Source: Oscillospiraceae bacterium (GTDB taxonomy: Bacteria; Bacillota; Clostridia; Oscillospirales; Ruminococcaceae). From it: a stretch of DNA of 64,000 nt. Position 1 is the stretch's first letter, and each line of letters begins with the position of its first letter. The translations under genes were made by a program, and so were the position numbers. The stretch spans positions 1-64,000 of the forward strand of contig JAQXHC010000035.1 in assembly GCA_029007035.1 (NCBI GenBank), in the 5' to 3' direction. Positions 1 to 64,000 of this stretch are shown one piece after another. The notes under the pieces are model-generated. The model saw only the letters and a list, made by a program, of their open reading frames with translations, ran no database searches and had not been told where the DNA came from.

Positions 1-1
1 T

Positions 2-37
2 AAAACCGCCAAAGCCATATCGGCTTCGGCGGTTTTA
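2..37. terminator. hairpin terminator-like stem (AAAACCGCC AAAGCC atatc GGCTT c GGCGGTTTT)
   Basis: Near-perfect inverted repeat with A/T-rich flanks at the window edge. Confidence 0.6.
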
Positions 38-86
38 CAATATATTACTTCCTGAAAAACAAGATGTTATTAATCAAAACAACAAT

Positions 87-123
87 AAGGCATTCACCAA
101 ACGATGAATGCCTTGATTTTTGT
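87..123. terminator. terminator hairpin downstream of rpsI (aaggcattca/tgaatgcctt)
   Basis: 10-bp perfect stem, T-rich on both sides, located 3' of rplM-rpsI. Confidence 0.65.
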
Positions 124-229
124 AAGTTACCCGTTAGTTACCGTACGAAATTCACCATGTTTCAGATAAACCCAAACCGAATAAAACAGCGTAAATACGT
201 GATTTTTAATGCTTCCAGAAGGGATAAAA

Positions 230-631
230 TTATCTCTTGCTGAACTGCGGTGCACGACGTGCAGCCTTGAGACCGTACTTCTTTCTTTCCTTCATACGAG
301 GATCACGAGTGATGAAGCCTGCCTTCTTGAGAACGGGACGAAGTTCTGCATCAAATTCGAGGAGAGCACGTGTAATACCGTGTCTGATAGCACCTGCCTG
401 ACCGGTAACGCCGCCGCCTGCAACGGTGCATACAACGTCGAACTTGTCGAGGTTATCGGTAAGAGCGAGGGGCTGACGAACGATGAGCTTGAGAGTATCA
501 AGACCGAAATAATTGTCGATATCTCTGCCATTGATCGTAACATTGCCCGAACCGGGATAGATTCTGACTCTTGCAACGGAGTGCTTTCTTCTGCCTGTTC
601 CGTAGTAGTATTTAACTTTTGATTCGTACAT
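230..631 (-). CDS. rpsI: 30S ribosomal protein S9
   Basis: [29 protein letters not shown] ... [24 protein letters not shown] is the classic S9 sequence. Confidence 0.98.
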
Positions 632-650
632 AATAAAGCGCCTCCTTTAA

Positions 651-1079
651 TCAGTTCTCGTAAGCGACGGGCTTCTGAGCCTCGTGCTTGTGGTTAGCGT
701 CCTTGTATGCCTTGAGTCTCTTGATCTGAGCTCTGCCAAGGGAGTTATTGGGGAGCATACCGTTTACAGCGATAGTCATTGCTCTGTCAGCCTGATCAGC
801 CATCATATCCTTGTATGAAATGGACTTGAGTCCGCCGATCCAGCCTGTGTGCCAGTAATATTTCTTGTTCTCGAGCTTCTTGCCGGTGAGAACAGCCTTG
901 GCGCAGTTGATAACGATAACATGGTCGCCGCAGTCTACGTTGGGAGTGTAAGTGGGTTTATGCTTGCCTCTGAGAATGTGAGCTGCCTTTGCTGCAACAC
1001 GACCGAGAGGCTGTCCCTCTGCATCGAGGATATACCAGGTACGGTTAATTTCCTGGGGTTTAGCCAGTGTTGTTGACAT
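651..1079 (-). CDS. rplM: 50S ribosomal protein L13
   Basis: WYILDAEGQPLGRVAAKAAHILRGKHKPTYTPNVDCGDHVIVINC motif; paired with rpsI. Confidence 0.98.
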   Translation of the reverse strand: MSTTLAKPQEINRTWYILDAEGQPLGRVAAKAAHILRGKHKPTYTPNVDCGDHVIVINCAKAVLTGKKLENKKYYWHTGWIGGLKSISYKDMMADQADRAMTIAVNGMLPNNSLGRAQIKRLKAYKDANHKHEAQKPVAYEN

Positions 1080-1108
1080 ATTGTCTTCCTCCGTTTTAAT
1101 AGATTTTC

Positions 1109-1155
1109 GTCGGGAACGTGTCAGCTCAGCGGCTGAATATCTTCAGTTTCCCGAC
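1109..1155 (-). promoter_or_regulatory. putative L13 (rplM) mRNA leader structure
   Basis: Between promoter and rplM RBS: GTCGGGAA...TTCCCGAC 8-bp perfect stem enclosing a CTGAAgataTTCAG mini-hairpin (minus-strand RNA). Confidence 0.5.
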
Positions 1156-1167
1156 AGCGCAAGATAT

Positions 1168-1196
1168 ATTATACAGCATGCCGGACGGTTTGTCAA
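1168..1196 (-). promoter_or_regulatory. consensus sigma-A promoter for rplM-rpsI (TTGACA-17-TATAAT)
   Basis: Minus strand reads TTGACA aaccgtccggcatgctg TATAAT; both hexamers exact, 17-bp spacer. Confidence 0.85.
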
Positions 1197-1298
1197 CAGC
1201 AAAATTGCCGATTTTTTAATTTATATCCCTATCGCGCTTGTTTTCTCTCTCGTTTTCTCGTTTTCTCTCGTTTTCTTAAAAATCATTTTAATTTTATG

Positions 1299-1333
1299 AA
1301 AAAAGAGCATCTCATATTGAAATGCTCTTTTTT
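1299..1333. terminator. bidirectional terminator (aaaaaagagcat...atgctctttttt)
   Basis: Perfect 12-bp inverted repeat with A/T tracts. Confidence 0.8.
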
Positions 1334-1348
1334 ATGTCTGTTATTATT

Positions 1349-2182
1349 TTATTTCTGTCCGCTTCTTGTAAGAATGGTATCTGTATAGGTGCTGAGGTCT
1401 TCACGGATAGTATCCATATCTATACCGGTTGTATATGGTTCGTAATAATCCAGTACTGCCTCAGAAAGGTCTAATACTGCTGAGAATACATTATATGGTC
1501 CCATTGCAGTCGCTACCACATCATCATAAAGCAAGCCGTCTTCAAAATCGTCAATAGCGCTTTGTAAATCTACTTTGCTTACAACTCCGGTCATTTTGGA
1601 TAATTCAGATGAAATATCCACACAATAGCTATAAAGAGTAGAAGTACTGCTGGTATACTGCATCAGCTGAACAGTTTCAGTCATACTTGTCACAGCGTCA
1701 CCGTCTGTTCTCAGATTCTTGTCTATTGTGTTGCACTTTTCAAAAAGCGAGTCCACCTTTTCGCCTAAAGCTTCATATTGGATAAATTCATCTGCTTCTT
1801 CGGGCGTATTTTCAATTTCTGTCATTATTTCCCTGACAGCCTCATAGCTGCTTTTAAGTCCGTCTGCACTGGACAGATTTATAGTCAGCGCATCAATTTT
1901 TTCATTTATAGAACCGGAAAGTTCCTCTGAATATTTTTTTCTGCCGTCTATAAGGTTATCGATTCTTTTCTTGTCAACATCTTTTTTATCTTCCTCAGAT
2001 AAATTGTCATAAAGTTCGTTTGCGGAAGATATCTGTTCTTCAATTTCCGGAGTGTATTCATCCGGCAGAGCATTTATTGCGTTCTGTGCAGACTTTGCAG
2101 CATCTGACATTCCACAGCCGCTCAGGATTGCAGCTCCCATGATAACCCCTGAAAATAATGCTATAAATTTCCTCTTAGTCAT
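1349..2182 (-). CDS. predicted lipoprotein of unknown function (coiled/helical)
   Basis: MTKRKFIALFSGVIMGAAILSGCG lipobox; ATG with upstream CAGGAG. Confidence 0.75.
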   Translation of the reverse strand: MTKRKFIALFSGVIMGAAILSGCGMSDAAKSAQNAINALPDEYTPEIEEQISSANELYDNLSEEDKKDVDKKRIDNLIDGRKKYSEELSGSINEKIDALTINLSSADGLKSSYEAVREIMTEIENTPEEADEFIQYEALGEKVDSLFEKCNTIDKNLRTDGDAVTSMTETVQLMQYTSSTSTLYSYCVDISSELSKMTGVVSKVDLQSAIDDFEDGLLYDDVVATAMGPYNVFSAVLDLSEAVLDYYEPYTTGIDMDTIREDLSTYTDTILTRSGQK

Positions 2183-2207
2183 TTTTTCTTTCACTCCTGT
2201 TTTGTTA

Positions 2208-2621
2208 TTATTTGTTTTCCTGTCTTTTTGCGATTGCTTTAAAAAGGCTTAAACCGAAAAATGCAATCATAAAGATACCTGTGCAAATCAGAAAAGCATT
2301 TGCGAATTTCTCCATAACACCTCCCAGAACTATTATATTTCCTGCGGCTGCTTTTGTGGCAGCGTATATCTCTGTGTAAAAATCTGCTCCGAATGTGATT
2401 TTGCGAAGGTAATCGTAGTCATAAAAATTTATACCGTATATTCCCGATATCAGTGAACATATACCTGCTGCCTGGCCGATAATACAGTAAATAACCTGCA
2501 TTATAAACGGAATCTTGTTTGTCCGGCCGGCAGATATTGCTGACGGGCTGTTATCACATTTACAGAACTCGCATACTGTGTCTTCCGGTCTCATTTCTTT
2601 TCCGCAATTTTTGCAAAACAT
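2208..2621 (-). CDS. zinc-ribbon membrane protein
   Basis: MFCKNCGKEMRPEDTVCEFCKCD CxxC...CxxC ribbon followed by hydrophobic segments. Confidence 0.75.
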   Translation of the reverse strand: MFCKNCGKEMRPEDTVCEFCKCDNSPSAISAGRTNKIPFIMQVIYCIIGQAAGICSLISGIYGINFYDYDYLRKITFGADFYTEIYAATKAAAGNIIVLGGVMEKFANAFLICTGIFMIAFFGLSLFKAIAKRQENK

Positions 2622-2651
2622 AATCTTTTCCTCCAATTATTTTTATTAATT

Positions 2652-2665
2652 AGTCATATATGACT
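2652..2665. promoter_or_regulatory. operator-like palindrome AGTCATATATGACT
   Basis: 14-bp perfect palindrome between the divergent zinc-ribbon and XRE genes; core recurs at 2715-2726 and 2748-2758. Confidence 0.55.
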
Positions 2666-2698
2666 GATTATAATATATTACAATCTAATAAGATTAAT

Positions 2699-2726
2699 TT
2701 GTCAAGAAAAAACAATCATATATGAT
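2699..2726 (+). promoter_or_regulatory. promoter of XRE gene with overlapping palindrome ATCATATATGAT (2715-2726)
   Basis: TTGTCA-16-TATGAT; the -10 hexamer lies within the palindrome. Confidence 0.55.
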
Positions 2727-2754
2727 AAAATTTCACATGAAAGGAGTGTCATAT

Positions 2755-3087
2755 ATGGCTTTTTATCAGAGAATAAGAGATTTAAGAGAGGATTCGGACA
2801 AAACCCAGACGGATTTGGCTGAGTACCTCGGCACAACGGCGCAGTACTACGGAAAATACGAAAAGGGAGAGAGGGAACTGCCTTTTTCAAGAGCGATACA
2901 GCTTGCGGACTACTATAATGTAAGCCTTGACTATCTTGCGGGTCGAAAAAACTATAACGGACATCTGACTTCAGAGGAGGAAGAACTGATATGCTCATGG
3001 CGTTCACTTTCGGAGCGCAGTCGGGGAAAAGTGGAATATCTAATGGCAGAGCTTGCACAGCAGGAGACAAAAAAAGCCGGTGCATGA
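2755..3087 (+). CDS. XRE-family helix-turn-helix transcriptional regulator
   Basis: YQRIRDLREDSDKTQTDLAEYLGTTAQYYGKYEKGERELPFSRAIQLADYYNVSLDYLAGR; RBS AAAGGAG at 2740. Confidence 0.92.
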   Translation: MAFYQRIRDLREDSDKTQTDLAEYLGTTAQYYGKYEKGERELPFSRAIQLADYYNVSLDYLAGRKNYNGHLTSEEEELICSWRSLSERSRGKVEYLMAELAQQETKKAGA

Positions 3088-3185
3088 TTAAAATGAAATG
3101 CAGAATCTGAAATTAATTCAGTTTTTTTGAATGAATAAAAAATTATGAACAATTCTAATTCATGACGATTTTATCAAGATAAATA

Positions 3186-3226
3186 AAAAATCCACTGAAA
3201 GAGTATATTTCTCTCAGTGGATTTTT
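3186..3226. terminator. bidirectional terminator between XRE and metH-like genes
   Basis: aaaaatccactgaaagag/ctctcagtggattttt inverted repeat. Confidence 0.8.
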
Positions 3227-3317
3227 CTTTAGAGTTTATCTGTATCATATTTATGGCACCCGGTATCTCCTGTATATTTACATGAGCAGATATCAGGCAC
3301 TGCGCAGAATCCCGGAT

Positions 3318-5699
3318 TTACCGGTATATTTCAGAAGCTATATCAGCTGTACGCTTGGCGTCTTTGGCATAGTAGTCAGCATTGATGCTTTTGGCATAAG
3401 ATTCAGTCAGAACCGCTCCTCCAACCACAGTTTTACAGTCCGGGTATTCCCTGTTCAGCAGGGCAACAGTCTCCGCCATTGCTCCGAGAGTAGTGGTCAT
3501 GAGCGCAGAAAGACCCACGAGCTTTACCTTATGCTCGATTGCGGCATCGACGATCACACGGCTGTCCACATCTCTTCCCAGATCAATTACCGTGAAGCCA
3601 TAGCTTTCCAGCAAAACCTTGACAATATTTTTTCCTATGTCATGAATATCGCCTTTAACCGTCGCAAGAACAACCTTGCCCTTTGAGATATCACCTGCCG
3701 ACACTGATGAAAGCTTCTCCTTGATCACCTCGAAGCACGCCTGTGCCGACTCGGCGGTGAGTATGAGCTGAGGCAGGAAAATAATCCCTTTTTCAAACTT
3801 CTCGCCTACACGGTCGAGAGCAGGTATAAGACAGTTATTGATAATCTCCATTGGGTCGGATTCATCGGCGAGAGCCTTCACCGCGCTGACTGCATTTTTT
3901 TTGAGTCCGCTTTCCACAGCGCTGATCAGAGCCTGTGCCTTATCGGCAGGAGCGGGATCAGCTGATGTCTTCGGAGATTCGGAAGCGGCTGTATTCGCAT
4001 AGTGACCGATATAGGCCGCGGAATTCCGGTCGATGCCCGCAAGCACGCGGTAACCATGAACAGCTCCGATAATTGAGGGGATATTCGGATTTATAATCGG
4101 CAAATCGAGTCCGCTGTGCAGAGCCATTGTAAGGAATGTCCGGTTGAGCAGTTCCCTCTCGGGCAGTCCGAAAGAAATATTTGACACACCAAGAACGGTT
4201 TTCAGTCCGAGCTTTTCTTTGACCATTTTCAAAGCTTTCAGCGTTTCGGCAGCTCCGTCCTGTTCAGCGGAAACGGTCAGCGTAAGGCAGTCGATATAAA
4301 CGTCCTCCTTTGGAATTCCATACTCCTCGGCACGACAAAGTATCCGCTCTGCGATGGCGAATCTGCCCTCGGCTGTTTTAGGAATTCCGCCCTTGTCAAG
4401 AGTCAGTCCGACAACCGCAGCTCCGTATTTTTTAACAAGGGGAAGAATAGTTTTCAGTGAGTCCTCCTCGCCGTTAACGGAATTGACAATAGGCTTGCCG
4501 TTATATATTCTTAGTCCGGCTTCGAGCACTTCGGGAATGGTCGAATCGAGCTGAAGCGGAACATCATAAACAGACTGAATCGCCTTCACCGCACTGACCA
4601 TCATAGCCTTTTCATCGATTTCGGGAAGTCCCACGTTGACATCAAGTATTTCCGCGCCCGAACCGACCTGCTCCGCCGCCTGACCGACGATATAATCAAG
4701 GTCGTTTTCGGCGAGAGCCTGCTTGAATCGTTTTTTGCCTGTGGGATTGATTCGCTCTCCGATAACGCGCGGTCCGTCAATTTCAACAAATGTCACCGAA
4801 GAACAGACTCCCGATCGCCGCGGAGCGGTTCTCGGAGTATATTCAAGCTCTGAAAGAGCCTCGCGGACTGCGGCAATGTGAGCCGGAGTAGTACCGCAGC
4901 AGCCTCCGATAATTTTAACACCTGCCTCTGCAAGCTTAACCGCACTCTCCGCAAACTGCTCCGGAGTTACGTTGAATTTATTTGTGACCGGGTCGGGAAG
5001 CCCTGCGTTAGGCTTGGCAATTACCGGAAGCGTCGTTAATCTGCATATTTTTTCCGTAACGGGAAGAAGCTCGTCCGGACCGAGAGAGCAGTTCACGCCC
5101 AGAGCATCCGCCCCCAGCCCCTCAAGAACCGCCGTCATGCACTCGGGAGGAACTCCGAGAAAGGTCCGCATATTTTCCTCAAACGTCATAGTCACCATAA
5201 CAGGCAGGTCGGAATTCTCCTTTGCCGCAAGAAGAGCAGCCTTTACCTCATAGAGGTCGGACATGGTTTCAATAACGATAACATCTGCATTTCTGCCTGC
5301 AATGACGATTTCTCTGAAGCAGTCATAGGCTTCCTCAAAGCTCAGTGAGCCGGAGGGTTCAAGAAGCTGCCCAGTCGGACCGATGTCGAGAGCGACAAGG
5401 GCCTTTCCCTCCGATGCTTTCCGGGCATTTTCGATTCCCGCTTCGATAAGCTGTGCCGGAGTATATCCGCAGCCTGCGGTTTTATATCGGTTGACTCCGA
5501 ATGTATTTGCATAAATTATATCCGCGCCGCTTTCGGCATACTGCCGGTGAATGTCCATAACAGGTGACGGATTTTCCACGTTCAGCAGCTCGGGAATATG
5601 CCCTGCCGATATTCCTGCGGACTGAAGCATCGTACCCATTCCGCCGTCAAGATAAACAAAACCGCTGCCGTCAAGAAGATTATAAAATTTATCTTTCAT
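3318..5699 (-). CDS. methionine synthase-like protein: homocysteine methyltransferase + pterin-binding + B12-binding domains, no C-terminal activation domain
   Basis: GGMGTMLQSAG..., IIGGCCGTTPAHIA, VIGERINPTGKKRFK, VKGDIHDIGKNIV cobalamin motif; protein stops after the B12 domain. Confidence 0.92.
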   Translation of the reverse strand: MKDKFYNLLDGSGFVYLDGGMGTMLQSAGISAGHIPELLNVENPSPVMDIHRQYAESGADIIYANTFGVNRYKTAGCGYTPAQLIEAGIENARKASEGKALVALDIGPTGQLLEPSGSLSFEEAYDCFREIVIAGRNADVIVIETMSDLYEVKAALLAAKENSDLPVMVTMTFEENMRTFLGVPPECMTAVLEGLGADALGVNCSLGPDELLPVTEKICRLTTLPVIAKPNAGLPDPVTNKFNVTPEQFAESAVKLAEAGVKIIGGCCGTTPAHIAAVREALSELEYTPRTAPRRSGVCSSVTFVEIDGPRVIGERINPTGKKRFKQALAENDLDYIVGQAAEQVGSGAEILDVNVGLPEIDEKAMMVSAVKAIQSVYDVPLQLDSTIPEVLEAGLRIYNGKPIVNSVNGEEDSLKTILPLVKKYGAAVVGLTLDKGGIPKTAEGRFAIAERILCRAEEYGIPKEDVYIDCLTLTVSAEQDGAAETLKALKMVKEKLGLKTVLGVSNISFGLPERELLNRTFLTMALHSGLDLPIINPNIPSIIGAVHGYRVLAGIDRNSAAYIGHYANTAASESPKTSADPAPADKAQALISAVESGLKKNAVSAVKALADESDPMEIINNCLIPALDRVGEKFEKGIIFLPQLILTAESAQACFEVIKEKLSSVSAGDISKGKVVLATVKGDIHDIGKNIVKVLLESYGFTVIDLGRDVDSRVIVDAAIEHKVKLVGLSALMTTTLGAMAETVALLNREYPDCKTVVGGAVLTESYAKSINADYYAKDAKRTADIASEIYR

Positions 5700-5714
5700 A
5701 CCGCACCTCCGCAG

Positions 5715-6824
5715 TTAATTGAAGTTGCCGAGAAATCTGAAATATTCAAGATTATTCGCCATGTCGTTGAGCAGCAGTCTGACCTCGTTATCAGAGATAT
5801 TTCCGTTAAAATCAAGGTAGAACATAACATCAAAGCTTCCGTCCTTAACAGGGCGGCTCTCAATTTTGCAGAGATTCATGCCGCTTATCATGAATTTTCC
5901 GAGCAGACGGTAAAGGCTTCCCTCTGTATGAGGAATTTTCAGCATAACTGAAATTGTATTCGCACCGGGCATAACCTGAAGTTCACGTGAAATACAGATG
6001 AACTGCGTTCTGTTGAGAGGACTGTCAGCGATGTCCTCAGCAATGACCTTGAGTCCATGACGAGCGGCGCACTCAGGCGAGCATATTGCTGCAAGCTTTT
6101 TGTCGCTTTTTGCTACATAGTCAGCCGCCATGGCTGTGTTTCCGTAGTCAGCAGTCCGCAGTCTGTCGTGAGAAATAAACTCTGAGCACTGGGCAAGAGC
6201 CTGAGGATGAGAACATACACATTCAATCTCGCCGACACTCAGCTCTGTTTTCGCCGCAAGGCAGTGGTTTATGTCAAGGCACAGGGTTTTTACTATATAC
6301 ACCGAGTATTTTCCCATCAGGTCATATACCGCTGCAACCGAACCGGCTGTTGAATTATGAATCGGGACAACTCCATACTGAACCTCGCCGCGCTCTACCG
6401 CTTTGAAAACATCTTCGAAGGTACGCATGAAGCAGAGCTTTTTTTCGCCAAAAAGCTCCCTTGCGGCAGTTTCGGAATTTGCTCCCGAAATGCCCTGACA
6501 GGCTATTGCGCTTGCTGAAGCAAAATCAGGCTCGGTAAAGGTGTACGAACTGCTGTCCTTAACGATTTTCCGGCTTTGCAGACTTTTGCTTATATCCATT
6601 ATCGAAGTAAACAGAGCGGCTGTACCGTTTTCGAGTTCCTTGTCTCCCGTGAGGACACGGATCCGGTCGATCACCTGTTTTTCGCGTCCTCCCTGAAATA
6701 CGGGAAGTCCGTTAGCCTTTTTATAGTCGGCAACACCCTTGCACAGCTCCATCCGCTCAAGAAAAAGATTCAATATCTTTTCGTCGATCTCATCAATTCC
6801 GTCACGCAGTTCCTGTAAACCCAT
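5715..6824 (-). CDS. pheA: bifunctional chorismate mutase / prephenate dehydratase with ACT domain
   Basis: LRDGIDEIDEKILNLFLERMELCKGVADYK (CM II) + GVVPIHNSTAGSV (PDT) + ACT tail; ATG at 6824 preceded by GGAGG. Confidence 0.93.
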   Translation of the reverse strand: MGLQELRDGIDEIDEKILNLFLERMELCKGVADYKKANGLPVFQGGREKQVIDRIRVLTGDKELENGTAALFTSIMDISKSLQSRKIVKDSSSYTFTEPDFASASAIACQGISGANSETAARELFGEKKLCFMRTFEDVFKAVERGEVQYGVVPIHNSTAGSVAAVYDLMGKYSVYIVKTLCLDINHCLAAKTELSVGEIECVCSHPQALAQCSEFISHDRLRTADYGNTAMAADYVAKSDKKLAAICSPECAARHGLKVIAEDIADSPLNRTQFICISRELQVMPGANTISVMLKIPHTEGSLYRLLGKFMISGMNLCKIESRPVKDGSFDVMFYLDFNGNISDNEVRLLLNDMANNLEYFRFLGNFN

Positions 6825-6884
6825 TTTATACCTCCGGTATATACATCCGCTCCGCAATTCAATACAGAAAATAATTACAAGCTG

Positions 6885-6926
6885 TCCCCGCATTTTCGGC
6901 ACAAGCGCTGTTCGGTATTGCCCTAA
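6885..6926. repeat. MITE/REP-like element, truncated copy C (one end: ggtattgccctaa)
   Basis: ccgcattttcggcacaagcgctgttcggtattgccctaa aligns to copy B (12342-12380) with about 6 mismatches over 39 nt. Confidence 0.6.
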
Positions 6927-7097
6927 CAGCTCCGGAGCGATAGAATTATTATTTAGTATATTCTATTGTATCAGAAAATTTTGTAAAAATCAATAAAAAA
7001 ATTATAAATATATTGCAAAATCGGTTCGGAGTATGTTATAATATAATAGAATGGCTGAATATTGTGTGATGAATATTTTAAGAGGATTTTTTTGATT

Positions 7098-7574
7098 ATG
7101 CGAATTCTTGGAATTGACCCCGGATATGCTATAGTCGGCTTCGGAGTTCTGGATTATGACAACGTGAGATTTACTCCGGTTGAGTACGGCGCAGTACTCA
7201 CGGAAGCGGGGACTCCGTTCCCCGAACGGCTCAGAGCTATACACGAGGACATCGAATTCATCTTCGACCGCTTCAGACCCGACTGTATGGCAATTGAAAG
7301 GCTCTATTTCACAACCAATCAGAAAACCGCTATCGACGTTGCTCAGGCAAGGGGAATAACCGTGCTTTCCGCAGCAATAAGGAATATCCCCGTGTCCGAG
7401 TACACCCCGCTTCAGGTTAAGCAGTCGGTAACAGGCTACGGCAAAGCAGAAAAAAAACAGGTTATGGAAATGACCCGTCAGCTTCTTGGACTCGCTCAGA
7501 TTCCCAAACCAGACGATGCTGCTGACGCCCTTGCAATCGCAATCTGTCACGGTCACTCAGTAAGGTTCAGGTGA
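7098..7574 (+). CDS. ruvC: crossover junction endodeoxyribonuclease RuvC
   Basis: MRILGIDPGYAIVGFGVLDYD ... AIERLYFTTNQKTAIDVAQARGI. Confidence 0.97.
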   Translation: MRILGIDPGYAIVGFGVLDYDNVRFTPVEYGAVLTEAGTPFPERLRAIHEDIEFIFDRFRPDCMAIERLYFTTNQKTAIDVAQARGITVLSAAIRNIPVSEYTPLQVKQSVTGYGKAEKKQVMEMTRQLLGLAQIPKPDDAADALAIAICHGHSVRFR

Positions 7575-7621
7575 TTATTCAGCCGGATACACAGAAAACA
7601 ACCGCAAAGAGGTGAAAATAA

Positions 7622-8236
7622 ATGATTTACAGCTTAAAAGGCAAGCTTACCGTCAAAGAGCTTAATTTCGCTGTTATTGAATGCTCGGGAGTCGGATACG
7701 GCTGCCGCACATCATACAACACAGCCTCAAAGCTCGGCGAAATCGGCAGTGAGGCAATGCTGTATACATACCTTTACGTCAGAGAGGACGTTATTGAACT
7801 TTTCGGCTTTTCGTCGCTTCAGGAACTGAACTGCTTCAGACTGCTGATTTCCGTTTCGGGAGTCGGTCCGAAGGCAGCTATATCCATCCTGTCAGACGTT
7901 ACTCCGGAAAAATTCGCATTTCTTGTAGCCTCGGGCGACAGCAAGGCATTCACCGCTACAAAGGGCATAGGAGCAAAAACAGCTCAGCGTATCGTTCTCG
8001 AGCTGAAAGACAAAATAACGGCAGATTCTCTCGGTGGCTCAGTCAGCGCTGATGCCGCAATGTTCAGCGGCTCGGCGGATACGGGAAGTTCCTCCGTTTC
8101 TGAGGCTCTTGAAGCGCTCATGGTGCTTGGCTTCTCACAGGGTGAAGCCGCTCCGGTTCTCGGAAAGCTCGACCCTAATCTCAGTACTCAGGAGCTGATA
8201 AAAGAAACGATGCGCATTATGGCTCAGAAAAAATAG
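7622..8236 (+). CDS. ruvA: Holliday junction branch migration protein RuvA
   Basis: MIYSLKGKLTVKELNFAVIECSGVGYGC..., SGVGPKAAISILS, KGIGAKTAQRIVLELKDK. Confidence 0.97.
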   Translation: MIYSLKGKLTVKELNFAVIECSGVGYGCRTSYNTASKLGEIGSEAMLYTYLYVREDVIELFGFSSLQELNCFRLLISVSGVGPKAAISILSDVTPEKFAFLVASGDSKAFTATKGIGAKTAQRIVLELKDKITADSLGGSVSADAAMFSGSADTGSSSVSEALEALMVLGFSQGEAAPVLGKLDPNLSTQELIKETMRIMAQKK

Positions 8237-8304
8237 AGCATATTCACAAAAAAATACTGACGTCCGTGCAGTTTAAATTTATATAATGAAAGGAAGAAAA
8301 AACC

Positions 8305-9033
8305 ATGAATCTTGATGAATTACTGAAAGCAGCGATAACCGACCCATCCAAACGCTCGGTATTCCTCCAGACGCTCATCAAAAGCGACGTTTACGTAATT
8401 GTAAAAAATCCCGTAAAGCAGTCGAATAATTCCGAGGGCGGAATCCAGCTTGAGCTTATCACAACACAGAACCCCGACGGAGATATTTTTATTCCGTTCT
8501 TTACGAGTTTCCGCGCGCTTCAGCAGTTTGCAAAAAGATATGTTGACTGCTATAAGATAAACTGTCTCAGATTTTTCGACCTGATTCAGTCGGTTTCTGC
8601 AGTGCTGAACCCCAATTCATACGGAAAGGAATTTTCATCGCAGGAAATCAAGAGCATCCTCCTTATCGCTCAGAACCTCAAAATCAAAGCGATTTCCTAT
8701 AACGAAGCGGACATTATAAGCTACCGCCGCTGTGAGCATTCCGTAAGCCATATTACCAAGGCAGCGTCGAAATTCCTTGCAAAGCAGCCGAATGTCGACA
8801 AGGCATATATCCTTGAAATGATCAAGGGCTGCGAAAGACCCCAGATTCTGCTCGTCCTCGATATGATGGGCAGTACAAGAAAGCTCTTTGTGCCTCTTTC
8901 AAAATATCTGTCGAAAATTGTCAAGAGCAATGAGCATCTCTGCTTCATAAGCCTTGAACAGGATATGGGCAAAAAGGCTGCAGCAACGGTTGAGCCGTTC
9001 TATACCCGCAAAAAGAGATACTTTGAAAAATAA
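8305..9033 (+). CDS. SseB-like protein of unknown function
   Basis: SseB N-terminal-like pattern: VYVIVKNP...IFIPFFTSFRALQQF...AVLNPNSYGKEFSSQEIKSIL. Confidence 0.65.
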   Translation: MNLDELLKAAITDPSKRSVFLQTLIKSDVYVIVKNPVKQSNNSEGGIQLELITTQNPDGDIFIPFFTSFRALQQFAKRYVDCYKINCLRFFDLIQSVSAVLNPNSYGKEFSSQEIKSILLIAQNLKIKAISYNEADIISYRRCEHSVSHITKAASKFLAKQPNVDKAYILEMIKGCERPQILLVLDMMGSTRKLFVPLSKYLSKIVKSNEHLCFISLEQDMGKKAAATVEPFYTRKKRYFEK

Positions 9034-9054
9034 TCCGTTCCGGGAGATGATAAA

Positions 9055-10116
9055 TTGATACAGACAGAGGATATGGAATTTGCCCCGCGGGTTATCTCTC
9101 CGGAGGTTTCGGAGGAGGACTGCGAAATCGAGGTGAGCCTGCGTCCGCAGACTCTCCACGAATATATAGGTCAGGAAAAGGTCAAGGAAAATCTTGCAAT
9201 TTATATAGAAGCCGCCAAGCGCCGCGGCGAACCTCTCGACCATGTTCTGCTCTACGGCCCTCCGGGACTTGGCAAAACCACGCTTTCGGGAATTATTGCC
9301 CACGAGCTTGGGGTCAATCTGCGAATCACCACAGGGCCTGCCATTGAAAAGCCGGGCGACCTTGTCTCGCTTCTTACGAGCCTTTCGGATAATGACGTGC
9401 TCTTTATCGACGAAATACACCGGCTTTCCCGTGCCGTTGAGGAAATCCTCTATCCGGCAATGGAGGACAGGGTTATCGACATAATTATCGGAAAAGGTCC
9501 TTCGGCGCGTTCAATAAGAATGGATCTGAAGCCGTTTACTCTTATCGGAGCAACTACCCGTGCAGGTCAGCTTTCTGCTCCGCTCCGTGACAGATTCGGA
9601 GTTATCCAGCGGCTGGAGCTCTACTCTCCGGAACAGCTTACCGATATCGTAAGACGCAGCAGCATGATTCTCGGAATCCCCTGCACCCGTGACGGTGCTT
9701 CGGAAATCGCAGGCAGATCCCGCGGAACTCCGCGTATCGCCAACAGACTGCTTAAAAGAGTCCGTGATTTTGCCGATGTTATGGGAAACGGCGAGATTAC
9801 AAAGGAAATTGCAAATATTGCCCTGAGCCGTCAGGAAATCGACGAGCTCGGACTCGACAGTCTCGACAGACGGATGCTTGATATGATAATCAAAGGCTAC
9901 GGCGGAGGTCCGGTCGGACTTGAAACTCTCGCTTCGGCTATCGGAGAAGAATCAGTCACTCTTGAGGATGTGTGCGAGCCATTCCTGATGCAGCTGGGCT
10001 TCCTTGGCAGAACCCCCAGGGGAAGATGCGCCACAAAGCTTGCCTACGAACATCTCGGCTATAAGTTTACCGACACTCCGGACAGCACGGCTGATGACGG
10101 TCAGCTTACGCTATGA
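9055..10116 (+). CDS. ruvB: Holliday junction branch migration DNA helicase RuvB
   Basis: [59 protein letters not shown]. Confidence 0.98.
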
Positions 10117-10628
10117 GTCTGAAAAAACGTAATCTTTTACGAAACAGAGCCGCGGAGAAAACTATTCCCTGCGGCATGATCTGCGGTCAGGGAACGGGAA
10201 TTGTTTCGGGAATGAAATACGGTCTCTGCGGAATGAACTTCAACGGCTGCGAGTGCATTGCGGTTTACAATGCACTGCTGTTCCTGAACCGTCCGAAACC
10301 GCTCAGCTTAGTTGTTTTATGTATGGAACGGTATAAAATGCTTTTCGGGATTTTCGGCGGTAATCCGTTCGGAATCGCAAAGGCGCTCGGCAGACTCGGC
10401 GAAAATGCCGTACGCACCGATAACTTCATGCAGAACGGCGGATATATTCTCAGCTTCTGGACGAAAAAACCGTTCCTGTCATCGCTCCACACTGTTTTTA
10501 TTATTAAAAGGGACATCGGGATTACGGTTTTCAACCGATACAATAATTCCTCCGCGCCCTCCGACTATGCCTCCGTTGAGGATATGCTCGGAAAAAGACG
10601 GCTTATCATCGCTTATCGGGTGGGATGA
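10113..10628 (+). CDS. small protein of unknown function, possible papain/C39-like fold
   Basis: ATG overlaps ruvB stop (4-nt overlap); [15 protein letters not shown] ... LHTVFIIK ... VFNRYN gives a Cys/His/Asn order. Confidence 0.6.
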
Positions 10629-10650
10629 TCTCACTGTTATTATATTTTCG

Positions 10651-10830
10651 TTAAGGCAGTACCACATAATTATCATTGTACGGATATAAGGTTATAATTC
10701 GCGCCGGATTGCATAAAATCATTAAGGCATAACAATGTATGCAGAGAGATTTTTGTGTAACACAGCGGAAAAAGCTGCAGACAGACCTGCGGCAGGCACA
10801 GCATTTTTTAACTGTCCGGTATTGCCTTAA
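10651..10830. repeat. MITE/REP-like element copy A (ttaaggcagtacc ... ggtattgccttaa)
   Basis: Terminal inverted repeats 12/13 matched, 180 bp, intergenic; right end ctgtccggtattgcctta identical to copy F. Confidence 0.65.
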
Positions 10831-10858
10831 ACACACAAGTAGAAAGGACTTTTTTATT

Positions 10859-12211
10859 ATGGGAAGACTGTTCGGCACCGACGGTGCAAGGGGAATTGCT
10901 GTTACCGAGCTTACATGTGAGCTTGCAATGCAGATCGGCAGAGCCGCCGCTCTTGTACTCACGAAAAAAACAAGCCATAAAGCTAAAATACTGATCGGAA
11001 AGGATACGAGAATTTCTTCGGATATTCTTGAATCTGCTCTCTGCGCAGGTATCTGCTCAGTCGGCGCGGACGCTGAAATTCTCGGAGTCGTACCCACTCC
11101 CGCAGTCGCTTTCCTCGTTAAGGAACGCAATGCTGACGCGGGCGTTATGATTTCCGCATCGCACAACAGCGTCGAATTCAATGGCATCAAGCTTTTCTCA
11201 TCAACCGGCTATAAGCTCAGCGATGAAATTGAGGAAGAAATCGAAGCGCTTATTCTTGATAATCCCGGGGATATTACTCTTAAATCCCACACCGAGGTCG
11301 GCAGAATAACACACAGTGACACGGCTGTAAACGACTACATAGACCATGTATGCTCCTCAATAGATACAGACCTGTCGGGACTTAAAGTCGCTCTCGACTG
11401 CGCAAACGGAAGTTCATCGGCTACGGCAGAAAAACTTTTCACACGTCTTGGTGCCGAGGTCATGCTTCTGAGCAGCGAGCCTGACGGTACAAATATCAAC
11501 CTTAACTGCGGAAGCACTCACATTGATAATCTTATGGCGTTTGTTGTCGATAACGGCTGTGACTGCGGACTCGCATTCGACGGCGATGCCGACAGATGCC
11601 TTGCAGTTGACGAAAACGGAGAGCTTGTGGACGGTGATAAGCTTATCGCTATCTGCGCAAAAGCTTACAAAGAACAGGGCAGACTCAAAAACAATGCCGC
11701 TGTCGTTACCGTTATGACCAATCTCGGATTCAGATATTTCGCGAAAGACAACGGCATCGACACAATTACAGCAGGCGTCGGCGACCGCTATGTCCTTGAA
11801 AAAATGCTTGAGGGTGGCTACAATATCGGCGGCGAACAGAGCGGACATATCATTTTCCTTGATGACGCGACAACAGGCGATGGTCAGCTTTCAGGCGCGA
11901 GAGTCCTTGAAATCCTAAAGAACTCGGGCGGAAAAATGAGCGAGCTTGCCGATGTTATGTATAAATTCCCGCAGGTTATGATAAACGTACGAATCACCCC
12001 CAGGGATAAGGAAGTATGGAAAAACGACAGCGTTATCACTGACCTTATTGAAAAACATGAGCAGACTCTTGGCGAGTCGGGCAGAATACTTGTACGTGAA
12101 AGCGGTACGGAACCGCTTATCCGCGTTATGATTGAGGGTAAGGATTTCTCGCAGATCAACGATATGGCAGTTGAGATCGCCGAAACAATCAAATCAAGAT
12201 GCGCTAAGTAA
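10859..12211 (+). CDS. glmM: phosphoglucosamine mutase
   Basis: MGRLFGTDGARGIA, GVMISASHNSVEFNGIKLF, AFDGDADRCLAVDENG, GGEQSGHIIF, VRESGTEPLIRVMIEG. Confidence 0.97.
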   Translation: MGRLFGTDGARGIAVTELTCELAMQIGRAAALVLTKKTSHKAKILIGKDTRISSDILESALCAGICSVGADAEILGVVPTPAVAFLVKERNADAGVMISASHNSVEFNGIKLFSSTGYKLSDEIEEEIEALILDNPGDITLKSHTEVGRITHSDTAVNDYIDHVCSSIDTDLSGLKVALDCANGSSSATAEKLFTRLGAEVMLLSSEPDGTNINLNCGSTHIDNLMAFVVDNGCDCGLAFDGDADRCLAVDENGELVDGDKLIAICAKAYKEQGRLKNNAAVVTVMTNLGFRYFAKDNGIDTITAGVGDRYVLEKMLEGGYNIGGEQSGHIIFLDDATTGDGQLSGARVLEILKNSGGKMSELADVMYKFPQVMINVRITPRDKEVWKNDSVITDLIEKHEQTLGESGRILVRESGTEPLIRVMIEGKDFSQINDMAVEIAETIKSRCAK

Positions 12212-12292
12212 TTATACAGCGCTGTACAATGAATGTCAGACGGCTTTGTGCCCACTGAATAATATGAAACAAGCATAAATGCAGTATCGTCC

Positions 12293-12380
12293 TAAGGCAG
12301 CACCGCACAAAGCTTGCCGTTCGGTTTTGTACCGAATCTGCCCGCATCTTCGGCATAAGCTCTGCGCGGTATTGCCTTAA
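12293..12380. repeat. MITE/REP-like element copy B (taaggcagcaccgcacaaagc ... gctctgcgcggtattgccttaa)
   Basis: 88-bp imperfect palindrome between glmM and the downstream methyltransferase; internal hairpin ttcggttttgtaccgaa. Confidence 0.7.
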
Positions 12381-12397
12381 AAATCCTCTGAGGAGAA

Positions 12398-13267
12398 TTG
12401 AATTTGAGAACAGCAGAAAACTGGAAAGACTATAAAATAATAGATACCTCCGACGGCGAAAAGCTTGAAATATGGGGAGGTATCAGCCTTGTGCGCCCGG
12501 ATCCGCAAATCATCTGGAAAACCGACCGCCGCAGCCCTCTCTGGAACAGCGCGGACGGTCACTATCACCGCTCACAGTCGGGTGGAGGTCAGTGGGAATT
12601 CAGCCGGAAGCTTCCGCAGTCGTGGAATATCATCTACCGCGGACTTACTTTTAACATTCGTCCCACAGGCTTCAAGCACACGGGACTTTTTCCCGAACAG
12701 GCGGTAAACTGGGACTTCATGGACGAAAAAATCAGAAATGCGGGACGCGAAATCAGCGTGCTGAATCTTTTTGCGTACACAGGAGGAGCCACTCTTGCCT
12801 GTGCAGCGGCAGGTGCTTCGGTATGTCACGTTGACGCTTCAAAAGGAATGGTTCAGTGGGCGAGAGACAATGCATCCGCCTCGGGACTTTCCGATAAGCC
12901 CATACGCTGGATCGTGGACGACTGCGAAAAATTCATTTCCCGTGAGATCCGCCGCGGCAGACGCTATGATGCGGTTATCATGGATCCGCCCAGTTATGGC
13001 AGAGGTCCCGGAGGCGAGGTCTGGAAGCTCGAAAACTGTGTCTATGACCTTGTCAGACTCTGCGCCGGAGTTATGTCGGACAATCCCCTGTTTTTCCTTA
13101 TAAACAGCTACACTGCGGGGCTTTCTCCGTCGGTTATGGGATACATTCTCGGCTCGGTCATGAAAGAAAAATTCGGCGGCAGAGTCAGCTTCGATGAAAT
13201 CGGACTTCCCGTAGAATCCACAGGAATGGTACTGCCCTGCGGCTCGACGGCAATATGGGAAAAATAA
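12398..13267 (+). CDS. class I SAM-dependent methyltransferase (RlmI-like)
   Basis: GFKHTGLFPEQAVNWDFM, VLNLFAYTGGATLACAAAGASVCHVDASKGMVQWARDN, VIMDPPSYGRGPGGEVWKLE; TTG start. Confidence 0.9.
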   Translation: MNLRTAENWKDYKIIDTSDGEKLEIWGGISLVRPDPQIIWKTDRRSPLWNSADGHYHRSQSGGGQWEFSRKLPQSWNIIYRGLTFNIRPTGFKHTGLFPEQAVNWDFMDEKIRNAGREISVLNLFAYTGGATLACAAAGASVCHVDASKGMVQWARDNASASGLSDKPIRWIVDDCEKFISREIRRGRRYDAVIMDPPSYGRGPGGEVWKLENCVYDLVRLCAGVMSDNPLFFLINSYTAGLSPSVMGYILGSVMKEKFGGRVSFDEIGLPVESTGMVLPCGSTAIWEK

Positions 13268-13278
13268 CAGGAGCTTAA

Positions 13279-14142
13279 ATGGAAGATATTATTATAACCG
13301 AAAATCTTTTTTTCAGATACGAAAATGCCGGCACGGAAAACGATGAGCCTCAGTCCGGATACGTGCTGAAAAACGTGAATATCCGCATACACGAGGGGGA
13401 GTTTGTCGCCGTACTGGGTCACAACGGTTCGGGAAAATCAACCCTTGCCAAGCATCTGAACGGTATTCTTGTTCCAACATCGGGCAAAGTCATTGTGGAC
13501 GGCATCGATACCTCCGACGACAGCAGGCTCTTTGAGCTTCGTCAGCGCGCAGGTATGGTATTTCAGAATCCCGACAACCAGATCGTCTCGTCGATCGTCG
13601 AGGAGGACGTTGCTTTCGCCCTTGAAAATCTCGGCGTACCCTATGAGGAAATGCGTAAACGAGTCGACGATGCACTGAAAGCAGTTAATATGTACGACTA
13701 CCGTATGCACTCGCCGAACCAGCTGTCGGGCGGTCAGAAACAGCGCGTAGCCATTGCAGGCATTATCGCAATGCGTCCGAAATGTATTATCCTCGATGAA
13801 CCGACGGCTATGCTCGATCCGCAGGGCCGCAGGGAGGTCATGGCTACAATCAGGCGCATGAACAGCGAATTCGGCATTACAATTATTCTCATAACCCACT
13901 ATATGGACGAGGCTGCACAGTGTGACAGAATTATCGTTATGGACAAAGGAACAACCGTCCTCGACGGCGAGCCGAGAAAGGTTCTCTCTCATGTTGAAAA
14001 TCTCAAGGCAATCGGTCTGGATGTTCCTCAGGTCACCGAGCTTGCATGGGAACTCAGAAAAGCCGGATTCGATGTTCCTCCCGAGATTATCACCGAGGAG
14101 GAATGCGCCGCGGCGATCGAGAAGCTTTTCGGCATACAATAA
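13279..14142 (+). CDS. ecfA1: energy-coupling factor transporter ATPase
   Basis: [83 protein letters not shown]. Confidence 0.95.
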
Positions 14143-14167
14143 TAATTACAGGCAGGGAGATGTGAGA

Positions 14168-15031
14168 TTGGCTATCCTTAAAACTGAAGACCTGACATAT
14201 ATCTACAGTCCGGGCACGCCCTTTGAGAAAACTGCAATCGACCATGTAAACCTCGAAATAAACGAGGGTGAACTGATCGGAGTTATGGGGCACACAGGCT
14301 CGGGCAAATCTACGCTTATCCAGCACTTCAACGGACTGCTCCGTCCCACCTCGGGCAGGGTTCTCCTCGACGGAAAGGACATCTGGGAGGACAAGACGAA
14401 AATCCGCGATGTGCGTTTCCGTGTGGGACTTGTTTTTCAGTATCCGGAATATCAGATTTTCGAGGAAACCGTTTATAAGGACATCGCTTTCGGTCCGAAG
14501 AATATGGGACTGGGCGACGATGAAATAAAGAGGAGAGTCTATGAAACCGCTCATGACATCGGTCTCAGGGAAGAGCTTCTCGAACGCTCACCCTTTGAGC
14601 TTTCAGGCGGACAGAAGCGCAGAGTTGCTATCGCCGGCGTTATGGCTATGGAGCCGCGGGTTCTGATTCTGGACGAGCCTACCGCAGGTCTCGACCCGGC
14701 AGGCAGAGACAAAATTCTCGGACATATCAAAAAGTACCACGAGAGGACAAAGAACACCATCCTCATCGTTTCCCACAGTATGGAGGATATTGCAGGCTTC
14801 GCCGACAAGATTCTCGTTATGAACAAGGCAAAGCTGTTCTGCTATGATGATACGGTAAAGGTGTTCAGCCGCGCCGAAGAAATCTCGGCAATCGGACTGG
14901 ACGTTCCGCAGATTACAAAAGTTTTCGGACGGCTGAAAAAGGACGGTCTCGACTTCGGCAAGGAAGTCTACACCGTAGGCTATGCAAAAGAGCTTCTGAT
15001 TAAAAAGCTCCGCGAAAGGGAGGGCTGCTGA
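14168..15031 (+). CDS. ecfA2: energy-coupling factor transporter ATPase
   Basis: TTG start after AGGGAGA; GHTGSGKSTLIQHFNGLLRPTSG, LVFQYPEYQIFEETVYKDIAFGPKNMGL, LSGGQKRRVAIAGVMAMEPRVLILDEPTAGLDPAGR. Confidence 0.95.
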   Translation: MAILKTEDLTYIYSPGTPFEKTAIDHVNLEINEGELIGVMGHTGSGKSTLIQHFNGLLRPTSGRVLLDGKDIWEDKTKIRDVRFRVGLVFQYPEYQIFEETVYKDIAFGPKNMGLGDDEIKRRVYETAHDIGLREELLERSPFELSGGQKRRVAIAGVMAMEPRVLILDEPTAGLDPAGRDKILGHIKKYHERTKNTILIVSHSMEDIAGFADKILVMNKAKLFCYDDTVKVFSRAEEISAIGLDVPQITKVFGRLKKDGLDFGKEVYTVGYAKELLIKKLREREGC

Positions 15032-15032
15032 A

Positions 15033-15842
15033 TTGCTGAAGGATATTACAATCGGTCAGTACTTTCCCGGAAACAGTGTGATTCACCGTCTTGACCCGAG
15101 ATTCAAGATCGTTATAACGCTGCTCTACATCGTAATGCTGTTTATCGGCGATTCGATGTGGTGTCTGATGGTGGGAGCGGTTTTCACTGTTTTTGCGGTT
15201 CTGCTGTCGAAAATCCCTCCAAAAATGTTCTGGAAAAGCACCAGACCGCTGCTTCCTTTCCTGCTTATCACCGCCGTGCTGAACCTTATGTTCGTCAGCA
15301 GCGGAGAGGTATATTTCAAATGGGCTTTTATTAAAATTACGTCCGGCGGCGTAAATATAAGCGTATTCATGATTGTACGAATCGTTCTGCTTATTTCTGG
15401 CAGCTCGCTGCTGACCTACACAACGTCCCCGATTACGCTTACCGATGCTGTGGAACGTCTTCTTTCGCCGCTGAAAAAACTGAAATTTCCCGTTCACGAG
15501 CTTGCAATGATGATGTCGATTGCACTCCGCTTCATTCCTACGCTGATAGAGGAAACGGACAAGATCATGTCGGCTCAGAAGGCAAGAGGCGCGGAAATCG
15601 ACAGCGGAAGCTTTATGACGAGAGTAAAAAATATGGTTTCAATCATGGTCCCGCTGTTTATCTCGGCATTCAGACGTGCCGACGAGCTTGCTACGGCTAT
15701 GGAATGCCGCTGCTATAACGGCGGTGAAGGCAGAACAAAGCTCCGCCGTCTGAAATCTTCATACCGCGATTATATTGCTCTTTTCACGGTTATTCTCTTT
15801 ATTGCGGCAGCAATTGCCGTTGACAAAATAGTCGCATCATAA
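15033..15842 (+). CDS. ecfT: energy-coupling factor transporter transmembrane protein
   Basis: ITIGQYFPGNSVIHRLDPRFKIVITLLYI ... MMMSIALRFIPTLIEETDKIMSAQKARGAE. Confidence 0.95.
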   Translation: MLKDITIGQYFPGNSVIHRLDPRFKIVITLLYIVMLFIGDSMWCLMVGAVFTVFAVLLSKIPPKMFWKSTRPLLPFLLITAVLNLMFVSSGEVYFKWAFIKITSGGVNISVFMIVRIVLLISGSSLLTYTTSPITLTDAVERLLSPLKKLKFPVHELAMMMSIALRFIPTLIEETDKIMSAQKARGAEIDSGSFMTRVKNMVSIMVPLFISAFRRADELATAMECRCYNGGEGRTKLRRLKSSYRDYIALFTVILFIAAAIAVDKIVAS

Positions 15843-15861
15843 TGATTTAGAGAGGTTTAAC

Positions 15862-18732
15862 ATGAACAAAAATCAAACAAAAGCCAATAAAAGCATGACA
15901 TTAAAAAAAGCGCAGAGGAATCTTAAAAAATTCCGGAAAAGCGGCTTTTACCGGGTTATGTACGAAAAGGGAGTTTTCTATTTCCTGCTTTCGTTCATTA
16001 TTCCTGCGGTTATCATGACACTTGCATTCAAAAAAAATGGAATTCATCCGTTCGGTGATAATCAGATGCTGGTTGTCGATCTGTGGCATCAGTATTTCCC
16101 GTTCTTTAAGGTAGTGCGTGAAAAACTGATGAGTGGCGGATCGTTCCTTTATTCATGGAGCAACGGACTGGGAACAAACTTCCTGTCGCTGATCTCCTAT
16201 TATGCGGCAAGTCCGCTTAACTGGATCTCAGTATTTTTCAAGGACGAGAATATCCGCGATGCGCTGACCTTTATCCTCATAGCAAAAATCGGCTTCAGCG
16301 GCGCATTTTTCAGCTGTTTCCTCAGATATACATTCAAGCGCAGGGACATTTCGATCTGCATCTTCTCGACTCTTTTTGCTCTTTGCAGCTATATGCTTGG
16401 ATACTACTGGAACGTAATGTGGTTTGATACGGTTGCTCTTTTCCCTCTCGTTATGATGGGAGTTGTAGCTATCTGCCGCGAAAAGAAATGGCTTACCTTT
16501 ACGATCGCCCTTGCCGTTTCACTGGCGGCCAACTACTATATTGCATATTTTACGTGCATTTTCACCGTGTTTATGTTTGCGGCTATGCTTATTCTCAACG
16601 CCAAAGGCTTCAAGGACGCTCTTATTAAATTATGGATTATGGCGCGTTCAGCAGTGCTCGGAATCGCACTTGCAGGCTTTATGCTCCTGCCGGCATATTT
16701 CGGATTACAGATGACCTACAGCGTTAACAATACATTTCCCACAGAAATGACATGGTATGAATCTTGGACGGACATTTTTGCAAACCTTATTTCTTACAGT
16801 GAGCCTGCAATGAAAGAGGGTCTGCCGAACTTTGCCTGCGGTATGCTGGCGATAATTCTGTTCGGCGTTTTCCTGTTCTCGGGCGGAATCAAAATCCGTG
16901 AAAAAATCTCGGTCCTTCTGGGACTTGCAATTATTGCAGTCAGCTGCAATATGAATATACTGAACTACATCTGGCACGGCTTCCACTTCACAAACATGAT
17001 TCCATACCGATTTGCGTTCATTTTCTCGTTTATTCTTCTTGCCGCGGCATATCGCGCATATGACGTGATTCTCACGAACGGAATAAAGATATATCAGATT
17101 ATAGCCATGTTTGCGTTTACATGGGTGGTTTTCTACCTCAACTATGCAAAGGCTGCCGCAACCGACGACGGTTTCAAGATGACCGAGCCAATCAAAAATT
17201 CGCTTATCATCACAGGCGCTTTCATTCTGATTTTTATTGCGGTTAAGGTTTATCCGTTTACAAACAAAAATGTCCGCAACGCTGTTCTGAGTATTTGCAT
17301 CGGAGCGGCAGTAATCACCGAATGCAGCAGCAATGCCGTTATCGGCGTTAAAAAGGTTGGAAGCTCCAGCTACAACGGCTATCTTACACGCTATGACGAG
17401 GCCCAGATTTTGCTTGACAAGGCGCGCGAAAACGAAACAACTCCTTTCTTCAGAACCGAAATGACAAAGACGTGGACTCTGAATGACAGCTCACTTTACG
17501 GCTATTACGGACTTTCACAGTTCTCTTCGGCAGCTAATGTTTCGGTTACGCGCTTTGCGAGAAAGCTCGGACTATACGCCTCCGAAGCCGGCAACAGATA
17601 TTATTACCGCATCTCGACCCCGATTGTTAATTCGATGCTCGGCTTCCGCTACATCATAAGCAAGGACGGCGCACTTAACAGCGAGGAGATGGCTCTCAGC
17701 GAATTTGCAAACGAAAACGGCGTTTATATGTATTCAAACAACTATCCGCTTTCAATCGGATTCATGGCTGATAAGGGAATTCTCGAAATGCCCGAAAACG
17801 CTCTCAGCGATCCGTTCGCCTATCAGAATACCCTGTTCAGACTCGCATCGGGAATCGACAAGGACTGCTTCACACCTCAGCCCGTTGCCCTCGCCGACTA
17901 CGGGGAGAACATCACCGTAAACAAGCAGAGCTACGGCAAATACACGTTCTCACGTACCGGCGATACCAAAGGCTCAGCTTCGGTATACTACACATATGAC
18001 GGCGTTGCAGGCTCATATCTTTACGGCTATTCTTCTGCATACGGATGCAGTAAAATCGACGTCACCTGCGATAACAATATTGTGGACAGCAATATCGCTA
18101 TTGATGATTATCCGATCGTATTCCCAATGGGTAACGGTCAGGAAGGCACTCAAACCACTGTTGAGATCAAAACAAAGGAAGATCAGGCTTCCGGAAATTA
18201 TGATTTGAAGGTTTACGCTCTCAATCAGGAAGTTTTCGAGAGCGAATACAGCTCACTTGCCGATGAACAGCTTGAAATCACCGAATTCAGTGATACGAAA
18301 ATCGTCGGAAACGTAAATGCACTCAAGGACGGAGTTATGTTTTTCTCTATTCCTTACGAAAAAGGCTGGAGCGTGTTTGTAGACGGCGAAAAGGTCGAAT
18401 CTATCAAGCTTGCAGGCGCGATGCTTGGCGCAGAAATACCGTCGGGAAGCCACGAAATCACACTGAAATACGTTCCGGAGGGATTTGCCGCAGGCACTGC
18501 CGCATCGGCAGGAAGCCTTGTCATCTGCGGCGTTATTGCCTGCCTTGACAGACGCCGCCGCAAAAACGGTGTGCCGGAGGAAGCTGAAAAGCCCTCACCT
18601 GCTGCCAATGAGCCGGTAAAAATGACCGACCTCAAAGACAGTGATGAAAAGGATCTGTCAAACATCCCGGCAGCTGCGGACAATACGGACGCTCCGGATG
18701 AGAAAACGGACGGCTCAAATGAGAAATCTTAA
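15862..18732 (+). CDS. YfhO-family multi-pass membrane protein
   Basis: Many TM segments; DLWHQYFPFFKVVREKLMSGGSFLYSWSNGLGTNFLSLISYYAASPLN is the YfhO signature. Confidence 0.88.
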   Translation: MNKNQTKANKSMTLKKAQRNLKKFRKSGFYRVMYEKGVFYFLLSFIIPAVIMTLAFKKNGIHPFGDNQMLVVDLWHQYFPFFKVVREKLMSGGSFLYSWSNGLGTNFLSLISYYAASPLNWISVFFKDENIRDALTFILIAKIGFSGAFFSCFLRYTFKRRDISICIFSTLFALCSYMLGYYWNVMWFDTVALFPLVMMGVVAICREKKWLTFTIALAVSLAANYYIAYFTCIFTVFMFAAMLILNAKGFKDALIKLWIMARSAVLGIALAGFMLLPAYFGLQMTYSVNNTFPTEMTWYESWTDIFANLISYSEPAMKEGLPNFACGMLAIILFGVFLFSGGIKIREKISVLLGLAIIAVSCNMNILNYIWHGFHFTNMIPYRFAFIFSFILLAAAYRAYDVILTNGIKIYQIIAMFAFTWVVFYLNYAKAAATDDGFKMTEPIKNSLIITGAFILIFIAVKVYPFTNKNVRNAVLSICIGAAVITECSSNAVIGVKKVGSSSYNGYLTRYDEAQILLDKARENETTPFFRTEMTKTWTLNDSSLYGYYGLSQFSSAANVSVTRFARKLGLYASEAGNRYYYRISTPIVNSMLGFRYIISKDGALNSEEMALSEFANENGVYMYSNNYPLSIGFMADKGILEMPENALSDPFAYQNTLFRLASGIDKDCFTPQPVALADYGENITVNKQSYGKYTFSRTGDTKGSASVYYTYDGVAGSYLYGYSSAYGCSKIDVTCDNNIVDSNIAIDDYPIVFPMGNGQEGTQTTVEIKTKEDQASGNYDLKVYALNQEVFESEYSSLADEQLEITEFSDTKIVGNVNALKDGVMFFSIPYEKGWSVFVDGEKVESIKLAGAMLGAEIPSGSHEITLKYVPEGFAAGTAASAGSLVICGVIACLDRRRRKNGVPEEAEKPSPAANEPVKMTDLKDSDEKDLSNIPAAADNTDAPDEKTDGSNEKS

Positions 18733-19474
18733 AGTTTTCATAGCCTACCGCGGCACGAATTACCACGGATTTCAGCGTCAGAGCAATGCAGTTACGGTTC
18801 AGGAGATACTCGAACGATGCCTTTCAAAGGTACTCAACGAGCCTGTGACCGTAACAGGCTGCTCCCGCACAGATACGGGGGTGCATGCACGGCAGTTCTG
18901 CTTTAATGTCAGAACAAACAGTAAAATTTCGTGTCTCGGCTTCACAAGAGGCGTAAACGGCGAACTGCCCGACGATATTTCCATTCTGAGCTGCGAGGAC
19001 GCTGACGAAAGCTTTCACGCGCGGTTTGACTGCGTCGGAAAGGAATATGTTTATAAGCTCCATTGCAGCGAATCGAAAAATCCTTTTGCAACTGACCTTA
19101 TGTTACATTACCGCCGAAAACTGAACCTCGAAAAGGTAAGAAAAGCCGCTTCCTACTTCGTTGGAACTCATGATTTTGCATCTTTCTGTGCAGACTGCTC
19201 AAATGTTTCCACTACAGTAAGAACAATCTATTCTTTCAGAATAGAAAATTGTGGAGATACTGTGATAATGCTTGTAAAAGGCAACGGTTTTTTGTATAAT
19301 ATGATTAGGATTATGGTCGGCACCCTTCTTGATGTAAGCGAAGGCAAAATCAATGCGGACGATATTCCCTCAATTATTGCGGCTAAAAACCGTCTCTGCG
19401 CAGGCAGGACAGCGATGGCGCACGGACTATATCTCAACAGGGTTTTTTACACCCGGAATGAACTTACGGAATAG
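18719..19474 (+). CDS. truA: tRNA pseudouridine synthase A
   Basis: VFIAYRGTNYHGFQRQSNAVTVQEILE, GCSRTDTGVHARQFCFNV, FLYNMIRIMVGTLLDVSEGKI; start overlaps yfhO-like 3' end. Confidence 0.96.
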   Translation: MRNLKVFIAYRGTNYHGFQRQSNAVTVQEILERCLSKVLNEPVTVTGCSRTDTGVHARQFCFNVRTNSKISCLGFTRGVNGELPDDISILSCEDADESFHARFDCVGKEYVYKLHCSESKNPFATDLMLHYRRKLNLEKVRKAASYFVGTHDFASFCADCSNVSTTVRTIYSFRIENCGDTVIMLVKGNGFLYNMIRIMVGTLLDVSEGKINADDIPSIIAAKNRLCAGRTAMAHGLYLNRVFYTRNELTE

Positions 19475-19500
19475 ACTATCATTGAAAGGAGGCGCGGCAA

Positions 19501-20664
19501 TTGGCACATTACGACGCCGAGGATATCGTAGAACTCAAAAACAGAAAAAAACGACGCAAACGGCTTTTCAGGCTTCTGACAGTTTTTCTCGTCATGCTGA
19601 TTATTTACGGTTTTTACTATTACCGCGACCTTTGGCTGCCAAAACTGAAGGGCATTGGCAAACAGTATAAGACGATCGTTAACGACGGAGAGCTTGCCGA
19701 GGGTAATTTCCCTATCGAGATCAACGGCGGCGCGGACTATCAGCTCCGATACGGTGACGATACGCTGTACCTGCTCAGCGATGCCTATACCTATTACTAT
19801 AATCTTGACGGTGCAAAAATAAAAAAACGCCAGCACGCATATACAAATCCGGTGCTCGATGTTTCAGGCGAAAATGCCATTATCTTTGAGAGCGGAGGAA
19901 ATGAATTCACCGTTGAAAACTCCGACGAGATACTCTACTCCAAGCAAACTGAAAACACCATTATCTTTGCGCGGGTAAGCGGAAAAGGTATGGCTGCGGT
20001 TGCTACGACCTCGGATAATTATGCCTGTGAGCTTACGGTCTATGACAAATCGGGCAGCGTGATTTATGAGCGGAGCTGCGTTGACAGAATAAGCGACATC
20101 AGCTTCGTAAACGAGAGCAAGGGCTGTATTCTGAGCTTTCTCGGCGCGGATAACGGCGCGCTCGCCACAAATATTATTGAAATCAGCTTCAACTCCAAGG
20201 ACTCTCTGTGGGAATCCCCGCCCGTTGACACCCTTGGACTTGACACCTTCGTTTGCGGTAAAGGAGCGGTTATTATCGGATATACCGCCTGTGCCTATAT
20301 CAGCGGCAACGGTCAGATAAGCTCCTATTACAAGTATGACGGGGATTTCGCCGGCGGCGACAGTCAGGGAGGAAAAACGGCTGTTATCATCAACGACGAC
20401 GACAGACGTAAATATTCCCTCGCTCTTTTCAGCGGTGCGGAAAATCCTCTGATTATCGATTTTGATTCGCCGCTGAAATATGTAGAGATTTACGACGGTC
20501 TCGCCTACGTTATGAGTCAGTCGGAAATACGTGCTTATGACTTCAGCGGAGGACTCCGCTCTACAGCAGCGATAAGCGACTCCTACAGCGAATTCAGGCG
20601 AAGCGGCGACTACATATTCCTTATGAGTTATAATCATATCGACAGAATCGACTTCAACAGTTAA
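19501..20664 (+). CDS. DUF5711-like membrane-anchored protein (beta-propeller-like)
   Basis: N-terminal KNRKKRRKRLFRLLTVFLVMLIIYGFYYY TM anchor followed by repetitive beta-rich ectodomain. Confidence 0.6.
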   Translation: MAHYDAEDIVELKNRKKRRKRLFRLLTVFLVMLIIYGFYYYRDLWLPKLKGIGKQYKTIVNDGELAEGNFPIEINGGADYQLRYGDDTLYLLSDAYTYYYNLDGAKIKKRQHAYTNPVLDVSGENAIIFESGGNEFTVENSDEILYSKQTENTIIFARVSGKGMAAVATTSDNYACELTVYDKSGSVIYERSCVDRISDISFVNESKGCILSFLGADNGALATNIIEISFNSKDSLWESPPVDTLGLDTFVCGKGAVIIGYTACAYISGNGQISSYYKYDGDFAGGDSQGGKTAVIINDDDRRKYSLALFSGAENPLIIDFDSPLKYVEIYDGLAYVMSQSEIRAYDFSGGLRSTAAISDSYSEFRRSGDYIFLMSYNHIDRIDFNS

Positions 20665-20854
20665 GAAAACACAACGGCGAATAACAGCTTATGATTTTAC
20701 TGTGCATCTGCCGCTGTTTTTCTCAATACACAAATAATTATTCAGGAAACGCTGCTTAATTCCGGCGTATGTCAAAAAAAACTTTGCGGTATGACGGTAA
20801 ATATGCAGGCAAATGCGATTTGGGCAGTGATTCCCTAAAGGAGGGTTTGCGTTT

Positions 20855-21766
20855 ATGGGTTCACAGTTTTACTGGTTTCTCGACGTAATAGCTGCAGCGG
20901 TTATTCTCATTGCAGTATTTGTAGCGGCGAAAAAGGGCTTTTCAAAAACGGTAGTCATGCTTGTCGGATGCATCGTCAGCGTGATTCTCGCGATGTCTCT
21001 GTGCAATTCGCTTACGGAATTTGTCTACAAAAGCAGTATCAAAAACAGCAATGTCCAGAAAATTGAGAAACAGCTGTCGGAAACAGATATGGTTCAGAAA
21101 ACTAAAAAATATATTGAGAGCCTCGGATATAGTGTCAGAATCAATGATGAAAGACTCACCTCTATTTTATCCGAAGACGGTGACACCCTCGATGCAGTTC
21201 TTCATTATCTTAACAATATCAACGGAGTAGTCGTTGATACACCCGAAAATTTCAAGGAAAAAATGGCTTCGGGATATGCGGATATGATGAAAAGTATGCT
21301 GACGGAAGCTGTCTCGCCTTATGCAGGAGAAATCGCTTCTGAAAAAATCTCCTCCGACATTGACGGATTTATGGAGATTATAAGGGCGATCGCATCGCAC
21401 AATCCCGATGACAGCTATAAGGCTCCTGCTGAAATGATCGAAAGTGCCTGCACGGAAGAAGCTTCAAAAACTACTGTTAAGACAGTATGCTTCTCGATTA
21501 TCGCCGTGCTTGTCATTCTTGTTGCTGCAGCGACGGAGCACCGGCTCAATTCCGGAACGGGACTTACTCCCCTCGGAAGCATCGCCGAACGGGGTATCGG
21601 CGCAATTTTCGGATTTATAGAGGGCATCATAATACTGATTATAATTTCGGTTATTATCCGTATGCTTATTATTTTCGGAAACAGCGGAATGATATTGTTC
21701 AACACTGAAACGATTGACAAAACGTTCCTTTTCAGGCATATATATAACTTTGCAGAAATGCTCTGA
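20855..21766 (+). CDS. CvpA-family membrane protein
   Basis: FLDVIAAAVILIAVFVAAKKGFSKTVVMLVGCIVSVILAMSLCNSLTEFVY; C-terminal TM bundle. Confidence 0.75.
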   Translation: MGSQFYWFLDVIAAAVILIAVFVAAKKGFSKTVVMLVGCIVSVILAMSLCNSLTEFVYKSSIKNSNVQKIEKQLSETDMVQKTKKYIESLGYSVRINDERLTSILSEDGDTLDAVLHYLNNINGVVVDTPENFKEKMASGYADMMKSMLTEAVSPYAGEIASEKISSDIDGFMEIIRAIASHNPDDSYKAPAEMIESACTEEASKTTVKTVCFSIIAVLVILVAAATEHRLNSGTGLTPLGSIAERGIGAIFGFIEGIIILIIISVIIRMLIIFGNSGMILFNTETIDKTFLFRHIYNFAEML

Positions 21767-21841
21767 GCATAATATGCCGGAAGAACACACGTATTACTTT
21801 ATAAGAACAGGTTCTAAGAAAGAACAGGAGGAATCAGCCTG

Positions 21842-24184
21842 ATGATAATGTGCAGCAAATGCAAAAAAAGGCCCGCAGTAGTGTTTATTACATCGGTCCA
21901 TGGAAACGAGAAGAAAAACGAGGGACTTTGTCTTTCGTGCGCTAAAGAAATGAAAATACCGCAGGTTGCGGAATACATGGAAAAGCTTGGTATCAGCGAT
22001 GAGGAAATCGATCAGATTTCCGACCAGATGATGAGTATGCTCGACGGCGACAGCTTTGAAATGGGAGGATCGGGACTTATGCCGTTTCTCGGAAATATGT
22101 TCGGCGGTCAGGACAGGGAAAATGAAAGCATCTCACAGGAGCAGTCCGGTTCGGATATGGAAATCCCGGATGACCAGTCAGCACCGGGACAGGACGGTCC
22201 GTCTCAGCCGGGCAAAAAAGGAATTTTCGGCTTTGGCGCCAAAAAGGACAAAAAGAAAAAAGAACCCAAATTTCTCGGCAGCTACTGCACCAATCTGACC
22301 CAGAAAGCAGCAGACGGAAAGCTTGACAACATCATCGGCAGAGACAAGGAAATCGCCCGTGTAATTCAGATCCTTTCAAGACGAACCAAGAACAATCCCT
22401 GTCTTATCGGTGAGCCGGGCGTCGGAAAAACGGCTATTGCCGAGGGTATCGCTCAGCGGATCCATGAGGGAACAGTCCCCTTTAATCTTGCCGATAAAAA
22501 GCTTTATCTCCTTGACCTTACTGCACTTGTTGCGGGAACTCAGTTCCGCGGTCAGTTTGAAAGCCGCGTTAAGGGGCTCATCGACGAGGTCAAGCGCGAA
22601 GGTAATGTTATCCTCTTCATCGACGAGGTTCATAATCTTATCGGCACGGGTGACTCCGAAGGCTCAATGAACGCCGCAAACATATTAAAGCCCGCTCTTT
22701 CAAGAGGCGAGGTCCAGGTTATCGGTGCGACAACATTCGGCGAATACAGAAAATATATCGAGAAGGATTCCGCTCTTGAAAGACGTTTTCAGCCTGTTAC
22801 GGTCAACGAGCCGACTGTCGAGGATACTGTAAATGTGCTTATCGGCATCAAAAAATATTATGAGGAATATCACCGCGTTAAGATTTCAGACTACCTTGTA
22901 AGAGTATGCGCTGTTCTCTCGGAGCGTTATATTACTGACCGCTTTCTCCCCGACAAGGCAATCGATCTCCTTGACGAGGGCTGTGCTCTTGCGTGCATAC
23001 GCTCGCCGGAGCTTGCGGAATATGATAAGCTCAAAAAAGAACTGAATGTTCTTGAGGAGCTTGAAAAAACAATTACCGAGCAGAGTGAACCGGATTATCA
23101 GGCTCTTGCCGAGGTCAAGGGAAAGCTTATTCACGCCCGCGAAAATGAGGAGGAGCTAAGGAAAAAGACCGAAAATATTCAGGTCACCGAGGAGGATATC
23201 ACTAAGGTCGTTGAACTCTGGACCGGTATTCCCGCAAGCAAGATCGCAGAAACGGAATTCCTCAAAATCGCAAAGCTCGAAGGAAACCTTAAAAAGCGCG
23301 TACTCGGTCAGGATGAAGCAGTTGAAACTCTCGCAAGGGCAATAAAACGCACGAGAGTTCATCTCAACAAACGCCGCCGTCCTGCATCGTTTATCTTCGT
23401 TGGTCCGACAGGTGTAGGTAAAACCGAGCTTGTAAAAGCTCTCTCGGAGGAGATGTTCGACTCCACCGAGCCGCTTATCCGCCTTGATATGACGGAATAC
23501 ATGGAAAAGCACTCTGTTGCAAGAATGATCGGCTCGCCTCCCGGATATGTCGGCTACGATGAGGCAGGTCAGCTAACTGAAAAGGTCCGCCGCCGTCCGT
23601 ATTCGGTAATTCTCTTTGACGAAATCGAAAAAGCTCACCCTGACGTTATGAATATCCTTATGCAGATTCTCGACGAGGGTAAGGTCGATGACGCTCATGG
23701 AAGAACCATAAACTTCGAGAACACTATTATCTGTATGACCTCCAATGCAGGCTCGACAGATAAGACTATGGGTGTTGGATTCAACCGTACCGAAAATGAA
23801 ATCTCACGCGATAAGGCGATCAAGGGACTGAGGGACTTCCTGCGCCCCGAATTTATCAGCCGTATCGATGAAATCGTTGTATTCAAACAGCTTACCAAAG
23901 AGAATTTTGCTTCCATTGCCGCACTCATGCTCGACGAGATGAAGGAACCGCTGGGTGAAAAGAATATCTCCCTCAGCTATGATGACAAGGCGCTTGCTCT
24001 TATCGCCGAAAAATCCCATGGCAAGCCTTATGGCGCAAGGGATATCCGCCGCGTAATACGCAGCGAGATTGAGGACAAAATTGCTGAAATAATCATCAGC
24101 AGCGCATCTGAAATCAACGGCATAATCATTTCAGCCGACGGCGATAATATAACTGTTAACACTACCAAAGGAGAAAAAGTCTGA
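21842..24184 (+). CDS. Clp protease ATP-binding subunit, ClpE-like (N-terminal zinc finger, two AAA+ domains)
   Basis: N-term CSKCKKRPAVVFITSVHGNEKKNEGLCLSCAKEM; NPCLIGEPGVGKTAIAEGIAQRI; SFIFVGPTGVGKTELVKALSEEMF; IGSPPGYVGYDEAGQLTEKVRRRPYSVILFDEIEKAH. Confidence 0.93.
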   Translation: MIMCSKCKKRPAVVFITSVHGNEKKNEGLCLSCAKEMKIPQVAEYMEKLGISDEEIDQISDQMMSMLDGDSFEMGGSGLMPFLGNMFGGQDRENESISQEQSGSDMEIPDDQSAPGQDGPSQPGKKGIFGFGAKKDKKKKEPKFLGSYCTNLTQKAADGKLDNIIGRDKEIARVIQILSRRTKNNPCLIGEPGVGKTAIAEGIAQRIHEGTVPFNLADKKLYLLDLTALVAGTQFRGQFESRVKGLIDEVKREGNVILFIDEVHNLIGTGDSEGSMNAANILKPALSRGEVQVIGATTFGEYRKYIEKDSALERRFQPVTVNEPTVEDTVNVLIGIKKYYEEYHRVKISDYLVRVCAVLSERYITDRFLPDKAIDLLDEGCALACIRSPELAEYDKLKKELNVLEELEKTITEQSEPDYQALAEVKGKLIHARENEEELRKKTENIQVTEEDITKVVELWTGIPASKIAETEFLKIAKLEGNLKKRVLGQDEAVETLARAIKRTRVHLNKRRRPASFIFVGPTGVGKTELVKALSEEMFDSTEPLIRLDMTEYMEKHSVARMIGSPPGYVGYDEAGQLTEKVRRRPYSVILFDEIEKAHPDVMNILMQILDEGKVDDAHGRTINFENTIICMTSNAGSTDKTMGVGFNRTENEISRDKAIKGLRDFLRPEFISRIDEIVVFKQLTKENFASIAALMLDEMKEPLGEKNISLSYDDKALALIAEKSHGKPYGARDIRRVIRSEIEDKIAEIIISSASEINGIIISADGDNITVNTTKGEKV

Positions 24185-24918
24185 TGAAACGGTATATTGC
24201 TTTAATTGCTTCACTTGTCCTTGTCACGGCAGGAATATTCAGCGGCTGCTCGGATAAAAAAGACAGCGGCAACAGCTATGCGGAAAAATTCTTTGGCAAC
24301 AGCACTTCCGAAAATGCAGAAGACCCGACAGAATCCGGTGACTCCGCAGATAATTCCGAACAGACTGAGCCAACCACCGAAGAAGAATACAAGCTTGTAT
24401 ATTCCCACACAGCTGACCCGGATGCAGTTCCAGAGTCGGGAGCTGCTCCTGTTCTGACGTTAAGCAATACTTCCGGAAATCCGGGCGAAACTGTAGCTGT
24501 GACGCTTTCAATCAGCGGTGCAAACGAAAAATGGAGTATGTGCGGAGTACATTTCTCCTATTCAGACACCCTTGAATGTATTATTGAACAGGATAAAATT
24601 CCGAAATATGAACCCGGTCCGGCAGTTTCGGCTCTGAGCTCTATTGCGTCCGTCTGGAAGGAAAACTTAACCGACAAAATGAAAGAAGAGGGATTATATT
24701 CGGCTTTCTTTGCCTGCATGGGCTTTGATGACGGCGGTCTCGACGGCGATATGGCTACATTTTATTTCACTATCCCCGATGATGCCGAGTCCGGTACAGT
24801 TTATCCCCTTGAATTTTTCGAGATAGAGGGAGATATGTTCTCTGACCAGAGCAGCGACGATAAGCTTCAGGCATACGCATTCAGCCACTGGCAAAACGGC
24901 TCTATAACAGTAAATTAA
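24184..24918 (+). CDS. predicted lipoprotein with a cohesin-like domain
   Basis: Lipobox IFSGC; acidic/Thr-rich linker; APVLTLSNTSGNPGETVAVTLSISGANEKWSMCGVHFSYSDTLE...MATFYFTIPDDAESGTVYPLEFFE...NGSITVN follows the cohesin strand pattern. Confidence 0.7.
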   Translation: MKRYIALIASLVLVTAGIFSGCSDKKDSGNSYAEKFFGNSTSENAEDPTESGDSADNSEQTEPTTEEEYKLVYSHTADPDAVPESGAAPVLTLSNTSGNPGETVAVTLSISGANEKWSMCGVHFSYSDTLECIIEQDKIPKYEPGPAVSALSSIASVWKENLTDKMKEEGLYSAFFACMGFDDGGLDGDMATFYFTIPDDAESGTVYPLEFFEIEGDMFSDQSSDDKLQAYAFSHWQNGSITVN

Positions 24919-24984
24919 CAGCCGAAGCTGAAAACTGCATAATTATGCTGTGCAGGAAATCAAAGAATAAAATACAATACAGCT

Positions 24985-25024
24985 AAAAAAATGGTGACCG
25001 AACGGTCACCATTTCATTTTTTAA
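24985..25024. terminator. bidirectional terminator (aaatggtgaccgaacggtcaccattt)
   Basis: Perfect inverted repeat flanked by A and T tracts between convergent genes. Confidence 0.85.
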
Positions 25025-25033
25025 TAATACTGG

Positions 25034-25789
25034 TCAGTATCGCTGAAGGAATTGTTTTGTACGTTCAGACGCATTTTCACTGAACAGAACCTCGGGCGAA
25101 CCCTCGTCGGCAATGACTCCGCCCTCCATAAAGATAACATGGTCTGCAACATCGCGTGCAAAAGCCATTTCATGGGTAACGATCACCATTGTCATGCCGT
25201 CGGCGGCAAGCTCCTTGATAACCTTTAATATCTCGCCTGTCAGCTCGGGGTCGAGTGCGGAGGTCGGTTCGTCAAAAAAGAGCATCTCCGGATTCAATGC
25301 GAGCGCTCTGGCTATGGAAACTCTCTGCTGCTGACCGCCGGAAAGCTCGCAGGGATAGGAATTCGCCTTATCGGAAAGTCCCATTTTTTTGAGGAGATTC
25401 ATCGCATCGTTTTCGGCTTCGTCCCGGCTCTTTTTGAGAACACGGACAGGAGCTTCGGTAATATTTCTCAAAACGTTCATATGGGGAAAAAGATTGAAAT
25501 TCTGAAATACAAGTCCGATTTTCAGCCTTATATCGCGCAGAACTGACGCCGAAGCATAAACGGTTCTTCCTTTGTCATTTTTAACAAGCATATCCTCTCC
25601 GCATACCTTAATCGAACCGCCGCTTGCTTTTTCAAGCTGATTTATACAGCGGAGAAGCGTGGATTTTCCGCTTCCGGACGGTCCGATAATTGCCAGAACC
25701 TCGCCCTTTTCCACATTAAAGGAGATGTCTTTAAGCACATTCAGAGAACCGAAGCTTTTGGAAAGATTTTTCACTTCAAGCATTGCCAT
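25034..25789 (-). CDS. polar amino acid ABC transporter ATP-binding protein (GlnQ-type)
   Basis: [75 protein letters not shown]. Confidence 0.95.
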
Positions 25790-25803
25790 TATAAAAGACC
25801 TCC

Positions 25804-26508
25804 TTATTTGTAGTAATTGAGCTTTTTCTCAACAAATGCCGAGATAACCGTTAAAATCATTGCAAGGACGAAATAGAACAAACCTGCAATAAAAAGCGGA
25901 GTAATTGAACTGTAATTCTGCATCTGCTGCTTTGCTTTAAGCGTTATTTCGGCATAGGAAATAACGTTGGCAAGAGATGTATCTTTGATGAGCGTAATTA
26001 TCTCGTTAGAGCTTGCAGGAACTACTCGCTTGGCCACCTGAGGAAGAATTACGTGGAAAAACGTCTGAAACCGGTTCATGCTGAGTGATGCCGCCGCCTC
26101 GTATTGTCCTTTCGGGATAGATTCGATTCCGCCACGGAAAATTTCGGCGAAATAGGCTGCGTAGTTCAGGGTGAACGCGACAATTACGGCATTAAATTTG
26201 AAATTTTCCGCTTTTATGTCAATTCCGCTGAGTATATTTTGCAGGAATACAGGCAGATTTTCGTTCTGCTTCAGCATAGGAATGGCATAAAATGCAACAA
26301 TTACCTGAAGCATCAGCGGTGTGCCTCTCATAATAAGTATGTAAATATTGGTAAGCCACGAAATCGGCTTGATCCTGCACATTTTGAGCAGTGCGACAAT
26401 CATTCCGAGGGGAATGGAATACAGCAGCGTAAAGCCAAAAACCTTTAATGTCGGTACAAGATACTCAAGGAGTATCAAAAAGACCTTTTGAATTTCTTCA
26501 CCTGACAT
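25804..26508 (-). CDS. amino acid ABC transporter permease (HisM/GlnP-type)
   Basis: [45 protein letters not shown]. Confidence 0.94.
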
Positions 26509-26687
26509 GGCGGAAAAATCACCTCATATTACTTTTTTGCCGAAAAAGCGGCATATCACTTTTCTATTATAACATATTAAAGTGTACTTTGGCAATAGTT
26601 TTTCAGCCTTATTTTTCATTAAGCTGTGCTTATGTAAAGCTGCGGAATTTATACTCCAATTTTATCTGCTGTTGTTCCGGAGATACG

Positions 26688-26722
26688 TAAAGGGCAGCAT
26701 CCAAAAGACACTGCCCTTTATT
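26688..26722. terminator. terminator hairpin downstream of the amino-acid-binding protein gene
   Basis: taaagggcag...ctgccctttatt inverted repeat. Confidence 0.75.
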
Positions 26723-26737
26723 TCAGATTCAATACTA

Positions 26738-27592
26738 TTACTTGACTGTAGTAATATCGCTGCCGAACCACTTTGTGGAAATCTCGCCGAGCGTACCGTC
26801 CTCTTTCATCTCATGGAGATACTTCTGAACTTCGTCGCGGAGAGCCTGATCGTTCTTGCGGAAACCGATTGCATACTCTTCCTTCTCAAGTCCGTCGGGA
26901 AGAACCTTGTAATCCTTGCCTGAGGATGTGATCTCATAATTCGCTACAACCGAATCAAGGAAAACCGCGTCAACGATGTCAAGCTCCATCTGCTGAAGAG
27001 CCTCGATATTCGTAGCCATTGCCTGCTCGGTGATTTCCGAGCCGATTTCTGATTCATTAAGGATTGTCTGTGCTGTGGAACCGTTCTGAACGCCGATCGA
27101 CTTGCCTTTAAGCTGATCCATCGAGGTAATGTCGCTGTCAGCCGGAACTACGAATACCATAGAGTTTGACATATACGGATCCGAAAGATTCATAGCCTCT
27201 GCTCTGCCGGGGTCAACGGACATACCGTTCCAGATACAGTCGATTCTGCCTGCATTGAGATCTTCTTCCTTAGTATCCCAGTTAATGCCCTCCTTGACAA
27301 GCTCAACGCCCATTCTGTTGCAGACCTCCTGAGCTACATCAATATCGAAGCCGACAATTTCGTCGTTATCATCGGTGTAACCCATAGGCTTGAAAGTTGC
27401 GTCGAGTCCGAGAACAAACTTGCCGCTGTCGAGAACCTTCTGGAGCGACTGGTCATCTGCCGGAGCCGAACTGCTGTTTTCGCTGTTTGCCTTGCTGCCG
27501 GAGTCCTTTTCACTTCCGCAGCCTGCAGCGAATGTGAGCATTGAAGCCGCTACAACAGCTGTAATAAATCTGCTGAAAAATGATTTTTTCAT
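26738..27592 (-). CDS. amino acid ABC transporter substrate-binding lipoprotein
   Basis: Lipobox FAAGCG; KFVLGLDATFKPMGYTDDNDEIVGFDIDVAQEV (SBP_bac_3). Confidence 0.95.
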   Translation of the reverse strand: MKKSFFSRFITAVVAASMLTFAAGCGSEKDSGSKANSENSSSAPADDQSLQKVLDSGKFVLGLDATFKPMGYTDDNDEIVGFDIDVAQEVCNRMGVELVKEGINWDTKEEDLNAGRIDCIWNGMSVDPGRAEAMNLSDPYMSNSMVFVVPADSDITSMDQLKGKSIGVQNGSTAQTILNESEIGSEITEQAMATNIEALQQMELDIVDAVFLDSVVANYEITSSGKDYKVLPDGLEKEEYAIGFRKNDQALRDEVQKYLHEMKEDGTLGEISTKWFGSDITTVK

Positions 27593-27784
27593 TTATAATT
27601 CCTCTTTCCTTATGTTTTGCGTACAGATATGCACGCTATTGCTTTTATCACTCTAATATAATACCACATCAGCGTGTTGATGTAAATATTATACAGTTAT
27701 TTTTGTCGGTTCATCTAAATATCCGGTATCCGGCGGTCGTTTTTTTCACGGTTTTGTCTCAGTATATTCCCTGTGAACCGTATT

Positions 27785-29599
27785 TTAATATGATCCGAAG
27801 ATGCTCTCAAGCAGTGACATTACGAAATCACCCACGCCGTATGAATACACCGTTTTCAAAGCCGTATCGGGGTGGTCTGTAATTATATTATCCGCGCCGA
27901 GAGTCGTCATACGGGTTATATCACTGCTGTTGTTCACAGTCCATACGAACACCTTTTTGCCGTTTCTGTGTGCAGTGGAGATCATATTCTGGTCGGCAAA
28001 AATGTAATTAACACTTATGGCGTCGATATACTGCATATTCGAATAGACAGCTGCCGACGCAATGGTCAGTATAAGTCCGGTTTTAACTGACGGATCGGTT
28101 TCCTTGACAGTTTTAAGCGCCTGATATGAAAACGACGTAATATAACAGGAATCGGTCATTTCGTATTCCTCAAGCAGCGCGACGACCTTTGCCGCGGTGT
28201 CCTTTGCATTGCCTGTTTTCTTTATCTCAATATTGAGCATTATATCGTCTCCGCAAAGAGCGAGAACATCGGAAAGCAGCATTATTTTTGCGTCGGAATA
28301 CTCTCCTTCACCGAACCACTCTCCGCATGAAAAACTTGAAAGCTCGGTATAGGTATAGTCGCTGACGTTTCCCGTTCCGTTGGTAGTGCGGTCAAGCTTT
28401 GAATCGTGAAACACGACGATCTCGCCATCAGAGCTTTGCTGAACATCAAGCTCTATATAATCCGCCCCGGCATCAATCGCCGCAAGAAAAGCATATTCGC
28501 TGTTTTCGGGAGCTTTCGCCGAGAAGCCCCTGTGGGCGGTGATCTGCGGCTTGGTGAGCAGTCCGAAGTCCACGTTGCCTTTGTATAGCTGCTGTAAATA
28601 TGAGAAATTCAGAAAAACCGCCAGAGCAGTCAGAACTGCCGCAGCCGTGAATCTGACTGCCGGATGAATTCTGTTTTCAACGGAATCGGGAACGGTTATT
28701 TTTTCGCTGTTCTCTGTATCACGGAGAAACTTCGCCGTAATGAAGCACATAATCATCGGCGACGAGATCATTACCGAAATAATGGTGAAGATCTCCCATG
28801 CGTAGCTAAGAACTCTCAAAGCCGAGTTCAATGCAGCTTCAGGACGTGAAAAGCCTTTGATGAAAAGCATAACGAAAAAGCCTGCTGCAAAGGTGACCGC
28901 CGCCGCGAGTGCTGTAAGCATAAGACTCCACAAAAGCAGTCCTACTGCCATTTTCAGTCTCTTTCCCCGAAGCATTTCGCAGCTTTTTTTCAGGCTTTCA
29001 CTGTAGCTGTATTCGGTCAGAACGAGAAAGTGAAGACTATAGCTCCTAAGAGCAAGAAAGAAAATCAGCGCGCCCTCAATTAATATCAGCAGAGCGGCAA
29101 ACAGAAGCTTATGCCCCGAACTGTCTGCTGCCTGACGTATCAGCGGCATGAACGGCGCAAAGAATATGCCCGAAGCAAGGGAAAACTGAGCCATCGGAAC
29201 AACAAAAGCAAAGCCGATAAGTCTGAATATTCCTGTACCCCTGATTGCCTTGGCAAAGGCTCTGAAGCCTGTTATGAACATACCCGATACATTCATTTTA
29301 CGGCGGCTGCTTTTTGCTGCATAGCAGCCTGCAAGTCCCGAAAGCTCCGTAATCGAAAACACTGCCAGAAGCAAAAGCATCAACAGGAACATTATCCATG
29401 TAAGCGGATTTTTCAGCAGACGAGCTACGTTATCTGATGTTAAATAGCTGATTTTTGCGCTCCTCATTGCTGCTCCGAGCAAAAGCGAAAACAAAGGCGC
29501 ACCAAGCGCAACAAGAATCAGCTTGAAAATCAGCTCAAAGAGAATCACCGTCGGAAAACTGCGGATAAACAGTCCTGCCGCGGAAATTCTGCGCTTCAT
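27785..29599 (-). CDS. glycerophosphodiester phosphodiesterase with N-terminal multi-pass membrane domain
   Basis: ITAHRGFSAKAPENSEYAFLAAIDAGADYIELDVQQSSDGEIVVFHDSKLDRTTNGTG; hydrophobic N-terminal half. Confidence 0.93.
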   Translation of the reverse strand: MKRRISAAGLFIRSFPTVILFELIFKLILVALGAPLFSLLLGAAMRSAKISYLTSDNVARLLKNPLTWIMFLLMLLLLAVFSITELSGLAGCYAAKSSRRKMNVSGMFITGFRAFAKAIRGTGIFRLIGFAFVVPMAQFSLASGIFFAPFMPLIRQAADSSGHKLLFAALLILIEGALIFFLALRSYSLHFLVLTEYSYSESLKKSCEMLRGKRLKMAVGLLLWSLMLTALAAAVTFAAGFFVMLFIKGFSRPEAALNSALRVLSYAWEIFTIISVMISSPMIMCFITAKFLRDTENSEKITVPDSVENRIHPAVRFTAAAVLTALAVFLNFSYLQQLYKGNVDFGLLTKPQITAHRGFSAKAPENSEYAFLAAIDAGADYIELDVQQSSDGEIVVFHDSKLDRTTNGTGNVSDYTYTELSSFSCGEWFGEGEYSDAKIMLLSDVLALCGDDIMLNIEIKKTGNAKDTAAKVVALLEEYEMTDSCYITSFSYQALKTVKETDPSVKTGLILTIASAAVYSNMQYIDAISVNYIFADQNMISTAHRNGKKVFVWTVNNSSDITRMTTLGADNIITDHPDTALKTVYSYGVGDFVMSLLESIFGSY

Positions 29600-30315
29600 T
29601 ATTCTCCCTCCGCAGAAACAGCGGTATCGAGAGCAATTTCCATCATATCGCGGAATGTGGAGCGGCGCTCCTCAGCTGTGGTGGAAAGTCCCCTCAGCGG
29701 ACAGTCTGAAACTGTCAGAATGCAAAGAGCATTTTTGCCCGCTCTCGCAGCATTCATGTATAGTGCAGCTGACTCCATTTCGACACCGAGCACACCCATT
29801 TTCTGCCACATGGCAAGACTCGATGAATCGTCGTAAAACGTGTCACTGGAAAGAATGTTTCCAATATGACAGGTGCAGCCTTTCTTCGCCGCCGCATCAG
29901 CCGCCGCGGAAAGAAGCGCCCACGAAGCAGTCGGCGCGTATGTTCCCGGAAGCTTGTACTGCGATGCGTATGCGGAATTTGTACTCGCACTCATACCAAG
30001 AATTACATCACGGAGATTTACGCTGTCTGCAATTGCTCCGGCTGTTCCGACGCGGATTATATTCTCAACATCGTATTCATTATATAATTCCCACGAATAT
30101 ATCCCGATTGAGGGTATGCCCATTCCGCTGCCCTGAACCGAGATGCGCACTCCCTTATACGTTCCCGTGAAGCCGAGCATTCCCCTGACCTCATTGTAGC
30201 ATTTCACGTTTTCCAGATAATTTTCAGCAATGAATTTTGCCCTGAGAGGGTCGCCGGGCATGAGCACGGTTCTTGCTATATCGCCTTTTTCGGCGCTGTT
30301 GTGTGGTGTTGACAT
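29599..30315 (-). CDS. deoD: purine-nucleoside phosphorylase (DeoD type)
   Basis: MSTPHNSAEKGDIARTVLMPGDPLRAKFIAENYL, RVGTAGAI, GVEMESAALYMNA. Confidence 0.96.
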   Translation of the reverse strand: MSTPHNSAEKGDIARTVLMPGDPLRAKFIAENYLENVKCYNEVRGMLGFTGTYKGVRISVQGSGMGIPSIGIYSWELYNEYDVENIIRVGTAGAIADSVNLRDVILGMSASTNSAYASQYKLPGTYAPTASWALLSAAADAAAKKGCTCHIGNILSSDTFYDDSSSLAMWQKMGVLGVEMESAALYMNAARAGKNALCILTVSDCPLRGLSTTAEERRSTFRDMMEIALDTAVSAEGE

Positions 30316-30436
30316 ATTATACGCCCCTTTTCTTTACACGTCTGACCATAGACGCATTATAATCCAGTTTTATTATACTCTTATTTTATAGAAAAAACAA
30401 GCTCAATCACTTGCGTTTACTTGTGAAGACAGGTTC

Positions 30437-30940
30437 TCAGACCTCGTCCATACGGTCTGACTGAGTTTTTATCATTTCGTCATATCGCTCCTGATATTCA
30501 CTCACTTCTCTGGAAGAGATTTTCTTTTGTTCTTCATATATCTCGCTGAACTGCGGAAAGCCTTCACATTGTTCCAGTTTATGATACTTCTCGTTCGTAT
30601 ATGCGGTCAGAGCGGCACAGGCAATAAAAATCACTGCCAAATAATAATTCACCCCAAAAGTGACAAGCGCATTCAGCACCGCGATGATCGGCGCAATCCA
30701 CGCATAAATCGTCTTTTTTGTGTAACAGCCCATGTAACCGAAAACCAGGATAACCGATTTGAACAGTATTTCCGCAACTATATACAGCTCGTCACCGTTA
30801 ACGGTATATATCATCATAATGATGCACAATGCTATGAGAACTCCGCATATAGCAATATAAATTTTTCCGATTGTCGAATAAATTCTTTCGCACAGCCGAA
30901 GTGATGCCTTATTCTTTAACAGCTCAGCTTTGTCAGCCAC
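30437..30940 (-). CDS. hypothetical membrane protein
   Basis: Four predicted hydrophobic segments; downstream of birA. Confidence 0.55.
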   Translation of the reverse strand: MADKAELLKNKASLRLCERIYSTIGKIYIAICGVLIALCIIMMIYTVNGDELYIVAEILFKSVILVFGYMGCYTKKTIYAWIAPIIAVLNALVTFGVNYYLAVIFIACAALTAYTNEKYHKLEQCEGFPQFSEIYEEQKKISSREVSEYQERYDEMIKTQSDRMDEV

Positions 30941-30943
30941 TTT

Positions 30944-31936
30944 TCAATCCCCCTGTCTTACGATCCGGCAGAGATTTGCCTCGCCGCAGTTTACACTGCA
31001 TATATTCCCGTTTTCAAGCTCCATGAGCAGATTGGCATTTTCGTCGATACCAACAGCTTTTCCGACAGTCGGTTTCCCTTTTATTTTTGCGGTAATCATA
31101 TTGCCCGTCAGTATCTCGCGGCGGCGGTATTCAGGTATGAACTCACGCTCGGTTATTCTGTCAAGATGTACCTCCAGGCGATTCAGAAGCTCCGAACACA
31201 GAGCGTTTCTGTCTGCGCGGAACCCTGTTTCGTCCTCAATAGAGGACGCACGTTCAAGCAGTTCCGGTTCAAAAGCTTCCTTTACAGAGCGGACATTGAT
31301 TCCGATTCCGATAACTGCATAGTCAAGGGACGTGGTTTCAAGGCTCAGAGAAGCTTCAGTCAGGATTCCGCATATCTTCCTGCCGTTCATATACAGGTCG
31401 TTCACCCACTTGATGCCGACTTCATTTCCGCTGATGCTTTCCACCGCTTCGGCAGCCGCAACAGCCGCACAGGACGTAATCAGCTGAGCATCGGCGATAT
31501 CAAGCTTCGGGCGGATAATGACCGTTACGTAGAGCCCGCTGCCTTTCGGCGAAACAAAAGTACGTCCAAGCCGTCCCTTGCCTGAACTCTGAGTCTCCGC
31601 AATGACGGCTGTGCCGCTCTCCGCACCGTGAGAAGCAAGCTCCTTGGCATAGTTGTTAGTGGAATCCACACTTTCAAGAAGAACAATTTTTCTCCCGATA
31701 TAATGCGTTTCCAGTCCTCGCCCGATGATGATTTCATCAAGACGGTTATTGCTTTCCGAAAGCCTATAGCCCTTGCCTGTTACGGATTCTATGGCATACC
31801 CATCAGCTTCAAGAGCCTTTACCGCTTTCCATACCGCATTGCGGCTGACTCCAACTGCCTTTGCGAGAGCCGCTCCCGAAAAAAATTGTCCGCCGCTTTC
31901 AGCAAGAGTTTTAAGCACCGTTTCTTTGACATTCAC
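30944..31936 (-). CDS. birA: biotin--[acetyl-CoA-carboxylase] ligase / biotin operon repressor
   Basis: N-terminal HTH (SGAALAKAVGVSRNAVWKAVKALEADGYAIESVTGKGYRL) + ESVDSTNNYAKEL...ETQSSGKGRLGRTFVSPKGSGLYVTVIIRP. Confidence 0.95.
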   Translation of the reverse strand: MNVKETVLKTLAESGGQFFSGAALAKAVGVSRNAVWKAVKALEADGYAIESVTGKGYRLSESNNRLDEIIIGRGLETHYIGRKIVLLESVDSTNNYAKELASHGAESGTAVIAETQSSGKGRLGRTFVSPKGSGLYVTVIIRPKLDIADAQLITSCAAVAAAEAVESISGNEVGIKWVNDLYMNGRKICGILTEASLSLETTSLDYAVIGIGINVRSVKEAFEPELLERASSIEDETGFRADRNALCSELLNRLEVHLDRITEREFIPEYRRREILTGNMITAKIKGKPTVGKAVGIDENANLLMELENGNICSVNCGEANLCRIVRQGD

Positions 31937-31977
31937 TTCGTTTCACCTCTTTAATCTGTGTTTATCACGGTTATCAT

Positions 31978-31995
31978 TGCGCAGTATTGCCTTAA
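31978..31995. repeat. isolated end of the MITE/REP-like family (gcgcagtattgccttaa), copy D
   Basis: Matches the right end of copies A/B/E. Confidence 0.4.
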
Positions 31996-32011
31996 AATCG
32001 TTCCTACGATG

Positions 32012-33439
32012 TCACCTTTTCAGCAGCTTTTTTATCATAATAAGAATCGCTTCACTGTTGCAGGCTGCCATGAATACAAATCCGCAAACAAGATATGCCG
32101 GATAAAACATCGGCTGCTTGATAACAACAATGCACAGCGCAAGCAAAACGGCGGTATTCAGGAAAAAGAGCCTGTGGTTGACCCTGAACGGCACATATCG
32201 GCGTGCGTCAAAAATTCTTAAAGCGTAGCAGACCGCGTAGCTCACAAGCGTTGCAACTGACGCGCCTTGTATTCCGTAGTTTTTGATTAGAATAATATTC
32301 AGTATTATATTTGTCGAACAAGCGGCAAGACTCGTCCAGAATGAATTTTTCGTATGCTTGGTGGCTGTATAGATGCTGCTCAGGAACTGGTTAAAGCACA
32401 TAAAAAGAACCGCCACGACGAGGATCGGAGTGTAAAGGTATACCGTCGAATATTCCTTGAAGCGCGATGTGTTTACGAAAAACGGCGTTATAATCTGAAC
32501 TGCGGCAACAAGAAAAGCTGCGGCTATGAACAGAATCGACTGGTAGCAGGAATATACCTTTTCATAGAACCGGCTTCGGTCAGCGGAACCGTTTTCGGTT
32601 ATCGCCGACATATTCCATGCCTGATAGAAAATCGTCGATACCATTGAAATAAGATTAGGGATCTTCGTGGCATAGCCGTAAATACCTGCCGCCGCTTCGC
32701 CGAGTACTGCCTTGTCGCTGGTCATATAGCGGATAAAAAGCCGATCGGAAAAGCCTGTTATTATCCACATAACCGCTGTCGGAATGAGCGGTACAGAGAA
32801 GCGGAGCATACTTTTCGCAAGATGTTTGCTGAAATATCGGATATTAAGAAATTTATGCAGTTTCGCAACGGTGAACAGGAAAATCGCCGAGCAGAAGTCA
32901 GAGAGGATAACCGAAAGCATGAATCCGCTTACACCGAGTCCGAGCTTTGATATGAAAATCACATTGAAAATAAAAAGCGTAAGGGTTGCCAGTATTCCGT
33001 CAAGCGAGAAGAGCTTGACCATACCCCTCGCCCTGACGAACTGAGAGCAGAGCTGTCGGAATGCGGAAGTGCAGATGTAAACCAGAAGCAGAATTGTATA
33101 GCCGTCGAGATAGTTCAGGAAGTGAACAAGCCCCAGCAGCGGCGACAGCAGAAACATTAACGCAAGTCCGCCGAGAGTTACGCAGCAGGCAGATGTAAAA
33201 ACTTCGTGCTTACTGTACTTTTTATCGAGACCATAACGGATAATCGCCTCGTTCATAGAAAAAGTGAATATCGGTATAAAAAAGTTTGCAGTTATTTCAA
33301 GCAATTCTTTTGTACTGCTGTCCGACGGACTGATGTTTGTTGTATAAAGATAGGTAAGAAGCAGAACAAGGATCTTCGATCCGAAGCTGCCTATTGCAAA
33401 TATTATGGTATTCATCGCAAGCTTTTTATACTTGTTCAT
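32012..33439 (-). CDS. polysaccharide flippase / MATE-like membrane protein
   Basis: KLAMNTIIFAIGSFGSKILVLLLTYLYT ... about 12-14 TM segments. Confidence 0.88.
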   Translation of the reverse strand: MNKYKKLAMNTIIFAIGSFGSKILVLLLTYLYTTNISPSDSSTKELLEITANFFIPIFTFSMNEAIIRYGLDKKYSKHEVFTSACCVTLGGLALMFLLSPLLGLVHFLNYLDGYTILLLVYICTSAFRQLCSQFVRARGMVKLFSLDGILATLTLFIFNVIFISKLGLGVSGFMLSVILSDFCSAIFLFTVAKLHKFLNIRYFSKHLAKSMLRFSVPLIPTAVMWIITGFSDRLFIRYMTSDKAVLGEAAAGIYGYATKIPNLISMVSTIFYQAWNMSAITENGSADRSRFYEKVYSCYQSILFIAAAFLVAAVQIITPFFVNTSRFKEYSTVYLYTPILVVAVLFMCFNQFLSSIYTATKHTKNSFWTSLAACSTNIILNIILIKNYGIQGASVATLVSYAVCYALRIFDARRYVPFRVNHRLFFLNTAVLLALCIVVIKQPMFYPAYLVCGFVFMAACNSEAILIMIKKLLKR

Positions 33440-33833
33440 TTATTCACTCTCCGTAAAGTATTGTCACTGTCGCTTTTTATGGTATAATCACCAAGCAGCT
33501 CTTTCTTAAAGAATGCTGTGTTGTACCAAATATATTATACCACTATTTCATCCTTTTGTCACTATAATTTTTTCGGAAAACACTCCTGATACATCAGAAA
33601 CAGCTCTAACCTTAATATATTTAATCTATATATAATACATTAATATGTTCCGTAAAACTTATTGTGAATATCCCTAAAATCAGGCAATGTGTTTAAGTTA
33701 TTTCGCTGAAATTTTGCATCGTTTCCAAATATTAATCAATGTGTAACTGTTTTGTAATAAACTTTTTAATAAATTGTGTATAATGTTCCTATGAGCATAT
33801 TATAGGCAACTACTTTGAAAGAAGTGTGATAAT

Positions 33834-36023
33834 ATGGTTAAGAAAAAAATCAACAAAATAAAATCAGCTGTTCTCAGCGGTATGATGGCGATTACCGCTA
33901 TTGCAGCTCCTGTTTCAAGCTCAGTTGCACCGACTATCACGGCTGACGCCGCAGGAAGTGACAACTACGCTAAACTCCTCCAGTATTCGCTGTATTTCTA
34001 TGACACAAATATGTGCGGTTCTCAGGTAAACGATACCTCTAAGATTACCTGGCGCGGCAACTGTCATACCGGCGACGATGCTGTAGGCGGATTCCATGAT
34101 GCAGGCGACCACGCTATGTTCGGTCTTCCTCAGGGCTACACAGCTTCGACTCTCGGCTGGAGCTATTACGAATTCAAAGACGCATTCAATTCAACCGGTC
34201 AGGGCGGTCACCTCAAAGTAATTACCAATTATTTCTGCGATTTCTTCAAAAAATCCACAAAGCTTGACGGCAGCGGAAACGTTCAGAGTTTCCTCTATCA
34301 GAAAGGCGATGGCAACGAAGATCACTCCTACTGGGGCGCTCCCGAGCTTCAGAGCAACAGCCGCCGTCAGTACTGGACTTCAAACAGCGCAAGCGATATT
34401 GCAGCTGAATATGCTGCCGCTCTTGCCGTAAACTATATTAACTTCGGCAATGCAGAAGACCTCAAATATGCCGAGGCTCTCTACAAATTCTCAACTCAGC
34501 ACAACTTAATTGCGACCGACGGTCCTACCAACTTCTACAACAACTCCTCATGCCGCGATGAACAGGCATGGGCAGCAGGCTGGCTCTATCTTGCAACCAA
34601 GAATGAATCCTACAAAAATGATTGTGCGAGCAAGCAGAATCAGTATCTTGGCTGGGTTCACGGCTGGGAAAACGTTGATCTCGGTGCTGCCTGCGTTTAC
34701 GCTTATATCACAGGCGATTGGAGCAAGGTAAACGGCTGGATCGGTTCACAGACAAACTCAAGCGGCTATTACTTCCTTGACCAGTGGGGAAGCGCACGTT
34801 ATAACTGTTCGCTTCAGTTCACAGCTCTCGTTGCTTCCAAGAATTCCAATGCTGATTATTCAAGCTGGTGCAAGGGTCAGATGAACTATATTCTTGGCGA
34901 TAACCCGAAAAACACCTGCTTCGTAACAGGCTTTGCAAGCAATTCCGCAAAGAATGCTCACCACAGAGCAGCTTCCGGATATCAGGGCTATGAGGGTTCA
35001 GACGGCATGAATGAGTATACTACGACCTATCATCCTACCAAGGGTCATGTTCTTATCGGCGCTCTTGTAGGCGGTCCTTCTGATGCAAGCGGTACATATT
35101 CCGACGTAATGAATGATTATAAATGCAACGAGGTTGCTATTGACTATAATGCCGGTCTTGTCGGCGCAGCGGCAGCTCTCTATTCTGTTTATAAGACAGG
35201 TACTCCCGATACATCTATCGTAGGCGTATCCGATGTTTATAACTCATCCGCAGAAGGTAATCAGCCTCAGCAGCCAACTACAGAGCCTCCGACATCTCCG
35301 CAGCAGCCAACAACATCTCCTCAGCAGCCGACAACAAATCCCCCTTCGGGCAATGCCGGTGAATACGAAATGACAGTCGGCGAAAGCTATAACTATGGCA
35401 GCATGACAGAAAAAATGATCGGCTGGAAATGGGCAGACCTTGGTATTCCGGTCAACGAAAAGGTTCAGAAGGTCGAGGTTACTATTTCAAGCAATAACAA
35501 CATCGGCAAATGGCAGGGCGCTTTTGGTACGTCCACTAAGGTTGCTCCCGATTACTGGGCTCAGAGCAGCGATATGGAGCAGACAATCTCCGGCAACAAG
35601 GGAACGATTACCTGGAATGTCGATTCCGATACAGCCGATATTATCCAGTATCAGTACAATGGCGAGCTTAAATTCGGAGTATGGTGGATCGACTGCCAGC
35701 AGTTCAAGGTTGAATCAGTCAAGGTTTACACTGACGGAACATCAGTTCAGCAGCCAACTACTCAGAAACCCACTCAGCAACCAGACACTGTTCCCACGAC
35801 TCCGATTCCGGCAATCTGGGGCGACGCCGACCTTGACGGTGAGCCTACTATCAACGATGTAGTAATGGTTATGTGCTATGCTTCGGGAAAAAGCACTCAG
35901 CTCAGTGACGAAGCACTTAACAACTGCGATGTTTATAACAGAGGCGACGGCGTAAATGCCAGCGACGCTGTAACAATCCAGAAATACCTTGCTAAACTCA
36001 TCACATCGCTTCCCGAAACCTGA
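33834..36023 (+). CDS. secreted GH9 cellulase with PT/Q linkers, a beta-sandwich CBM-like module and a C-terminal dockerin
   Basis: Signal peptide; GH9 motifs WRGNCHTGDDAVGGFHDAGDHAMFGLPQ, NYILGDNPKNTCFVTGF...NAHHRAASG, VAIDYNAGLVGAAAALY; linker QQPTTSPQQPTTNPP; dockerin WGDADLDGEPTINDVVMVM...CDVYNRGDGVNASDAVTIQKYLAKLI. Confidence 0.95.
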   Translation: MVKKKINKIKSAVLSGMMAITAIAAPVSSSVAPTITADAAGSDNYAKLLQYSLYFYDTNMCGSQVNDTSKITWRGNCHTGDDAVGGFHDAGDHAMFGLPQGYTASTLGWSYYEFKDAFNSTGQGGHLKVITNYFCDFFKKSTKLDGSGNVQSFLYQKGDGNEDHSYWGAPELQSNSRRQYWTSNSASDIAAEYAAALAVNYINFGNAEDLKYAEALYKFSTQHNLIATDGPTNFYNNSSCRDEQAWAAGWLYLATKNESYKNDCASKQNQYLGWVHGWENVDLGAACVYAYITGDWSKVNGWIGSQTNSSGYYFLDQWGSARYNCSLQFTALVASKNSNADYSSWCKGQMNYILGDNPKNTCFVTGFASNSAKNAHHRAASGYQGYEGSDGMNEYTTTYHPTKGHVLIGALVGGPSDASGTYSDVMNDYKCNEVAIDYNAGLVGAAAALYSVYKTGTPDTSIVGVSDVYNSSAEGNQPQQPTTEPPTSPQQPTTSPQQPTTNPPSGNAGEYEMTVGESYNYGSMTEKMIGWKWADLGIPVNEKVQKVEVTISSNNNIGKWQGAFGTSTKVAPDYWAQSSDMEQTISGNKGTITWNVDSDTADIIQYQYNGELKFGVWWIDCQQFKVESVKVYTDGTSVQQPTTQKPTQQPDTVPTTPIPAIWGDADLDGEPTINDVVMVMCYASGKSTQLSDEALNNCDVYNRGDGVNASDAVTIQKYLAKLITSLPET
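35263..35345 (+). repeat. linker tandem repeat (CAGCAGCCAACAACATCTCCT-like)
   Basis: Encodes QPQQPTTEPPTSPQQPTTSPQQPTTNPP. Confidence 0.8.
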
Positions 36024-36065
36024 TTAAATAATCCGGAATCTGTCTCCAGGGACAGGTTCACACAG

Positions 36066-36104
36066 CAAAAACGCTTCCGTTTAGCCACGGAAGCGTTTTT
36101 ATAA
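36066..36104. terminator. bidirectional terminator (aaaaacgcttccgt...acggaagcgttttt)
   Basis: Perfect inverted repeat with A/T tracts between convergent GH9 and ger genes. Confidence 0.88.
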
Positions 36105-36106
36105 TT

Positions 36107-36547
36107 TCAGCATCTGCCAAGCTCGGTAACGATGTCACAGTCGGGCAGAGCGTATTTATCAATTTGCAGGCGGAGAGCATCAATAAGCTGTCCCGCCTGC
36201 GACAAATCCGCATTCTCATCATATATCACAAGACAGGACGGAGGAAATTTCCATTCGTTCAGCAGCATACACAGCGTATCTGTTTTATTGCAGCTGCCAA
36301 GCACAGCAAGCTCCGCATGACCGGTGAAAATCTCTTTTCCAAGCTGTATTTCAGCGCTTCTCAGTGCTTCATCGGGAGTTTCTCCCTCCGCCTCGCAAAT
36401 ATCGCCGCTCTCGCCGAAAAATGTAAATTCATATTTGCTTCCGTCTATTTTGACCGCGCGGAGATACTGTCTCTCCTGAACATTGACCGGCGAACAGCCG
36501 CTCAGTAAAGCAAATGACAGTACAGCAGGTATAATCAGCCTGTTCAT
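36107..36547 (-). CDS. short GerC-like spore-germination lipoprotein
   Basis: Lipobox LLSGCS; VQERQYLRAVKIDGSKYEFTFFGESG...EALRSAEIQLGKEIFTGHAELAVLG; position after the GerKA/GerKB-like genes; only 146 aa. Confidence 0.65.
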   Translation of the reverse strand: MNRLIIPAVLSFALLSGCSPVNVQERQYLRAVKIDGSKYEFTFFGESGDICEAEGETPDEALRSAEIQLGKEIFTGHAELAVLGSCNKTDTLCMLLNEWKFPPSCLVIYDENADLSQAGQLIDALRLQIDKYALPDCDIVTELGRC

Positions 36548-37557
36548 CTGCTCCGCCTCCTTCCGGTTAAATTCATTATAAGCGGCACTATGAACAGCAC
36601 GAATACAACTGCCGCCGCAATTGCGATATTATACATATCCGGCACGACTAATGCAGAAACAAGTATCATCAGCGTCACGCAGACGATTCCTCGGAATTTA
36701 TCGAATGACGGTATGATTCCATGTATCAGCTCCGCAGCAGCTGCAGTCTGGACTGACACGGAAAACACTGCAAGCACCGCCATCATCATCAGAAAAAGAG
36801 AGTCGATTCTCTGAGACGCAAAGGGCTGTGAAATCTCCGCAGCCGCAGCAACCGGAAAGTCCGTAAACCTCATTATTCCTCCTGCCGAAGCCGCTGTTGT
36901 CAGAATAATTGCCGTCCACACTACTGCTCTCGCCCCGAGATAGCCGTATGCGGATTTCAGAGGATTACCCTCGTAATGGCTGAGCAGAACCACGAATGTC
37001 CCCATTCCGCCGCTAAGAGATATACCGCGGATAATCTCGCTGAAAATGCCCTCGGATAAGGATTTTCCCAGATTTTCAGCGCTCATTACAGGCAGCGCCC
37101 CGATAATAATTACCGTTATGCTGACAGCCCCGAGAGCCGCCGCTATTATTGCCGCCCGCGAAAGAATCCGGAATCCCCCTGACGACGCATATATGCACAC
37201 TATAGCGATCAGTCCCGATATCAGCAGCTTTTCAGGTATAAACGGCAAATAATTAGTCGGCACGGAGAGAATGTCCGATACACTGCGAAGCATACCAAAC
37301 AAAATTCCGCCCCACAATATTATATACGCAAAGTATATAATTTGTACAACCTTTGCACTCCCTCCGACAGTTATTTTACCTTTGCTCAGCTTTGTCACCG
37401 GAATTGCAAGAACAAGCTGAATCATCGTTGCTATAAGAAATGCTGCGGCTGTAACCATGCTGACGCCTTTCCTGAGACTAAGTACCGCAAAGGTATCGGG
37501 TATCAGCAGCAGTGCAGCGAACTGACTTGCCGAGATGTTACTCATGGTATTCTTCAA
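36544..37557 (-). CDS. GerKB/GerAB-like spore germination permease
   Basis: SASQFAALLLIPDTFAVLSLRKG, multi-TM; 4-nt overlap with the downstream GerC-like gene. Confidence 0.78.
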   Translation of the reverse strand: MKNTMSNISASQFAALLLIPDTFAVLSLRKGVSMVTAAAFLIATMIQLVLAIPVTKLSKGKITVGGSAKVVQIIYFAYIILWGGILFGMLRSVSDILSVPTNYLPFIPEKLLISGLIAIVCIYASSGGFRILSRAAIIAAALGAVSITVIIIGALPVMSAENLGKSLSEGIFSEIIRGISLSGGMGTFVVLLSHYEGNPLKSAYGYLGARAVVWTAIILTTAASAGGIMRFTDFPVAAAAEISQPFASQRIDSLFLMMMAVLAVFSVSVQTAAAAELIHGIIPSFDKFRGIVCVTLMILVSALVVPDMYNIAIAAAVVFVLFIVPLIMNLTGRRRSR

Positions 37558-38992
37558 CGGTGAATCCTCCGTTCTGCATAGTTCTTATGCCCGTACGAAC
37601 TGCCGTATCTCTCAGACCCTTTGTCCGGAACGGAGAAAGAGGAGCAGTATAGGGAAATCCGTAGTTTTCAGTAGAGCAGATATTCACAATCACTGCACAG
37701 GAAACAAGAGCTGTCCCGAAAAGTCCGAACAGACTGCCTGCAATCAGATATACAAATCGTAATACCGTCATTGGCGCATTAAGCTCCGGAACAACAAAGC
37801 CGCTTATTATTGCAAGAGCGGTAACAGTAAGGAGCGGAGTGCTGATAAGTCCCGAGCTTACCGCCGCATCGCCTATAATAAGTCCCGAGACTATGCTCAC
37901 AGCGCCACCCACAGGCTTCGGCAGTCGTATTCCCGCCTCGCGGATAACCTCGTACATCAGCAGAACACCCAGCGTTTCAGAAAAAATCGACAGCGGTGCG
38001 TTCTTTTCCGACTCCACAAGAATCATAAGCAGAGTGCTGTTGAGAAGTTCCGGATGATACATGACGATCGCAGCGTAAACAGCCGGAAGCATCACGGAAA
38101 TTACAAATGCCGCATACTTGATCCAGCGTATAAATGTCGAATAGTAAGGTTTGAACGCATAGTCATCGAGTGTCTGGAAGCTCTCGCAGAACAGCCGCGG
38201 AATTACTACGGCATATGGCACACCGTCAATCAGGATCGCAACGCGTCCCTCAATAAGCTTCGAGCAAAGCACATCCGGACGTTCGGTCGTTCCGGTTGAG
38301 CTGAAAAGCTCGAAGCTGCGCCGCTCCGTAAAAGGGCGGATATAGCCTGTAGTGAGTATCGCCTCAAGCTCAATATCATTAAGAGACTTCTTGATGTCAC
38401 GAATCAGCCTTTCAGGAACACGGTCCTGCATATAGCACAGACACATATCGGTATGACTTTTTGTTCCCTTGATGAACAGCTCCATTACGAGCATCGGACT
38501 TTTAAGCCGGCGGCGTATGAGACTCATGTTGGTCCGGACTACCTCAACAAACCCCTCGTGAGCTCCCATAATATTCGCCTCGCCCGACGGCTCATCGATG
38601 CCTCGCGTGGCATAGCCCTGTACACCGAATGCCAGGGCTTTGCTGATTCCTTCGGCGATAAGCAGAGCAAATCCCGAGTTCAGCAGTCGGAAAAGCGTTC
38701 CGTAGTTTACCGCTTCGGTGCGGTCAACAGACAGAAGCAAATTTGTATCGATATGTCTGAAAAGTTCGGCGGCGTCCTTTTTCGGCTCGATTCCTGTCAC
38801 CGGAATAAGGATAAGCTCGGTTATCGTCGAGGTCGAGAGCATTCCTTCACAGCAAAGCAGGGCGCATCTGATTCCGCCTGTCTCGAATTCATTTATCAGC
38901 AAGTCCGATGAACCGCCCGAAATGGTCTTGATTCGTTTTATGTTGTCTTTAAGGCTGGAGTTTATCGGCTCGGCAGCGTATTTTTCGGTCAT
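37538..38992 (-). CDS. GerKA/GerAA-like spore germination protein
   Basis: SSDLLINEFETGGIRCALLCCEGMLST, RVAILIDGVPYAVVIPRLFCESFQTLDDYAFKPYYSTFIRWIKY, LGVLLMYEVIREAGIRLPKPVGGAVSIVSGLIIGDAAVSSGLIS. Confidence 0.92.
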   Translation of the reverse strand: MTEKYAAEPINSSLKDNIKRIKTISGGSSDLLINEFETGGIRCALLCCEGMLSTSTITELILIPVTGIEPKKDAAELFRHIDTNLLLSVDRTEAVNYGTLFRLLNSGFALLIAEGISKALAFGVQGYATRGIDEPSGEANIMGAHEGFVEVVRTNMSLIRRRLKSPMLVMELFIKGTKSHTDMCLCYMQDRVPERLIRDIKKSLNDIELEAILTTGYIRPFTERRSFELFSSTGTTERPDVLCSKLIEGRVAILIDGVPYAVVIPRLFCESFQTLDDYAFKPYYSTFIRWIKYAAFVISVMLPAVYAAIVMYHPELLNSTLLMILVESEKNAPLSIFSETLGVLLMYEVIREAGIRLPKPVGGAVSIVSGLIIGDAAVSSGLISTPLLTVTALAIISGFVVPELNAPMTVLRFVYLIAGSLFGLFGTALVSCAVIVNICSTENYGFPYTAPLSPFRTKGLRDTAVRTGIRTMQNGGFTVEEYHE

Positions 38993-39177
38993 ATATATCA
39001 CCTCTGATGCTATTATATGACGGATTTTACCTAATATACTTTCGGGATTCATACAGCTGCCTTGTGCTCTGCGCCTTATTGTAACCACATACAGCGTGAT
39101 TTTTGTGCAATCTGCCTATGACATTTCTTGCCGTAATATGCTATAATTATATCAGAAATAATTATGGAAGCATGAAA

Positions 39178-39678
39178 ATGTACAATGTAAATGACGAGGT
39201 AATGTACTCACCGTACGGTATATGTATAATTTTGGAAATTGCTGTCCGCGATTTCAGCGGTGAACCGATGGAGTATTATATTCTCCGTCCTGTCGGCGAC
39301 AGCAAAAACACTTTTTATGTGCCAACGCAGAACGAAAACCTTACTTCACAAATGCGTCCTGTGCTTACACGTGAGGAAATCAACGAGCTTATAAGCGTTA
39401 TGCCGGACGACAATGAGATTTACATAGATGATTCCAACCGCCGCAGAGACGAATATCAGCGCATTCTCCGTGACGGTGACAGACACGAGCTGGTGCGGCT
39501 GATCAAGACGCTGTATCTCCGCCGTCAGGATAGAAAGGAACAGCGCAAAAAGCTGCTTTCCGCAGAGGAGCATACTCTCAGAAATGCCGAAAACCTGCTT
39601 TACGACGAGTTTGCTTACGTTCTCGGAATTCCGCGCGAACAGGTGATTACATATATCAGGGAACATATTTCCGCCTGA
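39178..39678 (+). CDS. CarD/CdnL-family transcriptional regulator
   Basis: MYNVNDEVMYSPYGICIILEIAVRDFSGEPMEYYILRPVGDSKNTFYVPTQN; GGAAG 8 nt upstream. Confidence 0.9.
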   Translation: MYNVNDEVMYSPYGICIILEIAVRDFSGEPMEYYILRPVGDSKNTFYVPTQNENLTSQMRPVLTREEINELISVMPDDNEIYIDDSNRRRDEYQRILRDGDRHELVRLIKTLYLRRQDRKEQRKKLLSAEEHTLRNAENLLYDEFAYVLGIPREQVITYIREHISA

Positions 39679-39736
39679 TTTTTATTGGCTGCTCCCCTTT
39701 TGTGCTAATACGAAGCGATAACACGAAATATTGAAC

Positions 39737-39772
39737 AGACCCGGGTGAACACAATTCGCCCGGGTCTTTTTA
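39737..39772 (+). terminator. terminator (gacccgggtgaacacaattcgcccgggtcttttt)
   Basis: GC-rich stem + T-run. Confidence 0.85.
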
Positions 39773-39780
39773 TGTTATGC

Positions 39781-39810
39781 AAAAAAATCGGACGGCATAA
39801 AACCGTCCGA
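39781..39810 (-). terminator. terminator downstream of secF (tcggacggttttatgccgtccgattttttt on minus strand)
   Basis: GC-rich stem followed by seven T on the minus strand. Confidence 0.85.
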
Positions 39811-39892
39811 TAATTGTTTTGAAAATACAGTATTGTTATTTTCGTTCAGAACCGCCGTCAGATATAAGGCGTCTGAACTATACTTTGCTGCT

Positions 39893-40873
39893 TTATTCAG
39901 ACTTTTCCTTTTTGCCGGATTTCTTTGAAGTACGCTTTTCCTCCCATGCAGCCCATGTAACGGGAGCAACAAAGAGCGATGAATAAGTACCTGATACAAG
40001 ACCGAACATAAGCGGTACAGAGAAGCTGAGCAGTGAATCGTAACCCGAAATGAGAACTACAATCGTAATTGAAAGCATTGCGCCGATCGTTGTAACCGAA
40101 GTTCTGATTGAACGTGTAAGCGACTGCGAACAGCCTGCATTTACAAGCTGTGAGATCGAAGCCTTTGGAGTGAGCTTTTTGTTCTCACGGATTCTGTCGT
40201 AGATAACGATAGTGTTATTGATTGAATAGCCGAGAATCGTAAGGATTACGGCAACTGTATTGGAACTGAACTCAAATCCGAAGATTATTGTCGCGGCAAA
40301 CGCAACCAGAAGGTCGTTGAGCAGCGCGAGAACCGAGCAGAGACCTGCGGTCCAGCCGCCGATTTTTCTGAATCTGATTGCGATATAAAGAATAATCAGC
40401 ACAGCTGCAAAAATTACGGCTACAATACATTTCAGGAAAAATTCAGTACCTGTTGTCGGACTTACGTCGTTGGAGTCATAAAGTGTAAGGTCGTTATCGG
40501 GGAATTTTTCCTGAAGCTTATCGGTAAGGTCAGTCTGTCTCTCAACGGTAAGTCCATTCTCTGAGGTAAATGAAATTGTAAGCTCCTTAGCATCGGAATC
40601 AAGACTTTCGCCCGTTCTTATCGTGATGCTGTCGGTGATGATTTCGCCTGCCGCAGCCTTAACCGCGTTGGTATCGATGTCGCCTGTGTACTGGTAGGTT
40701 ATCATCGTACCGCCTCTGAACTCAATAGCCACGCTGATTCCGCGCACGAGACAGCCGATAAGCGTAACAGCGACAATTGCAGCAGTAATAATAAATATCA
40801 TCATCTTCTTTGAGCAGAAGTTATATATCTTCTTTGCCGGAGCTGTATTTGCAGAATTATTGTTCTTACTCAT
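39893..40873 (-). CDS. secF: protein translocase subunit SecF
   Basis: VAIEFRGGTMITYQYTG ... ILGYSINNTIVIYDRIRENKK. Confidence 0.95.
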   Translation of the reverse strand: MSKNNNSANTAPAKKIYNFCSKKMMIFIITAAIVAVTLIGCLVRGISVAIEFRGGTMITYQYTGDIDTNAVKAAAGEIITDSITIRTGESLDSDAKELTISFTSENGLTVERQTDLTDKLQEKFPDNDLTLYDSNDVSPTTGTEFFLKCIVAVIFAAVLIILYIAIRFRKIGGWTAGLCSVLALLNDLLVAFAATIIFGFEFSSNTVAVILTILGYSINNTIVIYDRIRENKKLTPKASISQLVNAGCSQSLTRSIRTSVTTIGAMLSITIVVLISGYDSLLSFSVPLMFGLVSGTYSSLFVAPVTWAAWEEKRTSKKSGKKEKSE

Positions 40874-42282
40874 TTCACGTCACCTCCGAAAAGCTTTCTG
40901 TTTTTGAAGCACTTGAACTTAGAAAGTGAAGTTACCATAAGTCTTGCGGCGAACACACCCATGACGAAGTTGAAGATAACGCCGGCGAGGAGAGTATATC
41001 CGAACGAATATACAACGCCCTCGGCAGTTGCGCCGAATGCCGCAAATATAGTGCTGTTGAGTATCTTTGAGAAGAAGCTTGTCGGAACGCCGAAAGCTCC
41101 CATAAGTACAATAGCAACGATAACGTTTGTGATGTTGCCGTCGAGGATAGCAGAGAACGCTTTCTTATATGCAACGTTGATACCCGATTCAAGGGACTTT
41201 CCGCTGCGAAGCTCCTCTTTCAGACGCTCGCCTGTTATGATATTTGCATCAACTCCCATACCGACCGCAAGGATAATTCCGGCGATACCGGGAATTGTGA
41301 GAGTCGAGCTGTCCATGAAGCCGAACCAGCCGGAAACGGCTGCGATACTTCCTGCGATCTGACCGATAATAGCAATAACGGCAACCATACCAGGAAGTTT
41401 GTAGAGGACGATCATGTAAATTGCAATTGCAGCAAGTGCAATAGCACCTGCAAGAAGAATTGCATTGAGCGAGCCTTCACCCATTGTAGGTGAAATGGTC
41501 TTGAAGCTCTTGGTTTCTATCTTGAGGGGAAGCGCACCTGAATTGATCTTGTCCGCAAGATCCTGAGCATCGCTCATGGTCTCAAAGCTTCCTGAGATAT
41601 AAGCCTCTCCGTCTGTAATAGCGTTATTTACGGTCGGAGCAGATATCATGATATTATCCATCCAGATTGAAATAGGCGTTGAAGAACCTTTAAGCTCTGT
41701 AGTAGCCGCTGCGAATGCAGATTTTCCGCTATCGTTAAGAATCAGCTTTACCATATATTCGTATTGACCCTCGTCGTTTGGCATATTTACAGCCTGAGCC
41801 GACTGCACGTCCGCACCGCTGATTACGATTTCACCTGTAGGAACGGTTTCTTCATTCTCATCGGTTTCGGAAGCTGTGCCTTTTCTGAATGTAAGCTCGG
41901 CAGTCTCGCCAAGCTCTTTAACAGCGGTCTCGGGGTCGAAATCAGTTTCACCTGCCTGCCACGGGAATCGCACGATAATTCTGTCGCTGTCCTCGTCGCT
42001 GTAGACCTCACTGTCGTTAATGCCCTTGTTAACAAGTCTTGTTTTGATAGTTGCCGTAGCTGCATCGAGCTGTTCCTTTGTTGCGTCCACGTCATTCGCA
42101 GGACCGAAAGTTACATCGACGCCGCCCTGAATATCAATGCCGAGACGGATATCGTCAACGCCGTTGATAAGCGGCTTGCAGTTATCGCCGAACTGGTAGT
42201 CGAGACCAAGGACCGACGATACGGAAAACAGCAATATCAGGACAAGGACAATGAAGAATGTGGATTTTTTAGCCTTTTTCAC
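40870..42282 (-). CDS. secD: protein translocase subunit SecD
   Basis: LGIDIQGGVDVTFG, GVDANIITGERLKEELRSGKSLESGINVAYKKAFSAILDGN; GTG start after TAGGAGG. Confidence 0.95.
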   Translation of the reverse strand: MKKAKKSTFFIVLVLILLFSVSSVLGLDYQFGDNCKPLINGVDDIRLGIDIQGGVDVTFGPANDVDATKEQLDAATATIKTRLVNKGINDSEVYSDEDSDRIIVRFPWQAGETDFDPETAVKELGETAELTFRKGTASETDENEETVPTGEIVISGADVQSAQAVNMPNDEGQYEYMVKLILNDSGKSAFAAATTELKGSSTPISIWMDNIMISAPTVNNAITDGEAYISGSFETMSDAQDLADKINSGALPLKIETKSFKTISPTMGEGSLNAILLAGAIALAAIAIYMIVLYKLPGMVAVIAIIGQIAGSIAAVSGWFGFMDSSTLTIPGIAGIILAVGMGVDANIITGERLKEELRSGKSLESGINVAYKKAFSAILDGNITNVIVAIVLMGAFGVPTSFFSKILNSTIFAAFGATAEGVVYSFGYTLLAGVIFNFVMGVFAARLMVTSLSKFKCFKNRKLFGGDVK

Positions 42283-42475
42283 GTTCAAGCCTCCTAATGA
42301 TTTTAGTGTCACACTGACAATTATATTTATTATATTACAATCTTGCAAAAAAGTCAAGCAGTATACAGAGAAAATACAAAAATTTTTTGTATATAAGGCG
42401 GTTATTGTGTGTGTTGTACTGTGCCGGCTGTGTTTAAAACCGTTCTTTCAGTACCGCCGCAGCTCTGCAATTATC

Positions 42476-42504
42476 TTGACATACACGAATTTATGCGATA
42501 TAAT
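42476..42504 (+). promoter_or_regulatory. consensus sigma-A promoter (TTGACA-17-TATAAT)
   Basis: Both hexamers exact, 33 nt upstream of the zinc-ribbon gene start. Confidence 0.85.
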
Positions 42505-42536
42505 ATAGTTACACTATTATATTGGAGGAATTTTTC

Positions 42537-43823
42537 ATGAAATGTCAATTCTGCGGATATGAATCCGATGAAAGCTCGAGATTCTGTGTTAAATGCGGTA
42601 AGTCCCTCTCGGAAGCCATATCAGATACCGCTGAAACAACCAAATCAGAATCAGATAATTCCAAAACAGCCGAGCCGGCGGTCAGCGATGCCGTAACAGC
42701 CGAACCAGAAGCGATTACTCCGGAATCAGTGGATAATCCTGCTGAAGATACAGCTGATTCAGCGCCCGGTGATAATGCCCCTGAGTCTTCTGCTCCTGAA
42801 AAAACTGCCGAAGAAATACCGTCATTCGAATTAAACGGTCAGTCCGGATATTCCTCTGCTCCGAATCCTGAATTTACCGACGAATATATTCCCGACGAGC
42901 CTCAGCCTGTTGAAGTAATCCGTCCGTCAAAACCATCGGGCGGACGCATATTCGCATCAGTGCTTATATCGATACTCGCGGTAATAGTACTTACTCTGTT
43001 CAATGTGCTTCTCCCTGCACGGCTCGGTCTTTGCAGAGACGCCGCAGCTAAATCCGTTAAATCGATTGATACGGGCGATCTTCTCGAAACACGCATTGAC
43101 AGTGACAAAACCGTTTCTGACTACATATTTGAGAATGTTCAGCCGTCGTTCATTGAAAATGTCGGCGCAGAACAGGACGATATTGACGAATTTATTGAAG
43201 AATCGGAAATCATCGATTTTGCTTCCGGTCATATCTCAAATTATGCAGGCTACCTCATCGACGGCTCCGTAACCAAGGATCCCGCCATCGAAACCGACGA
43301 TATTATGGACTTTATCCATGACAGCGACGATGTATTCGAGGATGTTTTCGACTATAAACTGACGAAGAAGGACTATTCCGATTTTGAAAACTCTCTCAGC
43401 GACCTCAACATTGACGATAAACTCTCGCTTGATTACTGGAGCGATGAAATTGATTTCAACCTCGGAACGGTTCACTTCGCTTTCTCGTTTATAACAATAG
43501 GTATTCTTTTCGCACTTGCAGTTGTTATCTGTATCTGGATTGCGATTATTCTCGGCAAGCACGCTTCAGCGATTTTCGGATTCTTCGGAACGATTACAGT
43601 AATCGGCGGCTGCCTTATACTTATTCCGTCGCTTATCGGACTTTTCATGTCGCTGTTCGTAACTCCGGAAGAAACTCTCGCCTATATCACGCTGAAATTC
43701 GCATATCCTGTTACGCTCTTCGGTGCGGCTACAGGAGCGGCTGAGCTTGTTATCGGAATAATCTTCCTTCTCATCAAAAAATTCATAAGAAAAAGAGCGG
43801 CAAAAAAACTTGCTGCAAACTAA
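42537..43823 (+). CDS. zinc-ribbon membrane protein with long acidic/Pro/Ala linker
   Basis: MKCQFCGYESDESSRFCVKCGKSL ribbon; C-terminal TM segments. Confidence 0.75.
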   Translation: MKCQFCGYESDESSRFCVKCGKSLSEAISDTAETTKSESDNSKTAEPAVSDAVTAEPEAITPESVDNPAEDTADSAPGDNAPESSAPEKTAEEIPSFELNGQSGYSSAPNPEFTDEYIPDEPQPVEVIRPSKPSGGRIFASVLISILAVIVLTLFNVLLPARLGLCRDAAAKSVKSIDTGDLLETRIDSDKTVSDYIFENVQPSFIENVGAEQDDIDEFIEESEIIDFASGHISNYAGYLIDGSVTKDPAIETDDIMDFIHDSDDVFEDVFDYKLTKKDYSDFENSLSDLNIDDKLSLDYWSDEIDFNLGTVHFAFSFITIGILFALAVVICIWIAIILGKHASAIFGFFGTITVIGGCLILIPSLIGLFMSLFVTPEETLAYITLKFAYPVTLFGAATGAAELVIGIIFLLIKKFIRKRAAKKLAAN

Positions 43824-43826
43824 GCC

Positions 43827-45137
43827 ATGAAAAATATCAGAGATCTTAAACGACCGCTCAACACCGAGCAGACGCATCTTCTCGAATCAATGAAATCAAA
43901 AATCGAAGCTGACGGCATAAATACCGTCAGCTTTGAAATGTTTGAAATGCTTGTTGTCCGCCCGCTGTTTGACAAACTTGATACGGCTTTTTTCATGGAA
44001 CGCGAGTTCGGGAATTTCTATGTCGGAAAGCAGTCCTTTTACGAGATTCGCTGCGAAGCCGAGGAATATGTCCGCAAAAGAGCCGACCGAAAAAAGAAAT
44101 GCCCCACTATCGAGGATATTTATTCACGCATTGAAAAAACCGCAAAGCTCAGTCCGTCCGGCATAGAGAAGCTTATGAAGCGGGAATGCAGTCTGAAAGA
44201 ATTTTTCTGCTTTCCCCGAAGCTCGGGATACGAGCTTTACAGCACAGCAAAAAAACTCGGACGAAAAATCATCATCACCGCCGACACCTGCCTGCCGCGG
44301 CGAACGGTTGAGAAAATTCTCGAGAACTGCGGATATACCGGCTACGACGCACTTTACATCACCGGAGACTGCGGTGCGGCAAAGCTGCCCGACGGCGAGC
44401 TTTTCAGTAAAATAAGCTCGGAAATGAAACTCGTTCCGTCGAAAACTCTCCACTTCGGCTGCACATTTGACGCCGATACGGAGGCGCCCATAAAGCAGGG
44501 CTGGAAGTCAATGCTCGTCCCCTCCTGCCGTGACCGGCTGGTTAAATCGGGACGTATCTGCGGATATATTCAAAAGCAGCTGTTTTACGATTTTGCATCG
44601 GAAAAACACCTTGCGCTTCGATGCATACTTGCTCTTTACGCTGTTTATGCGTTTGATTATCCTCAGAGCAAGGTTCCCCACAGCGATTTCTGCGGCGACT
44701 GCTATATGATGGGTTTTCTCATTCTCGGCGCGCTGAGCTGCCATAAGGATTACATTGCCGAAAGCAAGACGGATATTGACGTTCTTTCCGCTCTCGGTAA
44801 AAATTCATCTGCTGCGGACGGAAAAAATGATTTTATCACTCTGTTCGATGGAATTTTCGGTGATACGCTTGAAAAATTCGGCTTCGGTGAATGTGATCTC
44901 CCGCTGAAATTTCTTGCCTGTCACGGCGCTGTCGGCGACAGAATGAATCTCGATAAACAGCTTTCTCCCATAGATTCCGCAGAATGGGGTGCTGCTGTCA
45001 CCGAACCGGAGCTTGCTCCGGTATTCACCAAGGCGCGTGAACGGAATTTCGGTGAAAAGCTCGTTGACAGAATGTTCCCCCCGAACACTAAGGTCCGTAA
45101 GATCCTTGACAGGATCATGGCTAAAATTCATCTTTAA
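43827..45137 (+). CDS. HAD-superfamily-like hydrolase domain protein
   Basis: SFEMFEMLVVRPLFDKLD..., EIRCEAEEYVRKRA, ELYSTAKKLGRKIIITADTCLPRRTVEKILENCGYTGYDALYITGDCGAAKLPDGELF. Confidence 0.65.
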   Translation: MKNIRDLKRPLNTEQTHLLESMKSKIEADGINTVSFEMFEMLVVRPLFDKLDTAFFMEREFGNFYVGKQSFYEIRCEAEEYVRKRADRKKKCPTIEDIYSRIEKTAKLSPSGIEKLMKRECSLKEFFCFPRSSGYELYSTAKKLGRKIIITADTCLPRRTVEKILENCGYTGYDALYITGDCGAAKLPDGELFSKISSEMKLVPSKTLHFGCTFDADTEAPIKQGWKSMLVPSCRDRLVKSGRICGYIQKQLFYDFASEKHLALRCILALYAVYAFDYPQSKVPHSDFCGDCYMMGFLILGALSCHKDYIAESKTDIDVLSALGKNSSAADGKNDFITLFDGIFGDTLEKFGFGECDLPLKFLACHGAVGDRMNLDKQLSPIDSAEWGAAVTEPELAPVFTKARERNFGEKLVDRMFPPNTKVRKILDRIMAKIHL

Positions 45138-45242
45138 GCAACACCTTTAAAGATTGTCCGGCAGATTCACTGCCGGATTATATAAAAATTCCGCAGGCAG
45201 GCTGTCGCCTGTCAAGGAGTTTTTGCGCAGTGCTGCCTTTAA
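45133..45242. repeat. degenerate member of the MITE/REP-like family (copy E; right end gcgcagtgctgcctttaa)
   Basis: Right end resembles copies B/D; internal hairpins tccggcag/ctgccgga and gcaggc/gcctg. Confidence 0.4.
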
Positions 45243-45429
45243 TGTAATATGCTTCTGAATGATATAATATAATAGACCGAAGAACTCCGAATGTTCGACA
45301 ATACACAGGGGTCTGGCACGAATAGACATATTTTCGCCTGAAAGTGAAAATATCCGTCAAAATACGCTGTTGCCTTTGACTGATTATCTGTGATATAATT
45401 GAATCGTAGAACAAAGGAGGTCTAAAAAA

Positions 45430-46185
45430 ATGAACAAAAAAATAAAAGTACTTATCGGCGATGATTCTGCGGAAAACGGGGTCAGCATAGCAAATAAGCT
45501 GAGAGAAAGAGGAATGTATGCATATACAAGACGCAGAGACGTCACAGTAATCCTCGATTCTATCAGGAACGACCCGCCGGATATTGCAGTGCTCGACGTT
45601 ACAGCTCAGAACGGCGACGCGGTTTCTATTATGAAACGCGCCCGCGAACTGGGAGTCAATGTGCCTGCTTTTATCATTACTTCCGCATACGACAATGAGT
45701 TCGTGGAAAATCAGGTCATGGAAAACGGTGCTTCCAGATTTATGCTGAAGCCTTATGCCGCCGAAGACCTGTGCAGAGCCATTAACTCTATTCTCGGCGA
45801 TAAGGCTGACAGCTTCAGCGATGATATGGAGATCGTGGTAACCGACATCATTCATCAGCTCGGAGTTCCTGCTCATATCAAGGGCTATCACTATCTGAGA
45901 ACTGCAATTCTCCATTCAATCGAGGACAAAACGCTCCTCGAAAGCGTTACGAAGCTCCTTTACCCCACCGTTGCAGGCATCTATGATACGACCTCTTCAA
46001 GGGTAGAGCGCGCTATCCGTCACGCTATCGAGATTGCATGGGACAGAGGCAATGTTGATACGCTCAATTCGTTTTTCGGCTACACCGTGGACATCAGCAA
46101 GGGAAAGCCGACCAATTCGGAATTTATCGCACTTATAACCGATAAGCTCCGTCTGCGCTACAAAACCGCCCTCCGCCGCGCGTAA
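45430..46185 (+). CDS. spo0A: sporulation transcription factor Spo0A
   Basis: REC domain (IGDDSAENG...[14 protein letters not shown]...ITSAYDN...MLKPY) + [22 protein letters not shown]...[66 protein letters not shown]. Confidence 0.96.
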
Positions 46186-46258
46186 AGCAGAAACGGGTCA
46201 ACGCTGTTCGGCGGATCATTTCAGCGGATGGTAATAAATGATTAATAGGAGGATTTTT

Positions 46259-46771
46259 ATGTCATTCAAAAAAGTTGATTTATCAGAGCTCAGCATCAAT
46301 CCGTTTAACCTTATCGGTAAGCAATGGATGCTCCTGACAGGCGGAAATATGGAAAATTTCAACACCATGACCGCTTCATGGGGACAGCTTGGCGTGCTCT
46401 GGAACAAAAACGTTCTTACCTGCTATATCCGTCCGAACCGTTACACCTATGAATTTGTTGAAAACGGAGACTTCTTCACCGCGTCATTCTTCGGCGAAGA
46501 ATACCGCGAAGCTCTGAAATTCTGCGGAGCTCACTCCGGCAGAGACTGCGATAAAGCTAAGGAGGCAGGCATTACTCCGGCTGAATTCGACGGAAGCGTC
46601 GGATTTGAAGAAGCTCAGCTGGTTCTTGTGTGCAAAAAGCTCTATTCGGGAGGAATCCGCGAGGACGCGTTCCTTACCGACGACGGACTTTACGCGAAGT
46701 TCTATGGCTCAGATCCGCTCCACAAGGCTTATATCGCAGAAATCACCGCCGCATACATAAGGCAGGATTAA
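46259..46771 (+). CDS. flavin reductase family protein
   Basis: NPFNLIGKQWMLLTGGNMENFNTMTASWGQLGVLWNKNVLTCYIRPNRYTYEFVENGDFFTASFF; RBS AGGAGG. Confidence 0.85.
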   Translation: MSFKKVDLSELSINPFNLIGKQWMLLTGGNMENFNTMTASWGQLGVLWNKNVLTCYIRPNRYTYEFVENGDFFTASFFGEEYREALKFCGAHSGRDCDKAKEAGITPAEFDGSVGFEEAQLVLVCKKLYSGGIREDAFLTDDGLYAKFYGSDPLHKAYIAEITAAYIRQD

Positions 46772-46810
46772 GACTGCACCGTACAAAGCATTCTGTCCGG
46801 TATTGCCTTA
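46768..46810. repeat. short MITE/REP-like element copy F (ttaagactgcaccgtacaaagc attctgtccggtattgcctta)
   Basis: Left half matches copy B left end, right 18 nt identical to copy A right end. Confidence 0.6.
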
Positions 46811-46855
46811 TCCCCTGTCTTCACAAGCAAATGCACACGTTTTTTACTGCGGTCC

Positions 46856-46892
46856 AAAAACGTCCGGAACACACATTCCGGACGTTTTTTTG
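46856..46892 (+). terminator. terminator (aaaaacgtccggaacacacattccggacgttttttt)
   Basis: Perfect stem + T7. Confidence 0.88.
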
Positions 46893-47134
46893 AACTGTTG
46901 AACCGTTATGGAATCAAACGATTTATTTCCGCATATAATGAGATATGGCGACCCCTAAGAAACGTTTTTCAGAAGCAGTAATCCGACTGCGCACCGAATA
47001 TCAGCATCTGATTTTTGTCGGAGTTTTGTGCGATTTATGCGTAATATTACGGAAAAACGGAAATCGGCTCTGCTGCAGGAGAGTCAGCGGTCTTAGATGT
47101 CACCATATACCATATTTTCGAAAGGAGTACTTAT

Positions 47135-48964
47135 ATGTGCGGAATAGCAGGGGCTGTCAGCTTCATTGAAGATATGCGCGAGGATATGAAAATCTACGAG
47201 AATATGCAGCGAGCCATGCTCAGACGAGGACCTGACCAGCGCGGTATCATTCTTACCCGCGAAGCAGCAATGATTCACACCCGTCTTGCAGTCATCGACA
47301 TAAACGGAGGCAGACAGCCGATGACTTTTACCGACGGAGACAGAACATATACCATAGTCTATAACGGCGAGCTCTATAATACAGCCGAAATCCGCCGCGA
47401 GCTGGAGGATGATTTTGAATTTGCCACTTCCTCCGATACCGAAGTTGTACTGAAAAGCTATGTAAAATGGGGCGCGGACTGCGTTGACAAATTCAACGGA
47501 ATTTTCGCATTCGCTGTGTATGACGAATACAGCCGCAGACTTTTTCTTGCCCGTGACAGAATCGGCGTAAAGCCGCTGTTTTTCTACAGAGCAAAGGACA
47601 GACTTATTTTCGGTTCAGAAATCCCCGTTCTGCTCGAACACCCGATGATTCCCCATGAAATCGACGAGATATCGGCGGCGGAGCTTATTCTTACCGCTCC
47701 CGGCAGAACTCCCGGATGCGGAGTCATAAAGGGAATCGAGGAAGTGAAGCCCGGCTGGTGCGGATTCTATTCGCAGGACGGACTGAAGCTCCGCGAATAC
47801 TGGCGGCTTAAAGCCTGCGAGCTTGACGAAACCTTTGAACAGACCACCGAGCACGTCCGGGAGCTTCTTATCGATTCTATCCGACGGCAGCTCGTATCGG
47901 ATGTTCCCGTCTGCACATTCTTGTCGGGAGGTCTTGATTCAAGCCTTATTTCATCGGTTGCGGCGAGCGAGATGAAGAAAAACGGCAAAATCCTTGATAC
48001 ATTTTCCGTGGACTACCTCGACAATGATAAGTATTTCAGGAAAAGTCATTTCCAGCCTGACAGTGACCCCGAATATATCCGCTGTATGGCTGAATATCTT
48101 GGCACGAATCATCACTGGACAATTGTTGATACATCACAGCTTGTGCCTGCACTCTATGAAGCGGTGGAAGCAAGAGGACTTCCCGGTATGGCGGATGTTG
48201 ACGCGTCACTGCTCATTTTTTGCAGGGAAATAAAGAAATACGGCACTGTCGCACTTTCGGGAGAATGCGCCGATGAACTTTTCGGCGGCTATCCGTGGTT
48301 CCGTGACAAGGACATACGCATGACCGACGGTTTCCCGTGGGCACAGAGCACCTCCTACCGCAAACGCTTTCTAAACAGCTATTATGCCGGAAAAATCAAT
48401 GCCGAAGAATATATCCACGATGCTTACAGAGCTACCGCCGATTATGCAATGAAGCTTCCCGGAGACAGCGCCCTTGAATACAGAATGCGTGAAATGACTC
48501 AGCTTAATTTCACATGGTTCATGCAGACGCTTCTCGACCGCAAGGACAGGATGAGTATGTACAGCGGTCTTGAAGTGAGAGTTCCTTTCTGCGACTACAG
48601 AATTGCCGAATATATGTACAATGTAAAATGGGAGTATAAAGACTACATGGGCAGGGAAAAAGGACTCCTCCGCGAAGCGATGAAAGACTGGCTTCCCGAA
48701 AAAGTCCTTATGCGCAAAAAAAGTCCTTACCCGAAGACTCATAATCCCGATTTCCTTGAAGCAGTTACTGCCGAGCTGAGAAATATTCTCGATAACGACA
48801 GCGCTGTACTCGCCCAGCTGGTAAGCATATCCCAGCTTGAAAAGCTTGTCCGACATGAGGACGATGTTCAGTGGTACGGTCAGCTCATGAAGCTCCCGCA
48901 GACGATCGCGTTCTTCATTCAGCTCTATCACTGGCTGAAGAAATATAAAATCAAAGCCGTATAA
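47135..48964 (+). CDS. asnB: asparagine synthase (glutamine-hydrolyzing)
   Basis: MCGIAGAVSF...RRGPDQRGI, YNGELYN, VPVCTFLSGGLDSSLISS, LSGECADELFGGYPWF. Confidence 0.97.
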   Translation: MCGIAGAVSFIEDMREDMKIYENMQRAMLRRGPDQRGIILTREAAMIHTRLAVIDINGGRQPMTFTDGDRTYTIVYNGELYNTAEIRRELEDDFEFATSSDTEVVLKSYVKWGADCVDKFNGIFAFAVYDEYSRRLFLARDRIGVKPLFFYRAKDRLIFGSEIPVLLEHPMIPHEIDEISAAELILTAPGRTPGCGVIKGIEEVKPGWCGFYSQDGLKLREYWRLKACELDETFEQTTEHVRELLIDSIRRQLVSDVPVCTFLSGGLDSSLISSVAASEMKKNGKILDTFSVDYLDNDKYFRKSHFQPDSDPEYIRCMAEYLGTNHHWTIVDTSQLVPALYEAVEARGLPGMADVDASLLIFCREIKKYGTVALSGECADELFGGYPWFRDKDIRMTDGFPWAQSTSYRKRFLNSYYAGKINAEEYIHDAYRATADYAMKLPGDSALEYRMREMTQLNFTWFMQTLLDRKDRMSMYSGLEVRVPFCDYRIAEYMYNVKWEYKDYMGREKGLLREAMKDWLPEKVLMRKKSPYPKTHNPDFLEAVTAELRNILDNDSAVLAQLVSISQLEKLVRHEDDVQWYGQLMKLPQTIAFFIQLYHWLKKYKIKAV

Positions 48965-49025
48965 CGAACGGATGCCGTTTCTGCACAAGCCTTTGATCAA
49001 GGCAGGCGCAGGAACGGCATCTGAA

Positions 49026-49131
49026 TAAAGGCAGCCTCATATAACAGCTCTGCCAGATATCATGTCCGACGGATTCATCTGAATTCTGTACGTATATTTT
49101 AGTTATCCCTTGCGCGGCATTTCATTAAAAA
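49026..49131. repeat. possible degenerate MITE/REP-like copy G (taaaggcagcc ... gcgcggcatttcattaaa)
   Basis: Weak similarity of both ends to the family. Confidence 0.25.
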
Positions 49132-49655
49132 CCAAAAGCCATATAATCCTCGCGGCGGAAACGATGATATGATACCATCGGTCCTTCTACGGTAAGACAG
49201 TAATAATATTCATCGGGTATTCCGTCCTCAAAATAGGCAAGGTAATCAAACTCATCATTTTCAACCTGTTCGATATGCGCCCTGTCGGAATATTTTCGGA
49301 AAATGCCGAGAATACTGTCAACAGGCTGTCTTGCGCCTACTGCCGATATAAATTCGGCAAGGAAATCTGAAATTTTTGTGTTGTCCCTGACGTACTTTCT
49401 CGCCTCGGGCGACAATGTAATACAGAAAACATCTCCCTTTGATGACAGATTTACCAAGCCAATCTTTTGACTCAGCTCTTCACAGAATCCCTCAAGACAG
49501 CTGTTCATTTCGCTGTTTGTCATCTTCGTTCCAAGAATACCGTTCAGCGTTGAAAGGGTATAATTCTGCGTCATTGGCGCACAGTCGAAGCCAAGCTTCG
49601 CGTGCGCCTCCTGAACTGAGTCGATTATATGTGCTTCAAGTTTTTTGAGTTCCAT
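49125..49655 (-). CDS. DUF3877-like protein
   Basis: MELKKLEAHIIDSVQEAHAKLGFDCAPMTQNYTLSTLNGILG; recognised by eye. Confidence 0.65.
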   Translation of the reverse strand: MELKKLEAHIIDSVQEAHAKLGFDCAPMTQNYTLSTLNGILGTKMTNSEMNSCLEGFCEELSQKIGLVNLSSKGDVFCITLSPEARKYVRDNTKISDFLAEFISAVGARQPVDSILGIFRKYSDRAHIEQVENDEFDYLAYFEDGIPDEYYYCLTVEGPMVSYHRFRREDYMAFGF

Positions 49656-49661
49656 TATGAT

Positions 49662-49772
49662 TCAGCCTCCGTTTGAATTGTCGGCTATTCTTGCTGCGCA
49701 GCACATCGCCATTGTGAATACTCCGACGGTTCCGCCGACAAAAAGTCCTATTAAAAATCCGAGCATAATCAT
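49662..49772 (-). CDS. 36-aa single-TM micro-protein, DUF3789-like
   Basis: MIMLGFLIGLFVGGTVGVFTMAMCCAARIADNSNGG* with AAAGGAG upstream; absent from ORF track because it is short. Confidence 0.65.
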   Translation of the reverse strand: MIMLGFLIGLFVGGTVGVFTMAMCCAARIADNSNGG

Positions 49773-49819
49773 TCTCCTTTCGCATTATTTCAATAATGTA
49801 TTATGCCCGTTGTTTCTCA

Positions 49820-50503
49820 TTATATGCAGTCAATTCCGATTACCGAAAGCGTTTTCCCGCTCACCCTGAAATGTATATCAAACTCCGCAAACCGCATACT
49901 GTAAACTCTTTCCTCATCATTCTGATAAGACGGACGCGGGTCTTCGGCAAGGCAGGCTGTTACGGCTTCAAGCTTTTCCTGAGGGAGCTTTTTTTCAAGT
50001 CCGTTTTCAAAAATCACATCAAGACAGTATTCCTCAAACTCCTCCGCATATCCCCCCGAAGCGCCGGCATGACAATCAGCAAAAGGCAGATATGGCTTAA
50101 TATCGTAAATCGGAGTCATATCAAGCAAATCCGCTCCCGAAACGATAAGAACGCATCCTTCGTGTTCTGTCATCTCGGTGCGGACAAGCTTTACCGATGA
50201 AAGTCCGAGAGGATTCGGGCGAAACGGAGAGCGGCTCGCGAATACTCCGATCCGCTTGTTTCCGCCGAGTCTCGGCGGTCTTACGGTGGGTGACCATTCA
50301 CTGCGGTGAGACTCTGAAAAATCGAAAATCAGCCACAGATGCGAAAATCCCTCTATTCCCCTGATTGCATCGGAATTGCGGTATTCGGGTAAAAAAACGA
50401 TTTTCCCGACAAGTGACGGAACGCGTCCGCTTTGCCTCGGTATACCGAACTTTTCGGGAAAATCCGTTCGTATGTATGCAATTGGTCTAATCTCCATATT
50501 CAT
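49820..50503 (-). CDS. TsaA/TrmO-like tRNA (N6-threonylcarbamoyladenosine) methyltransferase
   Basis: IAYIRTDFPEKFGIPRQSGRVPSLVGKIVF, SHLWLIFDFSES, GVFASRSPFRPNPLGLSSVKLV. Confidence 0.9.
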   Translation of the reverse strand: MNMEIRPIAYIRTDFPEKFGIPRQSGRVPSLVGKIVFLPEYRNSDAIRGIEGFSHLWLIFDFSESHRSEWSPTVRPPRLGGNKRIGVFASRSPFRPNPLGLSSVKLVRTEMTEHEGCVLIVSGADLLDMTPIYDIKPYLPFADCHAGASGGYAEEFEEYCLDVIFENGLEKKLPQEKLEAVTACLAEDPRPSYQNDEERVYSMRFAEFDIHFRVSGKTLSVIGIDCI

Positions 50504-50517
50504 ATACCTTTACGAAA

Positions 50518-52734
50518 TCAGTATTTGTTGAGATCGCGATACTCCGACGGGGACATATTTTCCGAACTCCGGAAGCGTCTGACGAAATAGTTATATGTAG
50601 AATATCCGCATTCCCTCGAAATATCCGTAATCGTCATATCCGTACCGGCAAGGAGCTTTTTTGCCTTTTCGATACGGAAATATATCAGCTCCTCTATAAT
50701 GCTGCGATTGAAATAATGCTTGTAAATTTTTTGCAGATAACTCTTGCTGATATAGAGCTCATCGGCAATTTCACTGACTTTCCACTCTTTTTCGGGATTT
50801 TTCATAAGGCTGCTTCTAAGACGGCAGATCTTTTCAAACTGTGGATTAACTCCCGTGTCCTCATGGGAATAAGAAAGCTTGCTGCTGACGGCTGCTTTGT
50901 GCATAAGCTCATAAATATCGCCGAATTCCGATTTTTCGCCGCTGTATACCCCGATTGAAAACATCGTTCCGAAGCTGCTTCCCCGATTGATAACACTGCT
51001 TTCAAGCCGCTGCCGGATAAAGTAAAACAGTTCTTCTCCGCGCTCTCTGCAGTCGGAGAGTATCCCGAAGCAGGCAGGCGTGACCGTTCCGCATATCTCA
51101 CCGGGATTCAATGCCGATCTGAGGATTTCCGAAAAGCCGCGGATAATCTCCTCCGCCTCAGCTCTGCCGCTGCGGTAATACCGGCTTTTCAGCTCAGACA
51201 GCTCGATGTGAATATATGATACTGTTTCTTCTTCGGATTTTTCTGAAAGACGGCTCTCGCAGGCAGAGATAAATCCGTTTTTATTCAGCAGACCCGTAAG
51301 AGAATCGCGGACTGCGGCATTCTCAAACCGTCTCAGTTTCGTCTTTGCCTGATACCTCAGCATAACACCGCGCAGAGCGACTTCAATATGCTTAATCCAC
51401 TGAAGATAAATACTGCTGAACGTAATGGGCGATTTTCCGAACGAGAGCGCACAAAAACCGAACACGTCATTTTGATAGCTGAGCGTGGATAAATAAAATG
51501 CCATCGGCTGCTTTTTATCTGAACGGAGTTTATCGAGAACTTCATCCGAGGTAATGAAAGACTGGCTGCACGGATAGCGATGAATCGCCGATTTATCGAG
51601 AACCGCCCTGACAGGACTGTTTAAACCGAAATTTAAAACAGAGCTTTTTTCGTTCCGAAGCGCATTTTCAAAAGCCTGTGTCAGAAAAATCGTAAACCGG
51701 TTCATTTTATAAATCATATAGGTATAGTTATCGATAACATTCATAAGCTCGCCGAGAGTTTCGGCACTTGTAAGCTCAATCAGACTGTCACCGGTTGAAA
51801 GGACATAGCTTACTTCCTCATCAATTTTATTCCGGCGCTGAATGCTGTGAACAAGCCTTGTATTTTCGTTGCAGCCACAGCTTCTGCCGATGCGCAGACC
51901 GCCCTCCTCGGCGGTGATCCGATTGCAGATCCTGCCCGTAATTATCCTGTAAAGACGGCGCAGCGCCTCAGCTCCGAGCTGGTAGTTCGGCCGTCGGAAG
52001 CTGGTAATCGACGGATTCGTGCGGTAACCGTCCATTGATGCATCGTATCCGGTAACGGCAATATCCTCGGGAACGCGAATACCTCCCGTAATCAGTCTGT
52101 CGGTAAGAGCAGATGCCATAATATCGTTGCCGCAGGCAATTGCATCAGGCATATCAAGCTCTCCGTGAAGAATTTTCTCGGCGATTTCTGCGGCATAATT
52201 TTTCCAGAAATCACCATAGAAATAATAGTTTTTATCATAATAAAGCTTATGCTTCTTCATTGAGCAGAAATACCCCGAAAGCCGCTCCTCGGAGCACTCC
52301 TGCCCTTTCGGACCAGTAATACAGTAGATTTTTCTGCAGCCGTGAACGTCAATCAGATGATCTACGATTTTTTCAAATGCTGTGCAGTCGTCAGCCGATA
52401 TTGTGTCAAACTTTTTGTGGTATTCATAGTCGAGAAGCATCACAGGCTTTCCGGAGCGAATGCACAGGCTGTCTATCATATTTTTGATCTCATCACTTAA
52501 AAAGGAATTTCTGTTATATATAAAGCCGTCGAACTTGTCCGAAAGAATAAAGTCCAGCACAGCAGCTTCTGCTTCGCTGTATCTGGTTGTGTTGTAAAAA
52601 TTACTGAGCGGAGCAATAACCGCAACATCACAGGAGGACCTGAACGCTTGTGATATGATTCCGTTCATGATGTCGCGCTGAAAATCAACAAAGCAATCGG
52701 TTGTAATCACGCCTATAAGCAGTTTGTCAGCCAC
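50518..52734 (-). CDS. fusion regulator: LacI-type periplasmic-binding sensor + degenerate GGDEF-like domain + AraC HTH
   Basis: LLIGVITTDCFVDFQRDIMNGIISQA...EDIAVTGYDASMDGYRTNPSITSFRRP; RDSLTGLLNKNGF; KEWKVSEIADELYISKSYLQKIYKHYFNRS...ITDISRECGYSTYNYFVRRFRSSENMSPSEYR; GTG start after AAAGGAG. Confidence 0.88.
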   Translation of the reverse strand: MADKLLIGVITTDCFVDFQRDIMNGIISQAFRSSCDVAVIAPLSNFYNTTRYSEAEAAVLDFILSDKFDGFIYNRNSFLSDEIKNMIDSLCIRSGKPVMLLDYEYHKKFDTISADDCTAFEKIVDHLIDVHGCRKIYCITGPKGQECSEERLSGYFCSMKKHKLYYDKNYYFYGDFWKNYAAEIAEKILHGELDMPDAIACGNDIMASALTDRLITGGIRVPEDIAVTGYDASMDGYRTNPSITSFRRPNYQLGAEALRRLYRIITGRICNRITAEEGGLRIGRSCGCNENTRLVHSIQRRNKIDEEVSYVLSTGDSLIELTSAETLGELMNVIDNYTYMIYKMNRFTIFLTQAFENALRNEKSSVLNFGLNSPVRAVLDKSAIHRYPCSQSFITSDEVLDKLRSDKKQPMAFYLSTLSYQNDVFGFCALSFGKSPITFSSIYLQWIKHIEVALRGVMLRYQAKTKLRRFENAAVRDSLTGLLNKNGFISACESRLSEKSEEETVSYIHIELSELKSRYYRSGRAEAEEIIRGFSEILRSALNPGEICGTVTPACFGILSDCRERGEELFYFIRQRLESSVINRGSSFGTMFSIGVYSGEKSEFGDIYELMHKAAVSSKLSYSHEDTGVNPQFEKICRLRSSLMKNPEKEWKVSEIADELYISKSYLQKIYKHYFNRSIIEELIYFRIEKAKKLLAGTDMTITDISRECGYSTYNYFVRRFRSSENMSPSEYRDLNKY

Positions 52735-52749
52735 AGCAGATACTCCTTT

Positions 52750-52788
52750 CACGATTATTATATGAAATACCGCATAAATATTATCGTG
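52750..52788. promoter_or_regulatory. inverted repeat CACGATtattata...tattATCGTG upstream of the fusion regulator
   Basis: Direct sequence; arms at 52750-52755 and 52783-52788. Confidence 0.35.
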
Positions 52789-53042
52789 CATACTGTATAT
52801 AATATTGTATCATAAATCAGGACAGATTACAATACTATTGTGCATATTTATTTTTAGTATTCGGACTATGTTTTTTATCCGGCATCCATAAAAAGTTTTG
52901 CCTGAGAAGCCGGCAAGCTCCCCAGGCATTTCTGTGATTATGTGATCAAGGCAAAGCATCTTCTGGCATAAGCATCAAAAGCTGCTTTTATAATATGTCT
53001 TTATAGACCGCATCCTTACGGAGCAACTTTCTGCCGGCTGTA

Positions 53043-55835
53043 TCATTCCGGTTCGGTGTCGTCCTGAATTCTCAGAGTCATCGAAACGATGAACCTTGTT
53101 CCTTCACCGGGCTTGCTTTCAACAATAATATCGCCGTTCATCATGCTGACAAGGTTGTTGGTTATCGTCATTCCGAGACCCGCGCCCTGAACAGGACTCA
53201 CGCGGCTGTCGTTGGCTTTTGCAAAAGGCTCGAAGATATGCCCGATAAACTCCTCGTCCATACCGATTCCGTTATCCTCAAAGACAAACCGGAAACTTCC
53301 GACACGCGGATTTGCAGTCTTTTTTTCGTAAATGTATATGTCAATATTTCCGCCGGGCGGTGTATATTGTATGGAATTGCTCACAAGATTCACGAATATC
53401 TGCCGTATTCTCAGTTCGTCACCGATCAGCTTTTCGTGAGCAACGCTGTCAAAATGAACATTAAGACACTGGCGCTTCTCATCTGCCCGGGGACGCATCA
53501 TTAAAATAAAGTTGTCAATCATATCAGAAAGATCAAACGCGTGCTCGTTGAGATCACTTTTAGCTGATTCGATTTTCGACATATCAAGAATCTCATTAAT
53601 CAGAGAAAGCATTTGCTGCGATGAAGTGTTGATTTTATTAAGACAGTCAGCTACCTTTTCCTTTTCGTCGATATTAGCTCCGGCAGCGGCAGCCATGTCG
53701 ATAATAGAATTCATGGGGATACGAATATCATGGCTGATTCTTGAAAGGAAGTCAGATTTTGCCGAATTTGCATGAGCCGCAGCTTTATAGGCTTCGGCAA
53801 GAGCCTGTTTGGTCTGAGTTTCTTTTCTTCGGCTTTCGGTTATGTCGGTACCGATAATGAATGCCATTATATGCGAATCCCTGCTCCGTTCGGAAAGCAG
53901 GCAGGTTATACGAATGGTTTTATCAAGTGCTTCATGATAATATTCAACCTCTGCACTCGCCCTGCCATTAGCAAAACCGGAGAGAAGAGAACTTCGGCTG
54001 ATAACCTTTTCCATGCTCTCGACGGTAAATTTCGGATTTTGTTCTTTATGCCAGCAGTATATAAGTTCACTGAACGATGTAAAGCTTTTTATGTCAACAA
54101 ATCCGAGAGAACGATATTTAGGCTGTACTATATCGTCCGGGATAATCTGATCAATAGTCAGATCGACGGAAAATGCGTAAAGGCAATTGCTGAGCAATGC
54201 GTCACGATACTGCTTTCTCTCGTCCTTGAGAACGGCGCTCAGGCGCGACTGTTCGGTAATATCCTGCATTGTGCTGAGGATACAGCGGCTTTTATCCGCA
54301 AATTCAACCATAATGGAATTTGTCTGTATTTTGAGTATCTTACCGTTTCTGTGACATATCCGGAATTCATAGACATATCTGTCACCGGGTTTCCTGATAT
54401 TTGAAGCGATCCTGGAAAAATATCCGCTGTGTTCAGGAATCGTACCGTTACGCAAAAGCTCGTCCATATCGAAATCATCATTTGAAGCAATTTCGTCACA
54501 GTCGAAAATGCGCTTCGCTTCCTTATTGAATGTGATAATCCGTCTGTTCGGAAGACGGTAGACAAGGATTCCGCAGCTGAGTGAATTGACGATAAGATCA
54601 AGCATGAGGAGAGTATCCTGAAGCTCAATGTTTCGCTGTTCAAGTTCGGTAACATCATGATACAGGCTGTATATGAACGCCTCTCCGTCCTCATTGACAA
54701 TGCGCATTCCGCTGTCAACGATCCATCTGATGCTGCCGTCACTGCACATAACACGATATTTTACGGAATAGGAGTCTCCCGACGACAGGCTTTCGTCAAC
54801 CTGACGCATGACCTCGTCAAGGTCAGGGGGATATATGGTGTTAACGGCTTTGCCGCCGGTCCACTGCAGAAATTCTTCAACGGAATAGCCGAAAAGACCC
54901 GCTGCAGATTCGCCGACAAATGTGTATGTATATTCCTCATCGTCATGACTGATCTTGAAACCGCCCGAAATGCCATTCAGGATAGTTTTCATCTGTATAT
55001 TCATGTCGGTATTTATTTTAAGATACTTGTCAGAGAGCTTCTTTTCAAGAGCCTTTTCCTCAGGAATATTCTTGACATACCACATAACTCTCTCATTGCC
55101 CTCTGCATAATCGGGCATAGGGATAAGCTCGGTGCGCACCCAATGAGGGACTCCGCTTTCATATCGCTGATATGTCACGCTAACGTGTTTAAGCCCCGAA
55201 TCGAACAGCTTTTTCATTTTATCGGGCTGCATCACACCGGAGAATTTTTCTCTGTACTGTTTAAGGACATATCTGTTTGTAAAATCAGCAATCGCGCTCC
55301 GATAATCCTCGTAAAAGGACTTTGCCTCGTCCTTTTCGGCATCGGCGATCGAGACGGTCTGCATGGAATTGCTGCAAAGGCTGATACAGGCGATTCGATA
55401 ATAATTCTCACGCATAAGGTTATGCGAGATTTCCAGCAGTTCATTTTCGCCTTTTTTCTTTGTTGAAAGAGGCTCAACGATTCCTATTGCACTGAGCACG
55501 CTGCCGTCATCGCCGCGTCCAACGGATGTCAGGGTAATATTGAAGCTATGGCATCCCGAAATCTCGGCAATTTCGGCGCTCGCCGACTCCTCTCCGCTGT
55601 GGATTTTTTCAAACAGCGCACAAAAATTCTCTCTGTCTGCCGGGAAAACCATTTTTTCCGCAAATGAATCCGGCATATTATCATAAGTTTTATCACAGCC
55701 GACGGCATTGCAAAATTTTTCTGAGTTAATTGCCGTTCTGTTTCTGACATCATAATCAAACCAGTATACCCGTGTATTTTCAAGCACTTTTTGCATATAT
55801 TTTCTGTTGCTGTTCATTTCATTTTCAATATTCAT
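53043..55835 (-). CDS. multi-PAS sensor histidine kinase
   Basis: FGYSVEEFLQWTGGKAVNTIYPPDLDEVMRQV... PAS; HisKA AKSDFLSRISHDIRIPMNSI; HATPase VNLVSNSIQYTPPGG, FEDNGIGMDEEFIGHIFEPF, GAGLGMTITNNLVSMMNGDI. Confidence 0.93.
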   Translation of the reverse strand: MNIENEMNSNRKYMQKVLENTRVYWFDYDVRNRTAINSEKFCNAVGCDKTYDNMPDSFAEKMVFPADRENFCALFEKIHSGEESASAEIAEISGCHSFNITLTSVGRGDDGSVLSAIGIVEPLSTKKKGENELLEISHNLMRENYYRIACISLCSNSMQTVSIADAEKDEAKSFYEDYRSAIADFTNRYVLKQYREKFSGVMQPDKMKKLFDSGLKHVSVTYQRYESGVPHWVRTELIPMPDYAEGNERVMWYVKNIPEEKALEKKLSDKYLKINTDMNIQMKTILNGISGGFKISHDDEEYTYTFVGESAAGLFGYSVEEFLQWTGGKAVNTIYPPDLDEVMRQVDESLSSGDSYSVKYRVMCSDGSIRWIVDSGMRIVNEDGEAFIYSLYHDVTELEQRNIELQDTLLMLDLIVNSLSCGILVYRLPNRRIITFNKEAKRIFDCDEIASNDDFDMDELLRNGTIPEHSGYFSRIASNIRKPGDRYVYEFRICHRNGKILKIQTNSIMVEFADKSRCILSTMQDITEQSRLSAVLKDERKQYRDALLSNCLYAFSVDLTIDQIIPDDIVQPKYRSLGFVDIKSFTSFSELIYCWHKEQNPKFTVESMEKVISRSSLLSGFANGRASAEVEYYHEALDKTIRITCLLSERSRDSHIMAFIIGTDITESRRKETQTKQALAEAYKAAAHANSAKSDFLSRISHDIRIPMNSIIDMAAAAGANIDEKEKVADCLNKINTSSQQMLSLINEILDMSKIESAKSDLNEHAFDLSDMIDNFILMMRPRADEKRQCLNVHFDSVAHEKLIGDELRIRQIFVNLVSNSIQYTPPGGNIDIYIYEKKTANPRVGSFRFVFEDNGIGMDEEFIGHIFEPFAKANDSRVSPVQGAGLGMTITNNLVSMMNGDIIVESKPGEGTRFIVSMTLRIQDDTEPE

Positions 55836-55953
55836 AGTTTTCCCCCTCTTCCATTCACCAAGACGGTTTTATTCATAGTAATTATAGCATCATTCACTAA
55901 ATTCGTCAACAGTTTTTATTTAAATTTAAGCGAAAAGTCGTTTTTCTCCAGAC

Positions 55954-55982
55954 TTGATTTAAAATGTAAAATATGGTATAAT
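55954..55982 (+). promoter_or_regulatory. sigma-A promoter of tex (TTGATT-17-TATAAT)
   Basis: Direct sequence upstream of tex. Confidence 0.7.
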
Positions 55983-56032
55983 CGGAGTATGATTTGATTT
56001 ATCGCCTTAGGGCAATCTGAAAGGAAAGAAAA

Positions 56033-58294
56033 ATGGATATTAACAGGACACTCGCACAGGAATTCGGACTAAGACAGGAACAGGTCGATAATACAGTCGC
56101 TCTCATCGACGACGACAAGACAATTCCCTTTATCGCCCGTTACCGTAAGGAGCTTACGGGTTCTCTCGATGACCAGATTCTTCGTGAACTTTACGACAGA
56201 CTTATGTATCTGCGGAATCTTGAAAAACGCAAGGCTGAGATAACCGCGGCGATTACCGAACAGGAGAAAATGACTCCCGAGCTTGAGGCGGCTATCAGCG
56301 CAGCGAAAACTCTCGTGGAGGCCGAAGATATTTACCGTCCGTTCAAGCCGAAAAGACGTACACGCGCAGGTATTGCACGCGAAAACGGACTTGAACCGTT
56401 TGCAGAGCTTATTTCCGCTCAGAACGAATCAACAGTTCCCGAAGCGGAAGCTGAAGCGTACATCAATGAAAAGGTCACAGATGTTCAGAGCGCGATTCAG
56501 GGAGCCATGGACATTATCGCCGAAGATATCTCCGACAATGCCGAAATCCGCAGAAAGCTCCGTGAGCTTTCATTCAAAAGCGGCAAGCTCGTATCAAAAG
56601 CTGCCGATGAAACCGCTGAGAGCGTTTACACCAACTATTACGACTACTCCGAGCCTGTGGAAAAGATTGCTCATCATCGTATACTCGCCCTTGACAGAGG
56701 CGAAAAGGAGGGTTTCCTCAAGGTTTCCCTCGAACTTGATGAAACGAGTGCAGCAGGACTTATCATAAAAAAATATATGATTAACACATCGCCCTGTGCT
56801 GAGATCGTCAGGGCAGCTGCGGAGGACAGTTACAAACGTCTGATTTTCCCCTCAATCGAAAGGGAAGTCCGTTCAGAGCTTTCGGCCAACGCAGCAGAAC
56901 AGGCTATCAAGGTATTTGCGGCTAATCTGCGCCAGATGCTTTTACAGTCTCCGCTCAAAAACAGTGTAATTCTCGGACTTGATCCGGCATACAGAACTGG
57001 CTGTAAAATCGCCGTAATCGATGCAACCGGAAAAGTTCTCGATACTACAGTAATTTATCCGACTCCGCCTCAGAATAAGACCGAGGATGCAAAGCGCAAG
57101 CTAAAAGCTCTCATCACAAAGTACGGCGTTACCACAATTTCAATCGGAAACGGCACGGCTTCCCGTGAAAGCGAAGCATTCGTTGCAGAGCTTATAAGAG
57201 AGATTCCCGAAAAGGTCAGCTATATGGTCGTAAGTGAAGCCGGTGCGTCGGTTTATTCTGCCTCAAAGCTTGCGGCAGAGGAATTCCCCGAATACGATGT
57301 TTCGCTCAGAAGCGCGGTTTCCATTGCGCGCCGACTGCAGGATCCCCTTGCGGAGCTTGTAAAAATCGACCCGAAGGCTATCGGAGTCGGTCAGTATCAG
57401 CATGATATGCCGCAGAACCGTATGAATGAAGCTCTCTCCGGAGTTGTTGAGGACTGTGTAAACTCCGTCGGCGTCGACCTTAACACCGCTTCACATTCGC
57501 TTCTGTCATATATTTCAGGAATCAATGCGTCCGTCGCCAAGAATATCGTTGCCTACCGCGAGGAAAACGGCAGATTCACTGACAGAAAACAGCTGCTCAA
57601 AGTCTCAAAGCTTGGCAAAAAGGCATACGAGCAGTGTGCAGGCTTTCTGAGAGTCCGCGACGGAAAAAATCCCCTCGATAACACTGCCGTTCATCCCGAA
57701 AGCTACGAAGCTGCATCGGCTCTGCTCAGCGAGTGCGGATTCACCCTTGCTGACATTTCCGGCGGCGGAGCTAAAGGAATTTCCGAAAAAGCCGGTGAAA
57801 TCGGCATAAATAAAATCAGCGAGTCTCTCGGAATCGGCATTCCCACACTCAATGATATTATCGGCGAGCTTGGAAAGCCCGGACGGGACCTCCGTGACGA
57901 GCTTCCCCCTCCGCTCCTCAGAAGCGGCGACGTTATGGAAATAAAAGATCTTAAACCCGGAATGGAGCTTGTCGGAACTGTAAGAAATGTCATTGATTTC
58001 GGTGTATTCGTTGATATCGGAGTTCACGAGGACGGACTTGTTCATATTTCGCAGATCTGCAACCGCTTCATTAAACACCCTCTTGAAGCCGTAAAGGTCG
58101 GCGAAGTTGTAAAGGTAAGAGTACTCGACGTTGATGTGAAGAAAAACAGGATCTCTCTCACCATGCGTCTTGACGATGAGCAGGAGAAGAAATCCACGCA
58201 GCCGTCTCCGCGCAGAAAGCCTGAAAACCGCCGTCCGAAGGGTGCGGACATCACTCAAATCAAAAACAGCAGCTTCCGCATCAAACAGAAGTGA
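56033..58294 (+). CDS. tex: Tex-family S1 RNA-binding transcription accessory protein
   Basis: VDNTVALIDDDKTIPFIARYRKELTGSLDDQ, GLDPAYRTGCKIAVID, S1 domain ELVGTVRNVIDFGVFVDIGVHEDGLVHISQ. Confidence 0.96.
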   Translation: MDINRTLAQEFGLRQEQVDNTVALIDDDKTIPFIARYRKELTGSLDDQILRELYDRLMYLRNLEKRKAEITAAITEQEKMTPELEAAISAAKTLVEAEDIYRPFKPKRRTRAGIARENGLEPFAELISAQNESTVPEAEAEAYINEKVTDVQSAIQGAMDIIAEDISDNAEIRRKLRELSFKSGKLVSKAADETAESVYTNYYDYSEPVEKIAHHRILALDRGEKEGFLKVSLELDETSAAGLIIKKYMINTSPCAEIVRAAAEDSYKRLIFPSIEREVRSELSANAAEQAIKVFAANLRQMLLQSPLKNSVILGLDPAYRTGCKIAVIDATGKVLDTTVIYPTPPQNKTEDAKRKLKALITKYGVTTISIGNGTASRESEAFVAELIREIPEKVSYMVVSEAGASVYSASKLAAEEFPEYDVSLRSAVSIARRLQDPLAELVKIDPKAIGVGQYQHDMPQNRMNEALSGVVEDCVNSVGVDLNTASHSLLSYISGINASVAKNIVAYREENGRFTDRKQLLKVSKLGKKAYEQCAGFLRVRDGKNPLDNTAVHPESYEAASALLSECGFTLADISGGGAKGISEKAGEIGINKISESLGIGIPTLNDIIGELGKPGRDLRDELPPPLLRSGDVMEIKDLKPGMELVGTVRNVIDFGVFVDIGVHEDGLVHISQICNRFIKHPLEAVKVGEVVKVRVLDVDVKKNRISLTMRLDDEQEKKSTQPSPRRKPENRRPKGADITQIKNSSFRIKQK

Positions 58295-58623
58295 GCTATT
58301 ACGTATATATTATCAGCTGTGAGGGAAACTGCCTTTATACCGGCATTGCCGCAGACATCGAAAGGCGTCTCGGTGAGCACTTTTCGCGTTCGGAAAAATG
58401 CGCTAAGTTCACGCGTTCTCATCCAGCAAAATCACTCGAAGCCCTGTGGACTGTACCCGATAAAAGTACTGCACTCCGACTTGAATGGAAGATAAAACAG
58501 CTGAAAAAAAGCGAAAAATTAAAGCTTATCGCCGATCCCGGCTCGGCAGATGCGCTTTTCCCCGGTATTACGGGAATTTCTGCTGCTGATACATCGGATT
58601 ATCCCATATCAGTGTCAGAATGA
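58291..58623 (+). CDS. GIY-YIG nuclease family protein
   Basis: SYYVYIISCEGNCLYTGIAADIERRLGEH; GTG start overlaps tex stop by 4 nt. Confidence 0.92.
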   Translation: MSYYVYIISCEGNCLYTGIAADIERRLGEHFSRSEKCAKFTRSHPAKSLEALWTVPDKSTALRLEWKIKQLKKSEKLKLIADPGSADALFPGITGISAADTSDYPISVSE

Positions 58624-58642
58624 TGAAAATCCTGTGAACTAC

Positions 58643-58671
58643 TTGAAAATCAGCTGATTATGTGATATTAT
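58643..58671 (+). promoter_or_regulatory. sigma-A promoter of nfeD-SPFH unit (TTGAAA-17-TATTAT)
   Basis: Direct sequence. Confidence 0.6.
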
Positions 58672-58724
58672 ATAATCGTAGGGATTTAACTTTCTTACCA
58701 ATTCAGCAGAAAGGGGGACTTTCG

Positions 58725-59177
58725 ATGGATGTTTTATTCTGGGCTGTGATGTTCGTGATATTCGTCTGTGCAGAGCTTGCAACGGTTCAGCTTGTTTCAA
58801 TCTGGCTGGGACTTGGAGCACTGATATCAATGATGATCGCCTTTTTCACCGATTTTACTTTTCTCGCTCAGCTAACGGTGTTTATTCTGATTTCAGCGGT
58901 TTCGCTGCTGATTTCGGTTCCGATGCTGAGAAAACGAATGCACGCTCCGGTTGTACACACCAATTCAGAGCTTGAGATCGGAAAAAATGCGACAGTCATC
59001 GAGGAAATCAATTCCGATAACGGTACGGGCCGCGTTACCTTAAACGGAGTAGACTGGAACGCAGTCGCCGACGATTCTTCACAGATAATCCCGAATGGAA
59101 GCATAGTTACCGTCAAAGCGGTCAGGGGTGCAACGCTTACGGTTGCAGCCAAAGATAAATCCGCGGCGGTCAGATGA
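58725..59177 (+). CDS. NfeD-family membrane protein
   Basis: MDVLFWAVMFVIFVCAELATVQLVSIWLGLGALISM; C-terminal OB-like domain GKNATVIEEINSDNGTGRVTLNGVDWNAVA. Confidence 0.88.
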   Translation: MDVLFWAVMFVIFVCAELATVQLVSIWLGLGALISMMIAFFTDFTFLAQLTVFILISAVSLLISVPMLRKRMHAPVVHTNSELEIGKNATVIEEINSDNGTGRVTLNGVDWNAVADDSSQIIPNGSIVTVKAVRGATLTVAAKDKSAAVR

Positions 59178-59218
59178 CATTCACAAATCAACAGAAAATC
59201 ATCAGGAGGTAATTTATC

Positions 59219-60148
59219 ATGCCATATGTTCTTGCAGGTGTTGCAATTATTTTACTTTTAGTTTTTATCAAGAGCGTCAAGGTCGTTCCTCAGGCTCATG
59301 TATTCGTAATCGAGCGTCTCGGTTCGTTCAAAAGCGAATGGCAGACCGGAATTCATTTTCTTGTGCCTTTCTTCGACAGAGTCGCAGGCAGAGTTTCTCT
59401 TAAAGAAAAGGTTGTTGACTTCAAGCCTCAGCCCGTTATCACCAAGGATAACGTAACAATGCAGATTGATACGGTTGTGTTCTATCAGATTACCGACGCC
59501 AAGCAGTATGTTTACGGTGTAGAGCGTCCGCTGGCAGCTATCGAAAATCTTTCAGCAACAACGCTCCGTAACATCATCGGCGAAATGGAGCTTGATGCGA
59601 CTCTCACATCAAGAGATGTCATCAACACAAAAATCACTTCGATACTCGATCAGGCGACAGACCGCTGGGGTATCAAGGTAAATCGTGTTGAGCTGAAAAA
59701 TATTCTTCCGCCTCGTGAGATTCAGGACGCTATGGAAAAGCAGATGAAAGCTGAACGTGAGCGCCGTGAAAAGATTCTTCAGGCAGAGGGTGAAAAGAAG
59801 TCTCAGATTCTCGTTGCTGAGGGTGAAAAGGAATCAGCAATTCTCCGTGCAGAGGCAGAAAAGGAAGCTACTATTCTCCGCGCTGACGCCGTCAGAGAAA
59901 AGGAAATACGCGAGGCAGAGGGTAAAGCACAGGCTATCGCACTCGTTCAGAAAGCCAAGGCAGACGCTCTCGTGCTCCTCAATCAGGCTGCTCCGAGCGA
60001 TAACGTACTGAAATACAAGGCAATCGAGACATTCCCGACAATTGCCGACGGCAAGGCTACAAAGATCATCATCCCAAGCGAAATTCAGGGTATCGCAGGT
60101 CTTGCAGAAGGCGTCAAAAGCACTATTGGAAACGACATAAAACAGTAA
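59219..60148 (+). CDS. SPFH/Band 7 (stomatin/QmcA-like) protein
   Basis: VKVVPQAHVFVIERLGSFKSEWQTGIHFLVPFFDRVAGRVSLKEKVVDFKPQPVITKDNVTMQIDTVVFYQITD; coiled-coil heptads. Confidence 0.95.
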   Translation: MPYVLAGVAIILLLVFIKSVKVVPQAHVFVIERLGSFKSEWQTGIHFLVPFFDRVAGRVSLKEKVVDFKPQPVITKDNVTMQIDTVVFYQITDAKQYVYGVERPLAAIENLSATTLRNIIGEMELDATLTSRDVINTKITSILDQATDRWGIKVNRVELKNILPPREIQDAMEKQMKAERERREKILQAEGEKKSQILVAEGEKESAILRAEAEKEATILRADAVREKEIREAEGKAQAIALVQKAKADALVLLNQAAPSDNVLKYKAIETFPTIADGKATKIIIPSEIQGIAGLAEGVKSTIGNDIKQ

Positions 60149-60209
60149 TTCTATTCTTACAAACAAGGATCCCGCCTTATCTGACGGACAATACAGAAGT
60201 ATTTACCAG

Positions 60210-60245
60210 AACTGCTTTTGATACAATGTGTCAAAAGCAGTTTTG
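60210..60245. terminator. terminator (aactgcttttga...tcaaaagcagtttt)
   Basis: 12-bp perfect stem + T4. Confidence 0.75.
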
Positions 60246-60259
60246 CATATCTTCAGGCA

Positions 60260-60288
60260 TTGACTTTTTCTGATGTTGTTGTTATAAT
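60260..60288 (+). promoter_or_regulatory. sigma-A promoter (TTGACT-17-TATAAT)
   Basis: Direct sequence upstream of 60304 ORF. Confidence 0.7.
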
Positions 60289-60303
60289 TAACAGAGTAAT
60301 GAT

Positions 60304-60747
60304 TTGGAATATTCGGAGAGAAAAATGGAAAAAATTTATAAAGTCTCAAAACGAACTCTTTTAGTAATAGCAGGACTTGTGTGGATGATTGCCGGATTTA
60401 ATGTCGCAAGGCTGGGAATATTGTCATATGGAGTTATAAAGATATTTTGGTATAATATTATTTTGTCGGTAGTTGTATTTTTGTTGTTTGGCATAATGTT
60501 TTATAAAATGACAAGGAAGCATATTAATCGTATCAGAGGTTACGAAGAAAAATTCCGGCCTTTCTGGAACTTCTTTGACCTGAAAGCTTATATTATTATG
60601 ACAATTATGATGGGTGGAGGAATAGGATTAAGAGCCTGCGGTGTATTTCCTGATGTGTTTATCGCATTTTTTTATACGGGTCTTGGATGTGCCTTATTCC
60701 TGGCAGGTGTTCTGTTTGTTGCGGAATTTATTCGGTATAAGAATTAA
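60304..60747 (+). CDS. hypothetical membrane protein
   Basis: Four hydrophobic segments; AT-rich gene with its own promoter and terminator. Confidence 0.6.
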   Translation: MEYSERKMEKIYKVSKRTLLVIAGLVWMIAGFNVARLGILSYGVIKIFWYNIILSVVVFLLFGIMFYKMTRKHINRIRGYEEKFRPFWNFFDLKAYIIMTIMMGGGIGLRACGVFPDVFIAFFYTGLGCALFLAGVLFVAEFIRYKN

Positions 60748-60825
60748 ACTGCCGGATTATTCAATCGATAAGTTCTGATTTAAATTTATATTACGGTGAT
60801 CGAAATCAAATTATTAAATACGAAC

Positions 60826-60867
60826 AAAAAGCCTGAGAACGAATCTTGATTCGCTCTCAGGCTTTTA
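60826..60867. terminator. terminator (aaaagcctgagaacgaatc/gattcgctctcaggctttt)
   Basis: Long inverted repeat with A/T ends. Confidence 0.85.
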
Positions 60868-60959
60868 ATATTAATTCTCTATGAACACCGCCGCGGACAG
60901 ACTGTTTTTTCCAAATAAGAATGAAAAAATCACCTGTAATTCGGATATTTTCCGTCCGG

Positions 60960-61382
60960 TTAGTGGCAATGCTCGCACTCGCTTATTTCACCGACAATCG
61001 GGAGCGGGTCAACGCCCTGACGTGTGTAATAGTCCGAGAGCGCCGCTTTGATAGCCTGCTCTGCAAGAACTGAGCAATGAAGCTTGACTGCCGGCAGACC
61101 GTCGAGAGCCTCCACGACCGCTTTATTTGTAAGCTTGAGAGCTTCCTCAATCGGTTTTCCCTTGATAAGCTCAGTTGCCATTGACGACGTTGCTACAGCC
61201 GCACCGCAGCCGAACGTTTTGAACTTTACGTCCGTGATAATGCCATTGTCGATCTTGAGATACATTTTCATGATATCTCCGCATTTGGCATTGCCAACCT
61301 CACCGATTCCGTCGGCGTCCTCTATTTCGCCGACATTTCTCGGATTTGAAAAATGATCGAGTACCTTTTCGCTGTATAACAT
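60960..61382 (-). CDS. nifU: iron-sulfur cluster assembly scaffold protein NifU/IscU
   Basis: MLYSEKVLDHFSNPRNVGEIEDADGIGEVGNAKCGDIMKMYLKIDNGIITDVKFKTFGCGAAVATSS. Confidence 0.96.
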   Translation of the reverse strand: MLYSEKVLDHFSNPRNVGEIEDADGIGEVGNAKCGDIMKMYLKIDNGIITDVKFKTFGCGAAVATSSMATELIKGKPIEEALKLTNKAVVEALDGLPAVKLHCSVLAEQAIKAALSDYYTRQGVDPLPIVGEISECEHCH

Positions 61383-61473
61383 AATTATTCTCCTTTACAT
61401 CTTTATTATTAAGTCGCCGTGCTTTACGCTTCTCTCCGGAATTACTCCGAGCCGAAAAGCCTGCTTAATATGC

Positions 61474-62664
61474 TCATTGGATTTTTTCTCCCCTGACAAT
61501 TTTCTCCCACAGAGGAGACATTGCACGGAGACGGTTTACAACATTCGGAACAGTTTCGAGGATATAGTCGATGTCCTCATCGGTGAAGCTCTCATCAATT
61601 GAAAGTCTCAGCGAACCGTGAGCGACCTCGTGCTTCAGACCAAGAGCAAGCAGAACGTGAGACGGATCGAGAGATCCTGATGTACAGGCTGAACCGGAGG
61701 ACGCACAGATTCCGAACATATCCAGCATAAGCAGAAGTGATTCGCCCTCAACACCTTCAATCGAGATATTACAGTTGCCCGGCAGACGATTTTCGCGGCT
61801 TCCGTTAAGGCGCGTATGTTCAAGCTTTAAAATGCCGTCGATAAGGCGGTTTCTCATCGCCGTGACCTTAGCGGCTTTTGAAGGAATATCAGTGCAGGCA
61901 ATTTCGATAGCCCGTCCGAGTCCGACGATCGCGGGAACATTTTCTGTGCCTGCACGTTTATTTCTCTCCTGCGCGCCGCCATGAACAAGATTCGGCAGAG
62001 TAATGCCCTTTTTCACATAGATCGCGCCGATTCCCTTCTGGGCATGAATTTTATGTCCCGAAAGAGAAAGCATATCGATTCCCTGCTTGTGAACATCTAT
62101 TTCAACATGACCGACAGCCTGAACTGCGTCGGTATGGAAAATAACATTTTTTTCGTGACAGATTCCGGCAATTTCCTCAACAGGCTGAATTGTACCGATC
62201 TCGTTGTTGGCATACATTATTGTTACAACAGCCGTATCGTCGCGTATTGCGTTCTTTATGTCCGCGGGATTTACGAAACCATCGGGTGAAATCGGAACAT
62301 AAGTAACCTCGAACCCCTTTTTCTCCAGATCCTGACAGGTATGAAGAATGGCGTGATGCTCGAAAACTGATGTTATAATATGCTTTTTACCTTTTTTCGC
62401 GAGCTTTTCACAGATTCCCTTAATCGCCCAGTTATCGGACTCTGAGCCGCAGCTGGTGAAAAAAATCTCGCTGGTATCAGCTCCGATTGCCTTTGCAACC
62501 TTTGCTCTTGAATCCTCGACAGCTCTCTGTGCATTTCTGCCCAGCTCGTATATGCTCGAGGCGTTTCCGAATTCACTGCGGAAATATGGCATCATCGCGC
62601 TCAAAACCTCTTCCGAAACCTGAGTTGTAGCAGCGTTATCCGCGTAAATAAACCTTTTTTCCAT
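61474..62664 (-). CDS. nifS: cysteine desulfurase NifS/IscS
   Basis: [62 protein letters not shown]. Confidence 0.96.
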
Positions 62665-62665
62665 T

Positions 62666-63130
62666 TTAACTGCCTCCGTTTAAATTTGAATAATAGTCCC
62701 GCTGAGCAACCGCAAGGCGGTCACAGCGTTCATTTTCGGGGTGTCCTGCATGACCCCTGACCCAGTTGAACTCAACCTCGTGACGCTCCAGCAGCGTCAG
62801 AAGCTGTTCCCACAGATCTGCATTGAGCGCAGGCTTTTTATCCGACTTTATCCAGCCTTTTTTCTTCCAGCCATATACCCAGCCTTTTGTCACGCTGTCG
62901 ACAACATATTTGCTGTCGGTCGTAAGAATAACCCTGCAAGGCTCTTTCAGCGCAGAAAGACCGGTAATAACGCCCATCAGCTCCATACGATTGTTGGTCG
63001 TTTCAGCCGCGCCGCCTGAAAGCTCCTTTTCGGTACTTCCGAAGCGAAGAACTACTCCGTATCCTCCCGGTCCCGGATTTCCGCTACACGCACCGTCGGT
63101 GAAAATTTCGACTGTTTTGATAAAGCTCAC
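62666..63130 (-). CDS. rnhA: ribonuclease HI
   Basis: [79 protein letters not shown]. Confidence 0.97.
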
Positions 63131-63211
63131 CTCTCATAATGATTCATTTTTATTATAACCTAAATCTTCACAATAATCAACACCTGTTAACCACAGGCAA
63201 CCTCCGGCAGT

Positions 63212-63243
63212 AAAAAGGACGGCCGTATTAATACAGCCGTCCG
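63212..63243 (-). terminator. recR terminator (ggacggctgtattaatacggccgtccttttta on minus strand)
   Basis: GC-rich stem with T-run on the minus strand just after recR stop. Confidence 0.8.
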
Positions 63244-63247
63244 TATA

Positions 63248-63850
63248 TCACATACAATTTCTGTTTTCAAGCGCCTTGTAAAGAGTAACCTCGTCGGCAT
63301 ATTCCAGAATGCCTCCGACAGGAAGTCCGAATGCGAGCCGCGTAACCGTTATTCCCATAGGCTTTAGCAGAGACGCCGCATACATAGCTGTTGCGTCGCC
63401 CTCAACCGTGGGATTGGTCGCCATTATGACTTCGTTTACCGAACCGTCGGATACCCTCGCAAGAAGCTCACGAAGCTTCAGCCTATCGGGAGTGATTCCG
63501 TCCATAGGCGAAAGCAGTCCGTGAAGCACATGATAAACTCCGTTATACTCCCTTGTTCTCTCGAACGCGCTGACATCTTTCGGACTTTCAACGACGCAGA
63601 TCACCGACTTATCGCGGCTGTCGTCGCTGCAAACCGGACAGATGTCCCTTTCGGTGAGATTCTGGCAGCATGAACAGAGATGTACATTTTTCTTCGCGTC
63701 GATAAGAGCGTCGGCAAATTCCCCTACGCTCTCCTCATCCATTGACATAACATGGTAAGCCAGCCGCTGAGCCGATTTCATTCCGATACCCGGAAGCGAA
63801 GCAAATTTCTCTGCTAAAATTACCAGCGGCAGCGCATTGCAGTCAGCCAT
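63248..63850 (-). CDS. recR: recombination mediator RecR
   Basis: LAEKFASLPGIGMKSAQRLAYHVM, CSCCQNLTERDICPVCSD, Toprim VICVVESPKDVSAFERTREYNGVYHVLHGLLSPMDG. Confidence 0.97.
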   Translation of the reverse strand: MADCNALPLVILAEKFASLPGIGMKSAQRLAYHVMSMDEESVGEFADALIDAKKNVHLCSCCQNLTERDICPVCSDDSRDKSVICVVESPKDVSAFERTREYNGVYHVLHGLLSPMDGITPDRLKLRELLARVSDGSVNEVIMATNPTVEGDATAMYAASLLKPMGITVTRLAFGLPVGGILEYADEVTLYKALENRNCM

Positions 63851-63856
63851 TACCGA

Positions 63857-64000
63857 TTAAAACATTCCCGGCAGCGAAACTCCGCCGGTAATTTTGCCCA
63901 TTTCCGACTCGGTTGTTGTTTCAACATTGTTCACAGCCTCGTTTACTGCGCTGATAATAAGGTCCTGGAGCATTTCAACATCCTCGGGATTAACAGCCTC
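63857..64000 (-). CDS. YbaB/EbfC nucleoid-associated protein (5' part outside window)
   Basis: [47 protein letters not shown]; directly upstream of recR, canonical synteny. Confidence 0.85.

Follow-up and report, generated by a model that had tools for sequence, protein, structure and literature searches.

Introduction

The restriction-modification controller C.Csp231I acts at two palindromic 15-bp operators with an 18-bp gap between them, that is 33 bp from centre to centre; the length of the spacer is critical but its sequence is not, and the second dimer needs that spacing (PMC4321490). Rco, encoded by the Bacillus plasmid pLS20, represses its own gene and an operon from overlapping divergent promoters, both activates and represses its own promoter, and loops the DNA between two separated operators (PMC4207663). 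Two further repressors, SinR and an arbitrium-phage repressor (PDB 1b0n and 9iaq), consist of a helix-turn-helix (HTH) followed by a helical C-terminal region.

The locus studied here lies in a 64-kb stretch of DNA from a gut bacterium of the Oscillospiraceae related to Ruminococcus, analysed over its full 64,000 nucleotides and called the window below. The gene xre (2755-3087, plus strand) encodes a 110-aa Cro/C1-type HTH regulator, with the HTH helices within residues 2-61 and a two-helix C-terminal extension at 73-109. Its match to Pfam HTH_3 (8e-16, 58 bits against a cut-off of 23) places it in the XRE family, and an AlphaFold2 model (pLDDT 87, pTM 0.58) has the same HTH domain and two-helix extension. 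The fold matches with known biology included SinR, the arbitrium-phage repressor and C.Csp231I. The first two were the top matches, although they share only about 20% identity with XRE, and no SinI- or AimX-like antirepressor was identified at the locus. Controllers of the C.Csp231I type (PDB 4jqd and 4jcx), with a small HTH and a C-terminal helical extension like XRE, were among the best matches, and the 33-bp spacing of C.Csp231I is a good model for the spacings of 30, 32 and 33 bp described below. The XRE locus differs in having three to four sites between divergent promoters and another recognition sequence, and no restriction-modification genes were present among the ORFs around xre. It resembles the Rco locus in its overlapping divergent promoters and in the predicted repression of the regulator's own gene and an operon, whereas Rco loops DNA between separated operators and the XRE sites all lie within 108 bp.

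The best NCBIfam model for XRE was the inovirus repressor RstR (NF041951, E 4e-15), but assignment as RstR was rejected because the score of 56.1 bits is below the curated cut-off of 80. The window copy is not in an inovirus genome, and no phage genes surround it. The phage proteins nearest to XRE are the repressors of two filamentous phages, bajarodino viruses 43 and 76. That of bajarodino virus 76 (Inoviridae) is 49% identical to XRE, and its promoter region is arranged like that of xre and has repeats of its own; this repressor/divergent promoter region (4360-4480 of that record, locus L100) carries repeats of the TATTCCA type. The viral contigs searched gave only two distant relatives, and the plasmids and phages searched gave none at 60% identity or above. 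A description of the module was not found in the literature searched, which was covered in part. The system is one of a known kind, and its added interest lies in an operator that had been missed, in operators that covary with the regulator and in a portable block with swappable envelope cargo.

Results and discussion

Two back-to-back promoters can be read by consensus between xre and the gene transcribed away from it. The divergent promoter (2677-2705, minus strand) has a -35 element TTGACA at 2705-2700, a 17-bp spacer and a -10 element TGTAAT at 2682-2677. It was absent from the list produced for the window by a simple promoter scanner. Its columns are near-invariant among relatives, most of which have TATAAT as the -10 element, so that the version in the window is the weaker one. 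On the plus strand xre has an extended -10 element, TG-A-TAAAAT (2723-2731), of which TGnTAnnnT is near-invariant; the scanner listed an alternative -35/-10 pair, TTGTCA-16-TATGAT, at 2699-2726. The stretch TGTCAA at 2700-2705 is common to both promoters.

The initial annotation had described three palindromes upstream of xre, at 2652-2665, 2715-2726 and 2748-2758. All three named sequences are there and the inverted repeats are real, but a further one between the first two had been missed. The four sites comprise three conserved copies and one that is restricted to a lineage. O1 (2652-2665, AGTCATATATGACT) lies just downstream of the point at which the divergent transcript is expected to begin. 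O2, the overlooked site (2682-2695, AATCTAATAAGATT), sits within the spacer of the divergent promoter, and in the upstream alignment of relatives it is a conserved AATCTATTTAGATT-like repeat. O3 (2714-2727, AATCATATATGATA) overlaps the extended -10 element of xre, and the putative O4 (2748-2759, GTCATATATGGC) spans the xre start codon. The centres, at 2658.5, 2688.5, 2720.5 and 2753.5, are separated by 30, 32 and 33 bp, or about three helical turns, and these spacings are almost constant across relatives. Two of the palindromes are, on the sequence, almost certainly operators.

The abundance of such sites was compared with expectation. In the window TCATATATGA occurs twice against 0.06 expected, and CATATATG four times (2655, 2717, 2750 and 37188) against 0.85. 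The 133-bp intergenic region contains two perfect matches to ARTC-N6-GAYT and three to RTC-N6-GAY, counts that were attained by only 5 and 7, respectively, of 20,000 Markov-1 random sequences; these figures should be read cautiously because the pattern was derived, post hoc, from the same data.

When genome contigs were scanned with the 110-aa protein, 53 loci were found, nearly all in MAGs of Ruminococcus and other Oscillospiraceae. The 125 bp upstream of the start codon were aligned and 38 non-redundant sequences were kept. Conservation by column is about zero upstream of 2651 and rises abruptly there, at the left edge of O1. From this point the arms of O1 to O3 and both promoters are conserved: in O1 C2655 and G2662 are invariant and the arms are kept, and in O3 both the ARTC arm and the GRT arm are kept, the outer pair lacking palindromic symmetry in relatives. 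The centres vary. Since the C and G of the O1 arms are invariant while the centre changes, it is the arms that appear to be recognised, and the element conserved in the DNA upstream of about 45 XRE orthologues in Oscillospiraceae MAGs is ARTC-N6-GRYT. The CATATATG core, which the initial annotation had taken as the motif, was consequently rejected, as it is just this genome's version of a centre that differs between relatives. Some homologous loci (L040, L052, L018 and L020) count against this picture, as they have either no site that can be recognised or no divergent gene that convinces.

O4 is the least secure of the sites, because it is confined to part of the family and provides only one independent contrast on the tree, but on balance it is probably an operator in this lineage. 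Among 32 relatives in which codon 2 of xre is GCN, 23 have RTC in the exact operator register at O4, as against none of 17 others, and RTC in registers shifted by 1-6 occurs only 0-2 times. The central 6 bp are variable, and the distance from O3 to O4 is 33 bp in 18 of 22 relatives. A quite plausible alternative, if one short of probable, is that O4 alone is no operator but an extended Shine-Dalgarno sequence followed by a conserved Met-Ala start. Many relatives do have GAGTG or GTGAT strings after the ribosome-binding site, and the trait is clustered on the tree, with a single supported independent contrast for the co-occurrence, so that the phylogenetic test has no power. Such a constraint is less easily reconciled with the exact register, with the variable centre or with a spacing like that of the other sites.

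The most satisfactory reading of the whole arrangement is that it is very probably a self-contained, local, autoregulated divergent switch in which XRE binds O1 to O3 and probably O4 too. XRE, probably as dimers joined via their C-terminal helices, would occupy these sites. To judge from the overlaps, occupancy of O1 and O2 would shut off the strong divergent promoter from which the zinc-ribbon/lipoprotein operon is transcribed, and occupancy of O3 (and O4) would limit transcription of xre itself. A spacing of about three turns would set the dimers on one face of the DNA, where adjacent dimers may bind cooperatively if the DNA between them is bent, a mechanism that has been proposed for C.Csp231I. 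As to derepression, the fold makes a small antirepressor the likeliest candidate, by analogy with SinR and the arbitrium-phage repressors, though this is a guess.

The overlapping divergent promoters and several operators also recall the pLS20 Rco switch (PMC4207663), and XRE could accordingly work in two phases, activating its own promoter at low concentration and repressing it at high, while O1 and O2 serve to repress the divergent operon. This is unlikely, as some 40 bp separate the centre of O2 from the xre -10 element, O3 covers that element and no second regulator is encoded at the locus.

Which protein reads the sites can be judged from more distant XREs. These keep the same chassis, namely the divergent TATAAT, a palindrome, TGTCAA, a second repeat and the xre -10 element, but the palindrome depends on the recognition helix. 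In the orthologues of the window's XRE the recognition helix TTAQYYGKYE is near-invariant, and helix TTAQYYGKYEKG goes with ARTC-N6-GAYT. Helix TTQPQYSRYETG is accompanied by ATATCC-N4-GGATAT or a close variant at 5 of 5 loci, and helix MQLTVYQRYERG by AACACC-N4-GGTGTT at both loci where it was found. With helix T(S/K)QTVYSRYERG (the TSQTVYSRYERG/TKQTVYSRYERG group) TTAGTAC-N5-GTACTAA or close variants are found at O1. In these other subfamilies the O2 position likewise holds clade-specific palindromes. The grouping of helices and palindromes was judged by eye rather than by formal statistics; in the groups inspected, the operator sequence covaries with the recognition helix. As the palindromes change with the helix while the promoter chassis stays, there is strong evidence, and the best available, that XRE itself binds its neighbouring palindromes. 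Several distant homologues have a layout without the chassis and palindrome, as would be expected if they are functionally unrelated.

A second XRE homologue, 47% identical and with a different recognition helix, is encoded in the same genome on another contig (C41, 18034-18231). The palindrome upstream of it is of the TTAGTACTAATCAGTGCTAA type, and it belongs to the T(S/K)QTVYSRYERG/TTAGTAC class.

The covariation also bears on two other explanations. It is very improbable that some other palindrome-binding regulator of the host uses the sites and that the adjoining XRE is incidental: binding by XRE is indeed a prediction, but the sites travel with XRE over about 45 loci, where they face unrelated genes, and XREs with other recognition helices have other palindromes at the same place. 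Equally hard to credit is the idea that nothing binds specifically here and that the palindromes simply arise from the AT-rich sequence of -10 elements and start codon, for although O3 and O4 overlap sequence under other constraints and the bare TCATATATGA is not enriched in the genome, O1 lies outside both core promoter elements and its symmetric C and G are still invariant in the 38 relatives, and the palindrome changes with the helix against a constant promoter. The autoregulated divergent switch is preferred, and the original suggestion that XRE controls both its own gene and the zinc-ribbon/lipoprotein unit is strongly supported by the footprint, by repeated operators that overlap both promoters and are conserved with the regulator, and by the covariation of helix and operator.

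A search of the genome for the core had been suggested as a way to define a wider regulon. When this was run on the 2.18-Mb genome, TCATATATGA was found 6 times and its reversed control word 5 times, which shows no enrichment of the core by itself, and the paired site was found at this locus only. The loose single site ARTC-N6-GAYT was in excess, with 179 copies against 108 for its control; the centres of the hits that were listed are unrelated. These counts give no indication of a genome-wide regulon, and the switch appears to be mainly local, within the limits of an assembly that is 87% complete.

The first divergent gene (2208-2621, minus strand) encodes a 137-aa zinc-ribbon protein with hydrophobic (transmembrane) segments by hydropathy; its match to Zn_Ribbon_1 is weak (E 0.0027, under the cut-off). 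The second (1349-2182, minus strand) follows 25 nt behind and encodes a predicted lipoprotein of 277 aa. At L037, where the switch is also present, the divergent gene is homologous to it (30% identity, E 1e-30), which supports its membership of the controlled unit. A hairpin at 1300-1336 (AAAAGAGCATctcatattgAAATGCTCTTTT) is a likely terminator of the lipoprotein unit. Between xre and metH, at 3185-3227, there is a strong hairpin with a T tract that looks like a terminator for the minus strand and perhaps for both strands. The neighbours of xre are rplM/rpsI on one side and metH on the other, the nearby ORFs being the zinc-ribbon gene, the lipoprotein gene and metH; a check for an empty site between rplM and metH in relatives from the genus found that the two are not neighbours there.

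Comparison with a close relative defined a conserved block. The XRE of locus L007 is 93% identical to that of the window, and by blastn the two loci match only between -104 and +357, counted from the start of xre, apart from 114 bp of rplM leader. The common block, comprising operators, promoters and xre, thus runs from 2651 to 3112 in the window, with unlike flanks on both sides. The rplM leader match lies on the far side of the cargo: both loci are beside rplM and their divergent genes differ. Loci L014 and L017 are likewise similar in DNA only from -104 onward.

Taken over all loci, the divergent genes are not related to one another. They include CHAP, Amidase_6 and lysozyme proteins, often with dockerin, ricin-lectin or peptidoglycan-binding domains, as well as BspA repeats, lipoproteins and small membrane proteins with zinc ribbon, TM2, SHOCT or PH domains. 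By a simple hydropathy rule, 28 of 33 divergent genes have a hydrophobic segment, and so look membrane-bound or secreted, as against 52 of 126 other ORFs nearby (Fisher, 5e-6), and the segment is near the N-terminus in 25 of 33 against 32 of 126 (1.7e-7); these P values are indicative, as ORFs were called mechanically and kinship between loci was only partly removed. When the cargo was sorted by hand into four classes, at least 16 changes were needed on the XRE tree, whose resolution is poor. On this evidence the block seems to behave as an unusually portable unit, the same regulator and operators facing unrelated membrane or secreted proteins in relatives.

Some types of cargo recur. In eight Ruminococcus MAG loci (L008, L011, L013, L014, L021, L022, L029 and L041) the divergent genes encode secreted dockerin proteins that carry CHAP, amidase, lysozyme, lectin or repeat domains. 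Small zinc-ribbon genes like that at 2208-2621 are found at L024, L035, L050, L053, L056, L075, L076 and L104, the last on a Subdoligranulum plasmid record; the proteins mostly have a transmembrane segment and stand behind several different XRE subfamilies. At L016 the divergent gene (2547-2902) resembles a broken remnant of the L014 repeat protein, and the switch is intact.

Conclusions

A broader history can be proposed tentatively. The immunity region of filamentous phages may contain the cassette too, and bacteria may repeatedly have joined different envelope or secreted cargo, including peptidoglycan hydrolases, to it at the O1 edge; the many pairs of helix and operator in a fixed chassis could then document, in nature, the evolution of specificity in XREs. 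This is an attractive possibility, though we would not yet call it probable.

XRE regulators are very common and for the most part unassigned, and here is a subfamily of them in which the sequence is enough to read off the operators, the promoters and the likely targets. The fixed promoter chassis with its helix-linked palindromes makes a ready data set for the rules of XRE recognition. For the Oscillospiraceae, it points to a shared route by which variable proteins of the surface or the secreted fraction, including some cell-wall hydrolases, may be controlled.
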